64,000 bases of DNA, from assembly GCA_016195805.1 (NCBI GenBank), contig JACPYT010000003.1, positions 1 through 64,000 on the forward strand, written 5' to 3'. A program made the translations under genes and the position numbers. Below the pieces are notes generated by a model. That model was not told the origin of the DNA. It ran no database searches and was given only the letters and a program-made list of their open reading frames with translations. This DNA is from Hydrogenophilales bacterium. Its GTDB lineage: Bacteria; Pseudomonadota; Gammaproteobacteria; Burkholderiales; Thiobacillaceae. Below, piece by piece: positions 1 to 64,000 of this stretch. Every line of letters starts with the position of its first letter. The first letter of the stretch is position 1.

Positions 1-1
1 T

Positions 2-443
<442 letters not shown>

Positions 444-469
<26 letters not shown>

Positions 470-920
470 AGCGGGCGACCTGCGCGAACGCGCGCTGCGC
501 CTTCTGGCGCGGCGCGAGCACAGCCGCGCCGAACTTGTCCGCAAGCTCGGGCAGGCGGGCTTTGTGCAGCACGACATCGACGCGCTGCTGGATGAGTTCG
601 AGGAAAAGAACTGGCTGTCCGACAGGCGGTTTGCCGAAAGCTATGTCGCCGACCATCGCGCGCGCGCGGGCAGTGTCAAGCTCGCTTACGAGCTGCGGCA
701 ACGGGGGGTGAGCGAGGCCGTCATCGAAGACGTGCTAAGTGAAAACCACGACAGCGAAATCGAACGGGCGCGGGAAGTATGGCAGAAGAAATTCGGTACA
801 CCGCCCACCGATGCGGCCGAGAGAGTCCGGCAGATGCGGTTTCTGCAGAGCCGCGGATTTACGCCAGAAACGATCCGATACGCAATAGGCAGTACAACCT
901 ACGGGGCGCAATCAAATTGA
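444..920 (+). CDS. recX: Regulatory protein RecX
   Basis: RecX binds RecA filaments and limits recombinase and co-protease activity. The 158-residue product has the helical RecX repeats, with the family signatures [11 protein letters not shown] near the start, [12 protein letters not shown] in the middle and [16 protein letters not shown] at the end. I chose the ATG at 444, which overlaps the recA 3' end by 26 bases. A longer frame from 378 would read through recA in another frame and adds residues without family resemblance. The overlap suggests translational coupling, which would keep RecX low relative to RecA. Confidence 0.93.
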
Positions 921-1015
921 TTTCTTTGATACACAGCTTCCCTGCACCTTGAATAACTAGGCTATCGCCCCCATTTGTGGGACTCGTAACCTCTTTTGTG
1001 TCTAAATGCCCAAAT

Positions 1016-1041
1016 AAAAACGCCACCAGAGGTGGCGTTTT
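1016..1041 (-). terminator. Rho-independent terminator between recX and pilA
   Basis: The stem CGCCACC (1021-1027) pairs with GGTGGCG (1031-1037) around a 3-base loop and is flanked by A5 on one side and T4 on the other, so it can act in both directions. It lies 38 bases beyond the pilin stop on the minus strand and about 95 bases beyond recX on the plus strand. Confidence 0.8.
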
Positions 1042-1079
1042 CTCGTAGGAAGGCGCAATCCTTATTGTGCCTTGCGTGA

Positions 1080-1517
1080 TCAAATACCTGTCTTGCTCTT
1101 CGTGCAACCACTGCCAGAAGTGGCACCAGCCCAAGTAATGGCGTTTGTGCCCACAGTCGGCGTAAAAGTCACGACGCATGAACCTACGTTCGCTGTACCG
1201 GTCACCACGATAGCAGCTGTACCTGAGGTAACTGTCACCGAGGAAAGGTTGTTGTTGGCCGCTGGCAGACCGGGATAGCCCACGGAAGAAGTCAACAATG
1301 CTGCAGTATCACAGTTACCCGAGATCACTCCACTATTATTCTGCGAACATTCGGCGATCGCATTTTTCAAGGTTGCGACTTGGGAAATGTTATCAGTCCA
1401 TTTAGCGCGAGTAACATAGTCTTGGTATTGCGGAATCGCAATCGCGGCCAGAATACCGATGATCGCCACGACGATCATCAGTTCGATGAGGGTGAAACCT
1501 TGTTGGACTTTACGCAT
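1080..1517 (-). CDS. pilA: Type IV major pilin-like protein (PilA family)
   Basis: This encodes a 145-residue prepilin. The leader MRKVQQG ends at a prepilin peptidase site before [20 protein letters not shown], the N-methylated hydrophobic helix with the conserved Glu at mature position 5. The C-terminal half is Ser/Thr/Gly-rich and has Cys residues that could form the pilin disulfide loop near the end (SGC). The ATG at 1517 follows AAAGGAGATTTGAA, a good ribosome binding site; a longer frame to 1856 runs into the tRNA and is not credible. Assembled pili would serve adhesion, twitching or DNA uptake. A sigma-54 promoter lies upstream. Whether it is the major pilin or a paralogue cannot be told here. 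Confidence 0.9.
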
Positions 1518-1577
1518 TTCAAATCTCCTTTGGTTGGGCAAGATGAACACGAGCCTCCCGTGTCTGGAGCTATAACG

Positions 1578-1593
1578 AGCAGCTGCCGTGCCA
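1578..1593 (-). promoter_or_regulatory. Sigma-54 promoter of pilA
   Basis: On the minus strand the site reads TGGCACGGCAGCTGCT, with the -24 GG and -12 GC exactly ten bases apart, close to the consensus TGGCACG-N4-TTGC. The predicted transcript start is near 1567, about 50 bases before the pilA ATG. PilA genes of many proteobacteria are activated by PilR with sigma-54; the pilSR genes are not in this window. Confidence 0.72.
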
Positions 1594-1789
1594 ACTTTAG
1601 GAGGCCTGGCCAGATTTTTCTGGAATGCCCCTGAAGAAGCCCGCCGGCTCTCGCTTGCAGCCGGGAAGCGATTTTTTCTCGCGGTCCTTCCGGGATGGAT
1701 TTTGAGCGATTCACGCGGGCTATGCATGCCCCGCCGTGGCACGAGGTGACATTTTTCGTCACCCCCCGTTCCGCCCTGCACCGACAATA

Positions 1790-1817
1790 AAAAAGCCACG
1801 CTTGCGCGTGGCTTTTT
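1790..1817 (-). terminator. Rho-independent terminator after tRNA-Lys
   Basis: GCCACGC (1795-1801) pairs with GCGTGGC (1806-1812) over a TTGC loop, flanked by A-rich and T5 tracts. On the minus strand it lies 5 bases downstream of the tRNA gene. Confidence 0.85.
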
Positions 1818-1822
1818 GGATT

Positions 1823-1898
1823 TGGTGGGTCGGGCGAGATTCGAACTCGCGACCAACGGATTAAAAGTCCGCTGCTCTACCGGCTGAGCTACCGACCC
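1823..1898 (-). tRNA. tRNA-Lys (anticodon TTT), CCA encoded
   Basis: The minus strand gives a 76-base cloverleaf. The acceptor arm pairs GGGTCGG with CCGACCC, followed by discriminator A and an encoded CCA. The D arm holds AGCTC..GAGC, the anticodon loop reads CTTTTAA (anticodon TTT, lysine), and the T arm carries GTTCGAATC. A terminator follows immediately. Confidence 0.97.
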
Positions 1899-2011
1899 GG
1901 GGATTTGACTTGAGCCTGGTGGCAGAAGCCCTATCCGCGAAAGCCCGAAATTATAGCCGAAGCTCTGCGGGCTGGTAAAGGGCTGTGACGGTTTTTTGAA
2001 ACGCCCGGCGG

Positions 2012-3193
2012 TTACCCCTCTGCACGCATCATCATGGCGTACTGCACTTTCATGGTGGCCGCGCTGCCGAGCACGATGGCGACGAAGGTGAGGATGGAAC
2101 CGAGCGCCAGGGTGGAGAAGCCGGTGACGCCCTGGCCGATGGTGCAGCCCATCGCCAGGACGCCGCCGAAGCCCATCAGGATCGCACCGACTAGATGGTT
2201 GGCGAAGTCACGGAAGGAGGCGAACCACTCGATGCGGAAACTGCGCGAAATCAGCGACCACAGCAGGGAGCCGGCCAGGACGCCCGCCAGTGCCATGATG
2301 CCGACGGTGAGCAGGGTATGGTTGAAGCCACTCGCCGCGTAGCCGAGGGATTGCCCCATGGGGTTGATGAAGGTGAAGGACTGCGAGGCGAGCGGACCGG
2401 CGGCAGCGGGCCTGACCGCCTCGGCCGGCGCATACAGATCCCAGTCCTGCACGTAGGCTTGCAGCGAAAGAATGTCGCCGCCTGCGTTCACTTTTACGTT
2501 GCTGGTGACATACCAGGCCGCGAGCACCGCGAGGCCGACGACGAGGCCGCCGAGGATGTTGTCGAAGCTGCCGCGAAAATCGGCCGATTTGAAAGCCCAT
2601 GCCAGCAGCAGGGCGCCGATGACGCCCCCTGCCACCATCCGACCGGTGGCGACGCTGTCGCCGAAGAGCATTGCGCCGAGGTCCTGATTGGTGGGGAGCG
2701 CGACCGCAGCCGGGTGGGTCCACGGATAGAACAGGGTGGAATACAGGGTCTTGTCGCTGCCCGGGAAGGGGTTGACCATGAAATAGGCGATCAGGCCAAT
2801 GACCCCCAGCACCATGACCGACTTGAGGTTGCCGCCGCCGATGCGGACCAGGGTCTTGTTGCCGCAGCCGGAGGCGAGCGTCATGCCGATGCCGAAGAGG
2901 ACGCCACCCACAACGTTCTCGAGCCAGACGAGACTGTTCTGGCGGTAGGGCGGGAAGGTGCTGCCGACATTCACCAAGCCGGCCGCTTCCAGGGCCGTCA
3001 CGCCCAGCACGCCGATCGCGATGGCCAGGATCCAGGCGCGCAGGCGTCCGGTATCGCCCATGTTGACCCAGTCGGACACCGCGCCCATGGTGCAGAAATT
3101 GGTCTTGTTGACCACGGCGCCCATGACCAGGGCGATCGCGAAGGTCGACCACAGTAAGAACGATTGCGCGCTGGCGAAATCTGGGTAGGTCAT
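2012..3193 (-). CDS. YeeE/YedE family (TsuA-like) sulfur-compound transporter
   Basis: This 393-residue integral membrane protein of the YeeE/YedE family has about ten hydrophobic segments. Characterised members (TsuA) import thiosulfate using conserved cysteines. The corresponding motifs are visible: [11 protein letters not shown] near residue 28, ASGCGNKTL near residue 90 and AMGCTIGQG near residue 350. The ATG at 3193 follows CCAAGGAGAAATGGACTG, a clear ribosome binding site; the frame upstream to 3322 lacks family features. It lies downstream of queC on the same strand but 300 bases away, so it probably has its own promoter. In this setting, uptake of thiosulfate or another sulfur species is a reasonable inference, but the substrate is not shown. 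Confidence 0.88.
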
Positions 3194-3494
3194 CAGTCCA
3201 TTTCTCCTTGGATATTGGTAAAGCGGGCCCGACCGTGAGGCCCGGATAAACAGCCGAATCTTAATGCGTTTGCGCAGTAGCCAGACTGGATAATAAATAC
3301 TAGAGGCGTGTAGCCGGGCCAATCAGGGCACGCGAAGATGGGCTTCTGTGCAATTGGTAGCGGGGAAGTGTTGGCGATGTCGCGCATCACCCCGGCCAAG
3401 CGGGCATCCGGCTCGCTCTGTCCCTTCCAGCCCTCTCGACAGCAGATCGTGCGGGCTCAACGGTGCGCGTAACCCGCGTTATCGCGCGTCCGGT
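3194..3494. other. Intergenic region yeeE-queC
   Basis: I see no convincing gene in these 301 bases. The part nearest yeeE includes an imperfect GC-rich hairpin (CGGGCC..GGCCCG, about 3225-3246) and an AT-rich stretch around 3285-3300 that could hold the yeeE promoter. Confidence 0.5.
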
Positions 3495-4175
3495 TCAATC
3501 CGGTACGTGAGCATAGCGCGTCGTGTCGGGGAGGCCCGCAGCAAGAAATCCCTCGCGTCTGAGACGGCAGGCATCGCAACGTCCGCAGGCCAGGCCTTCT
3601 GCATCGGCCTGGTAGCAGCTTACGGTCTGGGCGTAGTCGACGCCGAGTTCGGCGCCACGCCGGATGATGTCGGCCTTTGACAGATATTGCAGCGGCGCGT
3701 GAATACGCAGCTCGGCACCCTCGACGCCGGACTTGGTCGCCAGGTTGGCCATGCGCTCGAAGGCTTCGATGAACTCGGGGCGGCAATCGGGATAGCCCGA
3801 ATAGTCGACGGCATTGACGCCGATGAAGATGTCACGCGCGCCGAGCACCTCGGCCCAGGCGAGCGCCAGCGCCAGCATCACGGTGTTGCGCGCCGGCACG
3901 TAGGTGACCGGTATGCCTTCGGTCGGGCTTTCGGGTACGGCGATGGAATCGTCGGTCAGCGCCGAGCCGCCGATGTCGCCCAGCCCGAGACGGATCACCC
4001 GGTGTTCGACGGCACCCAGACTTTTGGCCACGCGCGCGGCGGCGCCGAGTTCGGCGGTATGGCGCTGGCCGTAATCCAGGCTCAACGCATGGCAGACGTA
4101 GCCCGCTTCGCGGGCGATCGCCAGCACGGTGGCGGAGTCCAGTCCGCCGGAAAGCAGGATGACTGCAGACTTCAT
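3495..4175 (-). CDS. queC: 7-cyano-7-deazaguanine synthase QueC
   Basis: QueC converts 7-carboxy-7-deazaguanine to preQ0 with ATP and ammonia, a step in queuosine tRNA modification. The 226-residue protein starts at the ATG at 4175. It shows the PP-loop SGGLDSAT (residues 9-16), the substrate segment [10 protein letters not shown] and the C-terminal zinc site with cysteines in VSCYQ and CGRCDACRL. The start overlaps the queE stop by four bases (ATGA type), so queE and queC are translationally coupled and provide consecutive enzymes of the pathway. Confidence 0.95.
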
Positions 4176-5011
4176 TTGCCGGGCGCGTTGCCCCACAGGA
4201 TCTTGTGCAACTGTACCTGCATCCGCACCGGCAGGCGGTCGGCGAGGATCCATTCGGCCAGGTGTGCGGGCGACAGTTCGCCCTGCACCGGCGAAAACAG
4301 GATGGGGCTGATCTGGTCGAGTTTCTGCGACCACAAGACCTCGCGCGCCCACTCGTAATCGGCGCGGTTGGCCAGCACGAACTTGATCTCGTCATGCGGC
4401 GTCAGGTGGGCGATATTCTCCCAGCGGTTGCGCGCCGCTTCCCCCGATTCCGGCGGCTTGATGTCGACGATGCGCGAGACCCGCGGGTCGACCTTGCTGA
4501 CATCGAGCGCGCCGCTGGTCTCCAGCGACACCGAATAACCGGCGTCGCACAGTGCGGCCAGCAGCGGCAGGCTGTTCTTCTGCGCCAGCGGTTCGCCGCC
4601 GGTGACGCACACGGTGGGCACGCCGTAGTCGGCAATCCTCGCCAGCAACGAACTCAGGGTGACGGTCTCGCCGCCCTGGAAACTGTAGCTCGTATCGCAC
4701 CAGCGGCAGCGCAGCGGGCAACCGGCCAGACGGACGAACACGGTCGGCAGGCCGGCGCGGCTGGTTTCGCCCTGCAAGGAAAGGAACACCTCCGTCAGGC
4801 GGAGCGTGGTTGTTGATGCTTTAGCATCATTACAACCACGGCCTACCCTTTGCGGGTGGAGCGTGGTTGTTGTCGATTCATCGGCTTTAGTGCGTGGTTG
4901 TTGCCGACTTGTCGGCTCTACAACCACGGCCTCCCCTTCATGCCCTTCAGGGTGCTCGCGGGGACAAGCACGGCCCGTTTCTGGCGGCTGCAGTGTCAGG
5001 GATTCAGACAC
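4172..5011 (-). CDS. queE: 7-carboxy-7-deazaguanine synthase QueE with unusual N-terminal extension
   Basis: QueE is a radical SAM enzyme that contracts carboxytetrahydropterin to 7-carboxy-7-deazaguanine. The core begins near residue 70 with [13 protein letters not shown] and contains the cluster motif CPLRCRWC (CxxxCxxC) and the TGGEPL segment. The family normally starts just before this core. Here no ATG is available there and the frame stays open for ~70 more residues to a GTG at 5011, right behind cpoB. That extension is encoded largely by palindromic repeats (4804-4930) and is Thr/Arg-rich with no family resemblance. The true start is therefore uncertain; GTG codons at 5011 and at the VVVEP segment are candidates. 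Enzyme identity is secure. Confidence 0.88.
4804..4930 (-). repeat. REP-like palindromic repeats inside the queE 5' region
   Basis: Two full units (4804-4850 and 4892-4930) and one half unit (4861-4890) share the outer arms CGTGGTTGT / ACAACCACG. Each encloses a different inner hairpin: GATGC/GCATC at 4815-4828, CGAT/ATCG at 4874-4883 and GCCGAC/GTCGGC at 4903-4916. Inner sequences differ between copies yet stay self-complementary, which points to selection for, or generation of, hairpins as in REP/BIME elements. The block is in frame with queE. Confidence 0.75.
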
Positions 5012-5016
5012 AACGC

Positions 5017-5853
5017 TTATTTCTTGAGGGCAGCCAGCCGACGTGCGGCGAGTTGGGCCGCCGGGGTGCCGGGGTGCTTGGCCACCAGTTCCTTGAGCGT
5101 CTTGCGCGCACCGGTCAGATCATCCAGTTCGATCTGGTTAGTGGCGATATTGAGCAGCGCATCGGGCACCTTGGGACTGTTCGGATAGGTGGCCACGAGT
5201 TTTTTCTGATGCGCCAGCGAAGTCTTGTAATCCTTCTGCGCGTAATACGCATAGCCGATCCAGTACTGGGCGTTGGCTGCCAGCGTGCTGTCCGGATAGG
5301 CCTTGAGAAAATTCTGAAATCCGGTAATGGCGCCGGGGTACTTGGCGTCGCGGAACAGGGCGAGTGCGCTTTCGTAGCTGCGCGATTCGGTCAGCGGGTC
5401 CGGCTGCTGGGCACCACCTCCAGCCGGCGGCGTAACCGCCGCTGTGGACGCAGCCTGTGGACCGGATGCGGCAGGCTGCGCCGCATCGGTCGCCGGTGCC
5501 GGCTTGGCTACCTTGGCGAGGTCTGCGAGGCGTTGGTCGAGGTCGGCATACAGGTCGTTTTGCCGCTTGCCCAAGGTATCCAGCTGGTTCGCCTGAACCT
5601 CGAGCTGGCCGCGCAAACGGGCCACTTCGGCCTTCAGCGCCTCCAGCTCCTTCAACAGGTCCAGCATCGGCTGATTTTGCTGCATCGCCGATTCCGTCTT
5701 GCCGAGGCGCGCATCAAGCGCATCCACCCGCTGCTGCAGCGCCTGCTGCTGGCGGGTCAGCGCCTCGTCATTGCCGAACAGCGCCGCCTGCGCCGGCTGG
5801 GCCAGCGCAAGCAGGGACGCGACGAGCAAGCCGTAACGCCGGATCAGGCTCAT
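5017..5853 (-). CDS. cpoB: Cell division coordinator CpoB (YbgF)
   Basis: CpoB is a periplasmic protein that links Tol-Pal function to peptidoglycan synthesis at the septum. The 278-residue product has a signal peptide ending near AQPAQAA, an N-terminal coiled coil (residues ~28-115, rich in Gln, Leu and Glu), a Pro/Ala linker and a C-terminal TPR region (~160-275) with the YPGAITGFQNFLKAYPDS type repeats. Its start overlaps the pal stop (ATGA type), consistent with the tol-pal operon. queE begins 5 bases after its stop. Confidence 0.93.
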   Translation of the reverse strand: MSLIRRYGLLVASLLALAQPAQAALFGNDEALTRQQQALQQRVDALDARLGKTESAMQQNQPMLDLLKELEALKAEVARLRGQLEVQANQLDTLGKRQNDLYADLDQRLADLAKVAKPAPATDAAQPAASGPQAASTAAVTPPAGGGAQQPDPLTESRSYESALALFRDAKYPGAITGFQNFLKAYPDSTLAANAQYWIGYAYYAQKDYKTSLAHQKKLVATYPNSPKVPDALLNIATNQIELDDLTGARKTLKELVAKHPGTPAAQLAARRLAALKK

Positions 5854-6392
5854 TTCTCGTCGCTATACACCACGTCGGTGCGGCGATTCTCGGCGTATGC
5901 GGCTTCGGTATGACCTTCGTTGCGCGGCTTTTCCTCGCCGAAGCTGATCGCTTCCATCTGCGAATCTTTCACGCCCAGCACGGCCAGCGACTTGCGCACC
6001 GCTTCAGCACGCTTCTGTCCCAGCGCCAGGTTGTATTCACGACTGCCGCGCTCGTCGGCATTGCCCTGCAGGATCACGTGCGCATCGGGCTTCGACATCA
6101 GGTAGCCGGCGTGAGCTTCGAGCATCGGACGGTATTCGTCTTTCACCACAAAGCTGTCGAAATCGAAAAAGACGCTGCGCTTGGACAAGGGGCTGGCGGG
6201 GTTCTTGCGCGGATCACCGGCGTCGCCCATCGCATTGCCCGTCACGCCGCCGCTGCCCACGCCTGTGGTTTCGGTGCCGGAGGTTGCGGTTTTGCCGCTG
6301 CTGTGGTCCTCGACCGTTGCCTTCGTACCGCCGGTAGTACCGCACGCTGACAGGGCCATGGCGAGCAGGGCAGGCCAAAGAATCTTGTTCAT
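5850..6392 (-). CDS. pal: Peptidoglycan-associated lipoprotein Pal
   Basis: Pal is the outer-membrane lipoprotein of the Tol-Pal system and tethers the outer membrane to peptidoglycan. The 180-residue protein has a lipobox (ALSAC) near residue 18, a variable Gly/Thr linker and an OmpA-like domain from ~residue 70. The peptidoglycan-binding motifs are visible (GNADERGSREYNLALGQKRA, then EEKPRNEGHTEAAYAENRR). The ATG at 6392 follows TAGGAGAAATTG; an in-frame TTG just before it is less likely. It sits between tolB and cpoB in the usual order. Confidence 0.96.
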   Translation of the reverse strand: MNKILWPALLAMALSACGTTGGTKATVEDHSSGKTATSGTETTGVGSGGVTGNAMGDAGDPRKNPASPLSKRSVFFDFDSFVVKDEYRPMLEAHAGYLMSKPDAHVILQGNADERGSREYNLALGQKRAEAVRKSLAVLGVKDSQMEAISFGEEKPRNEGHTEAAYAENRRTDVVYSDEK

Positions 6393-6534
6393 CAATTTCT
6401 CCTAGATTTATTTGAGTTACGGGTTGTCATTAATTAGTGGATATTACCGGCCTGTTCCGACGCAAAAGGCCAGGAGGAAGTCAGCCAAACCGCAAAAAAG
6501 TTCCGCACGCGGCAAAAAAAAGTGCATGCCCACC

Positions 6535-7821
6535 TCAAGGCCCCCAGGCCGGCTCGCGCGCATCCACTCCGGATTCCGACAGGCGCGCATGCGTTTTGCC
6601 ATCCAGGCTCACGGTGCCGAGTATTCCATGCTCGCCCAGCACCGTGGCATACAGCACGGCCTGGCCATTCGGTGCGAAGCTGGGCGACTCGTCGCGTGCG
6701 GTATCGGTCAGCACCCGGGTCTGCCCCGAGGCCAGTTCCTGCAACGTGACCCTGAAGCGGCCGTCTTCGCGACTGATATAGGTCAGATACCGCCCATCCG
6801 GGCTGATCGCGGGGGAAACATTATAGCTGCCATTGAAGGTCACCCGTCTGGCTTCGCCGCCGCTGGCCGCCATGCGGTAAATCTGCGGGCTGCCGCCACG
6901 GTCCGAGGTGAAATAAAGGGTTTGTCCGTCGGGGGTAAATACGGGCTCGGTGTCGATATTGCCGCCCCGGGTCAGCCGGGTCAGCCCGCTGCCGTCGGCG
7001 TTGATCAGATAGATCTGCGAAGCGCCGTCGCGCGTCAGGACGACAGCCAGCCGCCGGCCATCCGGCGTCCAGGCCGGCGCCGAGTTCGAGCCCTTGAATG
7101 CCGCGACCCTGCGGCGCTGGCCGTCCTGCAGCGATTGCACGTATACGATCGGCTTTCTGTCCTCGAACGACACATATGCGACGCGGGTGCCGTCCGGCGA
7201 GAACTTCGGCGAAATTACCGACTCGTTGGAACGCATCACCGTGCGCGGGTTTTGCCCATCCGCATCGGCCACCTCCAGCGCATAGCGACGGCCCTGCTTC
7301 TGCACGTAGGCGATACGGGTGCTGAATGCGCCGGGAATGCCGGTCAGCTTCGCGTATATGAGGTCTGCGATCTGGTGCGCCGTAGCACGCCACTGGCCGG
7401 GCGTAATGGTGTAGCTGTAGCCCGCAAGCTGGGTCTGCTTGAGTACGTCCAGCAGATAAAAACGGACAACGAAGCGCCCGCCGGGCTGCGCGGCCACCTG
7501 CCCTACCACCAGCGCGTCCGCGCCCTTCCCGCGCCAGACGCCGTAGTCGACCTGCGCAGGCATGACGGGCTGCTGCGCGCCCCCGGTATCGACCAGCCTG
7601 AACTGGCCGCTGCGGTTGAGGTCGTCCCCGGCAATCTGGGTCAGCGCAGGACTCGGCTGGCCGGGCGCCGCCTGGAACGGCACCATCGCCACGGCAATCT
7701 TGTTGGCCGCACCGCCGATCACCTGGATTTCCATCGCGGCATGCGCGGAAAACGGCGCGACGAGGACGGTCAGGCAAAGCAGGGGAAGCAGCAAAACGGC
7801 ACGCAGCATGGGTACGGACAT
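6535..7821 (-). CDS. tolB: Tol-Pal system protein TolB
   Basis: TolB is the periplasmic beta-propeller that contacts Pal and TolA. The 428-residue product has a signal peptide ending in FSAHA, an N-terminal alpha/beta domain and a C-terminal six-bladed WD40-like propeller from about residue 200, with repeated FSPDGTRVAY, WTPDGRRLAV, FTPDGQTLYF and ISPDGRYLTY blades. I take the ATG at 7821; a second ATG at 7809 is possible, and no strong ribosome binding site separates them. It follows tolA by 91 bases and precedes pal by 142. Confidence 0.95.
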   Translation of the reverse strand: MSVPMLRAVLLLPLLCLTVLVAPFSAHAAMEIQVIGGAANKIAVAMVPFQAAPGQPSPALTQIAGDDLNRSGQFRLVDTGGAQQPVMPAQVDYGVWRGKGADALVVGQVAAQPGGRFVVRFYLLDVLKQTQLAGYSYTITPGQWRATAHQIADLIYAKLTGIPGAFSTRIAYVQKQGRRYALEVADADGQNPRTVMRSNESVISPKFSPDGTRVAYVSFEDRKPIVYVQSLQDGQRRRVAAFKGSNSAPAWTPDGRRLAVVLTRDGASQIYLINADGSGLTRLTRGGNIDTEPVFTPDGQTLYFTSDRGGSPQIYRMAASGGEARRVTFNGSYNVSPAISPDGRYLTYISREDGRFRVTLQELASGQTRVLTDTARDESPSFAPNGQAVLYATVLGEHGILGTVSLDGKTHARLSESGVDAREPAWGP

Positions 7822-7912
7822 CTTTGTTCGCAAACGTTTCTTGGTTGATCAGTCTAGCATAGGCTGGATACGGGCCGCGCCGCGCGCAGCCCGATCCCTG
7901 CCCAATTCGGGC

Positions 7913-8785
7913 TCACTCTTTGGGGCGATGAACGAAGGAAAGTTCCGGTACAAAGGCGGCGCGCGCATCGCGATCGCTCGGCAGGGGCAGCGGGGACGAC
8001 TTTTCGATGGCGCGCACCACTGCGTCGTCGTAGGCCGGATTCCCGCTCGACTGCGTCACCCGCACGCTCAGGACTTCGCCGGTCGGCAGCAGTTTCACCA
8101 GACAGCGCACCTGGGGATTGCCCTTCAGGTTGTCGGGCAGACGGGTGTTGCCGCGCACCTTGGCGCTGATCTGGTCACGATATTGCCCCACCACGCTTGC
8201 AACCTCGGCCTGGCGTTTGCTGGCGGCGCGCGCCTGGGTCAGCCGCGCCAGACGCGCCTCGTTCGCAGCCGTGTCGGCCGCCAGCTGCTGCTTCAACTCC
8301 TCTGCCTCCATCTGCCGCAGCAGCGCCTGTCGCTTCTGTTCGGCCACCTGCTTGTCGCGCGCCACCCGGGCCGCTTCGGCCCTGGCCTTTTCTTCGACCC
8401 GCGCTTTTTCTTCGGCCGCCTGCTCGGCCTGCAGTTTTTTCAGACGATCGGCCTCGGCCTTCTTTTTTTCCAGGGCAATGTCGGGCGCCTTGGGCGGCGG
8501 CGGCTCCTTCTCCACCGGCTTGGGAAGGGGCGCGGGCTTCGCCGGTTCGGGCGTTTTCACAGCCGCTTTCACGGGCTGGGGCGGGCGGGGCCTGGCCGGC
8601 GGGGGCGGGGTTTCCGGCAACGCCTGCCACAGATCGACCATCACCGCTTCAGGACGGTGGGTCTGCCATGACACGCCGAATACCAGCAGCAGGACAAACA
8701 GCGCATGTACGCCCAACGCCAGCGCACCGGCAAGAATTTTGGGGGCGGGACGGGAGGCGTGCGGTGCGTCTGCGGCGAGAATCAT
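7913..8785 (-). CDS. tolA: Tol-Pal system protein TolA
   Basis: TolA bridges the inner membrane TolQR motor and the periplasmic TolB/Pal. The 290-residue protein has one N-terminal membrane helix (residues ~17-39), a proline-rich segment, a long Ala/Lys/Glu helical domain (~105-200) and a C-terminal TonB/TolA globular domain with the sequence LLPTGEVLSVRVTQSSGN. Its ATG overlaps the tolR stop, so the two are translationally coupled. Confidence 0.93.
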   Translation of the reverse strand: MILAADAPHASRPAPKILAGALALGVHALFVLLLVFGVSWQTHRPEAVMVDLWQALPETPPPPARPRPPQPVKAAVKTPEPAKPAPLPKPVEKEPPPPKAPDIALEKKKAEADRLKKLQAEQAAEEKARVEEKARAEAARVARDKQVAEQKRQALLRQMEAEELKQQLAADTAANEARLARLTQARAASKRQAEVASVVGQYRDQISAKVRGNTRLPDNLKGNPQVRCLVKLLPTGEVLSVRVTQSSGNPAYDDAVVRAIEKSSPLPLPSDRDARAAFVPELSFVHRPKE

Positions 8786-9192
8786 GGCGCCGGGCGGGCG
8801 AGCAGACCGATGCGCGTAATCCGGGCCTGTTGCAGGAGCGTCATCGTGTGCATCACCTCCTCGTAGCGGACGCGCTTGTCCGCCGCGATGACCACCGGCT
8901 GGTCCGGGGCATCGCGATGCAGTGCTGCAAATTCGTCCGCCAGCGCCGACTTGTCCACCACGCGCTCGTCGCCGCCGGCAGCGCGGTTGCGCAACCGGTA
9001 CTCGCCCGATTCCCGGATGATGATTTCGAGCGGCTTCTGCGGCGCCTGCGACGTCTTACCGACGCTCGGCAGCTCGACCTGGGCCGGGTTGATGAACGGT
9101 GCCGTCACCATGAAGATCACCAGCAGCACCAGCATCACGTCGATCATCGGCACGACGTTGATCTGGGCGACCTGTTTGCGGGTCCGCGCCAT
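8782..9192 (-). CDS. tolR: Tol-Pal system protein TolR (ExbD family)
   Basis: TolR forms the proton-driven motor with TolQ. The 136-residue protein has the single transmembrane helix near residues 14-33 containing the essential Asp in VVPMIDVMLVLLVIFMV, followed by the periplasmic ExbD/TolR domain. It begins 3 bases after the tolQ stop and overlaps tolA. Confidence 0.94.
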   Translation of the reverse strand: MARTRKQVAQINVVPMIDVMLVLLVIFMVTAPFINPAQVELPSVGKTSQAPQKPLEIIIRESGEYRLRNRAAGGDERVVDKSALADEFAALHRDAPDQPVVIAADKRVRYEEVMHTMTLLQQARITRIGLLARPAP

Positions 9193-9195
9193 GGG

Positions 9196-9891
9196 TCAAT
9201 CCGCCTTCGAGGTCACCTGCCGCTGCAGGATGTTGGAAAACTCCTCCATGAAGCTTTCCATACGGTTGGCCAGGCGGTCGATATCGTGGGTGTAGCGGTT
9301 GTAGCCGACCACGGCCGGAATCGCGGCGAACAGGCCCATGGCGGTGGCGATCAGCGCTTCGGCGATGCCGGGCGCGACCTGCGCCAGCGTCGCCTGCGCC
9401 ACGCTCGACAACCCCATGAACGCGATCATGATGCCCCACACCGTGCCGAACAGGCCGACGTAGGGCGACACCGATCCGACCGTGGCGAGAAACGACAGGT
9501 GCGACTCGAGGCCGTCGAGTTCGCGCTGGTAGGTCGCACGCATCGCACGGCGGGTGCCGTCGATGATGACGTTGAGCGACAGCCCCGCCTGGTGCCGCAG
9601 CTTCATGAATTCGCGAAAGCCGGCTTCGAAGATGCGTTCCATTTCGCCCGCGCCTTCGCGTTCACCGGCCACCCGCTGATAGATGGCGTTCATGTCGCCG
9701 CCGCCCCAGAATTCGCGCTCGAAACGGTCGGTCACGCGTATCGCGCGCTTGAGGGAAAACATCTTGATGAAGATGAACCACCACGACATCAACGAAGCGC
9801 CCAGCAACAGCGCCATGACGATCTGGACCGGCGTCGAGGCATGGAGGATGAGATGGAACAGCGAGAGGTCTTGACCGAGTTCAGGGTTCAC
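9196..9891 (-). CDS. tolQ: Tol-Pal system protein TolQ
   Basis: TolQ is the inner-membrane channel component of the Tol motor. The 231-residue protein has three membrane helices, one near residues 19-43 and a pair in the C-terminal half with the MotA/TolQ/ExbB signature around SPYVGLFGTVWGIM and GLFAAIPAVVGYN. A GTG start at 9891 overlaps the ybgC stop by four bases (GTGA), supporting coupled translation. Confidence 0.95.
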   Translation of the reverse strand: MNPELGQDLSLFHLILHASTPVQIVMALLLGASLMSWWFIFIKMFSLKRAIRVTDRFEREFWGGGDMNAIYQRVAGEREGAGEMERIFEAGFREFMKLRHQAGLSLNVIIDGTRRAMRATYQRELDGLESHLSFLATVGSVSPYVGLFGTVWGIMIAFMGLSSVAQATLAQVAPGIAEALIATAMGLFAAIPAVVGYNRYTHDIDRLANRMESFMEEFSNILQRQVTSKAD

Positions 9892-10289
9892 GTTGCGGGG
9901 GCCAATGCTTGTAGAAGGGGCTCGGGTATTTTAACGGGTTTGAAACGCGCCGCATCGACGCAGGCGAGCGTCACCACGGCTACTGCCAGACGGTCGGACC
10001 CGCGCATAAGTTCCTGGCGTACGCTGAGGCTGGCGCGCCCGGCTTCGTGCAGCGTGACCGATACATCGAGCTGCTCGTTGAAGCGCGCCGGCGACAGGTA
10101 ATCGATTTCCACCCGCCGCACCACGAAGACGACACCCCGCTCGTCGCGCAGGACATCCTGTTCGAACCCGAATGCACGCAGCCACTCGCTGCGCGCGCGT
10201 TCCATGAATTTGAGATAGTTGGCGTAATACACCACACCGCCCGCGTCGGTATCCTCCCAGTAGACGCGAACCGGCCAGACAAACGCCAT
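9888..10289 (-). CDS. ybgC: Acyl-CoA thioesterase YbgC
   Basis: YbgC is a hotdog-fold thioesterase encoded at the head of the tol-pal operon. The 133-residue protein shows the 4-hydroxybenzoyl-CoA thioesterase motif YWEDTDAGGVVYYANYLKF with the catalytic Asp, and ERARSEWLR after it. The ATG at 10289 overlaps the ruvB stop (TGATG), so the ruv and tol genes form one translationally linked series. Confidence 0.93.
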   Translation of the reverse strand: MAFVWPVRVYWEDTDAGGVVYYANYLKFMERARSEWLRAFGFEQDVLRDERGVVFVVRRVEIDYLSPARFNEQLDVSVTLHEAGRASLSVRQELMRGSDRLAVAVVTLACVDAARFKPVKIPEPLLQALAPAT

Positions 10290-11317
10290 CAAAACAGGTC
10301 CGCGTTCGGCTCGGTGGGCGTAGCCAGTCCGAGATGGCGATACGCCAGCGGGGTGGCGATGCGGCCGCGCGGGGTGCGCTGCAGATAGCCCTGCTGGATC
10401 AGGAAGGGCTCGAGCACGTCCTCGATGGTGTCGCGCTCCTCGCCGATGGCTGCAGCGAGGTTGTCCAGTCCGACCGGGCCGCCCATGAATTTCTCGACCA
10501 CGGCCGACAGCAGCTTCCTGTCCATCACGTCGAGTCCGGCACGGTCGACGTCGAGCATCACCAGCGCGGCGTCGGCCACCGCACCGGTGGCCTGCCCTTC
10601 CGCCTTCACGTCGGCGTAATCGCGCACCCGGCGCAACAGACGGTTGGCGATACGCGGGGTGCCGCGCGAACGGCGGGCGATTTCCAGCGCGCCGGCTTCG
10701 TCCAGATTCATCTGCAGCAGGCCCGCCGAACGATGGACGATGAAGCCCAGTTCTTCCGCCGAGTAGAACTCCAGCCGGGCGACAATGCCGAAACGGTCGC
10801 GCAGCGGATTGGTCAGCATGCCCGCGCGCGTGGTGGCGCCGACCAGGGTGAACGGCGGCAGGTCGAGCTTGACCGAGCGCGCCGCCGGCCCTTCGCCGAT
10901 CATGATGTCGATCTGGAAATCCTCCAGCGCCGGATACAGCACTTCCTCGACCACCGGCGAGAGACGATGAATCTCGTCGATGAACAGCACGTCGTGCGGC
11001 TCCAGGTTGGTCAACAGCGCCGCGAGGTCGCCTGCGCGCTCGAGCACCGGGCCGGAAGTCTGGCGCAGGTTGACCCCCATCTCGCGCGCGATGATGTGCG
11101 CCAGCGTGGTCTTGCCCAGTCCCGGCGGACCGAACAGCAGCACGTGGTCGAGCGCCTCGCTGCGCTTACGCGCCGCGTGGATGAAGATTTCGAGCTGTTC
11201 GCGTGCCTTGGCCTGACCGACGTATTCGGCCAGCGTGCGCGGCCGCAGCGCGCGTTCGATCTGCTCTTCCTGCGGGCTGACGGCGGCGGGGGCAATGAGA
11301 CGGTCGGTTTCGATCAT
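10289..11317 (-). CDS. ruvB: Holliday junction branch migration ATPase RuvB
   Basis: RuvB is the hexameric AAA+ motor that drives branch migration with RuvA. The 342-residue protein begins at the ATG at 11317 (MIETDR), the usual family N-terminus. It contains Walker [10 protein letters not shown], Walker B LFIDEIH, sensor 1 VGATTR and the C-terminal winged helix ending [13 protein letters not shown]. Unlike the common ruvA-ruvB adjacency, a diguanylate cyclase gene separates it from ruvA. Confidence 0.97.
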
Positions 11318-11352
11318 GACGCCGGAGGCGGAGGAGCGGACAAGCGCGAATT

Positions 11353-12846
11353 CTACTCCGTGCCGTCCGCGCCCGGCGCAGCGTCCTGCACCAGCTGGCC
11401 ACGCCCGCGCGCCTTGGCCTGATAGAGCGCACGATCTGCGCGCGCGAGGGCATCGTTGAGCGTGTCGCCGGATGCGCTGCCCAGCCAGGTCTGCCCCGCA
11501 CTGAGTCCCGTATTCAACTCGAGGCCGAAGGCATTCAGCTCGCTTCTGAAATGGTCGCTCAGGCGTTGGTACCACGCGTCCACACCGGCGGCGTCAAGGT
11601 CTGACAACAGCACGGCAAATTCGTCGCCGGCCAGACGCGCGGCCAGATCGGCGCGCCGGGTCAGCGCTTTGAGCGACTGCGCCAGGGCGAGCAGGACCTG
11701 ATCCCCCACCCCATGTCCGTAACGGTCGTTGACCCCCTTGAAATGATCGATGTCGAGCATGACCAGGGCGACAGGATGCTGCCGTTCTGCAAGCCCCTGC
11801 GCCTGGGGGAAACGGGTCTCGAATGCGCGCCGGTTGGGCAGCCCCGTAAGCGGATCGGTCAGACTCAGATGCGCCAGCCGCGCCCGCTGTTCCTGCAGAT
11901 GCAGGGCAATCATGTTGATGTCAGCCGCCACCGTCTCGAACTCGACATAGCGCGGCACGATGGTGGGAACGGGTTCATCACGCGCCAATGCGGTCAGCGC
12001 GTCGACCGTGGACACGATGTCGCGCCGCATGGTGCGACGCAACCGCACCATGCCGACCACCAGCACCAGCAGCACGGCTCCCAGGGTCAGCAAGCCTGCC
12101 ATCACCTGCCGCCAGCCGCTGCGTGTCAGCCATTGCACCGGAGTCTGCACGATGAGGGTCCAGCCCGTATCCGCCACAGGCAGGCGGAGTTCACGCATGG
12201 GCCCATTTATTTCGCCGCGGCTGACGATCGTTTGTCCGCTCTCATCCGCGAGCGCAATGGCATGGCCGGGCTGGATCGCAGCATCGATCACGCGCTGGAA
12301 CTGGGTCAGGTGCATGCTCAGAAACACGCCGCCCAGCATGTCGCCCCTGACATCGCGCACGGGGGCGATCAGGTCGACATGTTCTGCGCCGGTCAGCTCG
12401 CGATGCATCAGCAAACGGCCATCCGTCAGCGCGCCCGGCCGCCGCAGATCCTGCCGGCACGCCGGGCCGATGCGCAATGCTTCAGCTTCGCCCTGCGGAT
12501 CGACCAGCGCCAATCCGAGTATCTCGGGCAACAGTCGCTGGCGCGACAGAGCCCATTGCTGCTTCTCATCCGTCGAGCCGAACTGCATCACGTCCTGCAA
12601 TTCCGGATCGCGCGCCAGATTGGCGAGCAGCATGCGGTAATAGTCCAGCCGCCGTATCAGGTTGGCATTCGTCTGCTCGGCCTCATGCTGGATGAACTGC
12701 TGCTGGTCCTCCCGGCTCGATTCGAGACTGAACCACAGGCTGAGTCCGATCCCTGAGCCGAACATGCCGACCACGCTCAGCAACAGCCACCCCAGATGGC
12801 GCTGCAGGGATGCCGAAGGTCGATGGGGCTGAGCGGGTTCCGGCAT
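11353..12846 (-). CDS. Membrane diguanylate cyclase with periplasmic sensor domain
   Basis: This 497-residue protein should make cyclic di-GMP from GTP. One membrane helix lies near residues 19-41 and another near 245-270, enclosing a ~200-residue periplasmic sensor that resembles Cache-type domains. A linker leads to the GGDEF domain (~330-485). The active-site motif reads AGDEF rather than GGDEF, a variant found in active cyclases. The Mg/GTP segment [19 protein letters not shown] is intact. RRAD five residues before AGDEF fits the RxxD product-inhibition site. It lies 12 bases after ruvA and 35 before ruvB, so it is probably expressed with repair genes. The signal is unknown. Confidence 0.9.
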
Positions 12847-12858
12847 GGATAAGGGGAT

Positions 12859-13434
12859 TCAGCTCTTCGACAAGGCCCGCAACGCCTGCCGGATCGCCTC
12901 GCCCACCGGCAGGTCGGGCGGCAGCTTGCGCACGGCATCGCTGGTTTCGCGCTCGTTGTAACCAAGCGCCAGCAAGGCCTGGCGCACGTCGTCCGATACG
13001 CCGGCCGTTTCCGGGCTGGCGATCGCACCAGCGAACACCGGCTTGCCCTTCAGTTCGAGCAGCAGGCGCTCGGCGGTTTTCTTGCCGATGCCGGGCACCT
13101 TGACGATGCGGCCGATTTCCTGCGTGGCAATCGCCGCCGACAGGTCATTGACCGACAGGCCGGACAACACCGACAGCGCGGTCTTGGCGCCGATGCCGGA
13201 GACTTTCAGCAATTCGCGAAATGCCGCGCGCTCGATCTCGCTGCCGAAGCCATATAGCAGGTGCGCATCCTCGCGGATGGCCAGGTGGGTGAGCAGGCTG
13301 ATCTTTTCGCCGATCGCGGGCAGGTTGTAGAACGTGCTCATCGGCACGTCGATTTCGTAGCCGACACCATTCACGTCCACCAGCACTTGCGGCGGCTGCT
13401 TGGCGGCGAGCGTGCCGGTGATGCGCCCAATCAT
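12859..13434 (-). CDS. ruvA: Holliday junction DNA-binding protein RuvA
   Basis: RuvA binds four-way junctions and loads RuvB. The 191-residue protein begins MIGRITGTL, the family N-terminus, at the ATG at 13434; an ATG three codons upstream is less typical. Helix-hairpin-helix motifs lie at about residues 70-130 ([18 protein letters not shown] and [20 protein letters not shown]). The C-terminal RuvB-contact domain ends near ALRALSKS. Confidence 0.96.
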
Positions 13435-13518
13435 GGCGCGCATCCGTTAAGTAAGGCGCGCCCGATCACAGGGCGCATCCCTTCAAATACAGCATTGCCT
13501 ATCATGTGGAATCCTCGT

Positions 13519-14034
13519 TCATACCAGTCGCCCACCTTTGACGCGATAGCCCGCCGTGGACTGCGTGCCCAGTCGGCTGCCGTGCGCATGGGTGATGGCG
13601 CAGGCAAGGGCATCGGCGGCATCGGCCGTCGGCGCGACGGGCAGGGCCAGCAGACGCTTGACCATTTCCTGAACCTGCTCCTTGGCGGCCTTGCCATGCC
13701 CGACCACCGCCTGCTTGATCTGCAGCGCGGTATATTCCGCCACCATCAGCTCATTCGACACCGCGGCGCAGATCGCGGCGCCGCGCGCCTGCCCCAGTAG
13801 CAGCGTCGATTGCGGGTTGACGTTGACGAAGACGATTTCCACCGCGCAGGTATCGGGCTGGTAGGTGGCGATCACCTCGTTGAGACCTGCAAACAGTACG
13901 CCGAGCCGCTGCGGCAGGCTGCCCTCGCCGCTCTTGATCACGCCACTGGCAATATAAGCCAGCTTCTGCCCGGTCTGTTCGATCACACCGAAGCCGGTGA
14001 GGCGCAGACCGGGATCGATGCCGAGGATGCGCAA
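13519..14034 (-). CDS. ruvC: Crossover junction endodeoxyribonuclease RuvC
   Basis: RuvC resolves Holliday junctions. The 171-residue RNase H-fold protein starts [19 protein letters not shown] with the first catalytic Asp (D7), carries the catalytic Glu in AVEIVFVN and ends with the Asp pair in [13 protein letters not shown]. The start codon is TTG at 14034, with GGAG about ten bases upstream. It lies 8 bases from the yebC stop. Confidence 0.96.
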
Positions 14035-14042
14035 AGGGAGGT

Positions 14043-14774
14043 TTACTCCGGCAACACGGCGTTGGTGTAGACATCCTGCACGTCGTCGAGCGAATCGAGC
14101 GCGTCGAGGATTTTCTGCATCTTCACCGCGTCGTCGCCGGTCAGTTCGGTCTCCGCTTCGGGGCGCATGGTGATCTCGGCGACCGCCGGCTTGAAGCCGG
14201 CTTTTTCAAGCGCCTCCTTCACCGCCTCGAAGGCCTTGGGATCGGGCGAGGTCAGCACCTCGATCGAACCGTCGTCATTGGGGATGATGTCGTCGGCGCC
14301 GGCCTCCAGCGCGGCGTCCATCACCGCCTCTTCGCTCGCGCCCGGCTCCAGGATGATCTGGCCGCAGTGCTTGAACTGGAACGCCACGCAGCCGTCGGTG
14401 CCCATGTTGCCGCCGTGCTTGGTGAAGGCGTGGCGGACGTCGGCGACGGTGCGCGTCTTGTTGTCGGTGAGGCAGTCGACCATCACCGCGACGCCGCCGA
14501 TGCCGTAGCCTTCGTAGCGCGCTTCCTCATAGTTGACGCCTTCGAGCTGGCCGGTGCCGCGCTTGATCGCGTTTTCAATGTTGTCCTTCGGCAACGACTC
14601 GGCCTTGCCCTTCTCGATCGCCAGCCGCAGACGCGGGTTCATCGCGGGGTCGCCGCCGCCCATTTTGGCGGCCACGGTGATTTCCTTGATAAGCTTGGTA
14701 AAGATCTTGCCGCGCTTGGCATCCTGGCGCCCCTTGCGGTGCTGGATGTTGGCCCATTTCGAATGTCCTGCCAT
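14043..14774 (-). CDS. yebC: YebC/PmpR/TACO1 family protein
   Basis: This 243-residue protein belongs to the YebC/TACO1 family. Members were described as transcription regulators and more recently linked to translation of difficult proline stretches; which applies here is unknown. The signature [20 protein letters not shown] opens the protein and [20 protein letters not shown] follows. It heads the leftward ruv-tol gene series, as in many beta- and gammaproteobacteria. Confidence 0.95.
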
Positions 14775-14794
14775 GTCGATTCCAACGCAAAATA

Positions 14795-15811
14795 ATGCGC
14801 AATTCTAGCATTCCGGCCACTTCGCTCCGCCTCGGCATCGACCTCGGCGGCACCAAGATCGAACTCGTCGCCCTCGATGCCGAAGGCCGCGAAATCCTGC
14901 GCCGCCGCGTGCCGACCCCGCAGGACGACTATCTCGCGACCGTGGCCGCGGTCGCCGCGCTGGTGCACCAGGCCGAATTCGAGCTAGGGCAGCATGGCTC
15001 GGTCGGCATCGGCACCCCCGGCGCCATCTCGCCCGCGAGCGGCCTGATGAAGAACTGCAACTCGACCCGCCTCAATGGCCGCCCCCTGCAGGAAGACCTC
15101 GAACGCGCGCTGAACCGTGAAGTACGGCTGGCCAACGATGCCGACTGTTTTGCCCTGTCGGAGGCCATCGACGGCGCCGCTGCCGGCGCCGGCAGCGTAT
15201 TCGGCGTGATCCTCGGCACCGGTGTCGGCGGCGGCGTGGTGGTGCATGGCAAGCTGCTGAAGGGGGCCAATGCCATCGCCGGCGAATGGGGACACTCGCC
15301 CCTGCCCTACTTCCAGTTCGCCCATGCGCAGGCCGACCGCGTCAGCACCGGGCAACATCCGGCCACCGGAGAAATCATCCTGCACCCATGGCCGAGCCCG
15401 CGCGAACTCGACGCCGCGCCCGCCTGCTATTGCGGCAAGAAAGGCTGCATCGAAACCTGGCTGTCGGGTCCCGCGCTGGCCGCCGACCACGTGCGCTACG
15501 GCGGCGAGGACCTGCCTGCGCACGAAATCGTGCAGTTGGCGAATGCCGGCTACGGCCCCTGCAGCGCGACGCTGGCACGCTATGAAGAAAGGCTGGCGCG
15601 TGCGTTGGCCGGCGTGATCAACCTGATCGATCCCGATGTCATCGTGCTGGGCGGCGGATTGTCCAACATCGCCCGGCTGTACGACACCGTGCCACGGCTA
15701 TGGCCGCGCTATGTGTTCTCCGACCGCGTCGATACGAAACTGGTGCCGCCGAAGTACGGCGACTCCAGTGGCGTACGCGGCGCGGCATGGCTTTGGGACG
15801 GCGTTAGCTAA
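14795..15811 (+). CDS. ROK-family sugar kinase
   Basis: This 338-residue protein is a ROK kinase, probably a fructokinase or glucokinase type enzyme phosphorylating a hexose with ATP. It shows the phosphate motif [11 protein letters not shown] (residues ~13-23), the second nucleotide motif [14 protein letters not shown], the catalytic segment GEWGHSPLP and the zinc site [19 protein letters not shown]. It is divergent from yebC with only 20 bases between the starts. The sugar cannot be assigned from sequence alone. Confidence 0.9.
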
Positions 15812-15841
15812 GGCACGGCAGAGCAAGCGTACGGAAGGCCG

Positions 15842-16408
15842 TCAGAGCCCGTCGATCCACGCCTTGAGCTGCTGTGCCTCGCGCACCAGCAGCTTCCTGT
15901 CCTGATAGACATGCGCAATCACGGCGACACCCTGCGCCCGGCCCAGCAGATGCAATGCGAGCGCCTCGGCCTGCCGCTTGTGCCCCAGTTCGACAAAACG
16001 CGCCGTCAGCCAGTCGCGGAACAGGTCGAACAGCACGCGCGCCGTGTGCTGGAGCACACGCCGGTCCTTGCCCAGTTCGGTATTGAGGCTGCCGATCGGG
16101 CAGCCGTATTCGACCAGTTCCATCTTGTGGCCGGTGATCATGTCGACGAATGCGCGCAGGCGCGCCCGCGGCGTGTCGTGTTCTGCCTCCCAGCGCGCCA
16201 GCAATGCACGGTAATCGTCGAGATAGCGTTCGACGACGGCCAAGAGGATCTCGTCCTTGGTCTTGAAATAATGATAGATGTTGCCGCGGAACAGACCGGA
16301 GGCTTCGACGATACGGGTGAAAGACGTGCCGTCGTAGCCGTGCTCGTAGAACAGCCTTCTCGCGCATTCGACGATGTCCGCGCGCGTCTTTTCACCCTTA
16401 CTTGCCAT
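15842..16408 (-). CDS. TetR-family transcriptional regulator
   Basis: This 188-residue repressor-type protein has an N-terminal TetR helix-turn-helix (residues ~6-52, ending GLFRGNIYHYFKTKDEILLAVVERY) and a C-terminal domain with the segment YGCPIGSLNTELG seen in the TetR_C group near AcuR/YxaF-like regulators. The ATG at 16408 is preferred; starts 3 and 11 codons upstream exist. It is the last gene of an apparent three-gene leftward operon (dehydrogenase, redoxin, TetR). The twin dyads at 18035-18068 are its likely operators. Confidence 0.88.
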   Translation of the reverse strand: MASKGEKTRADIVECARRLFYEHGYDGTSFTRIVEASGLFRGNIYHYFKTKDEILLAVVERYLDDYRALLARWEAEHDTPRARLRAFVDMITGHKMELVEYGCPIGSLNTELGKDRRVLQHTARVLFDLFRDWLTARFVELGHKRQAEALALHLLGRAQGVAVIAHVYQDRKLLVREAQQLKAWIDGL

Positions 16409-16437
16409 GTGCGGCATTGTACGTCCTGCCTGCCGGC

Positions 16438-16998
16438 TCACCCCAACTGCCGCACGTGACGTTCAATCCGCTGCAGCGGGAGGTGATCGCCAATGTCGCG
16501 CCCGTAGTAGGCTTCGGCGATGAGTCCGTCCGGTGCGATCAGGAAGTCAGCGGGAATACGATGGATGCCCCCTTGCACACCGCCGGGCAGATAACCCTTG
16601 CCAACGACCGAGCGGGTGATTTCGGGCAGCCGGGTCAGCCAGGCTGCGGCAAAACCTGCCCAGCTGTGACCCACGCCGTACAGCGCATACAGGCGCTGCT
16701 CCGGGTCGGGAAGCAATGGGAACGGCGGCTCGCGGGCACCCACATACTTCAACAATGCGTCTGCGGGAGACTGGAATACCGCCAGCATGTCGAGTCCCTG
16801 CGTCTGCCAGGCGGCGTGCCGCTGCGCGAGATCGTGTACCCTGAGGTTGCACAGCGGACAGGAAGCGTAGCGGTAGAAGGACAGCAGTACGTGGCGCCCA
16901 CGATATTGCTCGAGGCTGATGCCATGCTCACGCCCGAGCACCGCGGAGGAAAAGGCGGGGGCCACGTCCCCCGCCGCGAGCCTGGTTCCTGGTTCCAT
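16438..16998 (-). CDS. Peroxiredoxin-like (AhpC/TSA) protein
   Basis: This 186-residue cytoplasmic protein has a thioredoxin-like fold of the AhpC/TSA or redoxin group. The likely active site is CPLC in SFYRYASCPLCNLRVHDLA (Cys ~48 and 51), after LEQYRGRHVLLSFYRY. It may reduce peroxides or act as a thiol oxidoreductase. The C-terminal part has PADFLIAPDGLIAEAYYG, typical of the group. It begins 9 bases after the upstream dehydrogenase stop. Confidence 0.82.
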   Translation of the reverse strand: MEPGTRLAAGDVAPAFSSAVLGREHGISLEQYRGRHVLLSFYRYASCPLCNLRVHDLAQRHAAWQTQGLDMLAVFQSPADALLKYVGAREPPFPLLPDPEQRLYALYGVGHSWAGFAAAWLTRLPEITRSVVGKGYLPGGVQGGIHRIPADFLIAPDGLIAEAYYGRDIGDHLPLQRIERHVRQLG

Positions 16999-17007
16999 GG
17001 TTTCCCC

Positions 17008-18018
17008 TCAGGCCAGCGGGCGCGCCATCGACATCGGCCGCGTCTGCCGGACGGACATCTCCCCCATCTGCAGACGGAGTGCCTCGCGCCAATCGTGCCG
17101 GGGATGGTAGCCAAGCAACCGGGCGGCCTTGTCGTTGTCGACACCGACTTCTTCCATCAGATGGATGATGCTGCGCGTCACCAGCGGCTCCCATGGCACG
17201 ATGGGATCGAGCTTTTCCATCAGCCATGCGAACGGATACGCCAGCGCGAACGGCACGCCGAAATGCGGCTGAGGCAGCCCATGGACCTTGTGCAGATGAG
17301 CGACGACGTCGCGCACCCTCGGCACGGTCGGGCCAACGATGTTGAAACCTTCGTAGGCGCTGAGCCCTTTCGCCTTGACCGCGTGCGCAAAGGCCTGGCC
17401 GATGTCGCGCCCGTCGACGATGGGCAGGCTGGTGCGGCCGCCAGCGACCCATGGCACCAGATGGGTCTTTAATCTTGGCACGAGGATGGGCAGCACGCCG
17501 AGCGCATAGCGGCGCCCTGCGAAGATGCCGAGGCGCAGGTTGACCACCTGAAAATTGGCGTTCGCCGCATCACGCAGCGCGTTTTCGATCCGTACGATAT
17601 TGCACAGGTGCGGCCAGAAGGGTCGCATGATGCCCTCGCTTTGCGGGTCGCTCGAACGTTCGGGCGCAGCGGCGCTCGTCGTGCTGGTGTTGATGAAGCG
17701 CCTGACGCCTGCCGCGCGTGCCGCCTCGATCAAGGCGAGACTGGGTTCGAGAAAGAGCCGGCGGGAAGGATCGGCATGGCCCCACAGCGAACTCCATGCC
17801 ATGGCGTTGCACAGGCAGTCCGCTCCGCCCACGGCCGCCTTTCTGAAGCCGGGGTCGCGCAGATCGCCCTCGCGCACTTCACCCTCGAATCCTGGAATCA
17901 GTTGCTTTCGGTCTCGACACACCGCAATGACGTGCACGTCATCGAACGCAGCCAGTGCCTCCAGAACATGGCTGCCGACAAACCCGGTCGCACCCGTGAC
18001 CACGACACACTTCTTCAT
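17008..18018 (-). CDS. NAD-dependent epimerase/dehydratase (extended SDR)
   Basis: This 336-residue protein has the extended short-chain dehydrogenase fold, with the dinucleotide site VVVTGATGFVGSHVLEAL at the N-terminus. A typical YxxxK is not obvious: the expected region reads NTSTTSAAAPERS with no clear catalytic Tyr, so activity may be atypical. The C-terminal half resembles 3-beta-HSD or NAD(P)-binding proteins of unknown substrate. It is the first gene of the operon with the redoxin and TetR genes; the operator-like dyads lie 17-50 bases before its ATG. Confidence 0.82.
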   Translation of the reverse strand: MKKCVVVTGATGFVGSHVLEALAAFDDVHVIAVCRDRKQLIPGFEGEVREGDLRDPGFRKAAVGGADCLCNAMAWSSLWGHADPSRRLFLEPSLALIEAARAAGVRRFINTSTTSAAAPERSSDPQSEGIMRPFWPHLCNIVRIENALRDAANANFQVVNLRLGIFAGRRYALGVLPILVPRLKTHLVPWVAGGRTSLPIVDGRDIGQAFAHAVKAKGLSAYEGFNIVGPTVPRVRDVVAHLHKVHGLPQPHFGVPFALAYPFAWLMEKLDPIVPWEPLVTRSIIHLMEEVGVDNDKAARLLGYHPRHDWREALRLQMGEMSVRQTRPMSMARPLA

Positions 18019-18034
18019 CTCTCTTCCTTTTATT

Positions 18035-18068
18035 GGACTATTGTCTTAATATATTAGGACAGTTGTCC
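18035..18068 (-). promoter_or_regulatory. Twin operator-like dyads before the SDR-redoxin-TetR operon
   Basis: The dyads GGACTATTGTCT (18035-18046) and GGACAGTTGTCC (18057-18068) share the half-sites GGAC/GTCC and are centred 22 bp apart, about two helical turns. They surround the AT-rich segment TAATATATTA, a plausible promoter core. TetR proteins often repress their own operon through such pairs, so the TetR at 15842-16408 is the candidate ligand-responsive repressor. Confidence 0.6.
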
Positions 18069-18079
18069 TTTTATTTGAA

Positions 18080-18119
18080 GAAAAAAAACGGCCGGTTGCC
18101 GCGCATGCGACAACCGGCC
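18080..18119 (-). terminator. Rho-independent terminator of the NDH-2 gene
   Basis: On the minus strand the nine-base stem GGCCGGTTG / CAACCGGCC (18090-18098 with 18111-18119) is followed by eight T residues. It lies 24 bases beyond the NDH-2 stop. Confidence 0.88.
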
Positions 18120-18142
18120 CGCCGGGGGAACCACAAAGACCG

Positions 18143-19456
18143 CTAGTGCAGCTTGATGCGCGCGCGCGTCGGCGTGCTGATGAAATGGGCGTAGGTCGTG
18201 AGCGAAGTCTTGAACCAGCCGTGCAGCGCGATCTGGTGCATCTTGTGCAGCGACCAGTAGACGAAGCGCGCCATCACGCCCTCGATCATGATGCTGCCGC
18301 CGGTGAGCGCCCCCATCAGGTTGCCGACGGTTGAAAAGCGGCCCAGCGCGATCAGCGAGCCGTAATCGCGGTAGACATACTCCGGCAGGGATTTGCCGCG
18401 GAAGCGCCGGCAGATCGATTTCGCCAGCATCGAGGCCTGCTGGTGCGCGGCCTGCGCGCGCGGCGGGACGAAGCCCTTGCCGTCGGGCATCGCACAGGCG
18501 GCGCAATCGCCGAAGGCGAAGATGTTGTCGTCGCGCGTGGTCTGCAGCGTGGGACGCACGACCAGCTGGTTGTTGCGGCTGGTTTCCAGTCCGTCGATGT
18601 CCTTGAGGAAGTCCGGTGCCTTGATGCCGGCCGACCACACCATCATGCTGGCGGGAATGAACTTGCCGTCGGCGGTCAGCATGCCGTCGGCGCGCACCTC
18701 GACGATGCGCTCGCCGGTGTGCATCTCCACTCCGAGCTCGGCCAGACGTTCGGCCGCAGCGGCCGACAGGCGCGGCGGCAGTCCAGGCAGGATGCGGTCG
18801 GAGGCCTCGACGATCAGCAGCTTCAGGCTCTTTTCCGGCTCGATGTGATCCATGCCGTAGTACGACAGCTCGCGCGTGGTGTCGTGCAGTTCGGCGGCGA
18901 GTTCGACGCCGGTGGCGCCGGCGCCGACGATGCCGACGGTAAGCTGGCCAGGCGCGACGGCCTCGGTCTGGGTATTCGCGCGCAGGCAGGCGTTGATGTG
19001 GCGGCGGTGGAATTCGCGCGCCTGCTCGGGGGTGTCGAGCATGATGCAGTGCTCCTTCACGCCCGGCACGCCGAAGTCGTTGCCGACCGAGCCAACCGCG
19101 ATGATCAGCGTGTCGTAACGAAAGCTGCGGCGGGGAATGATCTCGATGCCGCTCTCGTCCAGCGTGGGGGCGACACTGACTTCCTGGCGCTTGCGGTCGA
19201 GTCCGTCCATGCGCCCGAGGCGGAAGGTGAAATGGTGCCAGTGCCCCTGCGCCAGGTATTCCAGCCGCTCGGCGTAGGAGTCGAGGCTGCCCGCCGCAAC
19301 TTCGTACAGCAGCGGCTTCCACAGGTGCGAGGGCGAGGCGTCGATCAGCGTGATGTTCGCGCGCTTCTTTCCAATCTTGTCGCCCAGGCGGGTCGCCAGT
19401 TCCAGTCCGCCCGCGCCGCCACCCACGATGACGATTTCATGCACCTGCCGTTCCAT
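18143..19456 (-). CDS. ndh: Type II NADH:quinone oxidoreductase (NDH-2)
   Basis: This ~437-residue flavoprotein transfers electrons from NADH to quinone at the inner membrane without proton pumping. It has the FAD site EIVIVGGGAGGLELATRLGD at the N-terminus, the NADH site TVGIVGAGATGVELAAEL near residue 165 and the third FAD motif NIFAFGDCAA near residue 325. The C-terminus has amphipathic/hydrophobic segments for membrane attachment. I start at the ATG at 19456; the frame runs further upstream without family resemblance. It is a single gene with its own terminator. Confidence 0.92.
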   Translation of the reverse strand: MERQVHEIVIVGGGAGGLELATRLGDKIGKKRANITLIDASPSHLWKPLLYEVAAGSLDSYAERLEYLAQGHWHHFTFRLGRMDGLDRKRQEVSVAPTLDESGIEIIPRRSFRYDTLIIAVGSVGNDFGVPGVKEHCIMLDTPEQAREFHRRHINACLRANTQTEAVAPGQLTVGIVGAGATGVELAAELHDTTRELSYYGMDHIEPEKSLKLLIVEASDRILPGLPPRLSAAAAERLAELGVEMHTGERIVEVRADGMLTADGKFIPASMMVWSAGIKAPDFLKDIDGLETSRNNQLVVRPTLQTTRDDNIFAFGDCAACAMPDGKGFVPPRAQAAHQQASMLAKSICRRFRGKSLPEYVYRDYGSLIALGRFSTVGNLMGALTGGSIMIEGVMARFVYWSLHKMHQIALHGWFKTSLTTYAHFISTPTRARIKLH

Positions 19457-19645
19457 TGCCACAAATAGCCTCCCGTTTTCGTCGTAGCGCGATGATACTC
19501 GGAACATTAGCATTTACTTCTATTCTTTGTATGGCACGCGACGCGATTGAACTCGCTAGAATCCGTGCATCCCCGACAAGGGGACTCCGACTTTCTACGG
19601 GCTAAAGCCCGTGAAAGATCGTATGTCCCTACCCCAGGAACAACC

Positions 19646-21133
19646 ATGACCGAACCGCTGCTCGTCGCCCGCAACGCCGCCACCGACCTCTTCCTGCTGC
19701 CGCAGATGGCCAACCGCCATGGTCTCGTCACCGGCGCCACCGGCACCGGCAAGACCGTGACCCTGCAGACGCTGGCCGAGCACTTCTCCAGCATAGGCGT
19801 TCCCTGCTTCATGTCCGACGTGAAAGGCGACCTGTCGGGCGTGTCGCAGCCCGGCGGCGGCAGCGCCAAGGTGGCCGAGCGGGTCGAGTCGCTGAAACTC
19901 GAAGGCTTCGCCTACCAGGGCTATCCGGTCACCTTGTGGGATCCGTTCGGCGAAGCCGGCCATCCGGTGCGCGCCACCGTATCCGACATGGGGCCGCTGC
20001 TGCTGGGGCGCATGCTGGACCTCAACGAGACCCAGAGCGGGGTGCTCAACCTGGTGTTCAAGGTGGCGGACGACAACGGCCTGCTGCTGCTCGATCTGAA
20101 AGACCTGCGTGCGATGCTCGCCCACGTCGGCGACAACGCCAAGGAATTCACCACCGAATACGGTAACGTCTCCTCCGCCTCGATCGGCGCGATCCAGCGC
20201 GGCCTGCTGGCGCTGGAATCGCAGGGGGGCGAACAGATCTTCGGCGAACCGATGCTGAACATCGCCGATCTGATCCAGACCGACCGCGGCCGCGGCGTCA
20301 TCAACATCCTCTCGGCCGACCGCCTGATGCAGTCGCCGAAAATGTACGCCACGCTGCTGCTGTGGCTGTTGTCCGAACTGTTCGAGAACCTGCCCGAGGC
20401 CGGCGACCTCGACAAGCCGAAGCTGGTGTTCTTCTTCGACGAGGCACACCTGCTGTTCACCGACGCCCCCGCTGCGCTGGTGGAAAAAATCGAGCAGGTG
20501 GTGCGGCTGATTCGTTCCAAGGGCGTCGGCGTGTACTTCGTCACACAGAATCCGGCCGACGTGCCCGACAAGGTGCTGTCGCAGCTCGGCAACCGCGTGC
20601 AGCACGCGCTGCGCGCCTTCTCGCCGCGCGACCAGAAAGCGGTCAAGGCGGCGGCCGAAACCATGCGCGACAACCCGGCGCTGGACGAAGCCACCGTCAT
20701 CACCGAACTCGGCGTGGGCGAGGCGCTGGTCTCACTGCTCGACGAGAAGGGCCGCCCCGGCGTGGTCGAGCGCGCCTTCATCGTGCCACCGCGGGGCCAG
20801 ATCGGTCCGATCACCGATGCCCAGCGCAAGCAGTTGATGCAGACTTCACTGGTGGCAGGGGTCTATGACAAACCGGTCGACCGCGAATCCGCCTATGAAA
20901 CGCTGAAGGCGCGCGCGGAACAATCGGCACAGGCAGCGCAGCAGGCCAAAACCGCAGCCCAGACTCCAGCGGACAGCGGACTGGGCGGGGTGCTGGGCGG
21001 TATCCTGACAGGGGGCGGCCGCCGCGAAAGCGCCGCCGAAGCGCTGGCCAAATCCGCCGCCCGCGCCATCGGAAGCCAGATCGGCCGCTCGATCATCCGC
21101 GGCGTGCTGGGCAGCCTGTTCGGCAAGCGCTGA
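19646..21133 (+). CDS. HerA-like ATPase (DUF853 family)
   Basis: This 495-residue protein belongs to the DUF853/HerA-like ATPase group related to FtsK/HerA translocases. It has Walker [14 protein letters not shown] near residue 30 and Walker [14 protein letters not shown] near residue 265, then [18 protein letters not shown]. The C-terminus is Ala/Gln-rich and ends in a glycine-rich segment ([15 protein letters not shown]). The ATG at 19646 follows CCCCAGGAACAACC. No NurA nuclease partner is nearby, so this is the housekeeping-type solo homologue; its role is unknown. Confidence 0.87.
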
Positions 21134-21149
21134 CGCGCGGCAGCGCCTT

Positions 21150-21938
21150 TCAAGCGAAGAGGCGTGCGAGTTCGGCGCCCGGATCGGCAGCGCGCATGAA
21201 GGCCTCGCCGACCAGAAACCCATTGACCCGATGGCTGCGCATGCGGGCGACATCGGACGGCGCGAGGATGCCGGATTCGGTGATGACGATGCGGTCGCTG
21301 CCGATCTTCGGTAGTAAATCCAGCGTGGTGTCGAGGCTGACCTCGAAGGTGCGCAGGTTGCGGTTGTTGATCCCCTGCAGCGGTGTTTTCAATTGCAGTG
21401 CGGCATCGAGCTCATCGGCGTTGTGCGACTCGACCAGCACCGCCATCCCCAACTCGAACGCCAGCGCTTCGAGCGCCTGCATCGCCGGCAGGTCCAGCGC
21501 GGCGACGATCAGCAGGATGCAGTCCGCCCCCATCGCCCGCGCTTCGTAGACCTGGTAGGGGTCGATGATGAAATCCTTGCGCAGCACCGGCAGCGCACAC
21601 GCGGCGCGCGCTTCACGCAAATATTCGGCGCTGCCCTGGAAATACTCGCGGTCGGTCAGCACCGACAGGCACACGGCGCCGCCTGCCTGGTAGCTCGCCG
21701 CGATCTCGGCCGGACGGAAGTCGGGGCGGATCACGCCCTTCGACGGGCTCGCCTTCTTGATTTCGGCGATCACCGCCGGCAAGCCGGCCGCGATCTTCGC
21801 GCGCAGTGCGCCGACGAAATCGCGTGGCGGCAATGCGGCGGCAGAACGCGCCTGCATCTCGGCCAGCGGCACCGTCGCGAGCCCGGCGGCGATTTCCTCG
21901 CGCTTGGTGGCGAGGATCTTTTCGAGGATATCGGACAT
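21150..21938 (-). CDS. trpC: Indole-3-glycerol phosphate synthase TrpC
   Basis: TrpC closes the indole ring in tryptophan synthesis. The 262-residue TIM-barrel protein shows [16 protein letters not shown], the catalytic segment [20 protein letters not shown] and [12 protein letters not shown], then ITESGI. The ATG at 21938 lies 5 bases from the trpD stop. It is the last gene of the leftward trpG-trpD-trpC group and converges on the HerA-like gene with only 16 bases between the stops. Confidence 0.96.
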
Positions 21939-21943
21939 CGTGC

Positions 21944-22975
21944 TCAAGCCCCCGTGGCGCGCTGGGAGAACGCCACCAGCTGCTTCAACTTCTCGCGCGC
22001 CGCGCCGCTCGCAATCGCCGCGCGCGCCAGTTCGATACCCTCGCCCAGGGTGTCGGCCCGGTCGGCCACGTAGATGGCGGCGCCGGCGTTGAGCAGCACG
22101 ATGTCGCAGGCCGGCCCGGGCAGGCCGTCGAGCACGGACAGCAGCATGTCCTTGGCCTGCGTGGCGTCCCACACCTTAAGCGCTTCGCTGCCGCAGGGCT
22201 CCAGCCCGAATTCGCGCGGGTGGATCGTGTATTCGCTGACCTCGCCGTCCTTCAGTTCGCCGACCAGCGTCTCGCCGGCGAGCGTGATCTCGTCCATGCC
22301 GTCGGATCCATGCACAACCATGACATGGCGACTACCGAGGCGCTGCAGCACGCGTACCAGAATGCCGACCAGGTCGGGATGGAACACGCCCAGCAGCTGA
22401 TGCGGCGCGCCGGCCGGGTTGGTGAGCGGACCAAGGATGTTGAAAATCGTGCGCACGCCGAGTTCGCGGCGCACCGGCGCGGCGTGCTTCATCGCGCCGT
22501 GGAATTTCGGCGCGAACATGAAGCCGATGCCGATGGCGTCGATACTCTCCGCCACCTGCCCGGGCGTGAGGTCGAGATTCACGCCCAGCGCCTCGAGCAC
22601 GTCGGCACTGCCGCTGGTCGACGACACCGAACGCCCGCCGTGCTTGGCGACGCGCGCCCCGGCCGCGGCGGCGACGAAGGCGGCCGTGGTCGAAATATTG
22701 AAGGTATGCGCGGCGTCGCCGCCGGTGCCGCAGGTGTCGACCAGGTTCGCGCTGTTCCGCGCCGGCACCTGGGCGGCGAATTCGCGCATCACCTGCGCCG
22801 CGGCGGCGATCTCGCCGACGGTCTCCTTCTTCACGCGCAGGCCAGTGATGATGCCGGCGATCTGCACCGGCGTGAGCTCGCCGCGCATGATCTGGCGCAT
22901 CAGAGACAGCATCTCGTCGTGGAAGATTTCGCGCTGCTCGACCAGCCGGGCGAGCGCCTGCTGCGGCGTGATCAT
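21944..22975 (-). CDS. trpD: Anthranilate phosphoribosyltransferase TrpD
   Basis: TrpD attaches phosphoribose to anthranilate. The 343-residue protein has the PRPP-binding segment [20 protein letters not shown], then [11 protein letters not shown] and [10 protein letters not shown]. Its ATG overlaps the trpG stop (ATGA), indicating coupling. Confidence 0.97.
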
Positions 22976-23541
22976 CGCGTGCCCTTCAGGAAATTCGCCA
23001 GCATGGCGTGGCCGTGCTCGGTAAGGATGGATTCGGGATGGAACTGCACACCCTCGACCGCCAGCGTCTTGTGGCGCACCCCCATGATCTCGCCGTCATC
23101 GGTCCACGCGGTGATTTCCAGGCAGTCCGGCAGCGTCTCGCGCTCGATCACCAGCGAATGGTAGCGGGTGGCGCGGAAGGGATTGGGCAGCCCCTTGAAC
23201 ACGCCGACGTCGAGGTGATGGATCATTGAGGTCTTGCCGTGCATCAGCTCCTTCGCCCGCACGATTTTTCCGCCGAACGCCTGGCCGATGCTCTGGTGGC
23301 CGAGGCAGACGCCGAGGATGGGAATCCTGCCGGCGAATTCCGTGATCAGCGGCACCGAGACGCCCGCTTCGTTGGGCGTGCAGGGGCCGGGCGAGACCAC
23401 GATATGGTCGGGCTTCAGCGCGGCAATGCCGGCGAGGTCGATCTCATCGTTGCGGATGACCTTGACGTCTTCGCCCAGCTCGCCGAAATACTGCACGAGG
23501 TTGTAGGTGAAGCTGTCGTAATTGTCGATCATTAAAAGCAT
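22972..23541 (-). CDS. trpG: Anthranilate synthase glutamine amidotransferase subunit
   Basis: TrpG supplies ammonia from glutamine to TrpE; in many bacteria the same protein also serves p-aminobenzoate synthesis (PabA). The 189-residue class I amidotransferase has [13 protein letters not shown], the nucleophile in [17 protein letters not shown] and the His-Glu pair in [14 protein letters not shown]. The ATG at 23541 is preceded by AAAGGATACATGCGCC. Its usual upstream neighbour trpE lies 14.3 kb away in this window, so it must use a promoter in the accessory DNA. Confidence 0.95.
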
Positions 23542-23937
23542 GGCGCATGTATCCTTTTGTTTTTCATCGTGAATGGCCAAGGACCTCATTCAACACCCGC
23601 CTGGATACCCGCTTTTGCTTCTGATACCCCGAGCCTTATGTCTGGAACCGACAGCACGAAAGCTGCCATTGTCGCCCAGATCAGCCTCCATATAAACCCT
23701 TGCCCTGCCCCCGTATTGGCTGCCCTTGCCCTCGCCAAAACCCGTTTTCCGACCCAGTCGGCCGATACACCGTGTTGGCCTAACCCACGGGGCAAAACAA
23801 TAGAGAAGAAGTGTGCCGCCTCCCTCGGTTCAAATCCCTATCGGCAGGGAGTAGACTTTTTCTCCAGGCATCGCCTCGCTGAATGCCAGAGACCTTGTCG
23901 AACCCGGGCAAACATAACAAGCAAGGAGCAGGTCCAA
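23542..23937. other. Intergenic region upstream of trpG
   Basis: No supported gene is seen in these ~396 bases. The frame that continues the following DUF1566 gene upstream is open but has no recognisable domain and lacks a ribosome binding site. The promoter now serving trpG-D-C must lie here, but I cannot pick it out with confidence. This is one edge of the DNA that separates trpG from trpE. Confidence 0.5.
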
Positions 23938-24552
23938 ATGGAGACATCCCGCGTCATCCTCGCTCTGGTTGCAGGACTGGGCCTGCCCGGCGTTGTCCAG
24001 GCCACCCTGGTCGATCGGGGCGGCGGGCTCATATACGACACCGACCTCAATGTCACCTGGCTGGCGGACGCCAACTACGCCAGGACCAGCGGTTATGCCG
24101 CCACGTTGCATGGCTCCGGAAGCGATGGCCGGATGACCTGGAGTCAGGCCGAAACCTGGGTTGCCCATCTCGTGTACCACGATCCCGTGCGCAATGTCGA
24201 TCTGAGGGGCTGGCGGTTGCCCACGACGCTGCAGCCAGACCCGACCTGCAGCGTCCAGTCCGGCGGGGATTCCTTTGGCTACCACTGCACCGGCAGCGAA
24301 CTGGGGCACCTGTTCTACGAAGGGCTGGGCGGGAAAACGGCCACCCCGATCGGCACGGCGCACAACGGCAGCTACAGCCTGTTTTCGCATGGCCCGGACA
24401 GCCTGTACTGGTCCGGTACGGAATATGCCCCCGATGCAAGCCGGGCCTGGGGATTCATGTTCGACAGCGGCAGCTCGCTCGCCGGCGGCAAGGGCAATCG
24501 CATGTACGTCCTGCCGGTTCGCCCCGGCGATGTCGGCATCGCCGCTCGCTAA
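23938..24552 (+). CDS. Secreted DUF1566 domain protein
   Basis: This 204-residue protein has a signal peptide (ILALVAGLGLPGVVQAT) and one DUF1566-like domain. It shows the typical start LIYDTDLNVTWLADANYA, a WSQAETWVAHL segment, GWRLPTT and the closing YWSGTEYAP..AWGFMFDSG pattern. Its function is unknown; such proteins are exported and often occur with extracellular or cell-surface genes. The ATG at 23938 follows AAGGAGCAGGTCCAA. A strong terminator follows. Confidence 0.82.
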   Translation: METSRVILALVAGLGLPGVVQATLVDRGGGLIYDTDLNVTWLADANYARTSGYAATLHGSGSDGRMTWSQAETWVAHLVYHDPVRNVDLRGWRLPTTLQPDPTCSVQSGGDSFGYHCTGSELGHLFYEGLGGKTATPIGTAHNGSYSLFSHGPDSLYWSGTEYAPDASRAWGFMFDSGSSLAGGKGNRMYVLPVRPGDVGIAAR

Positions 24553-24608
24553 CGGGCAGCGGGGGCCGCTTCCACGTTGGCGCACCGGACCACTCGCCTG
24601 TTTGAGCC

Positions 24609-24644
24609 ATGCAAAAGGCCAACCGACGGGTTGGCCTTTTGCAT
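24609..24644. terminator. Bidirectional terminator between DUF1566 gene and cytochrome c gene
   Basis: A perfect 16-base stem (24609-24624 with 24629-24644) with a GACG loop carries A4 and T4 runs inside the stem. It lies 57 bases beyond the rightward DUF1566 gene and 35 bases beyond the leftward cytochrome gene. Confidence 0.85.
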
Positions 24645-24678
24645 GGGGACAACTTGCCCCGATTTGCGGCGCTGCAAC

Positions 24679-25326
24679 CTACTGCGGCGAAATCCCCTGC
24701 AGATACGTCGTCACGGCAATCATGTCTGAAGGCGTCAGGCCATGGACCAGCGGCTTCATCATCGCGCCGGCGGGGCGCTGGTCGGTCTGCGACAGAATGT
24801 GCAGCTGTTTGATCATGTAGTCCTTATGCTGGCCCGCCAGGCGGGGAAAGGTGCCATTGCCCATGCCTTGCGCGCCGTGGCAGCCCGCACAGGCGGCGAC
24901 TTCCTCTTTGGGATTGCCGTTCTCGAACAGCGCCTTTCCTTCGGCAACCAATGCCGGGTCGCCGGTGACATTGGGCGCGTCCTTCTGCTGCGAGAAATAG
25001 GTGGCCAGTCCCTTGATCTGTTCATCCGTCAGTTTCCGGGCGATCCCCCACATGTACTCGGAGCCTTCCGGATCGGAGCGGTTATGGCTGCGGAAGTAGG
25101 TCAGTTGGGCAACCAGGTAGTCCTCCTGCTGCCCGGCCAGCTTGGGGAAATTGGGATTGATCGAGTTGCCGTCCACGCTATGGCAATTCGAACACACCTG
25201 CATGGCAAGCGTTTTGCCCTGAACCTGCGGATTGCCGAGATCCCGCGAACGCTCCAGGTTGGAGCACCCCCCGATCGCAAGGCTCGCAATGGCCAATGTC
25301 AGGGTCGTATACAAAGCTGTCTTCAT
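24679..25326 (-). CDS. Diheme c-type cytochrome lipoprotein (cytochrome c4-like)
   Basis: This 215-residue protein has a signal peptide with a lipobox (AIGGC near residue 20), so it is probably a membrane-anchored periplasmic lipoprotein. Two heme sites are present, CSNCH near residue 45 and CAGCH near residue 140, in duplicated halves each followed by FPKLAGQQEDYL or FPRLAGQHKDYM. That duplication is the hallmark of the cytochrome c4 type. It lies 52 bases downstream of the outer-membrane cytochrome-porin on the same strand and is a plausible periplasmic electron acceptor for it. Confidence 0.88.
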   Translation of the reverse strand: MKTALYTTLTLAIASLAIGGCSNLERSRDLGNPQVQGKTLAMQVCSNCHSVDGNSINPNFPKLAGQQEDYLVAQLTYFRSHNRSDPEGSEYMWGIARKLTDEQIKGLATYFSQQKDAPNVTGDPALVAEGKALFENGNPKEEVAACAGCHGAQGMGNGTFPRLAGQHKDYMIKQLHILSQTDQRPAGAMMKPLVHGLTPSDMIAVTTYLQGISPQ

Positions 25327-25378
25327 GTTGAGTCCCTTTAAGTCAGTATAAAGTGCGCTGTCGGGCTAACCGGCCTCG

Positions 25379-26782
25379 TCAGTAGGCACCCCACACATAG
25401 AAGAACAACGTGTCGTTGGCGCTGGCACTGCGACCCAAGCCATCGTAATTGCTGCTGGCACCGTTGAATTTCGTGTAATGCCAATATTGCGCACCGACGC
25501 GAAGATACTGCACGGGGGTCCAGAACACCTCTGGGACCCACACTGTCGTGTCCGGACTTCCGGCCATGTTGCCGGAAATATCGGTCGGTACGGGCGGGTT
25601 GGATCCCGCATAAAACGTGGCATCGGTGGAACCAGTGAGCTGCTGGTAGGCCAGACTGCCGCCATATTTGGCGTTGTAGACATAGGCCACCTTCATTTTC
25701 AGTTCCTTCAGGGTCTCGTTTGCATTATCAGCACCGGCTGTACCGACCAACGCAGGGTTGCCCCACCTCACGTTTTCGTGGATGTAGCTGATGTGGGCCG
25801 TGACCGTGTGCGGATCGAGAATGTACTGGTATTGCGCATCCAGCCCGTAGTCCTTGTAATGATCGGTGGGCAGCGTAACGTCATTCCCCTCGTGAATATC
25901 CGCCACGAGTCCGGACGTTCCGATCATGAGGTTATGCGGGCCAAACTCCTTCGTGTAGGCAAGGCGCCAGTACGGTGCCCCGTCCTTGATTCGAGCGATG
26001 CCGGCGTTGCCTCCCGGATGCAAAAATCCAAAAGGTCCGTTGGCTGTCTTGTACATGGAGAGTTCGCCATACACGCTCTTGTTCCAGTAAGCATAGACGC
26101 CGGCGCCCACCGCGTTCTGTGCAAGACCGCCATCCAGCAGGGGCGATGCGGGCGCGCCCAGGGCAAATTTCGGCCCGATATAGGGGTAGCCCCATGCCGG
26201 GGTGCTGTTCCAGACGTCCTGCATGCTCGGATTGTTGTTGGCGAAGGCGCCGACGATCAGATCGTTGCCAGGTGAAATAAAACGGTCGGCATAGCGTAGT
26301 TCCGTATTGTCCGGAGTTAGGTAGCCCTCATAGGGCCCCACCCCGGGCGTTTTCTGATGGTCGTAGTTCGCGTAGGTCGCCTGAGCGAACACCCCGAGGT
26401 TGTCGGTGATCTTGCCGGCAAGGAACACGCTGGCGAAATCGAACATTGGCTGGCCGTTCTTGTAGAAATCCGTGGTGTCCTTCACCCCCGCGGAATCCTT
26501 GGGGTTGCGGACGTTCGTGTAGTCGATCACCGCCATCACCGAGAGGGGGATGGAGCGGCTGCCCAGCGTATAGCCGGTGAGCTTGAACAGTCGCCCATAT
26601 TGGGTCAGTTCAGGGAACTGGCCGCCCGCGTGACAGGCCAGACAGTTTTGTCCCGTCTGCCGGGCAAAGGCGGGGAGAGCGTAGCTGGGGAAAGACCACA
26701 CCCCCAACAAAACAAGCGTAGCCAGTGCTGGGAGTATCTCCCGCACCTTCAGGATGTGGCGCCATACAAATTTGGTAATCAA
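25379..26782 (-). CDS. Outer-membrane monoheme cytochrome-porin (Cyc2-like)
   Basis: The 467-residue protein has a signal peptide ending near SYALPA, then one heme-binding CLACH in PAFARQTGQNCLACHAGG, followed by FPELTQYGRLFKLTGYTLG. About 400 residues of alternating aromatic/polar beta-strand character follow, ending in an aromatic residue (VWGAY), as expected for an outer-membrane barrel. This architecture, an N-terminal c-heme fused to a porin, and the heme-site context resemble the Cyc2 family of iron oxidisers, although a related cytochrome-porin of other function is possible. Translation likely starts at TTG (26782), with GGGGAG six bases upstream; no in-frame ATG exists before the heme. 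It pairs with the diheme cytochrome downstream. Confidence 0.8.
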   Translation of the reverse strand: MITKFVWRHILKVREILPALATLVLLGVWSFPSYALPAFARQTGQNCLACHAGGQFPELTQYGRLFKLTGYTLGSRSIPLSVMAVIDYTNVRNPKDSAGVKDTTDFYKNGQPMFDFASVFLAGKITDNLGVFAQATYANYDHQKTPGVGPYEGYLTPDNTELRYADRFISPGNDLIVGAFANNNPSMQDVWNSTPAWGYPYIGPKFALGAPASPLLDGGLAQNAVGAGVYAYWNKSVYGELSMYKTANGPFGFLHPGGNAGIARIKDGAPYWRLAYTKEFGPHNLMIGTSGLVADIHEGNDVTLPTDHYKDYGLDAQYQYILDPHTVTAHISYIHENVRWGNPALVGTAGADNANETLKELKMKVAYVYNAKYGGSLAYQQLTGSTDATFYAGSNPPVPTDISGNMAGSPDTTVWVPEVFWTPVQYLRVGAQYWHYTKFNGASSNYDGLGRSASANDTLFFYVWGAY

Positions 26783-26855
26783 GAGAGTCTCCCCAAGCTG
26801 TCGACATTGAAAACAGGTTGCCTAGTCCACCCCAGCCACGACGCGGCCACCGCAA

Positions 26856-26917
26856 GTGTTGCAAAACACAACTACGTTACAAAACGAACCATGCACAGAT
26901 AAGCGGTGTTGCAAAAC
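26856..26917 (-). promoter_or_regulatory. Three GTTRCAAAAC repeats before the cytochrome-porin gene
   Basis: GTTGCAAAAC occurs at 26858-26867 and 26908-26917, each inside the 12-base GTGTTGCAAAAC, and the variant GTTACAAAAC at 26876-26885. All are in the same orientation, 74-135 bases before the start codon. They look like direct-repeat binding sites for an activator or repressor; none has been assigned. Confidence 0.55.
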
Positions 26918-26934
26918 TGAACAGTCCAAATAAT

Positions 26935-26950
26935 AGGATATTGATATCCT
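26935..26950. promoter_or_regulatory. Perfect palindrome AGGATAT-TG-ATATCCT
   Basis: Seven-base arms around a 2-base centre form a symmetrical site about 155 bases before the cytochrome-porin start. It lies between the tandem repeat and the GTTRCAAAAC repeats. It could be an operator; the arms are too short and AT-rich for a terminator. Confidence 0.5.
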
Positions 26951-26958
26951 TTATTCAA

Positions 26959-26993
26959 TACATTGACCGAAAAAATACATTGACCGGAAAAAA
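26959..26993. repeat. Tandem 17/18-bp repeat upstream of the cytochrome-porin gene
   Basis: TACATTGACCGAAAAAA (26959-26975) is followed directly by TACATTGACCGGAAAAAA (26976-26993). The two copies differ by one inserted G. They lie between the sqr terminator and the palindrome at 26935. Confidence 0.8.
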
Positions 26994-27090
26994 CTGTCGG
27001 CCACTCCATCCCGGCCTCAACCCAGCATGCATTTAGCCTAGTACACAACACCCACGGTTAAGCATTAGTTGCATCAAAACCACACACATG

Positions 27091-27113
27091 AAAAAAGCGC
27101 CCGCAGGCGCTTT
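27091..27113 (-). terminator. Rho-independent terminator of sqr
   Basis: On the minus strand AAAGCGCC / GGCGCTTT forms a stem with a 4-base loop, ending in T6, 24 bases beyond the sqr stop. Confidence 0.85.
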
Positions 27114-27136
27114 AGGTCAGATGTTGCGAGGAGGCG

Positions 27137-28405
27137 TTATTTGAGCTTCTTGATGCCCATCAGGCCGAGCACGTATTTCTCGTACAGCGGCTCGGTCGAG
27201 CCTTTTTTCATCTTGCGCATGAAGTACTTCTCGAACGCGACCTTGGCCAGATGCACCCACTTGCCTTCCTTGAACCAGTTGACGTTGCGCGGCGGGATCT
27301 GCGGCAGCGCGACGAAGGCGGCGCCGGTGTCGCCGAAGTCGGCCAGGCAGATGGCGTTCCAGGTCGCCTTCTCGACCGGCTCGCCGCCGTCTAGCACGGC
27401 ACGGATGTTGTGCGCGGTGGCGGTGACCATGGACTCGATCATGTAGCCGGTCTTGGGGGTGCCGGTCGGCACCGGCGTGGCCTCGACCGGGGGAATGGCG
27501 ACGCACACGCCGACCGAGTAGATGTTCTGGAACTTGGGATTGCGCTGATAGGGATCGATGGTGATGAAGCCGCGTGGATTGGTCAGGCCCTCGACGCCGA
27601 ACACCGCGTCGATGCCCTTGAACGCCGGCAGCATCATGGAATAGGCGAACGGCAGCTCGTGCTCCTTGATCACCTCGCCCTTGTCGTTGTGCTCGGCGAC
27701 GAACATCTTGCCGGCCTCGACCTTGGTGACCTTGGCGTTGCAGATCCACTTGATGTGGCGGTCACGCATCGCCGACTCGAGCAGGCCCTTCGAATCGCCC
27801 ACCCCGCCCAGCCCGAGATGCCCGATATAGGGCTCGGCGGTGACGAAGGTCATCGGCACCTTGTCGCGGATCTTGCGCTTCCTCAGGTCGGTATCCATGA
27901 TCATGGCGAATTCGTACGCCGGGCCGTAGCACGAGGCGCCCTGCACCGCGCCCACCACGATGGGGCCCGGCTTCTGCACGAAATCGTCCCACACCCGCCC
28001 CGCGGACACGGCGTGTTCGACCTGGCAGATCGACTGGGTATGGCCTTCCGGCCCCAGCCCCGGCACCTCGTCGAAGGCCAGCTTGGGCCCGGTCGCGATG
28101 ATGAGGAAGTCGTAGTTCACGATCTGGCCGTCAGTGAGCTCGACCTGATTTTTCTCGGGGTGCACGCGCGCGGCGCCAACCGGGATGAAGTCGATATTCT
28201 TCTTGTTCAGATACGGAGCGGCCTCGAGGGTGACATCGTCGCGCTTGCGCCAGTTCACGGCCACCCAGGGATTGGACGGGGTGAACTGGAAATATGAATT
28301 GTTGGAAATGACGGTGACCTTGTCTTCCGCCCGCGCCGATTCGCGCATTTCATAGGCCATGGTCATGCCCCCCACGCCCGCGCCCAGAATAACGATATGT
28401 GCCAT
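27137..28405 (-). CDS. sqr: Sulfide:quinone oxidoreductase (type I-like)
   Basis: SQR oxidises sulfide to sulfane sulfur at the membrane and passes electrons to quinone. The 422-residue flavoprotein starts with the FAD site VILGAGVGGMTMAYEM and aligns throughout with the Acidithiobacillus ferrooxidans enzyme from memory. The catalytic cysteines are present: C127 (SICQVEHA), C159 (QGASCYGPAYE) and C353 (WNAICLADFGD). The PTGTPKTGYMIESMV segment and the amphipathic C-terminal FEKYFMRKMKKG are also family features. The ATG follows CAAGGAGGACAGC. It is transcribed divergently from fisR and has a sigma-54 promoter (28452-28467). Confidence 0.94.
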   Translation of the reverse strand: MAHIVILGAGVGGMTMAYEMRESARAEDKVTVISNNSYFQFTPSNPWVAVNWRKRDDVTLEAAPYLNKKNIDFIPVGAARVHPEKNQVELTDGQIVNYDFLIIATGPKLAFDEVPGLGPEGHTQSICQVEHAVSAGRVWDDFVQKPGPIVVGAVQGASCYGPAYEFAMIMDTDLRKRKIRDKVPMTFVTAEPYIGHLGLGGVGDSKGLLESAMRDRHIKWICNAKVTKVEAGKMFVAEHNDKGEVIKEHELPFAYSMMLPAFKGIDAVFGVEGLTNPRGFITIDPYQRNPKFQNIYSVGVCVAIPPVEATPVPTGTPKTGYMIESMVTATAHNIRAVLDGGEPVEKATWNAICLADFGDTGAAFVALPQIPPRNVNWFKEGKWVHLAKVAFEKYFMRKMKKGSTEPLYEKYVLGLMGIKKLK

Positions 28406-28451
28406 GCTGTCCTCCTTGGTTGATATTGGTTAATGTTGCGGCCAACACCAT

Positions 28452-28467
28452 TGCAACAGGCATGCCA
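28452..28467 (-). promoter_or_regulatory. Sigma-54 promoter of sqr
   Basis: The minus strand reads TGGCATGCCTGTTGCA, with -24 GG and -12 GC ten bases apart. Only one base departs from TGGCACG-N4-TTGCA. The start of transcription would be near 28441, giving a ~36-base leader before the sqr ATG. A palindromic activator site lies ~100 bases upstream. Confidence 0.82.
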
Positions 28468-28522
28468 CCGGGGAAGCCCCCTGTCCACGCGGGTTTCCGC
28501 GGGCCCTCCGGATTGACATGAT

Positions 28523-28563
28523 GGATTTGTCATGTCATTTTTCATGTCCGTCATGACAAATCC
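28523..28563. promoter_or_regulatory. Inverted repeat, probable FisR binding site (enhancer)
   Basis: GGATTTGTCATG (28523-28534) and CATGACAAATCC (28552-28563) form a perfect 12-base inverted repeat with a 17-base spacer. Its centre lies ~102 bases upstream of the predicted sqr transcription start, the usual position of a sigma-54 enhancer. It also covers three in-frame ATGs before the preferred fisR start, which suggests autoregulation. Confidence 0.7.
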
Positions 28564-28570
28564 GCCCGCC

Positions 28571-29869
28571 ATGGACCTCGAACTCCAGAGCCTGATCGAT
28601 ACGCACGAACAGCCGTTCGTCGTGATCGACCGCGCCTACCGCATCGTCGCCGCCAACCAGCGCTACTGCGATGCCTACGGCATGACACCCGACGCCATCG
28701 TCGGCCAGCACTGCCACGCGGTGTCGCATCACTCGCCGCGTCCCTGCCACGAAAACGGCGAGCACTGTCCGCACCAGGCGCTGTTCTCGCGGGGCGAGGC
28801 GGTCGAGGTGCTGCACACGCATTTCCACGCCGACAACCAGCCCGAGCGCACCCGCATCCGTGGGCACCGACTGCGCGGCGCGAACGGCGAACTGTATCTG
28901 GGCGAGCAGCTGTTTCCGCTGGAAGCCGAGGCCGGCAGCGAGTGCGATGCCATGCAGATGATCGGACAATCGCCCGCCTTTCTCGCCTGCGTCGACAACC
29001 TGGCGCGCGTAGCCGAAAGCGAGGCGTCGATCCTGCTGTACGGCGAGAGCGGCGTCGGCAAGGAGCTCGCCGCGCGCTTCATCCATGCGCGCTCGAGCCG
29101 CGCGGGCACGGCGTTCATCGTCATCAATTGCGCGGCGGTGCCGGAAAGCCTGTTCGAAAGCGAACTCTTCGGCCACGAGCGCGGCGCGTTTTCCGGCAGC
29201 AGCGGACAGAAAAAGGGCCTGTTCGAACTCGCCAACGGCGGCACCCTGTTCCTCGATGAAATCGGCGAGATCCCGCTGGCCATGCAGGCCAAGCTGCTGC
29301 GCGTACTGGAGACCGGCGAATTCCGCCGCGTCGGCGGTACGCAGACGCTGACTGCCGACGTGCGCGTGGTCTCCGCCACCAACCGCCGGCTGCTCGACGA
29401 AGTCGATGCCAAGCGCTTCCGGCTCGACCTGTATTACCGCCTGGCCGGCATCGACGTCACCCTGCCGCCGCTACGTGAGCGCGCCGCCGACCTCCCCGAG
29501 CTGGCGAACTTCCTGCTCAAGCGGCTGACCGGCGGACAAAGCCCCTGCCGGCTCGCGCCGGACGCCGTCTCGGCATTGCAGGCCTACGACTTCCCCGGCA
29601 ACGTGCGCGAACTGCGCAACCTCCTGCAGCATGCCGTCCTCAGTTGCCGCGACGGCACCATCCGCGCGAGCGACCTGCGGCTGTCGCCGCGCGTCGCGCA
29701 GGCTCTGCCGGACACGGCGAACGCCTCGCTGCGCAACATGGAACGCGCGCACCTGCAAAGCCTGCTCGACGCGCACGACGGCCACCGCGCCCGCGTCGCC
29801 GCCGCGCTCGGCGTCACCGAACGCACGCTGTATCGCAAGCTTAAGCAGCACGGCTTGGGGAAGATCTGA
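28571..29869 (+). CDS. fisR: FisR-type sigma-54 activator sensing sulfane sulfur
   Basis: This ~432-residue activator has an N-terminal PAS-like sensor, a AAA+ domain and a Fis-type helix-turn-helix. The sensor has cysteines C48, C59 and C66 (GQHCHAV, RPCHEN, EHCPHQ), spaced 11 and 7. That is the spacing of the reactive C53, C64 and C71 reported for Cupriavidus FisR, which responds to polysulfide and activates sqr. The AAA+ part has GESGVGKE and TLFLDEIGE, but its sigma-54 contact loop reads GAFSGS instead of GAFTGA. The C-terminus has RVAAALGVTERTLYRKLKQHG. Starts at 28532, 28544 and 28553 are also possible; none has a clear ribosome binding site. Confidence 0.88.
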   Translation: MDLELQSLIDTHEQPFVVIDRAYRIVAANQRYCDAYGMTPDAIVGQHCHAVSHHSPRPCHENGEHCPHQALFSRGEAVEVLHTHFHADNQPERTRIRGHRLRGANGELYLGEQLFPLEAEAGSECDAMQMIGQSPAFLACVDNLARVAESEASILLYGESGVGKELAARFIHARSSRAGTAFIVINCAAVPESLFESELFGHERGAFSGSSGQKKGLFELANGGTLFLDEIGEIPLAMQAKLLRVLETGEFRRVGGTQTLTADVRVVSATNRRLLDEVDAKRFRLDLYYRLAGIDVTLPPLRERAADLPELANFLLKRLTGGQSPCRLAPDAVSALQAYDFPGNVRELRNLLQHAVLSCRDGTIRASDLRLSPRVAQALPDTANASLRNMERAHLQSLLDAHDGHRARVAAALGVTERTLYRKLKQHGLGKI

Positions 29870-30472
29870 ACCCCGTTCCGGCCTCCTTCAGGAAGCGGCG
29901 CAAAATGCGAAGTCGCGTTGGCGACGGTCGGAGCAAAGTTGAAACCGGCGACCTGATGCGACGAAGCGTGTGGTAGGTGGCGAACGACGGTGGCGGGGAA
30001 AGCCACTGGAATTCCGTCTTTGCGTGGCTGCTACTCGGCCCTTGCTGCCGGTGGCGTCGGACGAGTTGAATGGCCGGTGTCGCGCAGGTTGCTGACGTTG
30101 ACGCGGCAGGCTGCTTTAACGGCCGCTTTCGTCAGTGGCGAGGGACAGCACCCGACCCATTGCCGCCGGTCGCGCCATCGAAGCTTCAGCGGCAGGTATC
30201 AAAGTGGAGCTGCCGCCCGGAACGGTTCCTTACAGACAGAGGCTCGGCCTTTTCTTACTTTCGGACTAACGTGGTTCGACGTCAGCAATGTGTCGGACTG
30301 CTGACCTTGTGGGGGCAAGTCGCCGCCCGCCCGCTTCCGATCATGGAAGTCGAACCGGTGGTCAATATGGCGCGGGTATGCAAGGAACGCAAGATGCGTT
30401 TCCAGACGGAGGTGCTGAAATTGTGATCTCCGATTTCCACACTCAAAATCGGAACCGTTTTGATTTTAGCTT
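29870..30472. other. Long intergenic region fisR-autotransporter
   Basis: About 600 bases without a supported gene. Short open frames exist (for example 30070-30426 on the plus strand), but they lack recognisable motifs and good starts. The base composition suggests decayed coding DNA. A CCGATTT / AAATCGG hairpin near 30430-30452 could be a terminator remnant. Confidence 0.45.
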
Positions 30473-30498
30473 CCGGGCCAGTCCATAAACTGGCCCGG
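30473..30498 (-). terminator. Hairpin downstream of the autotransporter gene
   Basis: CCGGGCCAGT and ACTGGCCCGG form a perfect 10-base stem with a 6-base loop, 30 bases beyond the stop on the minus strand. A T-tract is weak, so termination is plausible but not certain. Confidence 0.6.
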
Positions 30499-30527
30499 AT
30501 ACGCGATGTAACTAACTGGCTTGCGTT

Positions 30528-31892
30528 TTAGAAGGACGCACGATAGCTGATGGTTCCACCGTAGCTGGGATCGCCGCCCTGTGTGCCTGCATTCAAACCA
30601 ACTGAGATCAGGCTCTTGTCGGTCAGGCGATGGTCAACATCCGCCATCAGGCGTGCCCAGGTCTGGCGCACGTTTTGTCCAGGCAATGCAAAACCGCTGA
30701 CACCGATGATCTGCCCGCTGGTGCCTGGCATATTGTCTTCGAAACCATGAACAACTTCAGTATTCAAGACCAGATCGGTCGAACCGCTCAATGCTTTCTT
30801 GGCCCCCAGTCCAACTCGCACGTTATTGCCGGTGGAGTTATTGGCGTTATAAGAAACAGGGAAACTACCGCCGAATTCGGTATACGCCCCGACGTCGGCG
30901 CGCGACCATGTGTAAGCCGCATAGGGGGACAGCGCAAACTTGGCTATTGTGGCCACGTTCAGCAGGTCGAGTCGAATCCGAACGGAAGAACTGGTCGTAT
31001 CCGTGTTGCCGGTGGAAGTGTCGATACTGGCGCCATTCTGGTAATTGCGGCTGACTTTGGTATTGAAGCTGCCGTAATACCCAGTAATGCTGCCTTCGAC
31101 ATTGGGAGTAAACAGCTTGTCCACTTCAGCGAGAAAATATTGCCCGCTATTCGTTGCGTGACCGCCCAGGCTCAGACCCTGACGATCCCATACCTGGCCG
31201 GTACCGATTCCTAAACGTGCCGTGCCGATATCCTTGTAAACTCCCACCTCGGCAATCTGCATGTCGCTATCGCTGCTATTGAAATGCGCGGCGTCAGCGG
31301 TTGCCCAGACCCCTACCCCATTTCCGGCCGACCGAGTCAGGCCGGAATCGAGCAAGGTACGATGATGCGCGCCTTCCATCGACAAGGCAGGCATCCCAAC
31401 CCCGGTCATGGAAACCGTGCTGCTTGCATTGGTAAGACTCTGGTTGAAAGCGGCCAGATTCGTGATGCTGGGAGCCGGGCCAACCATGCTGATGAGATAC
31501 ATCGTCCAGTAACTAGCATTGGTGGAGTATGAAACCAACTGGGTCCCGCTGCCATTATTGTAGAGGGAGGTCACATTGCCGCCAGACAAACCATAGGCGA
31601 AATAGGGTGCCTGCGTGTAAAAATTGGGGGTACCCAACTGGCTCCCGACCAACCCTGCCAGACTTGTCGCCAATGACTGATTGCCCCACCAGGGTTGAGC
31701 GGAATAATTTAGACTGGGTGTGCTGTAAATCGACACAACAGATCCGATGGTATATGTAGTGCCGCCTGATGTAACCGTAACGCTTGCCGGCGCAGCGTTT
31801 GCATCTATGGCAAACAGGCTAACCGTAGCTAGTGCCAAAGACAGGCACAAGTTGACAGGGGTTTTCGTAGTAAAAATCTGATTCTTATCCAT
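30528..31892 (-). CDS. Autotransporter-type outer-membrane protein
   Basis: This 454-residue protein has a signal peptide (LSLALATVSLFAIDANAA), a short Ser/Thr/Asn-rich passenger (residues ~30-185) and a C-terminal ~270-residue region that looks like an autotransporter beta-barrel. It has alternating strands, GVWATADAAHF near its start and the terminal aromatic residue in SYRASF. The short passenger shows no recognisable enzyme or adhesin motif. Codon and base usage look less GC-rich than the core genes, in line with the neighbouring recombinase and a possible horizontal origin. Confidence 0.78.
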   Translation of the reverse strand: MDKNQIFTTKTPVNLCLSLALATVSLFAIDANAAPASVTVTSGGTTYTIGSVVSIYSTPSLNYSAQPWWGNQSLATSLAGLVGSQLGTPNFYTQAPYFAYGLSGGNVTSLYNNGSGTQLVSYSTNASYWTMYLISMVGPAPSITNLAAFNQSLTNASSTVSMTGVGMPALSMEGAHHRTLLDSGLTRSAGNGVGVWATADAAHFNSSDSDMQIAEVGVYKDIGTARLGIGTGQVWDRQGLSLGGHATNSGQYFLAEVDKLFTPNVEGSITGYYGSFNTKVSRNYQNGASIDTSTGNTDTTSSSVRIRLDLLNVATIAKFALSPYAAYTWSRADVGAYTEFGGSFPVSYNANNSTGNNVRVGLGAKKALSGSTDLVLNTEVVHGFEDNMPGTSGQIIGVSGFALPGQNVRQTWARLMADVDHRLTDKSLISVGLNAGTQGGDPSYGGTISYRASF

Positions 31893-32218
31893 TCTTTGTG
31901 TGTCTCACTTTATAAAATCTTATAAAAAGTTATTGATTGTCCTCGCCGGCGTCCCATAATGCTGGGCGCAGTAGATTTACGGCAGGCGATGACTCTACTT
32001 AAGTTATTCGCTGGTGCTAGTTCTATGGGTGCAGGAGCACGGCGGCAAGTACGCTATAGGACCGGTTTCTGAGTGAAGCTGCCAGTCGAACGGCAGCAGT
32101 GCCGCTTGGACGAGCGGCTGCTTGTGGCCGATAGCACGTATACGGCATCTTGCCAGAAAGCCGCCCTCCGCGACTCGGTAACACAATCAGACTCCCATCA
32201 ACCACGAAGGAGTCTGAC
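31893..32218. other. Intergenic region autotransporter-recombinase
   Basis: No gene is supported in these ~326 bases. The part next to the autotransporter (31900-31945) is AT-rich with TTTTATAAGATTTTATAAAG on the minus strand, a likely promoter. The rest has no clear structure. Confidence 0.5.
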
Positions 32219-32833
32219 ATGGAAACCAATCAAACTTGGCAACCCTGGAATAAAGGCAAGCTGGTCGGCCAAAAGCCGCCACTCAAGCCCAAGGACATCT
32301 GGGCCATCCGAATCCACCTGCAAAACGAACACCAGGTTCGCGACTTGGCCATGTTCAACTTGGCGATCGACAACAAGCTGCGTGGCTGCGATCTGGTGAA
32401 CCTGCATGTACGGGACGTGACACACGGCAACCAGGTACTGCCCCGTGCGATGGTCGTGCAGCGAAAGACCCAGCGTCCGGTGCAGTTCGAACTGACCGAG
32501 CCGACCAGGGCTGCCGTATCGGCATGGGTCGAAACTGCGAATTTGAGGCCGGAGCACTATCTGTTTCCCAGTCGCCTGGCGAAATCGCCCCATGTTTCTA
32601 CTCGCCAATACGCCCGGATCGTGCACCAGTGGGTTGCCGCCATCGGGCTCGATTCGACGGTCTATGGCACGCACACCATGCGACGGACCAAGGCGACTCT
32701 GATCTACAAGCGAACCAAGAACCTACGAGCCGTCCAACTCCTGCTCGGTCATAGCAAGCTGGAAAGCACTGTTCGGTATCTTGGGATTGAAGTGGATGAC
32801 GCTCTGGAGATCTCCGAGCAGACCGAGATTTAG
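32219..32833 (+). CDS. Small tyrosine recombinase (catalytic-domain-only integrase)
   Basis: This 204-residue protein corresponds to the catalytic domain of tyrosine recombinases. Visible residues are the first Arg in NKLRGCDLVNL, the HTMRR box (His-x-x-Arg), the LLGHSKLESTVRYLG segment with the second His and the nucleophilic Tyr. It lacks most of the N-terminal core-binding and arm domains of phage integrases, so it resembles the short stand-alone integrases common in proteobacterial chromosomes. The ATG at 32219 follows CGAAGGAGTCTGAC. It lies within the accessory DNA between trpG and trpE and may have taken part in its formation. No att sites could be identified. Confidence 0.85.
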   Translation: METNQTWQPWNKGKLVGQKPPLKPKDIWAIRIHLQNEHQVRDLAMFNLAIDNKLRGCDLVNLHVRDVTHGNQVLPRAMVVQRKTQRPVQFELTEPTRAAVSAWVETANLRPEHYLFPSRLAKSPHVSTRQYARIVHQWVAAIGLDSTVYGTHTMRRTKATLIYKRTKNLRAVQLLLGHSKLESTVRYLGIEVDDALEISEQTEI

Positions 32834-32846
32834 TGGCTGGAGAGAC

Positions 32847-32884
32847 GGTCGCACGCTACGCGCCTTGATGAGTATCGTGCGACC
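32847..32884. repeat. Inverted repeat downstream of the recombinase
   Basis: GGTCGCACG (32847-32855) and CGTGCGACC (32876-32884) are perfect inverted 9-mers separated by 20 bases, just after the recombinase stop. It could be a terminator or a recombination/binding site; there is no T-run. Confidence 0.55.
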
Positions 32885-32974
32885 GCTTTCTGGCATGATG
32901 CTGTATTCGTTACGGTCGTACAGCCTGGATGCTTGCGTCCAAAACATACTTGCAGCCAACCGCGAAAGATCAAA

Positions 32975-34147
32975 ATGGAATGCGCACGACGAAACCACCG
33001 CACTCCTCTCATCCTCAGCTTGATGGCCCTGATGTCGATGACAGGGTGCTCCACGCTCGGATTTCTCCAATCGAAGCATCAATACGCTTATGTAGCGAAC
33101 TCAAGCAACGTCTCGGCCTACCGCATCAATTCCTCCACCGGCAAGCTCACACCCCTACCTGGCAGTCCGTTCGCTGCAGGAATCCTCCCCAGTTCCGTTA
33201 TGGCCAACCCGGCAGGCACCTTCGTCTATGTAGCAAACAGTGGAAGTAGCAACGTCTCGGCCTACCGCATCAATGCCTCCAACGGCACGCTTACGCCTGT
33301 GCCGGGCAGTCCGTTCAATTCAGGACCGTTCCCCGCATCCATCACGTTCAACCCGGCAGGTACATTCGTTTATGTGGCGACTGGAGCCCCAGACGAGATG
33401 ACGCTTGGAGGCGGAATCGTGCGCGAGGGCCGCATCTGGGCCTACTGCATCGATGCCAGCTCTGGGGCGCTCACACCCGTGCCGGGTAATCCGTTCGCTG
33501 CAGGAGTCCTCCCCAGTTCCTTAATGGTTAACCCGGCAGGCACCTTCGCCTATGCAACAAACGGTTTCAGCGACGACGTCTCGGCCTACCGCATCAATTC
33601 CTCCACCGGCGAACTCACACCCGTACCTGGCAGTCCGTTCTCTGCAGGAATCCTCCCCAGTTCCGTCACGGTCAACCCGGCAGGCACCTTCGTCTATGTA
33701 GCAAACAGTTACAGTAGCAACGTCTCGGCCTACCGCATCAATGCCTCCACCGGAGCTTTGGCTGAAATTCCCGGTAGCCCATTCCATACTGGAAAATCTC
33801 CGAGCTCAATCGCCGTCAACTCCACAGGCACCTTCGTCTATGTGGTAAACCAGTTCACAGGATATGCGGGCCAAAATGGAACCATCTCGACCTACCGCAT
33901 TAACGCCACCAACGGGGCATTGACCGAAATACCTGGCAGCCCGTTTACGGCTGGCATCGAACCCGCATCCATCACAATCAACCCTGCTGGCACGCTCGCT
34001 TACGTGGCAAACCAGGGCAATTCTGGCCACGATGGCTCTATCTCGGCTTACCGCATCAATGCCACCACCGGGGTGCTCACACCCGTGCCGGGAAGTCCGT
34101 TCACGTTTGGAACCAAGCCCGCATCCATCACAATCGTGCAACCTTGA
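32975..34147 (+). CDS. Beta-propeller lipoprotein (lactonase-like repeats)
   Basis: This 390-residue protein has a signal peptide with a lipobox (SMTGC near residue 24), then about seven ~50-residue blades. Each blade follows the pattern PAGTFVYVAN, VSAYRIN, GxLTPVPGSPF, AGxxPSSITVN, as in YncE/6-phosphogluconolactonase-like propellers. No catalytic residues can be assigned, and a cell-surface binding role is as likely as lactonase activity. The ATG at 32975 is chosen by the lipoprotein signal; a TTG at 32933 also exists. Blades at 33118-33280 and 33586-33748 are nearly identical at base level, 468 bases apart, implying recent internal duplication or conversion. Confidence 0.8.
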   Translation: MECARRNHRTPLILSLMALMSMTGCSTLGFLQSKHQYAYVANSSNVSAYRINSSTGKLTPLPGSPFAAGILPSSVMANPAGTFVYVANSGSSNVSAYRINASNGTLTPVPGSPFNSGPFPASITFNPAGTFVYVATGAPDEMTLGGGIVREGRIWAYCIDASSGALTPVPGNPFAAGVLPSSLMVNPAGTFAYATNGFSDDVSAYRINSSTGELTPVPGSPFSAGILPSSVTVNPAGTFVYVANSYSSNVSAYRINASTGALAEIPGSPFHTGKSPSSIAVNSTGTFVYVVNQFTGYAGQNGTISTYRINATNGALTEIPGSPFTAGIEPASITINPAGTLAYVANQGNSGHDGSISAYRINATTGVLTPVPGSPFTFGTKPASITIVQP

Positions 34148-34149
34148 TG

Positions 34150-34281
34150 TGTGCATCCCGAACACACCCTTTCAGCCAACCACGAAAGATCAAAATGGAA
34201 CGCAGGCGACAAAGCATTCGCATTCCTTCAACGTTATGGTCCCGAACGTCTGCTATGGGTTGCAGATTCAACAATAAGTAG
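34150..34281 (+). pseudogene. Remnant of a second copy of the beta-propeller gene start
   Basis: Bases 34166-34240 repeat, with scattered changes, the region around the start of the preceding gene. CAGCCAACCACGAAAGATC is shared almost exactly with the segment near 32955, followed by AAAATGGAA and a similar Arg-rich start. From the ATG at 34195 a 28-codon frame runs to a TAG at 34279, with ATGGGTTGC near its end aligning with the lipobox region of the intact gene. The rest of the copy is missing, so this looks like a tandem duplicate that was deleted. Confidence 0.6.
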
Positions 34282-34581
34282 TCATGCCGGGCGACTGCTT
34301 CAGTCTCAGAAACCTGCCGTTTGAACCTCTGATAATCGACCGGCAGGTGCGGGTCGATAGTTCGCGTTCGCCAGACCGAGAAGCTGACGTTCACCACGGC
34401 TTGCGGCTGAGCGGCAGGTATTCGGTGCATTGCTGACCGAGTCTGACCCGAGATTCAAGGTCGGCTTAGGCCGAGAACCGGTCGCACTGCAAGTCGGCAC
34501 ATAGAACCGAAACAAGCGAATAAAACTTTGTCACGTGTCTGTTGTGCCAAACTACCGCCCACCTCCCAACAAGACATCCCC
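34282..34581. other. Intergenic region upstream of tag
   Basis: About 300 bases with no supported gene. The sequence has short imperfect inverted repeats around CCTGCCG / CGGCAGG (34315-34415), of the kind found in decayed intergenic DNA. The promoter of tag presumably lies near 34520. Confidence 0.45.
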
Positions 34582-35172
34582 ATGACCGCCCCCCGCCCCC
34601 GCTGCACCTGGTGCGGCACCGATCCGCTCTACTGCGCCTACCACGACGAGGAATGGGGCGTGCCGCTGCACGACGAGCGCGCGCTGTTCGAATTCCTGAT
34701 CCTGGAAGGCGCGCAGGCGGGCTTGTCGTGGTTCACCATCCTGAAGAAGCGCGAAGGCTACCGGCGCGCGTTCGACCATTTCGACGTCGAGCGCATCGCG
34801 CGCTACGGCGAGGCGGACGTGGCGCGGCTGGTGGCGGACGCGGGTATCGTGCGCAACCGGCTGAAGATCGAATCGACGATCACCAATGCGCGCGCGACGC
34901 TGGCGCTGCGCGAGACGGCGGGCGGGCTGGACGCCTACTTCTGGAATTTCGTGGACGGCCGCCCCATCGACAATGCGTGGAAAGGCATCGGACAGGTGCC
35001 GGCCAGCACGCCGCTGTCGGATGCGATCAGCAAGGACCTGAAAAAACGCGGCTTCAAATTCGTCGGCTCGACCATCGTGTACGCGCACATGCAGGCCACG
35101 GGCATGGTCAACGACCATACGGTGGATTGCTTCCGCCATCGCGAGGTGGCCGGCGCGGCTCAGCGGAAGTAG
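34582..35172 (+). CDS. tag: DNA-3-methyladenine glycosylase I (Tag)
   Basis: Tag excises 3-methyladenine from alkylated DNA. The 196-residue protein has the zinc-binding N-terminus RCTWCGTDPLYCAYHDEEWG, the ILEGAQAGLSW helix with the catalytic-pocket Glu, and the C-terminal zinc residues in MVNDHTVDCFRH. The ATG at 34582 gives the family N-terminus. Its last 13 bases overlap the 3' end of the convergent AraC-type gene. Confidence 0.94.
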   Translation: MTAPRPRCTWCGTDPLYCAYHDEEWGVPLHDERALFEFLILEGAQAGLSWFTILKKREGYRRAFDHFDVERIARYGEADVARLVADAGIVRNRLKIESTITNARATLALRETAGGLDAYFWNFVDGRPIDNAWKGIGQVPASTPLSDAISKDLKKRGFKFVGSTIVYAHMQATGMVNDHTVDCFRHREVAGAAQRK

Positions 35173-35930
35173 CCGCTGGGCGAGGCGCCGAACTGGCGCT
35201 TGAACATGGTGGCGAAGGCGCTCGGGCTGTTGTAGCCCAGGTTGAGCGCAACGTCGACGACCTTCACGCCCGCGGCCAGTTGTTCCAGGGCGGTGATCAG
35301 GCGCGCCTGCTGGCGCCATTGGCCGAAGGTCATGCCGGTCTGGCGGGCGAAGCGGCGCTGGATGGTCCTGGCGTCGACGCCCAGACGGCCCGCCCAGTCG
35401 CCCAGCGTGGAGGCATCGTCGGGTGCGTCGGTCAGGACGCGGCAGATGGCCAGCAAATCCGGATCGGTGGGCTGCGGCAGATGCAGCGGCAGGCTGGGCA
35501 GCACCGCCACTTCGTCGAGCAGCAACTGCATAAGGCGGCCGTCGCGCGCAGCCGCATCGTAAGGCTGCGCCACCTCGATGGCCGCCAGGATCAGTTCGCG
35601 CAGCAGCGGCGAGATGCCGACCACCCGGCAGTCGGCCGGCAGGTTCGGGCTGGCGTCGGGGCGGATGTAGACGGTGCGGACCTTCACGTCGCCGACCATG
35701 CGGATGCCGTGCGGCTCGCGGGCCGGCACCCAGAGTCCGCGCGTGGGCGGCACCACCCACTGGTCGCCCCGGGCGGCGACCACCATGACGCCCTGCACCG
35801 CGTGGATGAGCTGGGCGGTGGGGTGGCTGTGGCTGGGGACCACGTGGCCGGTGGGGTAGTCGATGGCCTTGCCGGTCACGGGCATGCGGCCCTGATCCAG
35901 ATCCTGGCCGCTGTGCAGGTGAATGTCCAT
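35160..35930 (-). CDS. AraC-family transcriptional regulator
   Basis: This 256-residue regulator has an N-terminal cupin-like sensor domain (GHVVPSHSHPTAQLIHAVQG, then WVVPPTRGLWVPA) and a C-terminal pair of AraC helix-turn-helices (residues ~155-255, including GDWAGRLGVDARTIQRRF and LNLGYNSPSAFATMFKRQFG). It is divergent from the MFS transporter with 87 bases between starts, so it probably controls that gene. Its stop overlaps tag. Confidence 0.9.
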   Translation of the reverse strand: MDIHLHSGQDLDQGRMPVTGKAIDYPTGHVVPSHSHPTAQLIHAVQGVMVVAARGDQWVVPPTRGLWVPAREPHGIRMVGDVKVRTVYIRPDASPNLPADCRVVGISPLLRELILAAIEVAQPYDAAARDGRLMQLLLDEVAVLPSLPLHLPQPTDPDLLAICRVLTDAPDDASTLGDWAGRLGVDARTIQRRFARQTGMTFGQWRQQARLITALEQLAAGVKVVDVALNLGYNSPSAFATMFKRQFGASPSGYFR

Positions 35931-36017
35931 TTCGAAAAGGTCAATGCCTCAATTCAGCGAGACGGACAAGCATCTTAGCCCTAAATTGGTGCCTCGTATC
36001 CTTTCGAGCCTGCCGCC

Positions 36018-37250
36018 ATGACGACTGCGCATTCCGCCGCCGACCGCACCGCCTTCAAGGTGCTGGGCGCGATCAGCTTCTCGCATTTTCTCAACGACAC
36101 CATGCAGTCGCTGCTGATCGCGAGCTACCCGCTGTTCAAGAGCGAGCTCCATCTCAGCTTCGCGCAGATCGGCCTGATCACGCTGGCCTTCCAGTTCACC
36201 GCCTCGCTGCTGCAGCCGCTGGTGGGTGCCTATACCGACCGCCATCCGAAGCCGTTCTCGCTGGCGCTGGGCATGGGCTTCAGCCTGGCCGGACTGCTAT
36301 TGCTGTCGCAGGCGGCCACGTTTCCGCTGCTGCTGGCCGCGGCCGCGCTGATCGGCAGCGGTTCGTCGATCTTCCACCCGGAAGCGTCGCGGGTGGCGCG
36401 CATGGCCTCGGGCGGGCGGCACGGCCTGGCGCAATCGATCTTCCAGGTCGGCGGCAACGCGGGGGCGGCCTTCGGCCCCTTGCTCGCGGCCTGGGTCGTG
36501 CTGCCGCACGGCCAGAAAAGCCTGGCCGCGTTTTCGCTATTCGCGCTGCTGGCCATGATCGTGCTGGCGGGCGTCGGCGTCTGGTACCGCGACCAGCACC
36601 GCAAGCCGAAACAGGCCGCGCCCGCCGCTGGCCACCATCTGCCGCGCGGCCGCGTGCTGCGCACGCTGGCGGTGCTGATGGCGCTGATGTTCTCCAAGTT
36701 CTTCTACCTGGCCAGCATCAGCAGTTATCTGATCTTCTATCTGATGCAGCACTACGGCATCGGCGCGCAGCAAGCGCAGTACCACCTGTTCTATTTCCTG
36801 TTCGCGGTGGCGGCGGGCACGCTGCTGGGCGGGCCGATCGGCGACCGCATCGGCCGCAAGCGGGTGATCTGGCTGTCCATCCTGGGCGTGGCGCCGTTCA
36901 CGCTGGCGCTGCCCTACGTGGGGCTAGCCGCGTCGGCGGGGCTGACGCTGGTCATCGGCTTCATGCTGGCCTCGGCCTTTCCGGCCATGGTGGTCTACGC
37001 GCAGGAGCTGATGCCGGGCAAGGTCGGCACCGTGTCGGGCCTGTTCTTCGGATTGGCCTTCGGGCTGGCCGGCATCGGCGCCGCTGTGCTGGGCGGGCTG
37101 GCCGACCGCTGGGGCATCGAAACGGTCTACCTACTGTGTTCGTTCCTGCCGCTGATCGGCCTCCTGGCGGTGTTCCTGCCGGATCTGCGCAGCCAGGTCG
37201 GTGCCGTGCGGGCGACGCCCATGCCGTCGGCCACGATTCCGGTCAAATGA
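36018..37250 (+). CDS. MFS transporter of the fosmidomycin-resistance (Fsr) type
   Basis: This 410-residue protein has about twelve membrane helices and the Fsr signature near the N-terminus, FSHFLNDTMQSLLIASYPLF. GAYTDRHPKPF and GDRIGRKRVIW stand at the positions of the MFS loop 2-3 and 8-9 motifs. It is a proton-driven exporter by family. The substrate in this organism is not known; the name reflects homology rather than shown resistance. It is divergent from its probable AraC-type regulator. Confidence 0.88.
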   Translation: MTTAHSAADRTAFKVLGAISFSHFLNDTMQSLLIASYPLFKSELHLSFAQIGLITLAFQFTASLLQPLVGAYTDRHPKPFSLALGMGFSLAGLLLLSQAATFPLLLAAAALIGSGSSIFHPEASRVARMASGGRHGLAQSIFQVGGNAGAAFGPLLAAWVVLPHGQKSLAAFSLFALLAMIVLAGVGVWYRDQHRKPKQAAPAAGHHLPRGRVLRTLAVLMALMFSKFFYLASISSYLIFYLMQHYGIGAQQAQYHLFYFLFAVAAGTLLGGPIGDRIGRKRVIWLSILGVAPFTLALPYVGLAASAGLTLVIGFMLASAFPAMVVYAQELMPGKVGTVSGLFFGLAFGLAGIGAAVLGGLADRWGIETVYLLCSFLPLIGLLAVFLPDLRSQVGAVRATPMPSATIPVK

Positions 37251-37312
37251 CGCGCGTCGGACTTCCGCTCATGCACGGAAATGACCGCTACGACTGACGG
37301 TCCTGGCCGGCG

Positions 37313-37852
37313 CTAGGCAGCGCGCGCCAAGTCCCCAAGTTTGCGCACGGTGTTCCAGTTGCGGCTGGTCATCGGCACGCCCAGCAGACGTTCCAGGGCG
37401 GCAGCGAGTTTGGACCGGCCGATGCCGTCCGGCGCGTGTAGATAGAGCACGTCGCCCGCCAGCTGAAAACGTTCGCTCGCGGCCCGGAGCTTTTCCAGGC
37501 CGTCGAGATTGGGCCGGGGCGGAACGGTTGCGAGGAAATTCACGTGCAGGGTGCTGGGCGCGACCTCCGCTTCGGGATAGGGATTGCCTCTGATCACCTG
37601 TTCCAGCATCGGCATCTCGAGCAGACGCAGCCAGGGTTCGAAGCCATGGCTTTTACCGATGGCGGCGGCGATCTTTTTCGACAGCAGCGCGGTATCGACT
37701 GCCTTGCCCTGGAACACCACGTTGCCGCTCTGAATGTAGGTCTCGACACCTCGCAGGCCGAGCCCTTCCAGCACCGCCGTCAGTTCTTTCATCGGCAGCG
37801 TGTTGTTCCCGCCAACGTTGATTCCGCGAAAGAGTGCGATATACGTTTTCAC
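37313..37852 (-). CDS. DUF1697 domain protein
   Basis: This 179-residue protein belongs to the DUF1697 family, recognised by the start YIALFRGINVGGNNTLPMKEL, followed by YIQSGNVVF and the closing TSRNWNTVRKL. Function is unknown. It starts with GTG at 37852 and lies 45 bases downstream of trpE on the same strand. It is the last gene of the accessory stretch beside trpE. Confidence 0.88.
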   Translation of the reverse strand: MKTYIALFRGINVGGNNTLPMKELTAVLEGLGLRGVETYIQSGNVVFQGKAVDTALLSKKIAAAIGKSHGFEPWLRLLEMPMLEQVIRGNPYPEAEVAPSTLHVNFLATVPPRPNLDGLEKLRAASERFQLAGDVLYLHAPDGIGRSKLAAALERLLGVPMTSRNWNTVRKLGDLARAA

Positions 37853-37897
37853 CGCATTGTCTCCGGCGAGCGCGCGGCCGAGCGGGCCGGGTTCGCC

Positions 37898-39394
37898 TTA
37901 GTCGACCGTTCCGCCGCCGAAGCGCGCCTGGGCAAGCTCGGCGGCACGCACGACAGCACGGGCCTTGTTGAGCGTTTCCATCCATTCGCTCGCAGGCACC
38001 GAATCGGCGACGATGCCGGCGCCGGCCTGCGCGTACAGCATGCCGTCCTTGACCACCGCGGTGCGGATGGCGATGGCCAGATCCATGTCGCCGTTGAAGC
38101 CGAGGTAACCCACCGCGCCGGCGTAGATGCCGCGCTTGCTCGGTTCCAGTTCGTCGATGATTTCCATCGCCCGCACCTTGGGCGCACCAGATACCGTGCC
38201 GGCCGGGAAGCTGGCACGCAGCACGTCGAGCGCGGTGAGGCCAGGCTTCAGCGTGCCTTCGACGTTGGAAACGATGTGCATGACGTGCGAGTAGCGCTCG
38301 ATCTGCATGTTCTCGGTGACCTTGACGCTGCCGGTGACGGCGACGCGCCCGGTGTCGTTGCGACCGAGGTCGAGCAGTTGCAAATGCTCGGCGCATTCCT
38401 TGGGGTCGGCCAGCAGTTCCTCGGCCAGACGCTGGTCGTCCTCGCGCGTCAACCCGCGCGGGCGCGTGCCGGCAATGGGGCGCAGGGTGACGAGATCGCC
38501 TTCCAGCCGCACCAGGATTTCGGGCGACGAACCGACGATGTGAAAACCGCCGAGGTCGTAGAAGAACATGTAAGGCGAGGGGTTCAGACTGCGCAGCGCG
38601 CGGTACAGCGACAGCGGCGAGGCGGCGAACGGCCGCACCATGCGTTGGGAGAGCACCACCTGCATGACGTCGCCCGCGGCGATGTAGTCCTTGGCCTTCT
38701 GCACTGCCGCCTTGAACTCGGCCTCGCCGAATTCGGAGGCCGGCTCGTCCTCCGCCACCGCCGGCTCAGCCGGCAGATGCACCGGTGCATGCAGCTGGTC
38801 GGCCAGTTCGGCGAGACGCAGATGCCCCTGCGCATAGGCATCCGGCTGCATCGGATCGGCGTGGGTGATGAGGTAGAGCTTGCCGGCGAGGTTGTCGAAC
38901 ACCGCCAGTTCCTCGGTCAGCATCAGCAGGATGTCCGGCGTGTGCAGCACGTCGTCCTTGTGCTGCCGTTTTTTATTGAACTCCGGCGCCAGGCGTTTCT
39001 CGATATAACGGATGGTGTCGTAGCCGAAGTAGCCGGCCAGGCCGCCGGTGAAGCGCGGCAGCCCCGCCACCGGCGCGGCCTGGAAACGCGCCTGGAAGTC
39101 GGCGATGAAATCCAGCGGATCGGGCAGCGTGTACTCTTCCATCACTTGGCCGTCGGTTTCCACCGTCAGCAGATGGCCGCGCACCCGGAGCACCGTACGT
39201 GCCGGCAGGCCGATGAACGAGTAGCGCCCGAAGCGCTCGCCGCCCACCACCGATTCGAGCAGGTAGGCATAGGGCGCGTTGGCCAGCTTGAGATACACCG
39301 ACAGCGGCGTTTCCAGGTCGCCGGGCAGTTCGCGCACCAGCGGGATGCGGTTGTAGCCCTGGCGGGCGAGATCGAAAAATTCCTGTTCAGTCAT
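37898..39394 (-). CDS. trpE: Anthranilate synthase component I (TrpE)
   Basis: TrpE forms anthranilate from chorismate with ammonia from TrpG. The 498-residue protein has an N-terminal regulatory domain and the chorismate-binding core with [22 protein letters not shown] and [18 protein letters not shown]. It reads leftward in the order rpe, gph, trpE, but trpG, its usual next gene in betaproteobacteria, is 14.3 kb away. The N-terminal segment [17 protein letters not shown] is consistent with the usual feedback-inhibited form. Confidence 0.97.
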
Positions 39395-39486
39395 GGCGAG
39401 TCCGTGAAAAAGTGAATGGCAAAAGGTGAAACGTGCGGATGCGTTCCCCTGTCACCATCGCTTGTCGTTCACGGCTATCCCCATGA

Positions 39487-40173
39487 TCAGGCAGTCTTCG
39501 CAATCATCTTCGCCGCCTCGGCGAGACTCGGCACCACGGCATCCAGATCGAGCTCGGCGACCGGACGTCCGCGGTTGTAGCCGTAGGGCACGCAGAATAC
39601 CGGGCTGCCCGCGGCGCGCGCGGCCTGGGTGTCGTTGAGCGAGTCGCCGATCAGCAGCAGCTCGGCCGGCTGGATCTTGAACACCTCGCAGGCATGCAGC
39701 AGCGGCAGCGGGTCGGGCTTGCGCTTGGGCAGCGTGTCGCCTGAAAGGATCAGCTCGAAGTAATCGAACAGGCCGGTGTCCTTCAGCAGCGGATGGGTGA
39801 ACGCTTCGGCCTTGTTGGTGATGCAGGCCACATGCAGCCCCATCGCCTTGAAGGCCTGCAGGCCTTCGACGACGCCGGGAAACGGCCGCGAATGCAGCGA
39901 CACGTTTGCGCTGTAGTGCTTGTTGTAGGAGGCGATGGCCTGCTCGAACAGCGCCGCATCCGGCTCGGCGTCCATGTCGCCGGTGAGCACGCGCTTGACC
40001 AGGCGCGACACGCCATTGCCGATGTAGGTGGAAATCGTTTCCAGCGACGGGCAGGGACGGCCCAGCTCGGCCATCATCAGTTCGGCGGCGTAGGCCAGGT
40101 CGGGGGCGGTATTGAGCAGGGTGCCGTCGAGATCGATGACGACGGCCTTGATCGGAAGAGGGAAGCTTTTCAT
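39487..40173 (-). CDS. gph: Phosphoglycolate phosphatase (Gph)
   Basis: Gph removes phosphate from 2-phosphoglycolate, the product of Rubisco oxygenation and DNA repair. The 228-residue HAD hydrolase shows motif I VVIDLDGTLLNTAPD, motif II ACITNKAE, the Lys in LPKRKPDPLPL and motif IV LLIGDSLNDTQAARAAG. The ATG at 40173 is chosen by the family N-terminus. The gene pair rpe-gph before trpE is typical of betaproteobacteria and fits an autotroph using the Calvin cycle, though the latter is inference. Confidence 0.94.
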   Translation of the reverse strand: MKSFPLPIKAVVIDLDGTLLNTAPDLAYAAELMMAELGRPCPSLETISTYIGNGVSRLVKRVLTGDMDAEPDAALFEQAIASYNKHYSANVSLHSRPFPGVVEGLQAFKAMGLHVACITNKAEAFTHPLLKDTGLFDYFELILSGDTLPKRKPDPLPLLHACEVFKIQPAELLLIGDSLNDTQAARAAGSPVFCVPYGYNRGRPVAELDLDAVVPSLAEAAKMIAKTA

Positions 40174-40189
40174 ATTTGCGTGAGACGTC

Positions 40190-40243
40190 AGGCGTGAGGA
40201 GTGGGCACGTGGTGTTGCGCCTAACGCCTCCCTCCTCACGCCT
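40190..40243. repeat. Inverted repeat between gph and rpe
   Basis: AGGCGTGAGGAG (40190-40201) and CTCCTCACGCCT (40232-40243) are perfect inverted 12-mers with a 30-base spacer that itself contains GTTGCGCCTAACGCCTCC. It lies entirely within the rpe-gph spacer and may be an intergenic repeat or mRNA-processing hairpin. Confidence 0.65.
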
Positions 40244-40253
40244 TACTTTCTAA

Positions 40254-40937
40254 TCAGACCTTGGCGAGTTCCGCGCGCATCGCGGCGATGATGGAGTTGT
40301 AGCGCTGCGGATCGCCGTCCTTGGCGGCGCCGAAGACAGCCGAGCCGGCGACGAAGGTGTCGACCCCGGCGCGCGCCACTTCGGCGATGTTGGCCGGGCC
40401 GACACCGCCGTCGATCTCGATGTTCACGTTCAGGCCGCGGTCGTCGATCATCTTGCGTACCTTGCGGGCTTTGTCGAGCACGTAGGGGATGAACTTCTGG
40501 CCGCCGAAGCCCGGGTTCACCGACATCAGCAGCACCATGTCGAGCTTGTCGAGCGTGTATTCCAGCACGTCGAGCGGGGTCGCCGGGTTGAACACCAGGC
40601 CGGCCTTGCAGCCGTTTTCCTTGATCAGACCAATCGTGCGGTCGATGTGCTCGGACGCTTCCGGGTGGAAGGTGATGTAGGTGGCTCCGGCTTTCGCGAA
40701 GTCGGGAATGATGCGGTCGACCGGCTTCACCATCAGATGCACGTCGATCGGCGCGGTGACGCCGTGCTTGCGCAGCGCCTCGCACACCAACGGGCCGATG
40801 GTGAGGTTGGGTACGTAGTGGTTGTCCATCACGTCGAAGTGGACGATGTCGGCGCCGGAGGCGAGCACGTTGTCGACTTCCTCGCCCAGCTTGGCAAAAT
40901 TGGCGGACAGGATGGACGGGGCGATGCGGTACGTCAT
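40254..40937 (-). CDS. rpe: Ribulose-phosphate 3-epimerase
   Basis: Rpe interconverts ribulose 5-phosphate and xylulose 5-phosphate in the pentose phosphate and Calvin cycles. The 227-residue TIM-barrel protein starts [19 protein letters not shown], has the metal-site [12 protein letters not shown] and [10 protein letters not shown], then [14 protein letters not shown] and the phosphate site [11 protein letters not shown]. Confidence 0.96.
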
Positions 40938-41045
40938 GGGAAGGGCTCCTGGGATTTCTGCGGATTTTCGGGAAACCCGGTCATTTTACCAGCCCGTCAC
41001 GTCATTGCGTTACACTCGGCGCATTCCATTCCGTCGAGCGAACCC

Positions 41046-41429
41046 GTGGCAGAAGGCAAGAAATACCAGATCAGCGTCAGCGTCAACACGGCGTACCTGG
41101 CCGAGCAGAGCGATCCCTCGGCGGATCGCTACGTGTTCGCCTACACCATCACCATCGCCAACAGCGGCACCGTGTCCGCACAACTGATCTCGCGCCACTG
41201 GATCATCACCGACGCCGAGAACGTCACCCAGGAAGTCAAGGGCCTCGGCGTGGTGGGCGAACAGCCGCTGCTGCGGCCGGGCGAGAGCTTCGAGTACACC
41301 AGCGGCACCGCGATGGCGACGCCGGTCGGCACCATGCGCGGCACCTATCAGATGGTGGCGGAAGACGGCAACAAGTTCGAAGCCGAAATTCCCCCGTTCA
41401 CGCTGTCGATGCCGCGGGTATTGCATTAG
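41046..41429 (+). CDS. apaG: ApaG (Co2+/Mg2+ efflux-associated, DUF525)
   Basis: This 127-residue single-domain protein of the ApaG family has a fibronectin-like fold. It shows the family segments YVFAYTITIANSGTVSAQLI, SRHWIITDAEN, GVVGEQPLLRPGESFEYTSG and MRGTYQMV. The start is GTG at 41046, which gives the standard length. It is divergent from rpe. The function of ApaG is poorly defined. Confidence 0.94.
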   Translation: MAEGKKYQISVSVNTAYLAEQSDPSADRYVFAYTITIANSGTVSAQLISRHWIITDAENVTQEVKGLGVVGEQPLLRPGESFEYTSGTAMATPVGTMRGTYQMVAEDGNKFEAEIPPFTLSMPRVLH

Positions 41430-41487
41430 GGCGGGCGGCAAGCGGGGCGCAGCAAGCCGTCCATCCCGCTCACTGCTCACCCCATTC

Positions 41488-41580
41488 TCACTTCTTCATC
41501 GTCCACCACACGATAAACAGCAGCAGCCCCAGCGCAATCCCGGCTTCCATCGCCAGCCAGCCCAGTCCAGTGGTCTCCAT
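41488..41580 (-). CDS. Small single-helix membrane protein (30 aa)
   Basis: On the minus strand an ATG at 41580 opens a 30-codon frame that starts METTGLGWLAMEAGIAL, continues as a hydrophobic helix of about 18 residues and ends WWTMKK with a positive tail, a typical small inner-membrane peptide. A GGAG lies ten bases upstream. The frame fills the space between apaG and mltA on the opposite strand. I do not recognise the family. Confidence 0.55.
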   Translation of the reverse strand: METTGLGWLAMEAGIALGLLLFIVWWTMKK

Positions 41581-41642
41581 AAAGCCGTTTCTCCATTGTT
41601 ATACTCAGCGGGTGTTTCTGCTGTGAGCGATCTTCACCCGTG

Positions 41643-42899
41643 ATGTTGTTACGCGCAAGTCCGTGGCTGTTCGCGCTGCTGTTGTCGGCCTGTGCGACAC
41701 GCCCGCCCGTGGCGCCGCCCGCGCCCTTGCCCTCGCCGGCGCCCGTACCTGCACCCGTCCCGTCTCCGGCACCGCCCGCCCCCGCCCCCATCCCCACGCC
41801 GGCTGCCAGCTACCCCACGCTCAAACCAGTGGACTGGTCGTCGGTAGGCCTATGGAAGGACGGCCAGATCGGCGAAGCCTGGACCGCCTTCCTGCGCAGC
41901 TGCGCCACACTGGGCAAGCAAACTGCATGGTCGACGGTTTGCGGTGAAGCGATGAGCATGCCCCCGCCCGACGACAAGGCAGCGCGCGCCTTTTTCGAAC
42001 AGCGTTTCCAGCCCTATCAGGCCACCCAGGAAGACGGCAGCCCCGACGGCCTGATCACCGGCTATTACGAACCCCTGCTGAAAGGCGACCGCGTGCGCAC
42101 TGCGCGTGCGCGCTACCCGCTCTATGCCGCCCCCGACGATCTCATCACGGTCGACCTGGCGAGCGTCTATCCCGAACTGAAAAGCCTGCGCCTGCGCGGA
42201 CGGCTGGTCGGCAACAAGCTGGTGCCCTACCCCACCCGCAAGGAAATCGAGATGTCCGCCAACGGCCAGGGCAACAGCTTCAAGGGCAAACCCATTGCCT
42301 GGGCCGAGGACCCGGTCGACCTGTTCTTCCTGCAGGTCCAGGGTTCCGGGCGCATCGAACTTCCCAACGGTTCATCCATGCGGGTCGGCTATGCGGACCA
42401 GAACGGCTATCCCTACCAGTCGATCGGCAAGCTGCTGGTCGAACGCGGCGAACTCAAGCTCGAACAGGCCTCGATGCAGGGTATCAAGGAGTGGGGTGCG
42501 AAACATCCGGACAAGCTGCCCGAGCTGCTTGCCAGCAATCCGAGCTTCGTCTTCTTTCGCGAACTGCCCGACGGCCTGCCCGGCCCGCTGGGTTCGCTCG
42601 GCGTCCCGCTGACCGGCGGCCGCTCGATCGCCGTCGACCCGAGATTCATTCCGCTCGGCGCACCGGTTTTCCTCGCCACCACCCAGCCCAATTCGGCGCA
42701 GCCGCTGAACCGGCTGGTGATGGCGCAGGACAGCGGCGGGGCGATCAAGGGCGGCGTGCGCGCCGACTTCTTCTGGGGCTTCGGCGACAAGGCAGGCGAA
42801 CTCGCCGGCCGCATGAAACAGCGCGGCCGCATGTGGGTGCTGTTGCCCAAGACCCTGTCCGCCATCGTCTCGGGCTATCACACACAAGACAAGAACTGA
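41643..42899 (+). CDS. mltA: Membrane-bound lytic murein transglycosylase A
   Basis: MltA cleaves peptidoglycan glycan strands from the outer membrane. The 418-residue lipoprotein has a lipobox (LLSAC near residue 17), an unusually Pro/Ala-rich linker (residues ~22-56) and the MltA/3D domains. Visible motifs include GLITGYYEPLLKG, FFLQVQGSGRIELP, and the catalytic 3D region RSIAVDPRFIPLGAPVFL followed by MAQDSGGAIKG. An overlapping GTG one codon upstream is an alternative start. Confidence 0.94.
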   Translation: MLLRASPWLFALLLSACATRPPVAPPAPLPSPAPVPAPVPSPAPPAPAPIPTPAASYPTLKPVDWSSVGLWKDGQIGEAWTAFLRSCATLGKQTAWSTVCGEAMSMPPPDDKAARAFFEQRFQPYQATQEDGSPDGLITGYYEPLLKGDRVRTARARYPLYAAPDDLITVDLASVYPELKSLRLRGRLVGNKLVPYPTRKEIEMSANGQGNSFKGKPIAWAEDPVDLFFLQVQGSGRIELPNGSSMRVGYADQNGYPYQSIGKLLVERGELKLEQASMQGIKEWGAKHPDKLPELLASNPSFVFFRELPDGLPGPLGSLGVPLTGGRSIAVDPRFIPLGAPVFLATTQPNSAQPLNRLVMAQDSGGAIKGGVRADFFWGFGDKAGELAGRMKQRGRMWVLLPKTLSAIVSGYHTQDKN

Positions 42900-42923
42900 G
42901 GAGCCGGCCGGACGCCTCGCGCG

Positions 42924-43502
42924 TCAGTGCAGCAGATCCGACAATTCTTCGGCGTGTTCTTCTTCCTTCGCCAGAATGCCTTCCAGCATGACACGCGTCG
43001 TCGGGTCATGCTTGGCGAAATACCGCACCATTTCCCGGTAGCTCTCGATAGCGATCCTCTCGGCGACGAGATTTTCGCGGATCATCGCTTCCAGCGTGTT
43101 ACAGGTTCTGTATTCGGCATGTGACAACTGCGCAAGCCTGTCGGGATCGAACTCGGGCGTACCGCCCAACTGCACGATCCGCTTGGCGATCAGGTCGGCA
43201 TGGGCCAGCTCCTCGTTGGAGTGCACCAGGAATTCCTGTGCGATCGGCTCGGAGTTGATCCCCTTCGCAACGAAGGAATGCTGGCGATACCGCAGGGTGC
43301 AGACAAGCTCGGTGGCCAGCGCATCATTCAACACCTTGACCGCTGCCTTCGCATTCAGGCCGTAGTCATCGGTCACCGCGCCTTCCTCGATATGCTTGCG
43401 GGCTCTCGCCCTGAGCGTCTTCACATCGGACAGGAAACCGGCGGGATCCGAGGTTTCATCACGCTGGATCTGGCGCCCCGCTTGAGAGGTAACGTTGCTC
43501 AT
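42924..43502 (-). CDS. Bacterioferritin-like ferritin-superfamily protein
   Basis: This 192-residue protein has the four-helix ferritin-like fold with Glu/His iron ligands spaced as in bacterioferritin: Glu in ALATELVC, E..H in NEELAHAD, Glu in ENLVAERIA and E..H in KEEEHAEEL. A ~50-residue N-terminal extension precedes the first helix. It probably stores or detoxifies iron, perhaps also protecting DNA. The ATG at 43502 follows CAGGAGTCTTTCC. It converges with mltA. Confidence 0.82.
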   Translation of the reverse strand: MSNVTSQAGRQIQRDETSDPAGFLSDVKTLRARARKHIEEGAVTDDYGLNAKAAVKVLNDALATELVCTLRYRQHSFVAKGINSEPIAQEFLVHSNEELAHADLIAKRIVQLGGTPEFDPDRLAQLSHAEYRTCNTLEAMIRENLVAERIAIESYREMVRYFAKHDPTTRVMLEGILAKEEEHAEELSDLLH

Positions 43503-43735
43503 GGAAAGACTCCTGTATGAAAGACTGCGAAACGCGTTTTCATGGTGTTCTCCCGAAATCAAGAAAAAGGGGGGGGGGCGATTTCCGCCGCGTTCCGGCC
43601 CTGCCATTTTTCTCCGGAATGCAAGGACATCCTAGGGCCTGCGGCAAGGACATTCTGTCGGAGGCGTCGGATTGACCTGTCGGAAGATTCCTGCAATAAA
43701 CAGGAGTACACCAAGACTGCGAGCGAAGCCCTACC
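43503..43735. other. Intergenic region with a G9 tract
   Basis: The space between the divergent ferritin-like and histidine kinase genes contains a run of five A then nine G (43564-43577). Such tracts can change length by slippage; here it would lie in the promoter or leader of the ferritin-like gene. No other structure is evident. Confidence 0.5.
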
Positions 43736-45112
43736 ATGCCGAATACGCTCCTCCCCACCCCATCGCATGAAATGCCGCAGCAGAAGAGCGGATTGCCGAT
43801 TAGCACCCACCTCTATCTCGCCGTCGGCATGGCTCTTCTGCTCGGCATACTGGTGGCGAGCTACATGCAGGCCTCGGCCGGGCTCGACGCCTTGAAACAG
43901 TTCGGAACGATGAGCCAGCGCGCCGACCATCTGGACCGCTTAAACCAGCTGCTATCGGACGCGCAATCCTCGGTTCGCGGCTATGCGCTCACGCACGACC
44001 AGGCCTATTTCGACACCTATCGCGCAACTCGCCGAGAAATCCAGCAAAGCCTGGAGATCATCAAACGAGACGAGAAGGATGGTCCACAGGCTGCGGCCGT
44101 CGACAAGCTCGCCACCCTGGCGGAAAAACTGGCTGCCGGCCTGGAATTCACCACCCAGCATGTGAAAGAGGGCACAGCAATGGAGAAAATCTGGTTTGAC
44201 CAGAGCACTGCGGCCATGGATACCTACCGGCGCCAGCACGCTGCGATTAAAGCCGAGCTGGTCACAGAAAGCATGCAAAACGTCAAACAATCGGTACGCA
44301 GTTTCGAAACGTCCCGCCTCACCGCCGCGATACTTGCCGGCTCATCGCTGACACTGCTGGTGCTGGTCATCTCGCAGCAGCAAAAGAAACAGGACCTGCG
44401 GGAAAGGATCCAGGGCATGCTGGAGGCGGAAAACGAACGCCTCGAAAACGAAGTGCGTACCCGTACCGCAGAACTGACCAACCTTGCCACCTACCTGACC
44501 CGGGTGCGTGAGAAGGAAAAACTGGACCTGGCGCGCGAGATGCACGATGAACTCGGCGCGCTGCTGACCGCAGCCAAGCTCGACGCAGACTGGATCGAGC
44601 GCAAACTGCCTCCCGATGCGCGGGCATCGGTTGCACAACGTCTCGCGCGCCTGCGCGAGAACCTGATCAGCGGGATCACACTCAAGCGCCGCATCACCAA
44701 CAATCTGCGGCCCGCGCTGTTATACGATCTTGGGCTGATCGAAGCGCTGAAGGCCCTTGTCGATGAATTCCGGCAGGGCGAGGAGATCGACGTCGTCGCG
44801 GAGTTGCCGGAGTCCGAGCCCGAATTGTCGGATGACCTCTCGTTGAGCCTGTTCCGCATCATCCAAGAGGCGCTCACCAACATCCGCAGGTATGCCCAGG
44901 CCCGTCGTGTACGGGTATCGCTGCGCACGACTCCGAAGGCCATCGAACTGGAGGTCGAGGATGACGGCATCGGGTTCGACCTGGGGTCGCCCAAGCTCGC
45001 CCGTCACGGGCTGGCAGGCATCAAGCACCGCGTCTTCACACACGGCGGACGGCTCGAGATCCTTACCGCTCCGGGCAAGGGCGTCACGATCCAAGCGACC
45101 CTCCCCCTCTGA
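43736..45112 (+). CDS. CHASE3-type sensor histidine kinase (NarL/UhpB group)
   Basis: This 458-residue kinase has two membrane helices (~25-44 and ~197-213) enclosing a periplasmic CHASE3-like four-helix sensor. A cytoplasmic coiled coil and a HisKA_3 domain follow, with phospho-acceptor His270 in LAREMHDELGALL. The C-terminal ATPase domain has the N-box RIIQEALTNIRRYA and the G-box VEDDGIGFDL. HisKA_3 kinases pair with NarL/LuxR-type regulators; one lies just beyond, on the opposite strand (45564-46199). The signal is unknown. Confidence 0.9.
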   Translation: MPNTLLPTPSHEMPQQKSGLPISTHLYLAVGMALLLGILVASYMQASAGLDALKQFGTMSQRADHLDRLNQLLSDAQSSVRGYALTHDQAYFDTYRATRREIQQSLEIIKRDEKDGPQAAAVDKLATLAEKLAAGLEFTTQHVKEGTAMEKIWFDQSTAAMDTYRRQHAAIKAELVTESMQNVKQSVRSFETSRLTAAILAGSSLTLLVLVISQQQKKQDLRERIQGMLEAENERLENEVRTRTAELTNLATYLTRVREKEKLDLAREMHDELGALLTAAKLDADWIERKLPPDARASVAQRLARLRENLISGITLKRRITNNLRPALLYDLGLIEALKALVDEFRQGEEIDVVAELPESEPELSDDLSLSLFRIIQEALTNIRRYAQARRVRVSLRTTPKAIELEVEDDGIGFDLGSPKLARHGLAGIKHRVFTHGGRLEILTAPGKGVTIQATLPL

Positions 45113-45128
45113 ATGCCGGTTGATCGCC

Positions 45129-45518
45129 TCAGGACGGGGGGGAGGTCTGCGCCGCGGCGTCGTTGACGTAATCGATCAACTGGTTGATCTGCATGGATTT
45201 GTCGAAGAAGGCATCCATGCCGAATCGTTCGCAGCGTTGGCGCATGGTGGCGTGCGCATAATTGGTCAGCACCGCCTTGCGCGGGCTGCCGTACAAGCCC
45301 GAATCCGTCTGCAGCGCATCGAGCACGCCGATGCCGCTGCCCTGCTTGAGTTCGATATCGATAATCACCAGATCGACATGCAACTCGGCCAGCCGGCGCA
45401 ATGCTTCGGTTTCGCCATCCGCCGAGCCGCAATACTCCACTCCATCGAGTTCGCTCAACATGCCGCCGAGCAGTTCCTGCAACAGGAGCGAATCCTCGAT
45501 CAGGAAAACTTTCAACAT
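45129..45518 (-). CDS. Stand-alone response regulator receiver
   Basis: This 129-residue protein is a receiver domain without an output domain. It has the acidic pocket FLIEDS, the phospho-acceptor Asp54 in LVIIDIELKQGSG and the conserved Lys in FFDKSM. It could act as a phosphate sink or relay for the neighbouring kinase. It follows the LuxR-type regulator by 45 bases on the same strand and converges with the kinase gene (16 bases between stops). Confidence 0.87.
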   Translation of the reverse strand: MLKVFLIEDSLLLQELLGGMLSELDGVEYCGSADGETEALRRLAELHVDLVIIDIELKQGSGIGVLDALQTDSGLYGSPRKAVLTNYAHATMRQRCERFGMDAFFDKSMQINQLIDYVNDAAAQTSPPS

Positions 45519-45563
45519 GGTAGAAAAGGGGTGCGGTTGGCGCACCCCTCGGTGACTGTTTCC

Positions 45564-46199
45564 TTATTGGGTGATGAGTCCGTGTCGTAATGCATAGGTT
45601 GCCAGTTCGGCATTGCTGGTGACATTGAGTTTTTCTGTCAGTCGCGAACGGTAAGTACTGATGGTCTTGACGCTGAGATGCAGGTGTCCGGCAATGTCCG
45701 AGACCGATTCGCCGCGCGCCAGCCGCAAGAAAACCTGCAGTTCGCGATCCGACAGGGCTTCGTGCGGCTCGCCGCTGCGTTCGCCGCTCATCTCATCGGC
45801 AAGCAACTCTGCGGTGCGGGGCGACACATAGCGGCGCCCGAGCGATACGGCGTGAATCGCCTTCAACAACTCCGCCTGCTCGCAGTCCTTGCACAAATAG
45901 CCGTTGGCACCGTTCTTGATCATCGCCAGCGCATAGCTTTCTTCGGGGAAGCCGCTCAGGATCAGCACCTTGAGGTCAGGATGGCGCTGGCGCACTGTGC
46001 GCAGTACGTCCACCCCACTTTTGCCCGGCAGGGAAATGTCGAGCAGCAGCACGTCGCACGGCGTGGTACGCAATTGGTCGAGTGCGTCGTCACCACTCGC
46101 CGCCTCGAAACTGATGCTGATTGCGGAGTCTTCGCTCAGCAGTTCGCGAAAACCGGTTCGGACAATCTGGTGATCGTCAACGATGGCGACCTGGATCAT
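45564..46199 (-). CDS. NarL/LuxR-type response regulator
   Basis: This 211-residue regulator has a receiver with the acidic pair in AIVDDHQIV, Asp54 in LLLDISLPGKSG and Lys in YLCKD, followed by a LuxR-type helix-turn-helix (LSDRELQVFLRLARGESVSD, then LHLSVKTISTYRSRL). It is the likely partner of the CHASE3 kinase. The adjacent small stress genes are candidate targets. Confidence 0.9.
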   Translation of the reverse strand: MIQVAIVDDHQIVRTGFRELLSEDSAISISFEAASGDDALDQLRTTPCDVLLLDISLPGKSGVDVLRTVRQRHPDLKVLILSGFPEESYALAMIKNGANGYLCKDCEQAELLKAIHAVSLGRRYVSPRTAELLADEMSGERSGEPHEALSDRELQVFLRLARGESVSDIAGHLHLSVKTISTYRSRLTEKLNVTSNAELATYALRHGLITQ

Positions 46200-46247
46200 G
46201 CCATGCTCCCGCTCGGTAGGTTTCCGGGCGGCTCGTGTCCAACCACG

Positions 46248-46412
46248 TCAACGGCCGCGCACCAGATTAACCACGAAGGTGGCGAGTGCCATCACCAGGA
46301 ACACGATGAACAGAATCTTGGCGATGCCCGCCGCACCGGCCGCCAGTCCAGTAAATCCGAATACGGCGGCAATGATGGCAATGATAAAAAACACCAGGGC
46401 GTAATACAACAT
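46248..46412 (-). CDS. DUF1328 (YtjA-type) small membrane protein
   Basis: This 54-residue protein has two hydrophobic helices, with the DUF1328 pattern [20 protein letters not shown] followed by [19 protein letters not shown]. The family is small and often stress-induced; its biochemical role is unknown. The ATG at 46412 follows TCAGGAGAACGATC. A second paralogue lies 167 bases upstream on the same strand. Confidence 0.88.
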
Positions 46413-46578
46413 GATCGTTCTCCTGAGATTTATCGGAAGGGATCGGGAAGGGCGTAGTAATGGACGGGTTCCCGCAGTGACTACCTACAAGCTTACGGTT
46501 GGCCCTTGCTCGTGCCGTCGGCACCTGCTGAAAGCGTTGTCAGACAATGCCGACAATGGGCGCGGGTCCTCAGCCGGC

Positions 46579-46752
46579 TTACCTGACCGCCCGTGCGGCC
46601 AGCAGCCCCAGCAGCAGGAACAGCACAAAAAGAACGGCTGCGACATAAAACAGAATTTTGGCGACTGCAGCGGCGCCAGCGGCGATACCGGTGAAACCAA
46701 ACAGGCCGGCAACCAGCGATACGACGAAAAAGACCAAGGCCCATTTAAGCAT
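46579..46752 (-). CDS. DUF1328 small membrane protein (second copy)
   Basis: This 57-residue paralogue of the previous gene starts [20 protein letters not shown] and has [20 protein letters not shown]. The ATG at 46752 follows AAGGAGAAGTCAC. The two copies differ in the first and last thirds, so the duplication is not recent. Confidence 0.88.
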
Positions 46753-47083
46753 GTGACTTCTCCTTGCAGGGTTGCAGAAAAAATGTACGGGTACACGTCC
46801 ACGCGACGAGTGCATTTCATCGTGGACCGTGCGCCAGGCAGGTTCTGCCGGAATGCACCGGGAATCATTTCGGCCAATGGTGCATCTTGGTGTAGGCCAC
46901 GTCCGACATGACACGCGCTATGCCATCACGTCAGATGGCGCCTACTACCCGACCAAGCTTTGACGGACAAACGGCTGCGGCCTTATCCCATTCATCCCGG
47001 CAGCCCCGACCCCTACCATGGTGTCCAGGCCTGCAGACCGACACAGCCCCATTCGTCCGAACCAAGCACAACAGGAGCACCTC
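46753..47083. other. Intergenic region before the YqjD-like gene
   Basis: About 330 bases between divergent genes. I see no gene with a plausible start and ribosome binding site. Promoters for the leftward DUF1328 gene and the rightward membrane-stress genes must lie here; no clear box could be named. Confidence 0.45.
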
Positions 47084-47395
47084 ATGGAACCGATATCCCC
47101 GAACACCCAGACTACCCATTCCCCGAACGACACTGGCGCCAACGCCGCTGCGGAGCATGCCCGCCGCTCGCTCGACGAAGCGCGGGCAAGCGCGGCAGAA
47201 CTCGCGGCACGCAGCAGCGACACCCTTCGCGTCGGTGCGGCACGGGCTCGCGAAGCGATCAGCCAGACCACCGACCAGGCCGCTCAGTATGTGCGGGCAC
47301 AACCCCTGAAGTCCCTGCTGATGGCAGCAGCCGCGGGCGCAGCCATCGCGCTGCTGGCCGGCGCAGTCAACAAACGCCACGGCCATTCCACATGA
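47084..47395 (+). CDS. ElaB/YqjD/DUF883-like membrane-anchored protein
   Basis: This 103-residue protein has an amphipathic helical N-terminal part rich in Ala, Glu and Arg and a C-terminal membrane helix (KSLLMAAAAGAAIALLAGAV), the layout of ElaB/YqjD proteins that attach ribosomes to the membrane in stationary phase. The typical C-terminal patch preceding the helix, YVRAQPLKSL, is present. The ATG at 47084 follows CAGGAGCACCTC. It opens a three-gene set with YqjE-like and YqjK-like products. Confidence 0.82.
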   Translation: MEPISPNTQTTHSPNDTGANAAAEHARRSLDEARASAAELAARSSDTLRVGAARAREAISQTTDQAAQYVRAQPLKSLLMAAAAGAAIALLAGAVNKRHGHST

Positions 47396-47427
47396 TGCGC
47401 GCACGCGAGGGAGCCGGGAGCTGAGCG

Positions 47428-47805
47428 GTGTGGCCGCCCCTGTTCCGCATACTGCTCGGCGAGCCCAGCCTGCTGGCCGAGCACGTCACCGCCTATGCCG
47501 CACTGATCAAACAGGACGCCGCCGGCTGGCAGGCAAGACTGGCTCGACGGCTCGGCTATGTGTTCATGCTGGTGGCGGGCATGTCGCTGGCGCTGCTCCT
47601 TGCAGGCGTTGCGCTGATGTTGCACGCGGTCACCCATGCCTCGCACTGGCTCCTGTGGGTCGTGCCTGCGATGCCGCTGGGGATCGCGGCGATTGCGTTG
47701 TGTTGCCTGCGGTGCGAAGCACCGGCACACCGCGCGTTCGCCCATGTGCGGACACAAGTGGCTGAGGATTTGCAGTTGTTCGGCTGGAAGGAAACAGAAC
47801 GATGA
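47428..47805 (+). CDS. YqjE/phage-holin-III-like membrane protein
   Basis: This 125-residue protein has two central membrane helices (YVFMLVAGMSLALLLAGVAL and a second near residues 74-92). The soluble N-terminus has the LLAEHVTAYAALIKQD helix seen in YqjE-like proteins. It starts with GTG at 47428 and overlaps the next gene by four bases. Function unknown; context suggests envelope stress. Confidence 0.72.
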   Translation: MWPPLFRILLGEPSLLAEHVTAYAALIKQDAAGWQARLARRLGYVFMLVAGMSLALLLAGVALMLHAVTHASHWLLWVVPAMPLGIAAIALCCLRCEAPAHRAFAHVRTQVAEDLQLFGWKETER

Positions 47806-48203
47806 ATGCTGAGCATGACGTGGGCGCAGAAGCCGGCGCCGCCGCGCCTGCCGACGCCGAAGCCCGGCTGGCACGCAACCGCGAAGCCCTGCGACGCCGG
47901 CTCGCTCAGACGCAGGCCGACCAGCGATCCGGCATGCCCGGCGCACTCAACGAACTCGCAAGCGCGTCTGTCCCGATCGTGCGCCAGGCGGTTCGCCAGC
48001 ACCCCTACGCAAGCCTCACCGGCGCAGCGCTGGCAGGGGCGCTTCTGGTGCGGTGGAAACCCTGGCGCCGGCTGGGTGGATCGGTCCTAATCGGTTGGCT
48101 GGCCCGTCAGGCACTGGATCTATCGGCCCCGGACCACGGCCACGCGCTCAGCTGGCTGCTGGCCGCGGCCCGGGACAAACAAAAATCGAACCCTCCCCGT
48201 TGA
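47802..48203 (+). CDS. YqjK/DUF3618-like hypothetical protein
   Basis: This 133-residue protein has a charged helical N-terminus (RLARNREALRRRLAQTQAD), a short hydrophobic segment (ASLTGAALAGALLV) and a basic tail. It occupies the place of yqjK in the yqjDEK arrangement. The ATG overlaps the preceding stop. I can assign no function. Confidence 0.68.
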   Translation: MNAEHDVGAEAGAAAPADAEARLARNREALRRRLAQTQADQRSGMPGALNELASASVPIVRQAVRQHPYASLTGAALAGALLVRWKPWRRLGGSVLIGWLARQALDLSAPDHGHALSWLLAAARDKQKSNPPR

Positions 48204-48228
48204 CACGACAAGACTGGGGACATGAAAA

Positions 48229-49680
48229 ATGCGGAACGCTTCTCTGCCTGCAGACGTCGACCCGGCAGGCAACCCGACACCGACCGTTGCGCGCTTGCCG
48301 AGATGCCTTGCGGCAAGCGGAATGCTTTTCCTTTCTGCTTGCGTCACCTTGCATGAGACGCCCCCTGCCAACATGCCGCCCGCGCCGCTGGCCAGGCCGG
48401 TTGAATTCGACACGGCGAATGGGCCGATTTCCGCGCAAAAAAGCGGCCAGATCATCCGGTCTCTCAAAAGCGAATCCGGCGACACCGATATCCTGAAAAA
48501 GCATTTGGCACTCGAAGAGGCCATCAATCGGGACAGCCCGCTGGTTCTTGGCAACAAACTCGCCCTGCTCCAGGATGGTCCTGCCACGTACAAAGCCATG
48601 TTTGCGGCAATCCGCGCCGCGAAGGACACCATCAACCTGGAAACCTACATCTTCGAAGACGGCGAGATCGGTACCGAATTCGCCGATCTGCTGCTGGCCA
48701 AACAGGCATCCGGGGTTCAAGTCAACGTCATCTACGACAGCGTCGGCTGCCTGGACACGCCCAGGGAATTCTTCGATCGCTTGCGCAACAGCGGCATGCA
48801 GGTGCTCGAGTTCAATCCGATCAATCCGGCGAACGTCCACAAGAAGAAGTGGTTGCTGAACAATCGCGACCACCGCAAGCTGCTGGTGGTGGATGGCCGT
48901 ACCGCCTTTCTGGGTGGCATCAATATCAGCGAGGCCTATTCGAGCGGCTCGAGCGCCAAGACCGTCAGTAAGAAGGATGGAAAGACCGAGACCGGATGGC
49001 GGGATACGCAGCTGCAAATCGAAGGTCCGGTGGTCGCCGAATTGCAGAAGGATTTCATGGACACCTGGGCACGGCAAAAGGGACCCGCGCTGCCCCGGCG
49101 GAACTACTTCCCCAGGCTCGTCACTCGGGGCGACGAAATCGTGCGTGCCATTGCCAGCGAATCGGACAAGCCCGCCAGCCCGATCTATCTGACCTTGCTC
49201 TCGGCCATCGATCACGCCGAGCGCTCCGTCCACCTGACCAATGCCTATTTCGTGCCCGACCCGCAGCTGATCGATGCCTTGACCGGCGCAGCACGCCGCG
49301 GAGTGGACGTGCAGCTCATCCTGCCCGGGAAAACCGATTCCTGGGCGGTGTTTCATGCCGGGCGCTCGCATTATGCCGAACTGCTGCGCGCAGGCGTCCG
49401 GATCTTTGAGCGGCGCAACACGGTATTGCACGCCAAGACCGCGACGATAGACGGCGTGTGGTCGACCATTGGTTCGACCAATCTCGACTGGCGCAGCTAT
49501 TTGCACAACGACGAGATCAATGCCGTGATACTCGGTCCGGAATTCTCGCGCCAGATGGAAGCCATGTTCGCCAAGGATCGCGCGGCAGCCAAGGCAATCA
49601 GTGCCGACCAATGGCGACGCCGCTCCCCTCTGCTGCACATACAGGAGTGGCTGGCGCGGCGTTTCGAATACTGGCTATAG
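48229..49680 (+). CDS. Phospholipase D-family lipoprotein, cardiolipin synthase-like (ClsC type)
   Basis: This 483-residue protein has a lipobox (FLSAC, residues ~34-38) after an extended N-terminus and two PLD catalytic motifs: HRKLLVVDGRTAFLGG near residue 215 and HAKTATIDGVWSTIGSTNLD near residue 403. Duplicated HKD motifs define cardiolipin synthases and related transferases. The lipoprotein signal would put it in the periplasm, as in the ClsC-like group. It may remodel membrane phospholipids under stress. It follows the YqjK-like gene by 25 bases. Confidence 0.88.
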   Translation: MRNASLPADVDPAGNPTPTVARLPRCLAASGMLFLSACVTLHETPPANMPPAPLARPVEFDTANGPISAQKSGQIIRSLKSESGDTDILKKHLALEEAINRDSPLVLGNKLALLQDGPATYKAMFAAIRAAKDTINLETYIFEDGEIGTEFADLLLAKQASGVQVNVIYDSVGCLDTPREFFDRLRNSGMQVLEFNPINPANVHKKKWLLNNRDHRKLLVVDGRTAFLGGINISEAYSSGSSAKTVSKKDGKTETGWRDTQLQIEGPVVAELQKDFMDTWARQKGPALPRRNYFPRLVTRGDEIVRAIASESDKPASPIYLTLLSAIDHAERSVHLTNAYFVPDPQLIDALTGAARRGVDVQLILPGKTDSWAVFHAGRSHYAELLRAGVRIFERRNTVLHAKTATIDGVWSTIGSTNLDWRSYLHNDEINAVILGPEFSRQMEAMFAKDRAAAKAISADQWRRRSPLLHIQEWLARRFEYWL

Positions 49681-49840
49681 CGGGGAAGGCTACGCCCCAT
49701 GACGAAGAACAGAAGAACAGCGCACACCGGCTGGGCGAGCGGAAGAGACCTGAACGCTCCCCACCGGGAGGTACAGAACGATTCGGCACAGCCTGTGACG
49801 CATCTGTTTCCATTACCGCAACCAGACAAAGGAGCTTGGA

Positions 49841-50413
49841 ATGAATACGCTGATAGTCGGTCGCTTCCATCAGTTGTCCGATGCACAAAGCAGTTGGCGG
49901 GAATTGTGGCGCGCCGGTTTTCTGCCGCAGGAGATGAGTCTGTTTTATCTCAATCCACACGGCCAGCACGACATCCATCCAGCAGGAGGCGACGAAGATG
50001 AATCCCCGGGCACGCACGAAGCCGGTCCCGGCGCAGTACGCGGCGCCGTCGGCGGTGTCGGAGCCGGCGCGCTGGTCGGGGTGGCGACGCTACCTGCACT
50101 CGGCCCTGCAGGTCCTTTGCTGGGAGCGGCCGTGGGCGCCTATACCGGTGCACTGGTGGGCGCGCTGAAAAACATGGAAAAACCGGACGAGCATCCGGGC
50201 CAGACCGATATGCCGGACGATCCGATCGCCGAGGGAGAACCCCGCAAGCCGGGGGTCCTGCTGGCTGTTGCGGCCGAGACGCCTGCCAAGCGGGACCGTG
50301 CGATCGAGATCCTGGGTAAATTCTCACAGGAAGTGGAAGAGGCCCAAGGCACGTTGCGTGATGGCGACTGGGTGGATTTCGATCCGCTCATACCGGGCAC
50401 CGTGATCAGGTGA
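49841..50413 (+). CDS. Glycine-zipper hypothetical stress protein
   Basis: This 190-residue protein has an N-terminal ~45-residue alpha/beta segment (LIVGRFHQLSDAQSSWREL) and a central glycine-rich membrane-like region (GAVRGAVGGVGAGALVGVAT, then PLLGAAVGAYTGALVGAL). A conserved-looking C-terminus AVAAETPAKRDRAIEILG follows. The layout is like that of the gene at 53416-53967: a small domain plus glycine zipper. It begins behind AAAGGAGCTTGGA. No function is known. Confidence 0.72.
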   Translation: MNTLIVGRFHQLSDAQSSWRELWRAGFLPQEMSLFYLNPHGQHDIHPAGGDEDESPGTHEAGPGAVRGAVGGVGAGALVGVATLPALGPAGPLLGAAVGAYTGALVGALKNMEKPDEHPGQTDMPDDPIAEGEPRKPGVLLAVAAETPAKRDRAIEILGKFSQEVEEAQGTLRDGDWVDFDPLIPGTVIR

Positions 50414-50595
50414 GATGACGGCGTCGCATTCGCGTTGCTATCGCACGGAGCATCCTGATGGCCTGGATTCGGATATTTCCTACACCCAGCCTGACAGCCG
50501 GCCGACTGCCGATCCCGGTGATTTCGTCTAGCCTTTTCAAAACACACTGCACCGGAAACCACCCTGCCATGGCTGTTCAAACTCGATGGGTTGTC

Positions 50596-51309
50596 ATGAT
50601 GAGGTACCGTTCAATTCGCCTCTGCGCATTCCCCTCAGCTTGCGGGGCGAATGCCCTGCGCACCCTCGCGACTGTCGTTTTGATCGCCTGGGCCACGACG
50701 AGCGCGTCTATGGTGCACGCCGACCGGCTTGCCGGCGCTGCGCTCGCGCAGAAGGGATCCAAAGGAGTCCCCGCCTGCATGGCCTGTCATGGCGCAAACG
50801 GCGAGGGTCAGACGGCATCCGGCTTTCCTCGCCTGGCAGGCCAGCCTGAGGCCTATCTTCTGAAACAGCTGCAGGCGTTTGCCGGAGGGCAACGCAAGAA
50901 CTCCCAGATGGCACCGATCGCCAGCGCGCTCGATGCCCAGCAGATGCGCGATGCAGCCGACTACTACGCCAGCCTCCCGGGCTGGCGACCGCAGGGGCAA
51001 ACGCGTGCCCCGTCGCCCCAGTATGCGTTGGGCCTCAGGCTGGCCACCTCGGGGAACTGGAGCAAGGACGTACCTGCGTGCTTTGCCTGTCATGGCCCGG
51101 GAGGCGCAGGTGTTGCCCCCCATTTCCCCGCACTCGCGGGCCAACCGAGTGTCTATACCCGCAGCCAGATGAAGGCCTGGCAAACAGCCACGCGCACCAA
51201 CGACCCGCAAGGCCTGATGCAGTCCGTTGCCGAAAAGATGACCGACGCGGAATTCGACGCCGTCAGCCTGTATCTCGAACACCCTTCGCTGGACGAAAAG
51301 GGGAAATGA
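50596..51309 (+). CDS. tsdB: Diheme cytochrome c, TsdB-like
   Basis: This ~237-residue periplasmic cytochrome has a signal sequence and two heme sites, CMACH and CFACH, in duplicated halves, each followed by FPRLAGQPEAYL or FPALAGQPSVYT. Its stop overlaps the ATG of the thiosulfate dehydrogenase gene, the usual tsdB-tsdA arrangement in which TsdB accepts electrons from TsdA. The start is uncertain: ATGs at 50569, 50596 and 50599 all give an acceptable signal peptide. The name rests mainly on context; on its own it is a cytochrome c4-type protein. Confidence 0.82.
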   Translation: MMRYRSIRLCAFPSACGANALRTLATVVLIAWATTSASMVHADRLAGAALAQKGSKGVPACMACHGANGEGQTASGFPRLAGQPEAYLLKQLQAFAGGQRKNSQMAPIASALDAQQMRDAADYYASLPGWRPQGQTRAPSPQYALGLRLATSGNWSKDVPACFACHGPGGAGVAPHFPALAGQPSVYTRSQMKAWQTATRTNDPQGLMQSVAEKMTDAEFDAVSLYLEHPSLDEKGK

Positions 51310-52289
51310 ACATGTCGCACCCGCTGAAACACTGGTTCGAGAGCCAGAAACAAACCCGAAAATTCCACCCTGCATGGATCGCGCTGGCGGTTTCCGCCAC
51401 GCTGGGCGTCGCCGGCATCATATGGGTCCCCGCCGAGCTGGTTTCCAGGGCCGAAGCTCCGACCGCACACCCGCCGCCGCCTCCTGCGGCGGATAATAAG
51501 GAAATGCACCCTGCGGACATGCCGACGGTGATCGAGCAAACCCCCGGTCCGGCCAGACTGCGCGGGGCAAAAACAATCAGGGTCGATTTCTCCCCGCCGG
51601 CCGACGCAGCCATGCCCACCGATGAGTTCGGCGAAGCGGTCCGGCTCGGGAAAAACATTTTCACCGACACCCAGACCTATGCGCGTGGATACGTCGGCAA
51701 CAAGCTCAACTGCGTGAACTGTCACCTCGATGCCGGCCGCAAGCGGGACTCGGCACCCCTGTGGGCCGCATATGTCATGTTCCCTGCCTACCGCGACAAG
51801 AACAAGCACGTGAACAGCTACGAAGAACGGCTGGCGGGCTGCTTTCGCTTCAGCATGAACGGCAAGGCTCCGGCACCGGACAGCAAGGAAATGATTGCGC
51901 TGATCAGCTACAGCTATTGGCTGGCCAAGGGGGCGCCGACCGGCATCGCGCTCAAGGGACGCGGCTATCCCAAGCTGGCCGACCCGCAGCAGCCCCCGGA
52001 CGAGGGGCGCGGCAAACTCGTATTCGAAGCCAACTGCGCGCTCTGCCACGGGGCCGACGGGCAGGGAACGCAGGTAAGCGGACGCTATGTGTTCCCGCCC
52101 TTGTGGGGCCAGAACTCGTTCAACGGAGGCGCCGGCATGTCGCAGATCAAGAACGCCGCCGCGTTCATTCATGCCAACATGCCGCTCGGCAAAGGCAATA
52201 CGCTGAGCGAGCAGCAGGCCTGGGATGTCGCCAAATACATGAACAGCCACGCGCGCCCACCCGATCCCCGGCTCGCCAAATCCTCCTAA
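51306..52289 (+). CDS. tsdA: Thiosulfate dehydrogenase TsdA-like diheme cytochrome
   Basis: TsdA joins two thiosulfates into tetrathionate and passes two electrons on. The 327-residue protein has an N-terminal membrane anchor (residues ~23-45), a Pro-rich linker and two heme sites, CVNCH (C136-H140) and CALCH (C244-H248). Cys179 in EERLAGCFRFSMNG lies 39 residues after the first heme His, matching the axial cysteine ligand characteristic of TsdA (43 residues after it in the Allochromatium enzyme). This is the strongest evidence. The anchor rather than a cleaved signal is unusual. Confidence 0.85.
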   Translation: MNMSHPLKHWFESQKQTRKFHPAWIALAVSATLGVAGIIWVPAELVSRAEAPTAHPPPPPAADNKEMHPADMPTVIEQTPGPARLRGAKTIRVDFSPPADAAMPTDEFGEAVRLGKNIFTDTQTYARGYVGNKLNCVNCHLDAGRKRDSAPLWAAYVMFPAYRDKNKHVNSYEERLAGCFRFSMNGKAPAPDSKEMIALISYSYWLAKGAPTGIALKGRGYPKLADPQQPPDEGRGKLVFEANCALCHGADGQGTQVSGRYVFPPLWGQNSFNGGAGMSQIKNAAAFIHANMPLGKGNTLSEQQAWDVAKYMNSHARPPDPRLAKSS

Positions 52290-52453
52290 CACACCGCCAC
52301 TTGGATAGGCATTGTCCGACACGAAGTTGGGCGAAACACGATTGTAGGAACACCCGACGCGTCGTGAAATACAAGATACCTCGACAGGCTGGCGCCTGCG
52401 GGTCGGCGCTTTTTCAATGTTCAGTGCATGTTTCCCTATCGGAAGGAAAAATC

Positions 52454-52774
52454 GTGGCTACAGCCAAGCAGAAAGACGCGTGCGATTTCCTTGATGCCGA
52501 CCACAAGGCCGTCAAGAAGATGTTTATCGAATATGAGGAACTGGCCAAAACGCGCGGCAGTTCCAGGGAAAAGGAACGTCAGCTGGCGGAGAGAATCTGC
52601 CGCGAGATCACGGTGCACGCGCAGCTGGAGGAAGAGATCTTCTATCCAGCGGTGCGCAAGGCGATCAAGGAAGATCTCATGATGGACGAAGCCGGCGTCG
52701 AGCACGCCAGCGCCAGGGGACTGATCGCCCAGATACAGGAAATGACCCCGGGCGACCCCCTCTATGACGCCTGA
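52454..52774 (+). CDS. Hemerythrin HHE-domain protein
   Basis: This 106-residue protein matches the hemerythrin-like HHE fold, with likely di-iron ligands in LDADHKAVKKMF, TVHAQLEEEIFYPAV and VEHASARGLIAQI. Such small cytoplasmic proteins bind O2 or protect iron centres. It begins with GTG at 52454, after GGAAGGAAAAATC. It follows tsdA by 165 bases on the same strand. Confidence 0.85.
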   Translation: MATAKQKDACDFLDADHKAVKKMFIEYEELAKTRGSSREKERQLAERICREITVHAQLEEEIFYPAVRKAIKEDLMMDEAGVEHASARGLIAQIQEMTPGDPLYDA

Positions 52775-52810
52775 CACCGGGTCCGTTGTGCTTCTGTCGC
52801 GGAAAGCAAG

Positions 52811-53233
52811 ATGAGCACTCGCAACAACGGCAGCCGGTTTTCGCGGTTCGCCCAAGCTGCATCCCGTATCATGGGAGGGCCCCGGGCTTTCATGCTGGCT
52901 CTGTGCGTCGTCATTGTCTGGGGCCTGAGCGGGCCCTTGTTCGACTTCAACGACACCTGGCAACTTGTCATCAATACCGGCACCACCATCATCACGTTCC
53001 TGATGGTGTTCCTCATCCAGAACACGCAGAACCGTGACGCCGAAGCGATGCAGATCAAGCTCGACGAACTGATTCGCACGGCGCACGAAGCGCAAAACTC
53101 TCTGCTCGATCTGGAAGAGCTCGATCCAGAGGATTTGGAACGCATCCGGGCCCGTTACACGGACCTGGCGAAGCAGGCCCGGCATAAATTGCGCAGCAAG
53201 CCGTATCCCGATCCGCATCACGACGAGCCGTGA
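52811..53233 (+). CDS. Low-affinity iron permease-like membrane protein
   Basis: This 140-residue protein belongs to the low-affinity Fe/Cu permease-like family. It has two membrane helices (AFMLALCVVIVWGLSGPLF and TIITFLMVFLIQNTQNRD). The characteristic ending of helix two, QNTQNRDAEAMQIKLDELI, is clear. The function in bacteria is not established. It lies 36 bases after the hemerythrin gene. Confidence 0.85.
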   Translation: MSTRNNGSRFSRFAQAASRIMGGPRAFMLALCVVIVWGLSGPLFDFNDTWQLVINTGTTIITFLMVFLIQNTQNRDAEAMQIKLDELIRTAHEAQNSLLDLEELDPEDLERIRARYTDLAKQARHKLRSKPYPDPHHDEP

Positions 53234-53415
53234 CAGCAGCCATGCGGAATATGAAAATCAGAAGGCCCTCGTTGCCACGCATTCGGGAGCAGCAAAAGCA
53301 GGCCCAGGTAGACCGCCGTGCCGCGGAGAACGATCTCGCCGAGCGGCAGCATGGGAACGAAGATTGAATCCCTGTCCAGAGCGTATTCCGTCGGGGCATC
53401 GCGCGTCCGCGGCAC
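53218..53415 (-). pseudogene. Truncated DUF421 (YetF-like) gene fragment
   Basis: On the minus strand the segment DSIFVPMLPLGEIVLRGTAV, followed by YLGLLLLL, matches the first membrane helix of DUF421 proteins, normally about 150-230 residues long. After it the frame loses resemblance within a few residues and stops. The remaining domain is absent from the flanking sequence. The fragment overlaps the end of the permease gene, so this looks like a deletion remnant. Confidence 0.5.
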
Positions 53416-53967
53416 TCAAAGGCTGCGCACCACCTGATCGCTGCGGCGGCGGAGTACGCTCATGGCCAGGTCGATCTGGGCCTGGGTCACCGGGTGGATC
53501 ACCACCGCCCAGCGCCCCTTCCGGATCGCCCGGCGCACGGTGGAGATCACCCGGTAATGGTCCGGTCTCAGCGTCAGCAGCCCACCCACCAGCAGCCCGA
53601 ACACACCACCGAAGAAAACGAAGACCACCAGACCCATCGCAGGTGTGCTGGTGACTGCGGCACTGCCCGCCACGACAAAGCCCAGATACAGCAGGATGCC
53701 GAGCACGACGCCTGTAGTGCCGGCAACGAGGTGCGCTCTCACGAGCGTGTGCCAGATGCCCGCCTGTTCGGGTTCGAGCTTGCTGGAGAACGCGCGGCTG
53801 TTGGGGGTGCTCCCATCGGAGGGACCCACCAGGAACAGCTGACCATCCGCCAGGGCGGCCGCCTGCTTCAAATGCTGCGCGGCGTCTTCCGCCCCGTCGC
53901 GGCTCATGAAGACACCGGCCACTTTCGTCAATGAACGTTCACCGAATATCACGCGTTTGATCTTCAT
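53416..53967 (-). CDS. Hypothetical membrane protein with two central helices
   Basis: This 183-residue protein has an N-terminal ~60-residue alpha/beta segment (MKIKRVIFGERSLTKVAGVF), two membrane helices (LVAGTTGVVLGILLYLGFVV and a glycine-rich GLVVFVFFGGVFGLLVGGL) and a basic C-terminus with RAIRKGRWAVVIHPVT. The ATG at 53967 follows GGAGGTGTG. The architecture parallels the glycine-zipper gene at 49841. Function unknown. Confidence 0.72.
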   Translation of the reverse strand: MKIKRVIFGERSLTKVAGVFMSRDGAEDAAQHLKQAAALADGQLFLVGPSDGSTPNSRAFSSKLEPEQAGIWHTLVRAHLVAGTTGVVLGILLYLGFVVAGSAAVTSTPAMGLVVFVFFGGVFGLLVGGLLTLRPDHYRVISTVRRAIRKGRWAVVIHPVTQAQIDLAMSVLRRRSDQVVRSL

Positions 53968-54043
53968 CACACCTCCTTTTCCCGCCATTGCGGGTATGCA
54001 CTCAGAGCCGGCGGTGGAGCGGCCAGGTTGGTGCCGGCCCGAC

Positions 54044-55114
54044 TCATTTCGGGCGGGGATTGCGCCCTGCCTGCCTGCCCGTTTGGAGCGTCCCGGCGCG
54101 CAGTGCGGTCACCGCCTGCAGGACCGCGCGGCCGACGTTGCGGGCTTCCTCCTGCACTGCCTCGTCCCGGTCCAGCGTGTCATGGCTGTTGGCATAGGGC
54201 TCGTAATACCCGATGTAGCGATCGAGGCGTGCCTGCGGCCCGGCGTCGACCAGCCCCATCCAGTCGAGCCAGTCCGACAGCATGCGGCGCGCGTTTTCGA
54301 CCCCCGCGACGTCGCCGTGCACCATGACCCCGTACACGCGCCCCGCCAGGTGCTTTGGGAAGTCCCATCCGGCCATTTCCAGGGCCTTGGCCTTGCCCGG
54401 ATCCTTGCCGGACGTACGGGTTGGATCGGGATTGCCGCCGTCCGCACACACCAGGCGATCGATCATCAACTTCAGCGGGCTCGGGCTCTGGTACCAGTAA
54501 ACCGGCGTGACGATGACGACCGCATGGGCGGCCGTCCACCGTTCGTAAATCTCGGCCATCCAGTCGTTCGTCTGATTGAGCCCGTAGTTGGGGTAGCACG
54601 AGCATGGCCAATGGCATAGCGGCATGGCCGTCGACACGCAGCCCTTGCATGGGTGAATGCGGCGTCCATATTCGGATGCCAGCAAGCTGAGGTCGAGCAC
54701 GTCGGCCTCGATCGCGGTCGGTGCGAATACGTCGCGGATCAGGTTGAGCAGGCGAAAGGTTTTCGACATCTCGCCGGGGCAGGTTCCGTCATTGCGGGCG
54801 GCACCGCAGATGAGCAGGACCCGCGTCGGCGTATCGCGATGGCTCCACTGCGCCTGCAGTTCGGCCAGGCGCCGATGGTTCGCCAGCCACTCGCTCGAAA
54901 GCTCGAAATCAGGATCGGCGAAGCCGGCGCCAGCCGGCGCGGTGAGCGGCGATTTGCGGCCCGCGGCATACGCCTGCCAGGCGATTTCCTCGATTCGTGC
55001 GATGGCATCGGCCGCGACATCGAACAAAGGATCGGCGTACTGCATCCGAAAACGCTGCCCGAACGCTTCGCGCGTCAGCATCGCCGGCGCCTGGCCGGTA
55101 CGGATTCTTGTCAT
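54044..55114 (-). CDS. NAD(P)H-dependent FMN oxidoreductase, flavodoxin-like
   Basis: This 356-residue protein has a ~95-residue N-terminal extension followed by an NADPH-dependent FMN reductase-like domain. Landmarks are VLLICGAARNDGTCPGEMSK (phosphate loop), GCVSTAMPLCHWPCSCYPN with several cysteines, and VVIVTPVYWYQSPSPLKLMI. The cysteine cluster may bind a metal or be redox active. The C-terminal part is longer than usual in the family. It may reduce quinones or flavin. Confidence 0.8.
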   Translation of the reverse strand: MTRIRTGQAPAMLTREAFGQRFRMQYADPLFDVAADAIARIEEIAWQAYAAGRKSPLTAPAGAGFADPDFELSSEWLANHRRLAELQAQWSHRDTPTRVLLICGAARNDGTCPGEMSKTFRLLNLIRDVFAPTAIEADVLDLSLLASEYGRRIHPCKGCVSTAMPLCHWPCSCYPNYGLNQTNDWMAEIYERWTAAHAVVIVTPVYWYQSPSPLKLMIDRLVCADGGNPDPTRTSGKDPGKAKALEMAGWDFPKHLAGRVYGVMVHGDVAGVENARRMLSDWLDWMGLVDAGPQARLDRYIGYYEPYANSHDTLDRDEAVQEEARNVGRAVLQAVTALRAGTLQTGRQAGRNPRPK

Positions 55115-55239
55115 GGCAGCGTGATGGCCTCATGGCTCAGGGCCGACGCGCCCGCGCCCGCCCCCCGCCAAACTGGACCTCCCGGCGCGGGGCGCGCTCC
55201 ACTCGGTCGTCGCCATACGTCGGAGCGGTCCCGCTCGGA

Positions 55240-55455
55240 TCAATGAAACCAGTCGTCCCGGGCCTTGTCCTGCCAGTCCTTGATCTGCTTTTCAGCATCA
55301 TCCTTCGACACGCCATAGCGCTCCTGGATTTTCCCAGTGAGCTGTTCGCGACGGCCCTTGATCGTATTGAAGTCGTCATCCGTGAGCTTGCCCCACTGTT
55401 CCTTGAACCTGCCTTTGATTTGCTTCCAGTTGCCTTCGATGATGTCCCAGTTCAT
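55240..55455 (-). CDS. CsbD-family stress protein
   Basis: This 71-residue hydrophilic protein begins MNWDIIEGNWKQIKGRFKEQ, the family hallmark, with GKLTDDDFNTIKGRREQLTG and GVSKDDAEKQI further on. CsbD proteins are induced by general stress in many bacteria; mechanism unknown. The ATG at 55455 follows AAAGGAGAGAAAC. Confidence 0.92.
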   Translation of the reverse strand: MNWDIIEGNWKQIKGRFKEQWGKLTDDDFNTIKGRREQLTGKIQERYGVSKDDAEKQIKDWQDKARDDWFH

Positions 55456-55524
55456 GTTTCTCTCCTTTTCCATTAACAATATGGACCGCTGCGCACGCAC
55501 CGGATCCGGCTCGCCCGCCTGGAC

Positions 55525-55836
55525 TTACGGCTTGACCACGATGTCGTTCTTGACGGCTTTCACATGCGGTACGTCACGGGCGATCGATTCGGCCGTGGTC
55601 CGCTCCGTCGCGTTCTTGGCAAACCCGGACAGCTGGACCACGCCATTGAGGGTTTCAACGCTGATCGCCATGGCACTGACCACCGGACTTTCCGCAAAAC
55701 GGGCTTTCACCTGGGTCGTGATGGCCGAATCGTCCACATACTGGCCGACGGTGGATTGTTCCCGCGTGACCGCGCAACCACCCATCGTCAGGGTGCTGGC
55801 TGCGAGCATTGCTGCAAAGAGTTTACCGGCATCCAT
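55525..55836 (-). CDS. BON-domain lipoprotein
   Basis: This 103-residue periplasmic lipoprotein has a lipobox (TMGGC near residue 21) and one BON domain (VDDSAITTQVKARFAESPVV, then VETLNGVVQLSGFAKN). BON domains bind phospholipid surfaces, as in OsmY and DolP. It begins behind AAGGAGACCATC and lies 69 bases upstream of csbD on the same strand. Confidence 0.88.
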   Translation of the reverse strand: MDAGKLFAAMLAASTLTMGGCAVTREQSTVGQYVDDSAITTQVKARFAESPVVSAMAISVETLNGVVQLSGFAKNATERTTAESIARDVPHVKAVKNDIVVKP

Positions 55837-55950
55837 GATGGTCTCCTTCTTGTCTGGTTAAGGGATGAAAAGGGGCAAACCTGGCAGGCCCGCCCCACGA
55901 TGGCCGACACCAAACCGGCCATGTTCCTGCTTCTTCTTCCAGCATTCAGA

Positions 55951-56640
55951 TCAGCTGCGGCGACGCCTGACCTGCCAGCCGATCAATCCAAGCCCCGCAA
56001 GCATCATGGCGCTGGATGTCGCCTCCGGAACCGGCGCCGCAGCGGTGGTCGCGGTCAAGCCGCTGTACTTCTTGTCCACGTAGGCCAGTGACGATGATCC
56101 GTTCGTCGACGCGACGAGAAGATTCTGGAAACTCACATTGACCGACTTGGTGCCGTTCCAGGCGGACAAGTCGGTCGAGTTGGCGGCTGTCCACGGATGG
56201 GTGCTGATTCCAGTCTGGTCCATCGCTGCGCTCGGCCCGATGCTGGTGGTCGTGTCCTTCATGGGATCGCTCACGTCGAAGACCCGGACCTGGCCCGCCA
56301 CGTTCGCCGTACTGCCACCGCCTTGCAGCAGGTAATCGCCTCGTTCCGCAAGATCGACGCTTGAGAACGAATAGCCGTTATGCGCCGTCATCTGGACGTT
56401 GACGGTGTTGTCGGTGAGCTTATAACCCTCCCCGTTGGACGACGTGGCGTTGAAATTCACCGGAGTGAAGGACAGCGTATCGCCGCTCAGGATGGGCTGC
56501 CCGAAGAGGCCCATGAGCGCATTGTCGAACGTGAAATCGACTGTCGTTCCCGTGAGGGTGACCGGGGTTGCGAAAGCGGCCCCGGAAAATGCCTGCGCCA
56601 GCAAGAATGCACCTGCCGCCATTTGGTTCATTCGGTTCAT
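55951..56640 (-). CDS. PEP-CTERM sorting-signal protein
   Basis: This 229-residue protein has a signal peptide (GAFLLAQAFSGAAFA), a Ser/Thr/Asn-rich extracellular body with beta-strand character and a C-terminal sorting signal VPEATSSAMMLAGLGLIGW followed by RRR. The motif is VPEA rather than VPEP. Exosortase/EpsH systems process such signals and relate to exopolysaccharide. No exosortase gene lies in this window. Confidence 0.82.
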   Translation of the reverse strand: MNRMNQMAAGAFLLAQAFSGAAFATPVTLTGTTVDFTFDNALMGLFGQPILSGDTLSFTPVNFNATSSNGEGYKLTDNTVNVQMTAHNGYSFSSVDLAERGDYLLQGGGSTANVAGQVRVFDVSDPMKDTTTSIGPSAAMDQTGISTHPWTAANSTDLSAWNGTKSVNVSFQNLLVASTNGSSSLAYVDKKYSGLTATTAAAPVPEATSSAMMLAGLGLIGWQVRRRRS

Positions 56641-57028
56641 GTGTTACTCCTTCTCATTGCCATGGGATAGAAATAAAGGTCCGATCCCCCGCTACGCGTT
56701 CGGGTAAAGCTTCGGGTGGACCCTGTGCACAACCCTTCCGCCTTCGCGTAGCTGTCTGTCCACACTGTGGAAATTCCTGCCGTGGCCGAAGAGACCCCAA
56801 TGATGGGAGGCCGGATCCATTCGCTGGCGCATACGCATACATGCACTGGCTGCAGCAAACATCTACGCGTCAACTCTAGGTTGAGCACGGTGCCGCCGGT
56901 ATAAGAAGGGAGCGCTTCTGTATGTAGGACTTGATGAAGGCTGCCGATGCTGCGCTCCCCGCGCGCGCTCCGGCTTGCATAGCAGGCCGGCACGCCGGAT
57001 CGAGCGGCTGCAAATCCAAGTCGGGCCG
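56641..57028. other. Intergenic region before the AI-2E permease 3' end
   Basis: About 390 bases between the PEP-CTERM gene and the end of the permease gene, both leftward. No supported gene. The promoter of the PEP-CTERM gene is expected here; I cannot point to one with confidence. Confidence 0.45.
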
Positions 57029-58186
57029 TCAGTCGCCCATGAATTCGCCGACGGGCCTGAACTCCTCGACGAGATCGCAGACCGACTTGATGGCCATCAT
57101 GATCGGCATGCCTAGCAGGAGTCCCCACGCACCCCACAACCATCCCCAGAACAACACGCCGACAAAAACCACCACCGCATTCATGCGGCTGGCCCTGCCG
57201 GTGAGCCAGGGTGTCAGCAAATTTCCTTCCAGGCCGTGGATGACCAGCGAAATTGCAGCGACCGCCAGCGCCATGCCCATGCTCTCGAATTGAAGAAAAC
57301 CCACCAGGGCTGTGCCCCCGGTGATGATGATCGCGCCCAGGTAAGGAACGAGGTTGAGGATGGCGGCTGCAAGGCCCCACACGGCGGCGTGCTCCAGACC
57401 GATCCAGAGAAGGGCCAGCCAGCTTGTGATCCCGACCAGAATACTGGTGAAGACCTGAACCAGAAGATAACGCTGAATCTGGACGCTGATCTCGTTCAGC
57501 ATCTGGACGGTGATCTTCTTCTTGCTGAGGGTCGGGCCAGAGAGTTTGACGAGCTTGCGCCGGAACGTGTCACCCGAAACCATCAGGAAATAGGCCAGAA
57601 ACAACACCAGCACGGCGAGGCTGATGAAGGACAGCGCGCCGCGCGTACCATTCCATAAATAGTCCCGCATATTGAGTTTGGGCTGTTCGATCTGGACGCG
57701 GGTCACCCCGCGCGGCGCCGGCGGCGATACCGCAGCCGTCTCGTTTGCAGCATGCTCGATCTGATCCGCCGCTTTCTGCACATTTTCAATTGCCCCTTTG
57801 GACATTCCCCATTCCCTGCGCAGGGTCTGGCGAAACTTCTGGGCTGCCTCGGGCAGGGTTTCGATCATGCTTGCAGCTTGGTCTTGGAGAGAATAGGCCA
57901 GATAGCCGATCCCGCCCACGATCATCAGCAGCAGCAACGCTGCGCCGATCGCGCGCGGCATGTGCCATTTATGCAACTGATTGACCAGAGGAGATAGCGC
58001 ATAGCTGGTGATCACTCCCAGGACCAGTGGAATGAAGACGGTCTGGGCCCAGTCGAGAATAAAAACGACCGCGAATACAGTCAGCAGGATCAGCGGAACG
58101 CTATGGGCCTCGGTGGGAATCCTGGGCTCGGGAACGTCGGGGATGCTGGCGTCGCCAGCATGCATCTCGTTGGATTTGTCCATCAT
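57029..58186 (-). CDS. AI-2E (PerM) family membrane transporter
   Basis: This 385-residue protein has about eight membrane helices, with an N-terminal pair (LILLTVFAVVFILDWAQTVF) and the family segment GLEGNLLTPWLTGRASRMNA. A soluble insert lies between residues ~100 and 180. Proteins of this family export varied small molecules; characterised examples include Na+/H+ antiport. No basis for autoinducer-2 export exists here beyond the family name. Confidence 0.85.
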   Translation of the reverse strand: MMDKSNEMHAGDASIPDVPEPRIPTEAHSVPLILLTVFAVVFILDWAQTVFIPLVLGVITSYALSPLVNQLHKWHMPRAIGAALLLLMIVGGIGYLAYSLQDQAASMIETLPEAAQKFRQTLRREWGMSKGAIENVQKAADQIEHAANETAAVSPPAPRGVTRVQIEQPKLNMRDYLWNGTRGALSFISLAVLVLFLAYFLMVSGDTFRRKLVKLSGPTLSKKKITVQMLNEISVQIQRYLLVQVFTSILVGITSWLALLWIGLEHAAVWGLAAAILNLVPYLGAIIITGGTALVGFLQFESMGMALAVAAISLVIHGLEGNLLTPWLTGRASRMNAVVVFVGVLFWGWLWGAWGLLLGMPIMMAIKSVCDLVEEFRPVGEFMGD

Positions 58187-58296
58187 CCCGCCCTTTCCGA
58201 CTAGTTACATAAATTTGTCATACACCATTCGGGACCGGATTGCCGACGTGCATATCCTATGCCGGGCCGTGGCAGGCTGCCCGCAGCCGCGGCAGA

Positions 58297-60231
58297 TCAT
58301 TTGGGCGATACGCGACCTTGCAGTTTTGCCTCCCCGATCAGTCGCCTGCATTCGCTCCCGGCACCGGCACCGGCACCGGCGTCGACCAGAGGAATGAGCG
58401 CCAGTGCAGGATTGACGGCACCCAGCGCAACCGAGCTCAGGCCTCGAATGGCCAGCCTGCCCTTATCCAGGCTCGCCTGCGGATGGGCGAAGCTGCCTTG
58501 CACGTGAATGGGCGTACGCAATGCCACCAGACTGAGCTTTCGGGTTTTCGGACGAACGGTGAGGTCGAGCGTTTCCTGTCTGAGATCGATCCGACCGACT
58601 CCGTCGATCCGTGTGATATCGGTATCGAGCACCAGCATGTCGGGCCGCATGACGCCCTGTGTCACGTCGAAATCCGCAATCCCGCAACGTATCCTGACGG
58701 GGTGGTCGCCGGCAATTTTCAGTTGCAGCATTTCCAGCAGGTGCAGACTGACGGTTTCCATCATCAGTTTGCTGATCTCGCCGCTGTCGATCAGCATCGA
58801 CACCTGGCCGTCTGCACTGCCCAGCATCGCCGCTACGGTATTGCCCCGCCCCTTCAGATCGAAGGTGCCATTGAGTTCGCCGAGACTGGTCCTGCTGCGG
58901 TCGAGCGTGGGAAACAGTTGGGCAAGCTCGAGCTTGCGTGCATTGAGGGCCGCTGCCGCCTTGATCGGCGACCGCCGTCCGTCCAGCCTGACCGAACCTG
59001 CCAGCGTCCCGCCCGCCACGTCAAACCGGAGGGGATCCAGCGTCAGGTCGCCGTCACGCAATTGCAGATGCGTGGACAGCCTGCTGAGGGGGAGCGCTTC
59101 GGGGCGGACGATCGACTCTGCATTGAGGGTGACGTTCGCGTCCATGCGCGTCCAGCGTTCGATCCGGAAAGCCGTGTCAGGCAGCACACGGCCGGATGCA
59201 GGCCGCGCGGATGGCGCAGCCGCACGCGGCTCGTGCCGGGTGCCGACCAGCGGACCCAGGTCGGCGAAATTCAGGCTTCTGGAATTGAGCTCGGCCACCA
59301 GGTAGGGACGGGCAGTTCCCGTATCGACGCGCAGGGTGCCGGCGATATCGCTCTTGCCCACCTGGCCCGAAAATTTCACATACTGCCACTGGTGGTCGCT
59401 GTGAATCAGACGTCCCCGGGTGGCATACGGCGGCGTATCCGGGAAAACCACACCCAGCAGCGGATAAAGCTGTGCAAGGCTGCCGCCGCGCAGCGCAATC
59501 TGGAGATCGACGGCAGACAGCTTCAGCAGATTGGTGATCCGGCCGTCTGCGCGCACATGGGTCGGCCCGATCTGCCCTGCCACGTCCACGTGGTAGGGCG
59601 TTCTCGCGTCGCGCAGCGCCAGCACGCTGTCGCCGGTCCCCTGAGCGACGAGGGCTTGCCCCCTGTAGCGCCCCTGCACGCTGAACGTCAATGCGCCGGC
59701 CGTCTTGTCCGGCAAGCCCTGCTGCGTCGCAACCCGGGCGTTCAACCGCGTTCCGCCCGCGGGGTCGTCGTACGCGACGCGGCCGTCGCTGACCGCGAGA
59801 TGCCGGACGACGATCCGTGCCTTGTCGTCGCGCTGATTGCGATCGAGCAGCCAGTTCTTCCTGCCGTCGGGGCTCGTCTCGAAGGCAAGCTCGGCATGGT
59901 GGAGACGCACGTCGTCAATGACGATCTCGCGCCGGAACAGCGGCAGGAGGGCGACGTCAAGCGCCACCTTCTCGACGTCGATCATGTTGTTTCGCGTGGC
60001 CCACGGCGGGTTCGAAAACGTCACGTCGGCCGCACGGATATGCACTTTCCCCCATCCGAATGCAAGGTCGAGAGCGCCCCCGATCTTCAAGGTGCGGCCG
60101 GTCTTGACGCTGACCGCGCGGGCAATCGGCCCGCGCAGCCAGTTCCAGTTGGGCACGGCTGCCACCCCCATGAACAGGGCAGCAACGACGACCAGCATCG
60201 CAACCAACCATATCGGCGCACGCTGCACCAT
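58297..60231 (-). CDS. AsmA-family envelope protein
   Basis: This 644-residue protein has one N-terminal membrane helix (WLVAMLVVVAALFMGVAAV), a long periplasmic region and the AsmA-like C-terminal domain (GELNGTFDLKGRGNTVAAML and the DMLVLDTDITRIDGVGRIDL segment). AsmA-like proteins form bridges that move phospholipids towards the outer membrane. A six-base repeat near the 3' end encodes GAGAGAGS (58358-58380). Confidence 0.87.
   Translation of the reverse strand: MVQRAPIWLVAMLVVVAALFMGVAAVPNWNWLRGPIARAVSVKTGRTLKIGGALDLAFGWGKVHIRAADVTFSNPPWATRNNMIDVEKVALDVALLPLFRREIVIDDVRLHHAELAFETSPDGRKNWLLDRNQRDDKARIVVRHLAVSDGRVAYDDPAGGTRLNARVATQQGLPDKTAGALTFSVQGRYRGQALVAQGTGDSVLALRDARTPYHVDVAGQIGPTHVRADGRITNLLKLSAVDLQIALRGGSLAQLYPLLGVVFPDTPPYATRGRLIHSDHQWQYVKFSGQVGKSDIAGTLRVDTGTARPYLVAELNSRSLNFADLGPLVGTRHEPRAAAPSARPASGRVLPDTAFRIERWTRMDANVTLNAESIVRPEALPLSRLSTHLQLRDGDLTLDPLRFDVAGGTLAGSVRLDGRRSPIKAAAALNARKLELAQLFPTLDRSRTSLGELNGTFDLKGRGNTVAAMLGSADGQVSMLIDSGEISKLMMETVSLHLLEMLQLKIAGDHPVRIRCGIADFDVTQGVMRPDMLVLDTDITRIDGVGRIDLRQETLDLTVRPKTRKLSLVALRTPIHVQGSFAHPQASLDKGRLAIRGLSSVALGAVNPALALIPLVDAGAGAGAGSECRRLIGEAKLQGRVSPK
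58358..58380 (-). repeat. CCGGCA hexanucleotide repeat in the AsmA gene
   Basis: CCGGCA occurs 3.8 times in a row. The six-base period preserves the frame and encodes Gly-Ala pairs, so length changes would alter the protein by two residues each. Confidence 0.75.
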
Positions 60232-60287
60232 CGGGATGACGGAATCGGCTCATGAAACGGCGCGCCGGAAGTCCGGCACGCCCGCGT

Positions 60288-60671
60288 TCAGAAGGCCGTT
60301 CCGAAGCCCTCGTCTTTTTCCAGCCTCAAGGTGGGCAAGCCGGCGAGTTCATGAATGGGCATGAGTACGCCGCGCGTATCGGGCACGGCGTCGAACAGCA
60401 TGTACAGATACTTGCCGCCGCCCTTGAACTCGTAGGCTTCCTCGAGAAAGCGCATGTGTTCGTGTGCGGCGAGGCAGTCGCGCGTCTTGCAGTCCTGTCT
60501 GTAATGCTCGATCAGCGAATGGATCACGTCCATGTGTTCGTCGGTCAGGCCGAAGTGCCGGGCGGCCGCATTTTTCCTCACCGTTTGCTCAATCTCGTCT
60601 TTGGTCAAGTATTTGACCGCGTCGTAAATCGGGATTTCCCCATCTTGCGTAACGCTTTCGGCATTGTTCAT
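60288..60671 (-). CDS. DsrC/TusE-family-like protein without the redox cysteines
   Basis: This 127-residue protein resembles the DsrC/TusE fold in its second half: LTDEHMDVIHSLIEHYRQ, then GGGKYLYMLFDAVPDTRG and IHELAGLPTL, like the KYLYELFP...AGLP pattern of DsrC. The C-terminal arm of true DsrC carries two conserved cysteines. Here the end is DEGFGTAF with none; its only cysteines are in DCKTRDC, in the middle. A sulfur-carrier role is therefore unlikely and a regulatory or binding role is inferred. The ATG at 60671 follows GAGGAGCCACG. Confidence 0.72.
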   Translation of the reverse strand: MNNAESVTQDGEIPIYDAVKYLTKDEIEQTVRKNAAARHFGLTDEHMDVIHSLIEHYRQDCKTRDCLAAHEHMRFLEEAYEFKGGGKYLYMLFDAVPDTRGVLMPIHELAGLPTLRLEKDEGFGTAF

Positions 60672-60747
60672 CGTGGCTCCTCGTGGAATGGAAGGGGATT
60701 TCAAACGAGATTGGCAGCTGCGAAATTCCAGTCGAGTAGCGTGCCGA

Positions 60748-60849
60748 TCATCCGCGACCACATGGTCCTGCACAGGTTCTGGTACCTGCGCGATCGGTCG
60801 ACCTGCTGGGATTTTCATTCTGCTTGAACGTGCGCTTTTGCCCGGCCAT
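60748..60849 (-). CDS. Possible small protein (33 aa)
   Basis: On the minus strand an ATG at 60849 opens 33 codons, starting MAGQKRTFKQNENPSRSTD and ending TCAGPCGRG. A strong ribosome binding site (GCAGGAGAGAGCTC) precedes it. The peptide is basic with two Cys at the end. Nothing similar is recognised; it lies 76 bases upstream of the DsrC-like gene and could be its leader. The rest of the 60672-61006 space shows nothing else. Confidence 0.35.
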   Translation of the reverse strand: MAGQKRTFKQNENPSRSTDRAGTRTCAGPCGRG

Positions 60850-61006
60850 GAGCTCTCTCCTGCACGCGAACGGATGTGTCACCGGAATTGAATGCCGGCA
60901 GCCGGGAGCAGCAAGGCCGTGCTGCGGGCGGAGCCGCCGCACGGGGTCCTGGCCCGGTGGGTCTCACGCCGCAGATCAATCACGACGCGCAAGACTCACG
61001 CAGGTA

Positions 61007-61399
61007 TTACTGCTTGTACTTCAGCTTGGCTTCGCTGACGCAGGCATCCTTGGCGCTGCCCGACATGCTGTCGCAGCGTTCCTTGGCTGCCTTGTAGTCG
61101 GCTTTCATCTTGTCTTCGGTGGCCTCGGCCTGGTTCTTGGCGGATTTCTCGTCAGCCTTCGCTTGCGATTTCGCACTGACATAGGCAGCCTTGGCGTCCT
61201 TCATGCACACGTCCTTCGCGTTGCCGGACATTTTCTTGCAGTTCTCCTTGGCCACCTCATAGTTATGCTTGGCGGTGTCCTTGGCAGCGTCATAGCGGGC
61301 TTCGGCCCGATCTTCCGTGACATCCTTCATGTCGGCAGCATAGAGCGGGGGCATGATCGCGAGACCCAGGGCAATAAACATCGCGTTACGTAATTTCAT
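61007..61399 (-). CDS. Periplasmic Ala/Lys-rich protein with two Cys-MSG repeats
   Basis: This 130-residue protein has a signal peptide (FIALGLAIMPPLYAAD) and a helical body rich in Ala, Lys and Glu. Two similar motifs occur, CKKMSGNAKDVC near residue 54 and CDSMSGSAKDAC near residue 109, each with two cysteines nine residues apart that could form disulfide hairpins. The ATG at 61399 follows CAAGGAGTTTGAA. It is a known type of conserved hypothetical periplasmic protein in betaproteobacteria; function unknown. Confidence 0.75.
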   Translation of the reverse strand: MKLRNAMFIALGLAIMPPLYAADMKDVTEDRAEARYDAAKDTAKHNYEVAKENCKKMSGNAKDVCMKDAKAAYVSAKSQAKADEKSAKNQAEATEDKMKADYKAAKERCDSMSGSAKDACVSEAKLKYKQ

Positions 61400-61654
61400 T
61401 TCAAACTCCTTGTAGTGGTTGGAACAACGCGGAAATCGAGCGGCCGCATCCTGCGCGAGGCGGAAGCCCCTGACGCACGATTCGGCGTGATCACACTCTA
61501 GGTTCCCGCCCCTTCGCCCACCATCCGCTCCCACTGAGAAAGTTGTCAGCATTCGCGGGTGCCGATGTAGGCGAAAGCTGACGCAGCGGGCGGGGAACCG
61601 TGGCGGGACACGTTATCCGGCTCAGGCCCTGCACCACAGGCCGCCAGGCCTCTT

Positions 61655-61975
61655 TCAAGCGCCCGCCTTCCTCGCCGCGGCATTGCGGGCGCGTGTTTGT
61701 GCAGCCTTTTTCGCCGACGCGCTGCGTTCGGCCGCGGTGCGCGAGGCCGAGGCCGCGCCGCCCGCTCGCCCGCCCTTGCGGGCCGGTGACGTATCGACCG
61801 CCTTGCCGCGGCCAGAGCCGCTCTTCTTGCCGCCCCCCGTCATTTTGTTGACGGTGGCCCACGCACGTGCCTCGGCCTCGTCCCGGGATACGCCTTGCTG
61901 GCGATAGCCTTCCTCGATATGTACGGCCTGGCGCTTTTGCTTGTCGGTGTACTTCGATTTATCCCCTCTCGGCAT
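61655..61975 (-). CDS. Small basic Lys/Ala/Gly-rich protein (PRGDKSKYT family)
   Basis: This 106-residue protein begins MPRGDKSKYTDKQKRQAVHI and continues EEGYRQQGVSRDEAEARAWA with TVNKMTGGGKKSGSG. This N-terminal module is widespread and is often labelled plasmid stabilisation protein, with no evidence for that role here. The C-terminus is a basic, Ala-rich, histone-like tail (ARNAAARKAGA), which could bind DNA. The ATG at 61975 gives the common family start. Confidence 0.8.
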   Translation of the reverse strand: MPRGDKSKYTDKQKRQAVHIEEGYRQQGVSRDEAEARAWATVNKMTGGGKKSGSGRGKAVDTSPARKGGRAGGAASASRTAAERSASAKKAAQTRARNAAARKAGA

Positions 61976-62121
61976 GATGATGTCCCTCCGAGAATGGTTG
62001 ATGAAATGATCGTGCGCCGCGTCATGGCGCCGCGGCGGTGCGGCCGCGCACCGGTGCCGGAATAACGCGGACCATCCGACCGACTTTTCATGATGTGCCC
62101 GCGAAGGCAGCCGGATCGGGG

Positions 62122-62349
62122 TCAGCGAACCGGTTCGGCGGTGGGCGGACACGCCCCGGACCCCACCGCGCGTGCAGGCTCTCCCTGCACGTAGCGATTG
62201 CACCCGCTGCGTGCCGACACGCGAAGCAGATACGGTTGAAGATTCTGATCGATGCACACGCCGTGCGTAGCGTTCTCCAGGAGGGCGCCGGGTTCGAGCT
62301 GCCACCACTTGCAAGCAATGCAGACACCCCATTGGGTCGTATCGTTCAT
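62122..62349 (-). CDS. Small Cys-rich hypothetical protein
   Basis: This 75-residue frame has Cys at positions 10 and 13 (CIACKWW), then GVCIDQNLQPYLLRVSARSG and CNRYV. The CxxC..C..C arrangement with an aromatic after the first pair suggests a small metal- or FeS-binding protein. The ATG at 62349 has only a weak ribosome binding site. The family is not recognised with certainty. Confidence 0.5.
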   Translation of the reverse strand: MNDTTQWGVCIACKWWQLEPGALLENATHGVCIDQNLQPYLLRVSARSGCNRYVQGEPARAVGSGACPPTAEPVR

Positions 62350-62488
62350 TGAAGCGCCTAAACCGAAAATCCTGCGAGGATCTGGCCGGGGGACCTAATT
62401 GGCCCCGGCAACCGAGAAGGGATCGCATCACACCAGCGGCAGGAAAAATGAGTGCCAGATCCGCCCCGACACGTCATGGCGATCGTGG

Positions 62489-62851
62489 TCATTCCCAATA
62501 CGGCCGGACGCCATAATGCGCATGGACGTCCGAGCCCCAGTCGCGGTCGGAGAAATTCGGCCAATGATTCTTGTCGAAGCCGGGCGCGTTCTCGAGCGCT
62601 TCCTTGCTCTGGTCGAAGATGAAGCGATGGTTCTCGGGATCGAGCTCCATGGCTGACAGCGGTACGGCGAACAGCTTGCTGCCGAGGCCGAGAAGGCCGC
62701 CGAACTCGAGGACGGCATAGGCGACACGACCGTTGTCCACGTCGATCATCAGATCCTTGATGTCGCCCAGGTCTTCTCCCTGGCGGTTGACGACCTTGTC
62801 GCCGGAGATCGTGCTGGATGAAAGGATGGGGCTGGTGGAAAGCATGTTCAT
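62489..62851 (-). CDS. PRC-barrel domain protein
   Basis: This 120-residue protein has a PRC-barrel in its first 80 residues (KVVNRQGEDLGDIKDLMIDV, then VAYAVLEFGGLLGLGSKLFA) and a C-terminal tail ending HAHYGVRPYWE. Such stand-alone PRC-barrel proteins are common in stress gene clusters. The ATG at 62851 follows AGGAGATTTCC. Confidence 0.88.
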   Translation of the reverse strand: MNMLSTSPILSSSTISGDKVVNRQGEDLGDIKDLMIDVDNGRVAYAVLEFGGLLGLGSKLFAVPLSAMELDPENHRFIFDQSKEALENAPGFDKNHWPNFSDRDWGSDVHAHYGVRPYWE

Positions 62852-62918
62852 GGAAATCTCCTGATTTGATTAAGCACGTTGAACGAGAGAAAAGCGGGCA
62901 CAGAATGCTTCAACCGGT

Positions 62919-63239
62919 TCAGCGCCCCGGAAGCTTCTCCGGGGTGGGATTGCGTCCCTGGGGATGCTTGCCGGGCGCTTCCTTGGCAGGCCTGGGACGA
63001 CCCGGTGAACCCTCGTCCTGCCCGGCATGAGGCTGGCCTTTGGCGTGCGCACGTCCTTCGGCCTCGGCCTTGCGCATTTCGTCCTTCTCCTGCGCATTGC
63101 GCGGGGCGGCTTGCCTGGCCGCTTGCTCGACCTTGCCGGACGCGGCAAAGGCGTGAGCCTGCTCGTCGTATTTTCTGGCCGAGTCATAATCCCCCTCGCC
63201 CTGGATCCTGGATTTGGATTTGCTTGTGCTGGATTTCAT
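62919..63239 (-). CDS. Hydrophilic low-complexity hypothetical protein
   Basis: This 106-residue protein is rich in Lys, Glu, Gly and Pro. An N-terminal module (GEGDYDSARKYDEQAHAFAA, then SGKVEQAARQA) recurs in proteins of other betaproteobacteria, and the remainder is disordered. The ATG at 63239 follows CAGGAGACGCGAC. Function unknown; it lies with other small stress genes. Confidence 0.75.
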   Translation of the reverse strand: MKSSTSKSKSRIQGEGDYDSARKYDEQAHAFAASGKVEQAARQAAPRNAQEKDEMRKAEAEGRAHAKGQPHAGQDEGSPGRPRPAKEAPGKHPQGRNPTPEKLPGR

Positions 63240-63575
63240 GTCGCGTCTCCTGTCTGTCTACGATGCACGCGCGGCGGATGCCAGGCGTGTCAAGCCCGCG
63301 TTCCCCTCATTCGCGCCTGCGGCACAGGTAAAAATCCAGGGGGACCGAGCCTGTGGGAGAAGTGTGGGGGACGGGCAGGACCGATACAGTCGGAAGCTGA
63401 TTGAGGCCTGCGTAGGAATAGGCCGAAAAAATGTCGGAGGGACCTTACAGGCGCTGGCCTTTCGCTGGCGAACCGCCGCACGCCCTGAAACGTTTGCATG
63501 TGACGGGATTCCAAAGTCTAGAACGGGTATTGCCGTGGAGCGCACCCCCTGATCCGAATCCGGTGCGGGGACCGC
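63240..63575. other. Intergenic region before the copA promoter
   Basis: No gene is supported in this ~335-base stretch, although some frames are open. No cueR-like regulator gene is present between the stress genes and copA. Confidence 0.5.
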
Positions 63576-63606
63576 TTGACCTTGCCATGATGGCAAGGTT
63601 TATGGT
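63576..63606 (+). promoter_or_regulatory. MerR/CueR-type promoter of copA
   Basis: TTGACC (-35, 63576-63581) and TATGGT (-10, 63601-63606) are 19 bases apart, the long spacer typical of MerR-family activation. The spacer contains the palindrome ACCTTGCC-ATGAT-GGCAAGGT, matching the copper regulator CueR/HmrR operator pattern. Confidence 0.85.
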
Positions 63607-63636
63607 GCACTCAACCATATCCTCAGGAGTTTGCAT

Positions 63637-64000
63637 ATGACCAGCCCCTTATCTGTCGGCATCGAGGGCATGACCTGCGCGAGCTGCGCAGCGCGGGTGG
63701 AGAAGGTGCTCAGGCAATTGCCCGGTGTGACCGAGGCGACGGTGAACCTGGCCACCGAAACCGCCACGGTTTCCGGCGATACGGACATGGCGTCGGTGCA
63801 GCGTGCCATCGAGAAGGCCGGCTTCAGCGTGCCGGCCGAATCCTGCACCCTCGACATCAGCGGCATGACCTGCGCAAGCTGTTCGGCGCGGGTGGAAAAA
63901 GCCCTGAGCAAGGTGCCAGGCGTGCTCGACGCCAGCGTCAACCTGGCGACCGAGCAGGCGACCGTGAAACTGACACAGGGCGCCTCGGCCGCGGCGCTGA
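63637..64000 (+). CDS. copA: Copper-translocating P-type ATPase CopA, N-terminal part (3' end outside window)
   Basis: The visible 121 residues contain two heavy-metal-associated domains, each with GMTCASC (residues ~11-17 and ~78-84) and the pattern ARVEKVL/ARVEKAL. The frame is open to base 64000. CopA exports Cu(I) from the cytoplasm. The ATG at 63637 follows CAGGAGTTTGCAT, 30 bases beyond the -10. The ATPase core lies outside the window, so other metal specificity cannot be excluded, but the promoter favours copper. Confidence 0.9.

Follow-up and report, generated by a model that had tools for sequence, protein, structure and literature searches.

A Cyc2-type cytochrome-porin gene paired with a diheme c4-type lipoprotein gene in Thiobacillus: a candidate outer-membrane electron-uptake module

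The porin gene and its predicted barrel

The window, i.e. the whole 64-kb stretch of DNA analysed, belongs to the genus Thiobacillus, in line with the sulfur oxidiser presumed by the first-pass annotation. Its minus strand (which also carries all motifs, domains and regulatory sites described below) holds a cyc2-type cytochrome-porin gene (25379..26782, stop included; 467 aa, TTG start) and, downstream of it, a gene for a 215-aa diheme c4-type cytochrome lipoprotein (24679..25326; Cytochrom_C match at 1e-23). The two reading frames recur together in many genera and are therefore not a product of chance. GGGGAG stands just 5' of the TTG start, and further upstream a promoter-like TTGAAT-17-TATTAT stretch (26930..26958; one site, 1.3 expected by chance) is partly kept in Thiobacillus loci. 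After the c4 gene, a 16-bp inverted repeat (24609..24644; AAAAGGCCAACC...GGTTGGCCTTTT) possibly marks the end of a two-gene transcript. A similar repeat occurs in G017, a genome inferred to be T. thioparus; the repeat at 24609..24644 is not among the sites listed by the terminator scan. The porin gene adjoins an sqr-like flavoprotein gene (27137..28405, minus strand), as noted earlier, which is found there whether or not the pair is present and is not counted here as part of the unit. Control of cyc2 by a sigma-54 activator (28532-29869) was considered and rejected, as no -24/-12 site with up to two mismatches lies upstream of cyc2 in the window. Five of six relatives likewise have none upstream of cyc2, and L043 has two-mismatch sites. 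A one-mismatch -24/-12 site is present upstream of sqr.

The 467-residue protein carries one CXXCH site behind a signal-peptide-like leader, followed by the barrel, which is the layout proposed at the outset. The stretch ALPAFARQT (residues 35-43; 26654..26680) matches the Cyc2 motif AXPXFAR[Q/K][T/Y] as defined in PMC8406198, and its first Ala is likely the -1 residue for signal peptidase. It is followed by the heme c site CLACH (residues 47-51; 26630..26644), whose two Cys and His are invariant in the alignment of porin relatives; the spacing between motif and heme, ALPAFARQT-GQN-CLACH, is identical to that of the Cyc2 anchors. Next comes AGGQF-PEL (26606..26629), a five-residue loop plus PXL that serves as a clade signature in the alignment: AGG and PEL are invariant over 47 aligned rows, Q and F are kept in at least 90%. 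The published Cyc2 criteria include PXL four residues past CXXCH and a length of at least 365 aa (PMC8406198). Our porin has a single CXXCH in its reading frame, 467 residues and a PXL (PEL), but the gap between CXXCH and PXL amounts to five residues, compared with three in the Cyc2 of the rusticyanin-type operon and four in most Cluster 1-type anchors. The pattern A.P.FAR[QK][TY]...C..CH has one match in a six-frame translation of the whole 64-kb window, a frequency that rules out a chance motif as origin of the Cyc2 signature. Within its own genome the porin gives a single match at E<=10, and so does the Cyc2 profile at E<=1. Searches of Pfam and NCBIfam gave no model for the porin at E<=1, none of eight relatives exceeds an NCBIfam cut-off, and PDB sequence searches with the porin, the Cyc2 profile and a Cluster 1-type relative returned nothing usable.

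AlphaFold2 predicts a 16-strand beta-barrel over residues 80-466 (25385..26545), with a mean pLDDT of 74.1 and a pTM of 0.77; the heme segment (residues 30-59) has a pLDDT below 50 in this model, which contains no heme. The best structural matches are OprO (4RJW) and OprP (2O4V), tied with other porins, and the same two proteins are also named as matches for Mariprofundus Cyc2 (PMC8406198). The OprO/OprP-like fold agrees with the barrel that the first-pass annotation had expected, and the protein is predicted to be an outer-membrane barrel with a single c-heme site at its N-terminus. As outer-membrane electron conduits made of a porin and c-hemes, the MtoAB, PioAB and MtrCAB systems resemble it; they combine a 26-strand porin with a separate decaheme cytochrome (PMC8406198), whereas the Thiobacillus porin has one fused heme. 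With 16 predicted strands and one heme, an MtrAB/PioAB-type conduit was rejected.

Placement among Cyc2 clusters and the lipoprotein partner

The phylogenetic tree, which rests on surrogate anchors for the clusters and on a short search with no bootstrap, places the porin within the Cyc2 family, in a 56-row group corresponding to the Cluster 2 lineage (SH-aLRT 99 with Cluster 3-type rows, 100 without). This group includes the Cyc2 of the rusticyanin-type operon as well as cyc2 genes followed by Cyc1 homologues. The tree program flagged a convergence of long branches at Cluster 3, and the result held when the tree was rebuilt without that cluster. Together with the motif and the 16-strand barrel, this position backs the Cyc2-like identity. 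The protein thus shares with Cluster 2 Cyc2 (A. ferrooxidans, Ferrovum, Thiomonas, Sulfuriferula) the fusion of a one-heme cytochrome to a 16-strand porin, the AXPXFARQT motif and the tree position beside the Cyc2 of the rusticyanin-type operon. Unlike the latter, it falls into a clade of its own formed by the GG-loop porins (SH-aLRT 99; 100 without Cluster 3). Cluster 1 (Mariprofundus, Gallionellaceae) and Cluster 3 (the Cyt572 lineage) have architecture and motif in common with it but are different clusters in the tree, and Cluster 3-type rows read FARKY in place of FARQT. These two clusters, from which the porin stands apart, co-occur in a putative zetaproteobacterial group; a Cluster 1-type copy is also present in two Thiobacillus genomes examined (L034, L035).

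The anchor Cyc2 lies in one run with genes for cytochrome oxidase subunit I, CtaA- and CtaB-type proteins and a rusticyanin-like cupredoxin. In the operon of G362, Pfam confirmed the oxidase subunit I, CtaA, the cupredoxin and a UbiA-type (CtaB-like) gene; it assigns no family to two further reading frames considered as coxB and coxC. The rusticyanin-like match of the main anchor reaches 137 bits, below the family cut-off of 146.7. In the window's own genome, no rusticyanin was found at E<=1e-10.

The partner protein matches 1ETP, 1H1O and 6Q2U in the PDB sequence comparison (about E 1e-32). It aligns with 1ETP and 6Q2U over residues 42-212, including two heme domains and the Met ligands. At the level of sequence, this match and the lipobox support the earlier description as a c4-like lipoprotein, and the pairing is conserved. 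In the homologue alignment, the heme sites are CSNCH (residues 45-49; 25180..25194) and CAGCH (residues 146-150; 24877..24891), with Met92 (conserved in 77/77) and Met190 (75/75) as the likely sixth ligands of the first and second heme, respectively. The lipobox Cys21 (AIGGC-S; 25264..25266) is a Cys in all 77 aligned homologues. Sorting of lipoproteins depends on a retention residue at position +2 that keeps them in the inner membrane. This position is never Asp among the aligned c4 homologues, and the signal is predicted to be free of an inner-membrane retention residue.

As in the cyc2-cyc1 acidophiles, a diheme c4 gene follows the porin gene of Thiobacillus. With 1H1O, which we take to be Cyc1 of A. 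ferrooxidans, the partner shares a position after cyc2, an alignment over residues 44-210 and a Y-M-W around the first Met ligand; it differs in being a lipoprotein, with an SR-containing tether in most homologues. The partner as Cyc1 itself was rejected: 1H1O groups with the acidophile partners (100/100) and the 18 sampled lipoprotein c4s separately (99/97). In the acidophile-type genome family, cyc2 genes are followed by the cytochrome that falls with 1H1O at this support. In the portions of the literature that were searched, we noticed no lipoprotein partner of Cyc2, and we do not claim its absence from print.

Distribution of the pair and the neighbouring sqr gene

A lipobox-bearing diheme c4 gene lies downstream in 100 of 103 evaluable GG-loop porin loci, compared with 0 of 49 other Cluster 2 loci, where clusters were assigned by signature, whole-genome loci had flanks of only 1.5 kb, and the 100 include L107, in which only the first half of the c4 gene is visible, and L059, whose loop reads GGL. 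Three further loci were not evaluable, and L002, L069 and L276 have no lipoprotein c4. Since the GG-loop loci form one clade, these counts do not stand for many independent events. Similarly, the partner is present in 76 of the 80 best-matching loci, i.e. the best 80 of at least 584 relatives, picked with two peptide patterns in which FPELT and FARQTG occur but AGG does not. Of the remaining four, L065 and L071 are cut off by the contig end, L107 shows half of the gene and L069 is without it. Carriers among these best 80 include Burkholderia, Paraburkholderia, Pseudomonas fluorescens and Duganella-type genera, and the GG-loop clade as a whole was found in Burkholderia, Paraburkholderia, Oxalobacteraceae, Pseudomonas, Rhodoferax, Sulfuricella and Sulfuriferula. 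For the genus inferred as Sulfuriferula, all nine loci inspected combine the GG loop with a lipoprotein c4.

Within Thiobacillus the pair occurs in 8 of 39 genomes, some of the pair-less ones being incomplete, and thus is not part of the core. A single gain within the genus is not borne out, as four changes have to be placed on the sqr tree, three of them forced by well-supported branches. The site common to the Thiobacillus pairs suggests an old presence followed by repeated loss. GC3 values are 0.73 for cyc2 and 0.78 for c4, compared with 0.84-0.90 for sqr, trpD, trpG, an NDH-2-like gene (18143-19513) and the sigma-54 activator; the Lcl_C gene has 0.73 and the autotransporter 0.61. This contrast is too weak as an argument for transfer.

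The first-pass annotation had tied the electron route to sqr. The window and the six loci closest to it (L039-L044) do have sqr next to the pair on the same strand, as would suit an accessory of sulfur oxidation that takes up electrons at the cell surface, for example from polysulfide or solid sulfur. Yet the two differ widely in distribution: an sqr homologue is found at E<=1e-60 in 56/56 Thiobacillus genomes, with a close orthologue (at least 86% identity) in 44 and remoter family members in the rest, against the few genomes with the pair. The window's genome itself has four members of the sqr family. Moreover, sqr adjoins trpG in 8 of 14 Thiobacillus genomes that do not have the pair; one of the 14, G025, has only a 78% sqr member. 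A terminator-like hairpin after sqr (27094..27113; five such sites in the stretch, 3.2 expected) separates it from cyc2, and the empty site of G046 has the same kind of hairpin 3' of sqr. In the 74 other loci (L045-L118), no sqr homologue clusters with the pair within the available flanks, which extend for at least 3 kb on both sides in 38 of the 74. With synteny, empty sites and hairpin all pointing the other way, we let the tie to sqr go and regard a role as sulfur-oxidation accessory as extremely unlikely.

A candidate route for Fe(II) electrons

Altogether, we consider it probable that the pair is a Cyc2-type outer-membrane uptake module of the Cluster 2 lineage with dissolved Fe(II) as its donor. 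The basis of this reading is the Cyc2 family together with the case of Sulfuriferula. Each of the three clusters has a tested member that oxidises Fe(II) (PMC8406198), and Cluster 2 activity had as of 2020 been verified solely for the Cyc2 of A. ferrooxidans (PMC7029218). Sulfuriferula isolates are described as growing on Fe(II) and having a Cluster 2 cyc2 (PMC12285272), which may be of the GG-loop type. Dissolved Fe(II) appears more likely than the insoluble donor also named by the first-pass annotation, since it has been argued that a Cyc2 with a single heme needs its substrate within the pore (PMC8406198). In the proposed route, dissolved Fe(II) from outside would enter the barrel pore and reduce the porin heme at the periplasmic mouth. 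From there, the electron would move to the diheme lipoprotein, whose lipid would anchor it to the inner leaflet of the outer membrane, and on to soluble periplasmic carriers, which may feed a terminal oxidase (or nitrate reductases) and also NAD via reverse flow. The Thiobacillus host would have Fe(II) as a second donor alongside reduced sulfur. The pair further suggests that electrons leave the Cyc2 heme via a membrane-tethered and not a free cytochrome.

Many carriers are soil and water heterotrophs with no known growth on iron; Burkholderia, Paraburkholderia, Pseudomonas fluorescens and Duganella-type genera are not known to be iron oxidisers. The substrate may therefore differ, and the same device working in the same direction could draw, for example, on Mn(II), Cu(I), iron bound to organic ligands, reduced humics or another redox shuttle, serving soil bacteria as a general module for electron uptake or metal handling. 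The clade's own loop and own partner would fit such a donor, and PMC8406198 warns that distant Cyc2 homologues may differ in function. Set against this are the Fe(II) oxidation by the tested Cyc2 of every cluster (PMC8406198) and the GG-loop type in inferred Sulfuriferula genomes, a genus whose isolates grow on Fe(II) (PMC12285272). On balance, we judge a donor other than Fe(II) to be unlikely.

The pair might also run in reverse of Cyc2, exporting electrons to an extracellular acceptor or quenching oxidants. Direction cannot be read from sequence, and c4 cytochromes are reversible carriers. The potential of 208 mV reported for the Cyc2 of PV-1 (PMC8406198) speaks for uptake, with electrons passing from Fe(II) to oxygen or nitrate. 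We consider export very unlikely.

Whether Cyc2 homologues outside the known iron oxidisers oxidise iron is a stated question of the field (PMC8406198). Returning to dissolved Fe(II) as the donor, we put forward with some reserve, and sooner as a conjecture than an expectation, that a self-contained two-protein wire in the outer membrane, with the lipid-anchored diheme c4 docked under a Cyc2 barrel adapted to it by the GG loop, is widespread in ordinary bacteria of soil and water and gives them and some thiobacilli an unrecognised means of taking up electrons from Fe(II). In this wide reading, the carriers are Burkholderia, Paraburkholderia, Pseudomonas fluorescens, Oxalobacteraceae and Rhodoferax. 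Some Thiobacillus species have Cyc2, whereas T. denitrificans, an Fe(II) oxidiser, is reported to be without it (PMC11963766). The pair offers a compact test case, as it combines a porin with a fixed partner, cultivable hosts and, in Sulfuriferula, a genus with isolates that grow on Fe(II).

Cyc2-type porins and their lipoprotein partner

The gene of the Cyc2-type cytochrome-porin (467 aa; 25379-26782, minus strand) is directly followed by that of a diheme cytochrome (215 aa; 24679-25326, minus strand), as the first-pass annotation had observed. The window belongs to contig 3 of a 2.96 Mb genome (99.85% complete), in which a protein search and a Cyc2 profile search found one such porin. Thiobacillus thioparus DSM 505 and two further Thiobacillus records are among its closest named relatives (approximately 80% identity), and we therefore assigned the host to Thiobacillus.

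Named genomes yielded at least 584 relatives, and the best 80 were kept. Carriers among these best 80 of at least 584 comprise Burkholderia, Paraburkholderia, Caballeronia, Trinickia, Undibacterium, Collimonas, Rugamonas, Duganella and Rhodoferax as well as Pseudomonas fluorescens, Sulfuricella, Sulfuriferula and others. All 80 show CHAGG at the heme site, nearly always as CHAGGQ[FY]P[ED]LT, and AGG is invariant in an alignment of 47 rows; we refer to this stretch (AGGQF between CLACH and PEL in the window porin) as the GG loop. A diheme cytochrome directly follows the porin in 76 of the same 80 loci; of the other four, two lie at a contig end, one retains the first half of the cytochrome and one lacks it.

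At the position of Cys21, the lipobox Cys, all 77 aligned c4 sequences (the 76 and the window's) have a Cys, which is preceded by a hydrophobic leader (judged by eye) and never followed by Asp. A lipobox Cys without Asp after it is the pattern of outer-membrane lipoproteins, and the c4 homologues show this pattern. Both Met ligands (Met92 and Met190) are invariant wherever aligned (77/77 and 75/75). Among the loci fetched, the lipoprotein c4 was the partner in 100/103 evaluable GG-loop loci versus 0/49 other Cluster 2 loci. At the latter, the cytochrome has a single heme or is a diheme protein that is not a lipoprotein, and at some loci the flank showed no cytochrome. Eighteen sampled lipoprotein c4s form one group (99/97), apart from PDB 1H1O and from the own-genome paralogue L250. 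The GG-loop Cyc2 with its nearly constant diheme lipoprotein is a widespread variant module, and such an arrangement was not noticed in the portions of the literature searched.

In PDB comparison, the diheme protein of the window matched 1ETP, 1H1O and 6Q2U nearly equally. A second c4-like diheme cytochrome of the window (50653-51282, plus strand) is 33% identical to it; L250, elsewhere in the genome, is closer (40%).

Placement among the Cyc2 clusters

The Cyc2 tree was anchored with surrogates chosen by gene context. A class-wide search found rusticyanin in 5/369 genomes at E<=1e-10, one of them above the family cut-off. In G362, with a rusticyanin match below this cut-off (137 versus 146.7 bits), Cyc2 shares one gene run with oxidase subunit I (Pfam COX1, 8e-109), CtaA, a UbiA-type (CtaB-like) gene and a rusticyanin-like cupredoxin; the two small intervening ORFs matched no Pfam family. 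The genome family around G306 has cyc2 genes in 15 of 18 members, several followed by a diheme cytochrome gene, and five of these cytochromes grouped at 100/100 with PDB 1H1O, which we take to be Cyc1 of A. ferrooxidans. A phylum-wide search detected Cyc2 in 88/398 genomes, with two further types (FARQT..CHFQ and FARKY..CHTMFP) that co-occur in the small genomes of a single family group, which we infer to be Zetaproteobacteria. This co-occurrence agrees with the Clusters 1 and 3 expected in that class (PMC7029218).

The resulting tree of 83 rows split into a Cluster 3-type group (SH-aLRT 100), a Cluster 1-type group (94) and one further group (99). This last group holds the window porin together with the Cyc2 of the rusticyanin-type operon and the acidophile type with cyc2-cyc1. 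Rebuilding the tree without Cluster 3 supported the split at 100. As far as these surrogate anchors can tell, the grouping would make the window porin a new member of Cluster 2, and the earlier guess of the Cyc2 family was right. The GG-loop type forms one group of 22 sampled rows (support 99, rising to 100 when Cluster 3 is left out), and its sister is the loop-less Cyc2 of a Caballeronia plasmid.

Other Cyc2 types were also noticed. Another Cluster 2 type, CH[VI]GxxGPQLT, occurs in the same family (L019, L020, L023-L025, L027-L031 and others), and a gene for a single-heme cytochrome often lies downstream of it. In place of the window type, the thiobacilli of L024, L027 and L028 have a GPQL-loop Cyc2, and Thiobacillus G062 and G094 (L034, L035) one of Cluster 1 type, which resembles the Cyc2 that neutrophilic iron oxidisers have. 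Besides that, plasmids of Acidiphilium and of a record named A. ferrooxidans (CP084173) carry Cyc2-type genes with an adjoining cytochrome gene (L007, L008, L009), one of these plasmids being typed as conjugative. CP084173 has the same gene order and locus coordinates as Acidiphilium pACRY03 and may therefore be mislabelled or recently transferred. On pACMV3 the Cyc2-type gene is broken into two ORFs, and on a Methylocystis plasmid (L005) such a gene is followed by three consecutive diheme cytochrome genes.

Predicted electron donor

The best-supported prediction is that the porin oxidises Fe(II) and hands the electrons first to the lipoprotein c4. In its favour, Fe(II) oxidation was shown for one tested Cyc2 of each of the three clusters (PMC8406198), and Sulfuriferula isolates with a Cluster 2 cyc2 are reported to grow on Fe(II) (PMC12285272). 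In a genus that we infer to be Sulfuriferula, 9/9 inspected loci carry a GG-loop porin together with the lipoprotein partner, and these may be the genes of the isolates. An order-wide survey found a homologue of the window protein in 70/399 genomes at E<=1e-20. Many carriers of the pair are not known as iron oxidisers, which counts against Fe(II). The same holds for two published accounts: in T. denitrificans, which couples Fe(II) oxidation to nitrate, Cyc2 is reported absent (PMC11963766), and the iron-oxidising Paraburkholderia isolates AV2, AV3 and AV18 are described without annotated cyc2, their oxidation being ascribed to nitrite (PMC12094003).

An electrode-like donor is possible, given reports of Cyc2-bearing populations in rock-weathering cultures (PMC7767972) and a Tenderia cyc2 expressed more at higher cathode potential (PMC5371394). 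One-heme Cyc2 is argued to use dissolved rather than solid iron (PMC8406198), which makes the insoluble donor of the first-pass annotation the weaker option.

The sqr neighbour and possible regulatory sequence

The sqr-like gene next to the pair (27137-28405, minus strand) had been tentatively linked to it. All 56 Thiobacillus genomes searched have an sqr homologue (a close orthologue, >=86% identity, in 44/56), the window genome has four members of the family, and a cyc2 orthologue was found in 8/39 Thiobacillus genomes. In pair-less genomes, trpG lies within approximately 170 bp after sqr in 8/14, behind 1.5 kb of other DNA in G069 and outside the stretch examined in 5/14, including G025 with an sqr of only 78% identity. 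In the genomes with the pair (3/3), cyc2 and c4 stand between sqr and trpG. Both the window and the G046 empty site have a terminator-like hairpin after sqr, and a promoter-like site (chance expectation 1.3) lies upstream of cyc2. No sqr was clustered with the pair in 74 further loci (flank of at least 3 kb on both sides in 38/74). Because of this distribution, synteny and signals, the pair looks like a separate unit beside an sqr that was there earlier, and the proposed link fails. Mapping the pair on the sqr tree needs four changes; thus, it was gained or lost more than once, unless assembly gaps account for some of the absences.

Between c4 and trpG, the window strain has an Lcl_C-domain gene (23557-24552, plus strand), where G017 (inferred T. 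thioparus) has merely some 300 bp. Two copies of TTTTGCAACAC (26856-26866 and 26906-26916, minus strand; spacing 50 bp) lie between the promoter-like site and cyc2, and TGCAAC-type words are kept at both places in most aligned Thiobacillus relatives; this repeat is possibly an operator. Divergent from sqr, a PAS and sigma-54 activator gene (28532-29869, plus strand) is present in 5/6 closest loci. A TGGCAT-N5-TTGC site upstream of sqr suggests that this activator controls sqr rather than cyc2.
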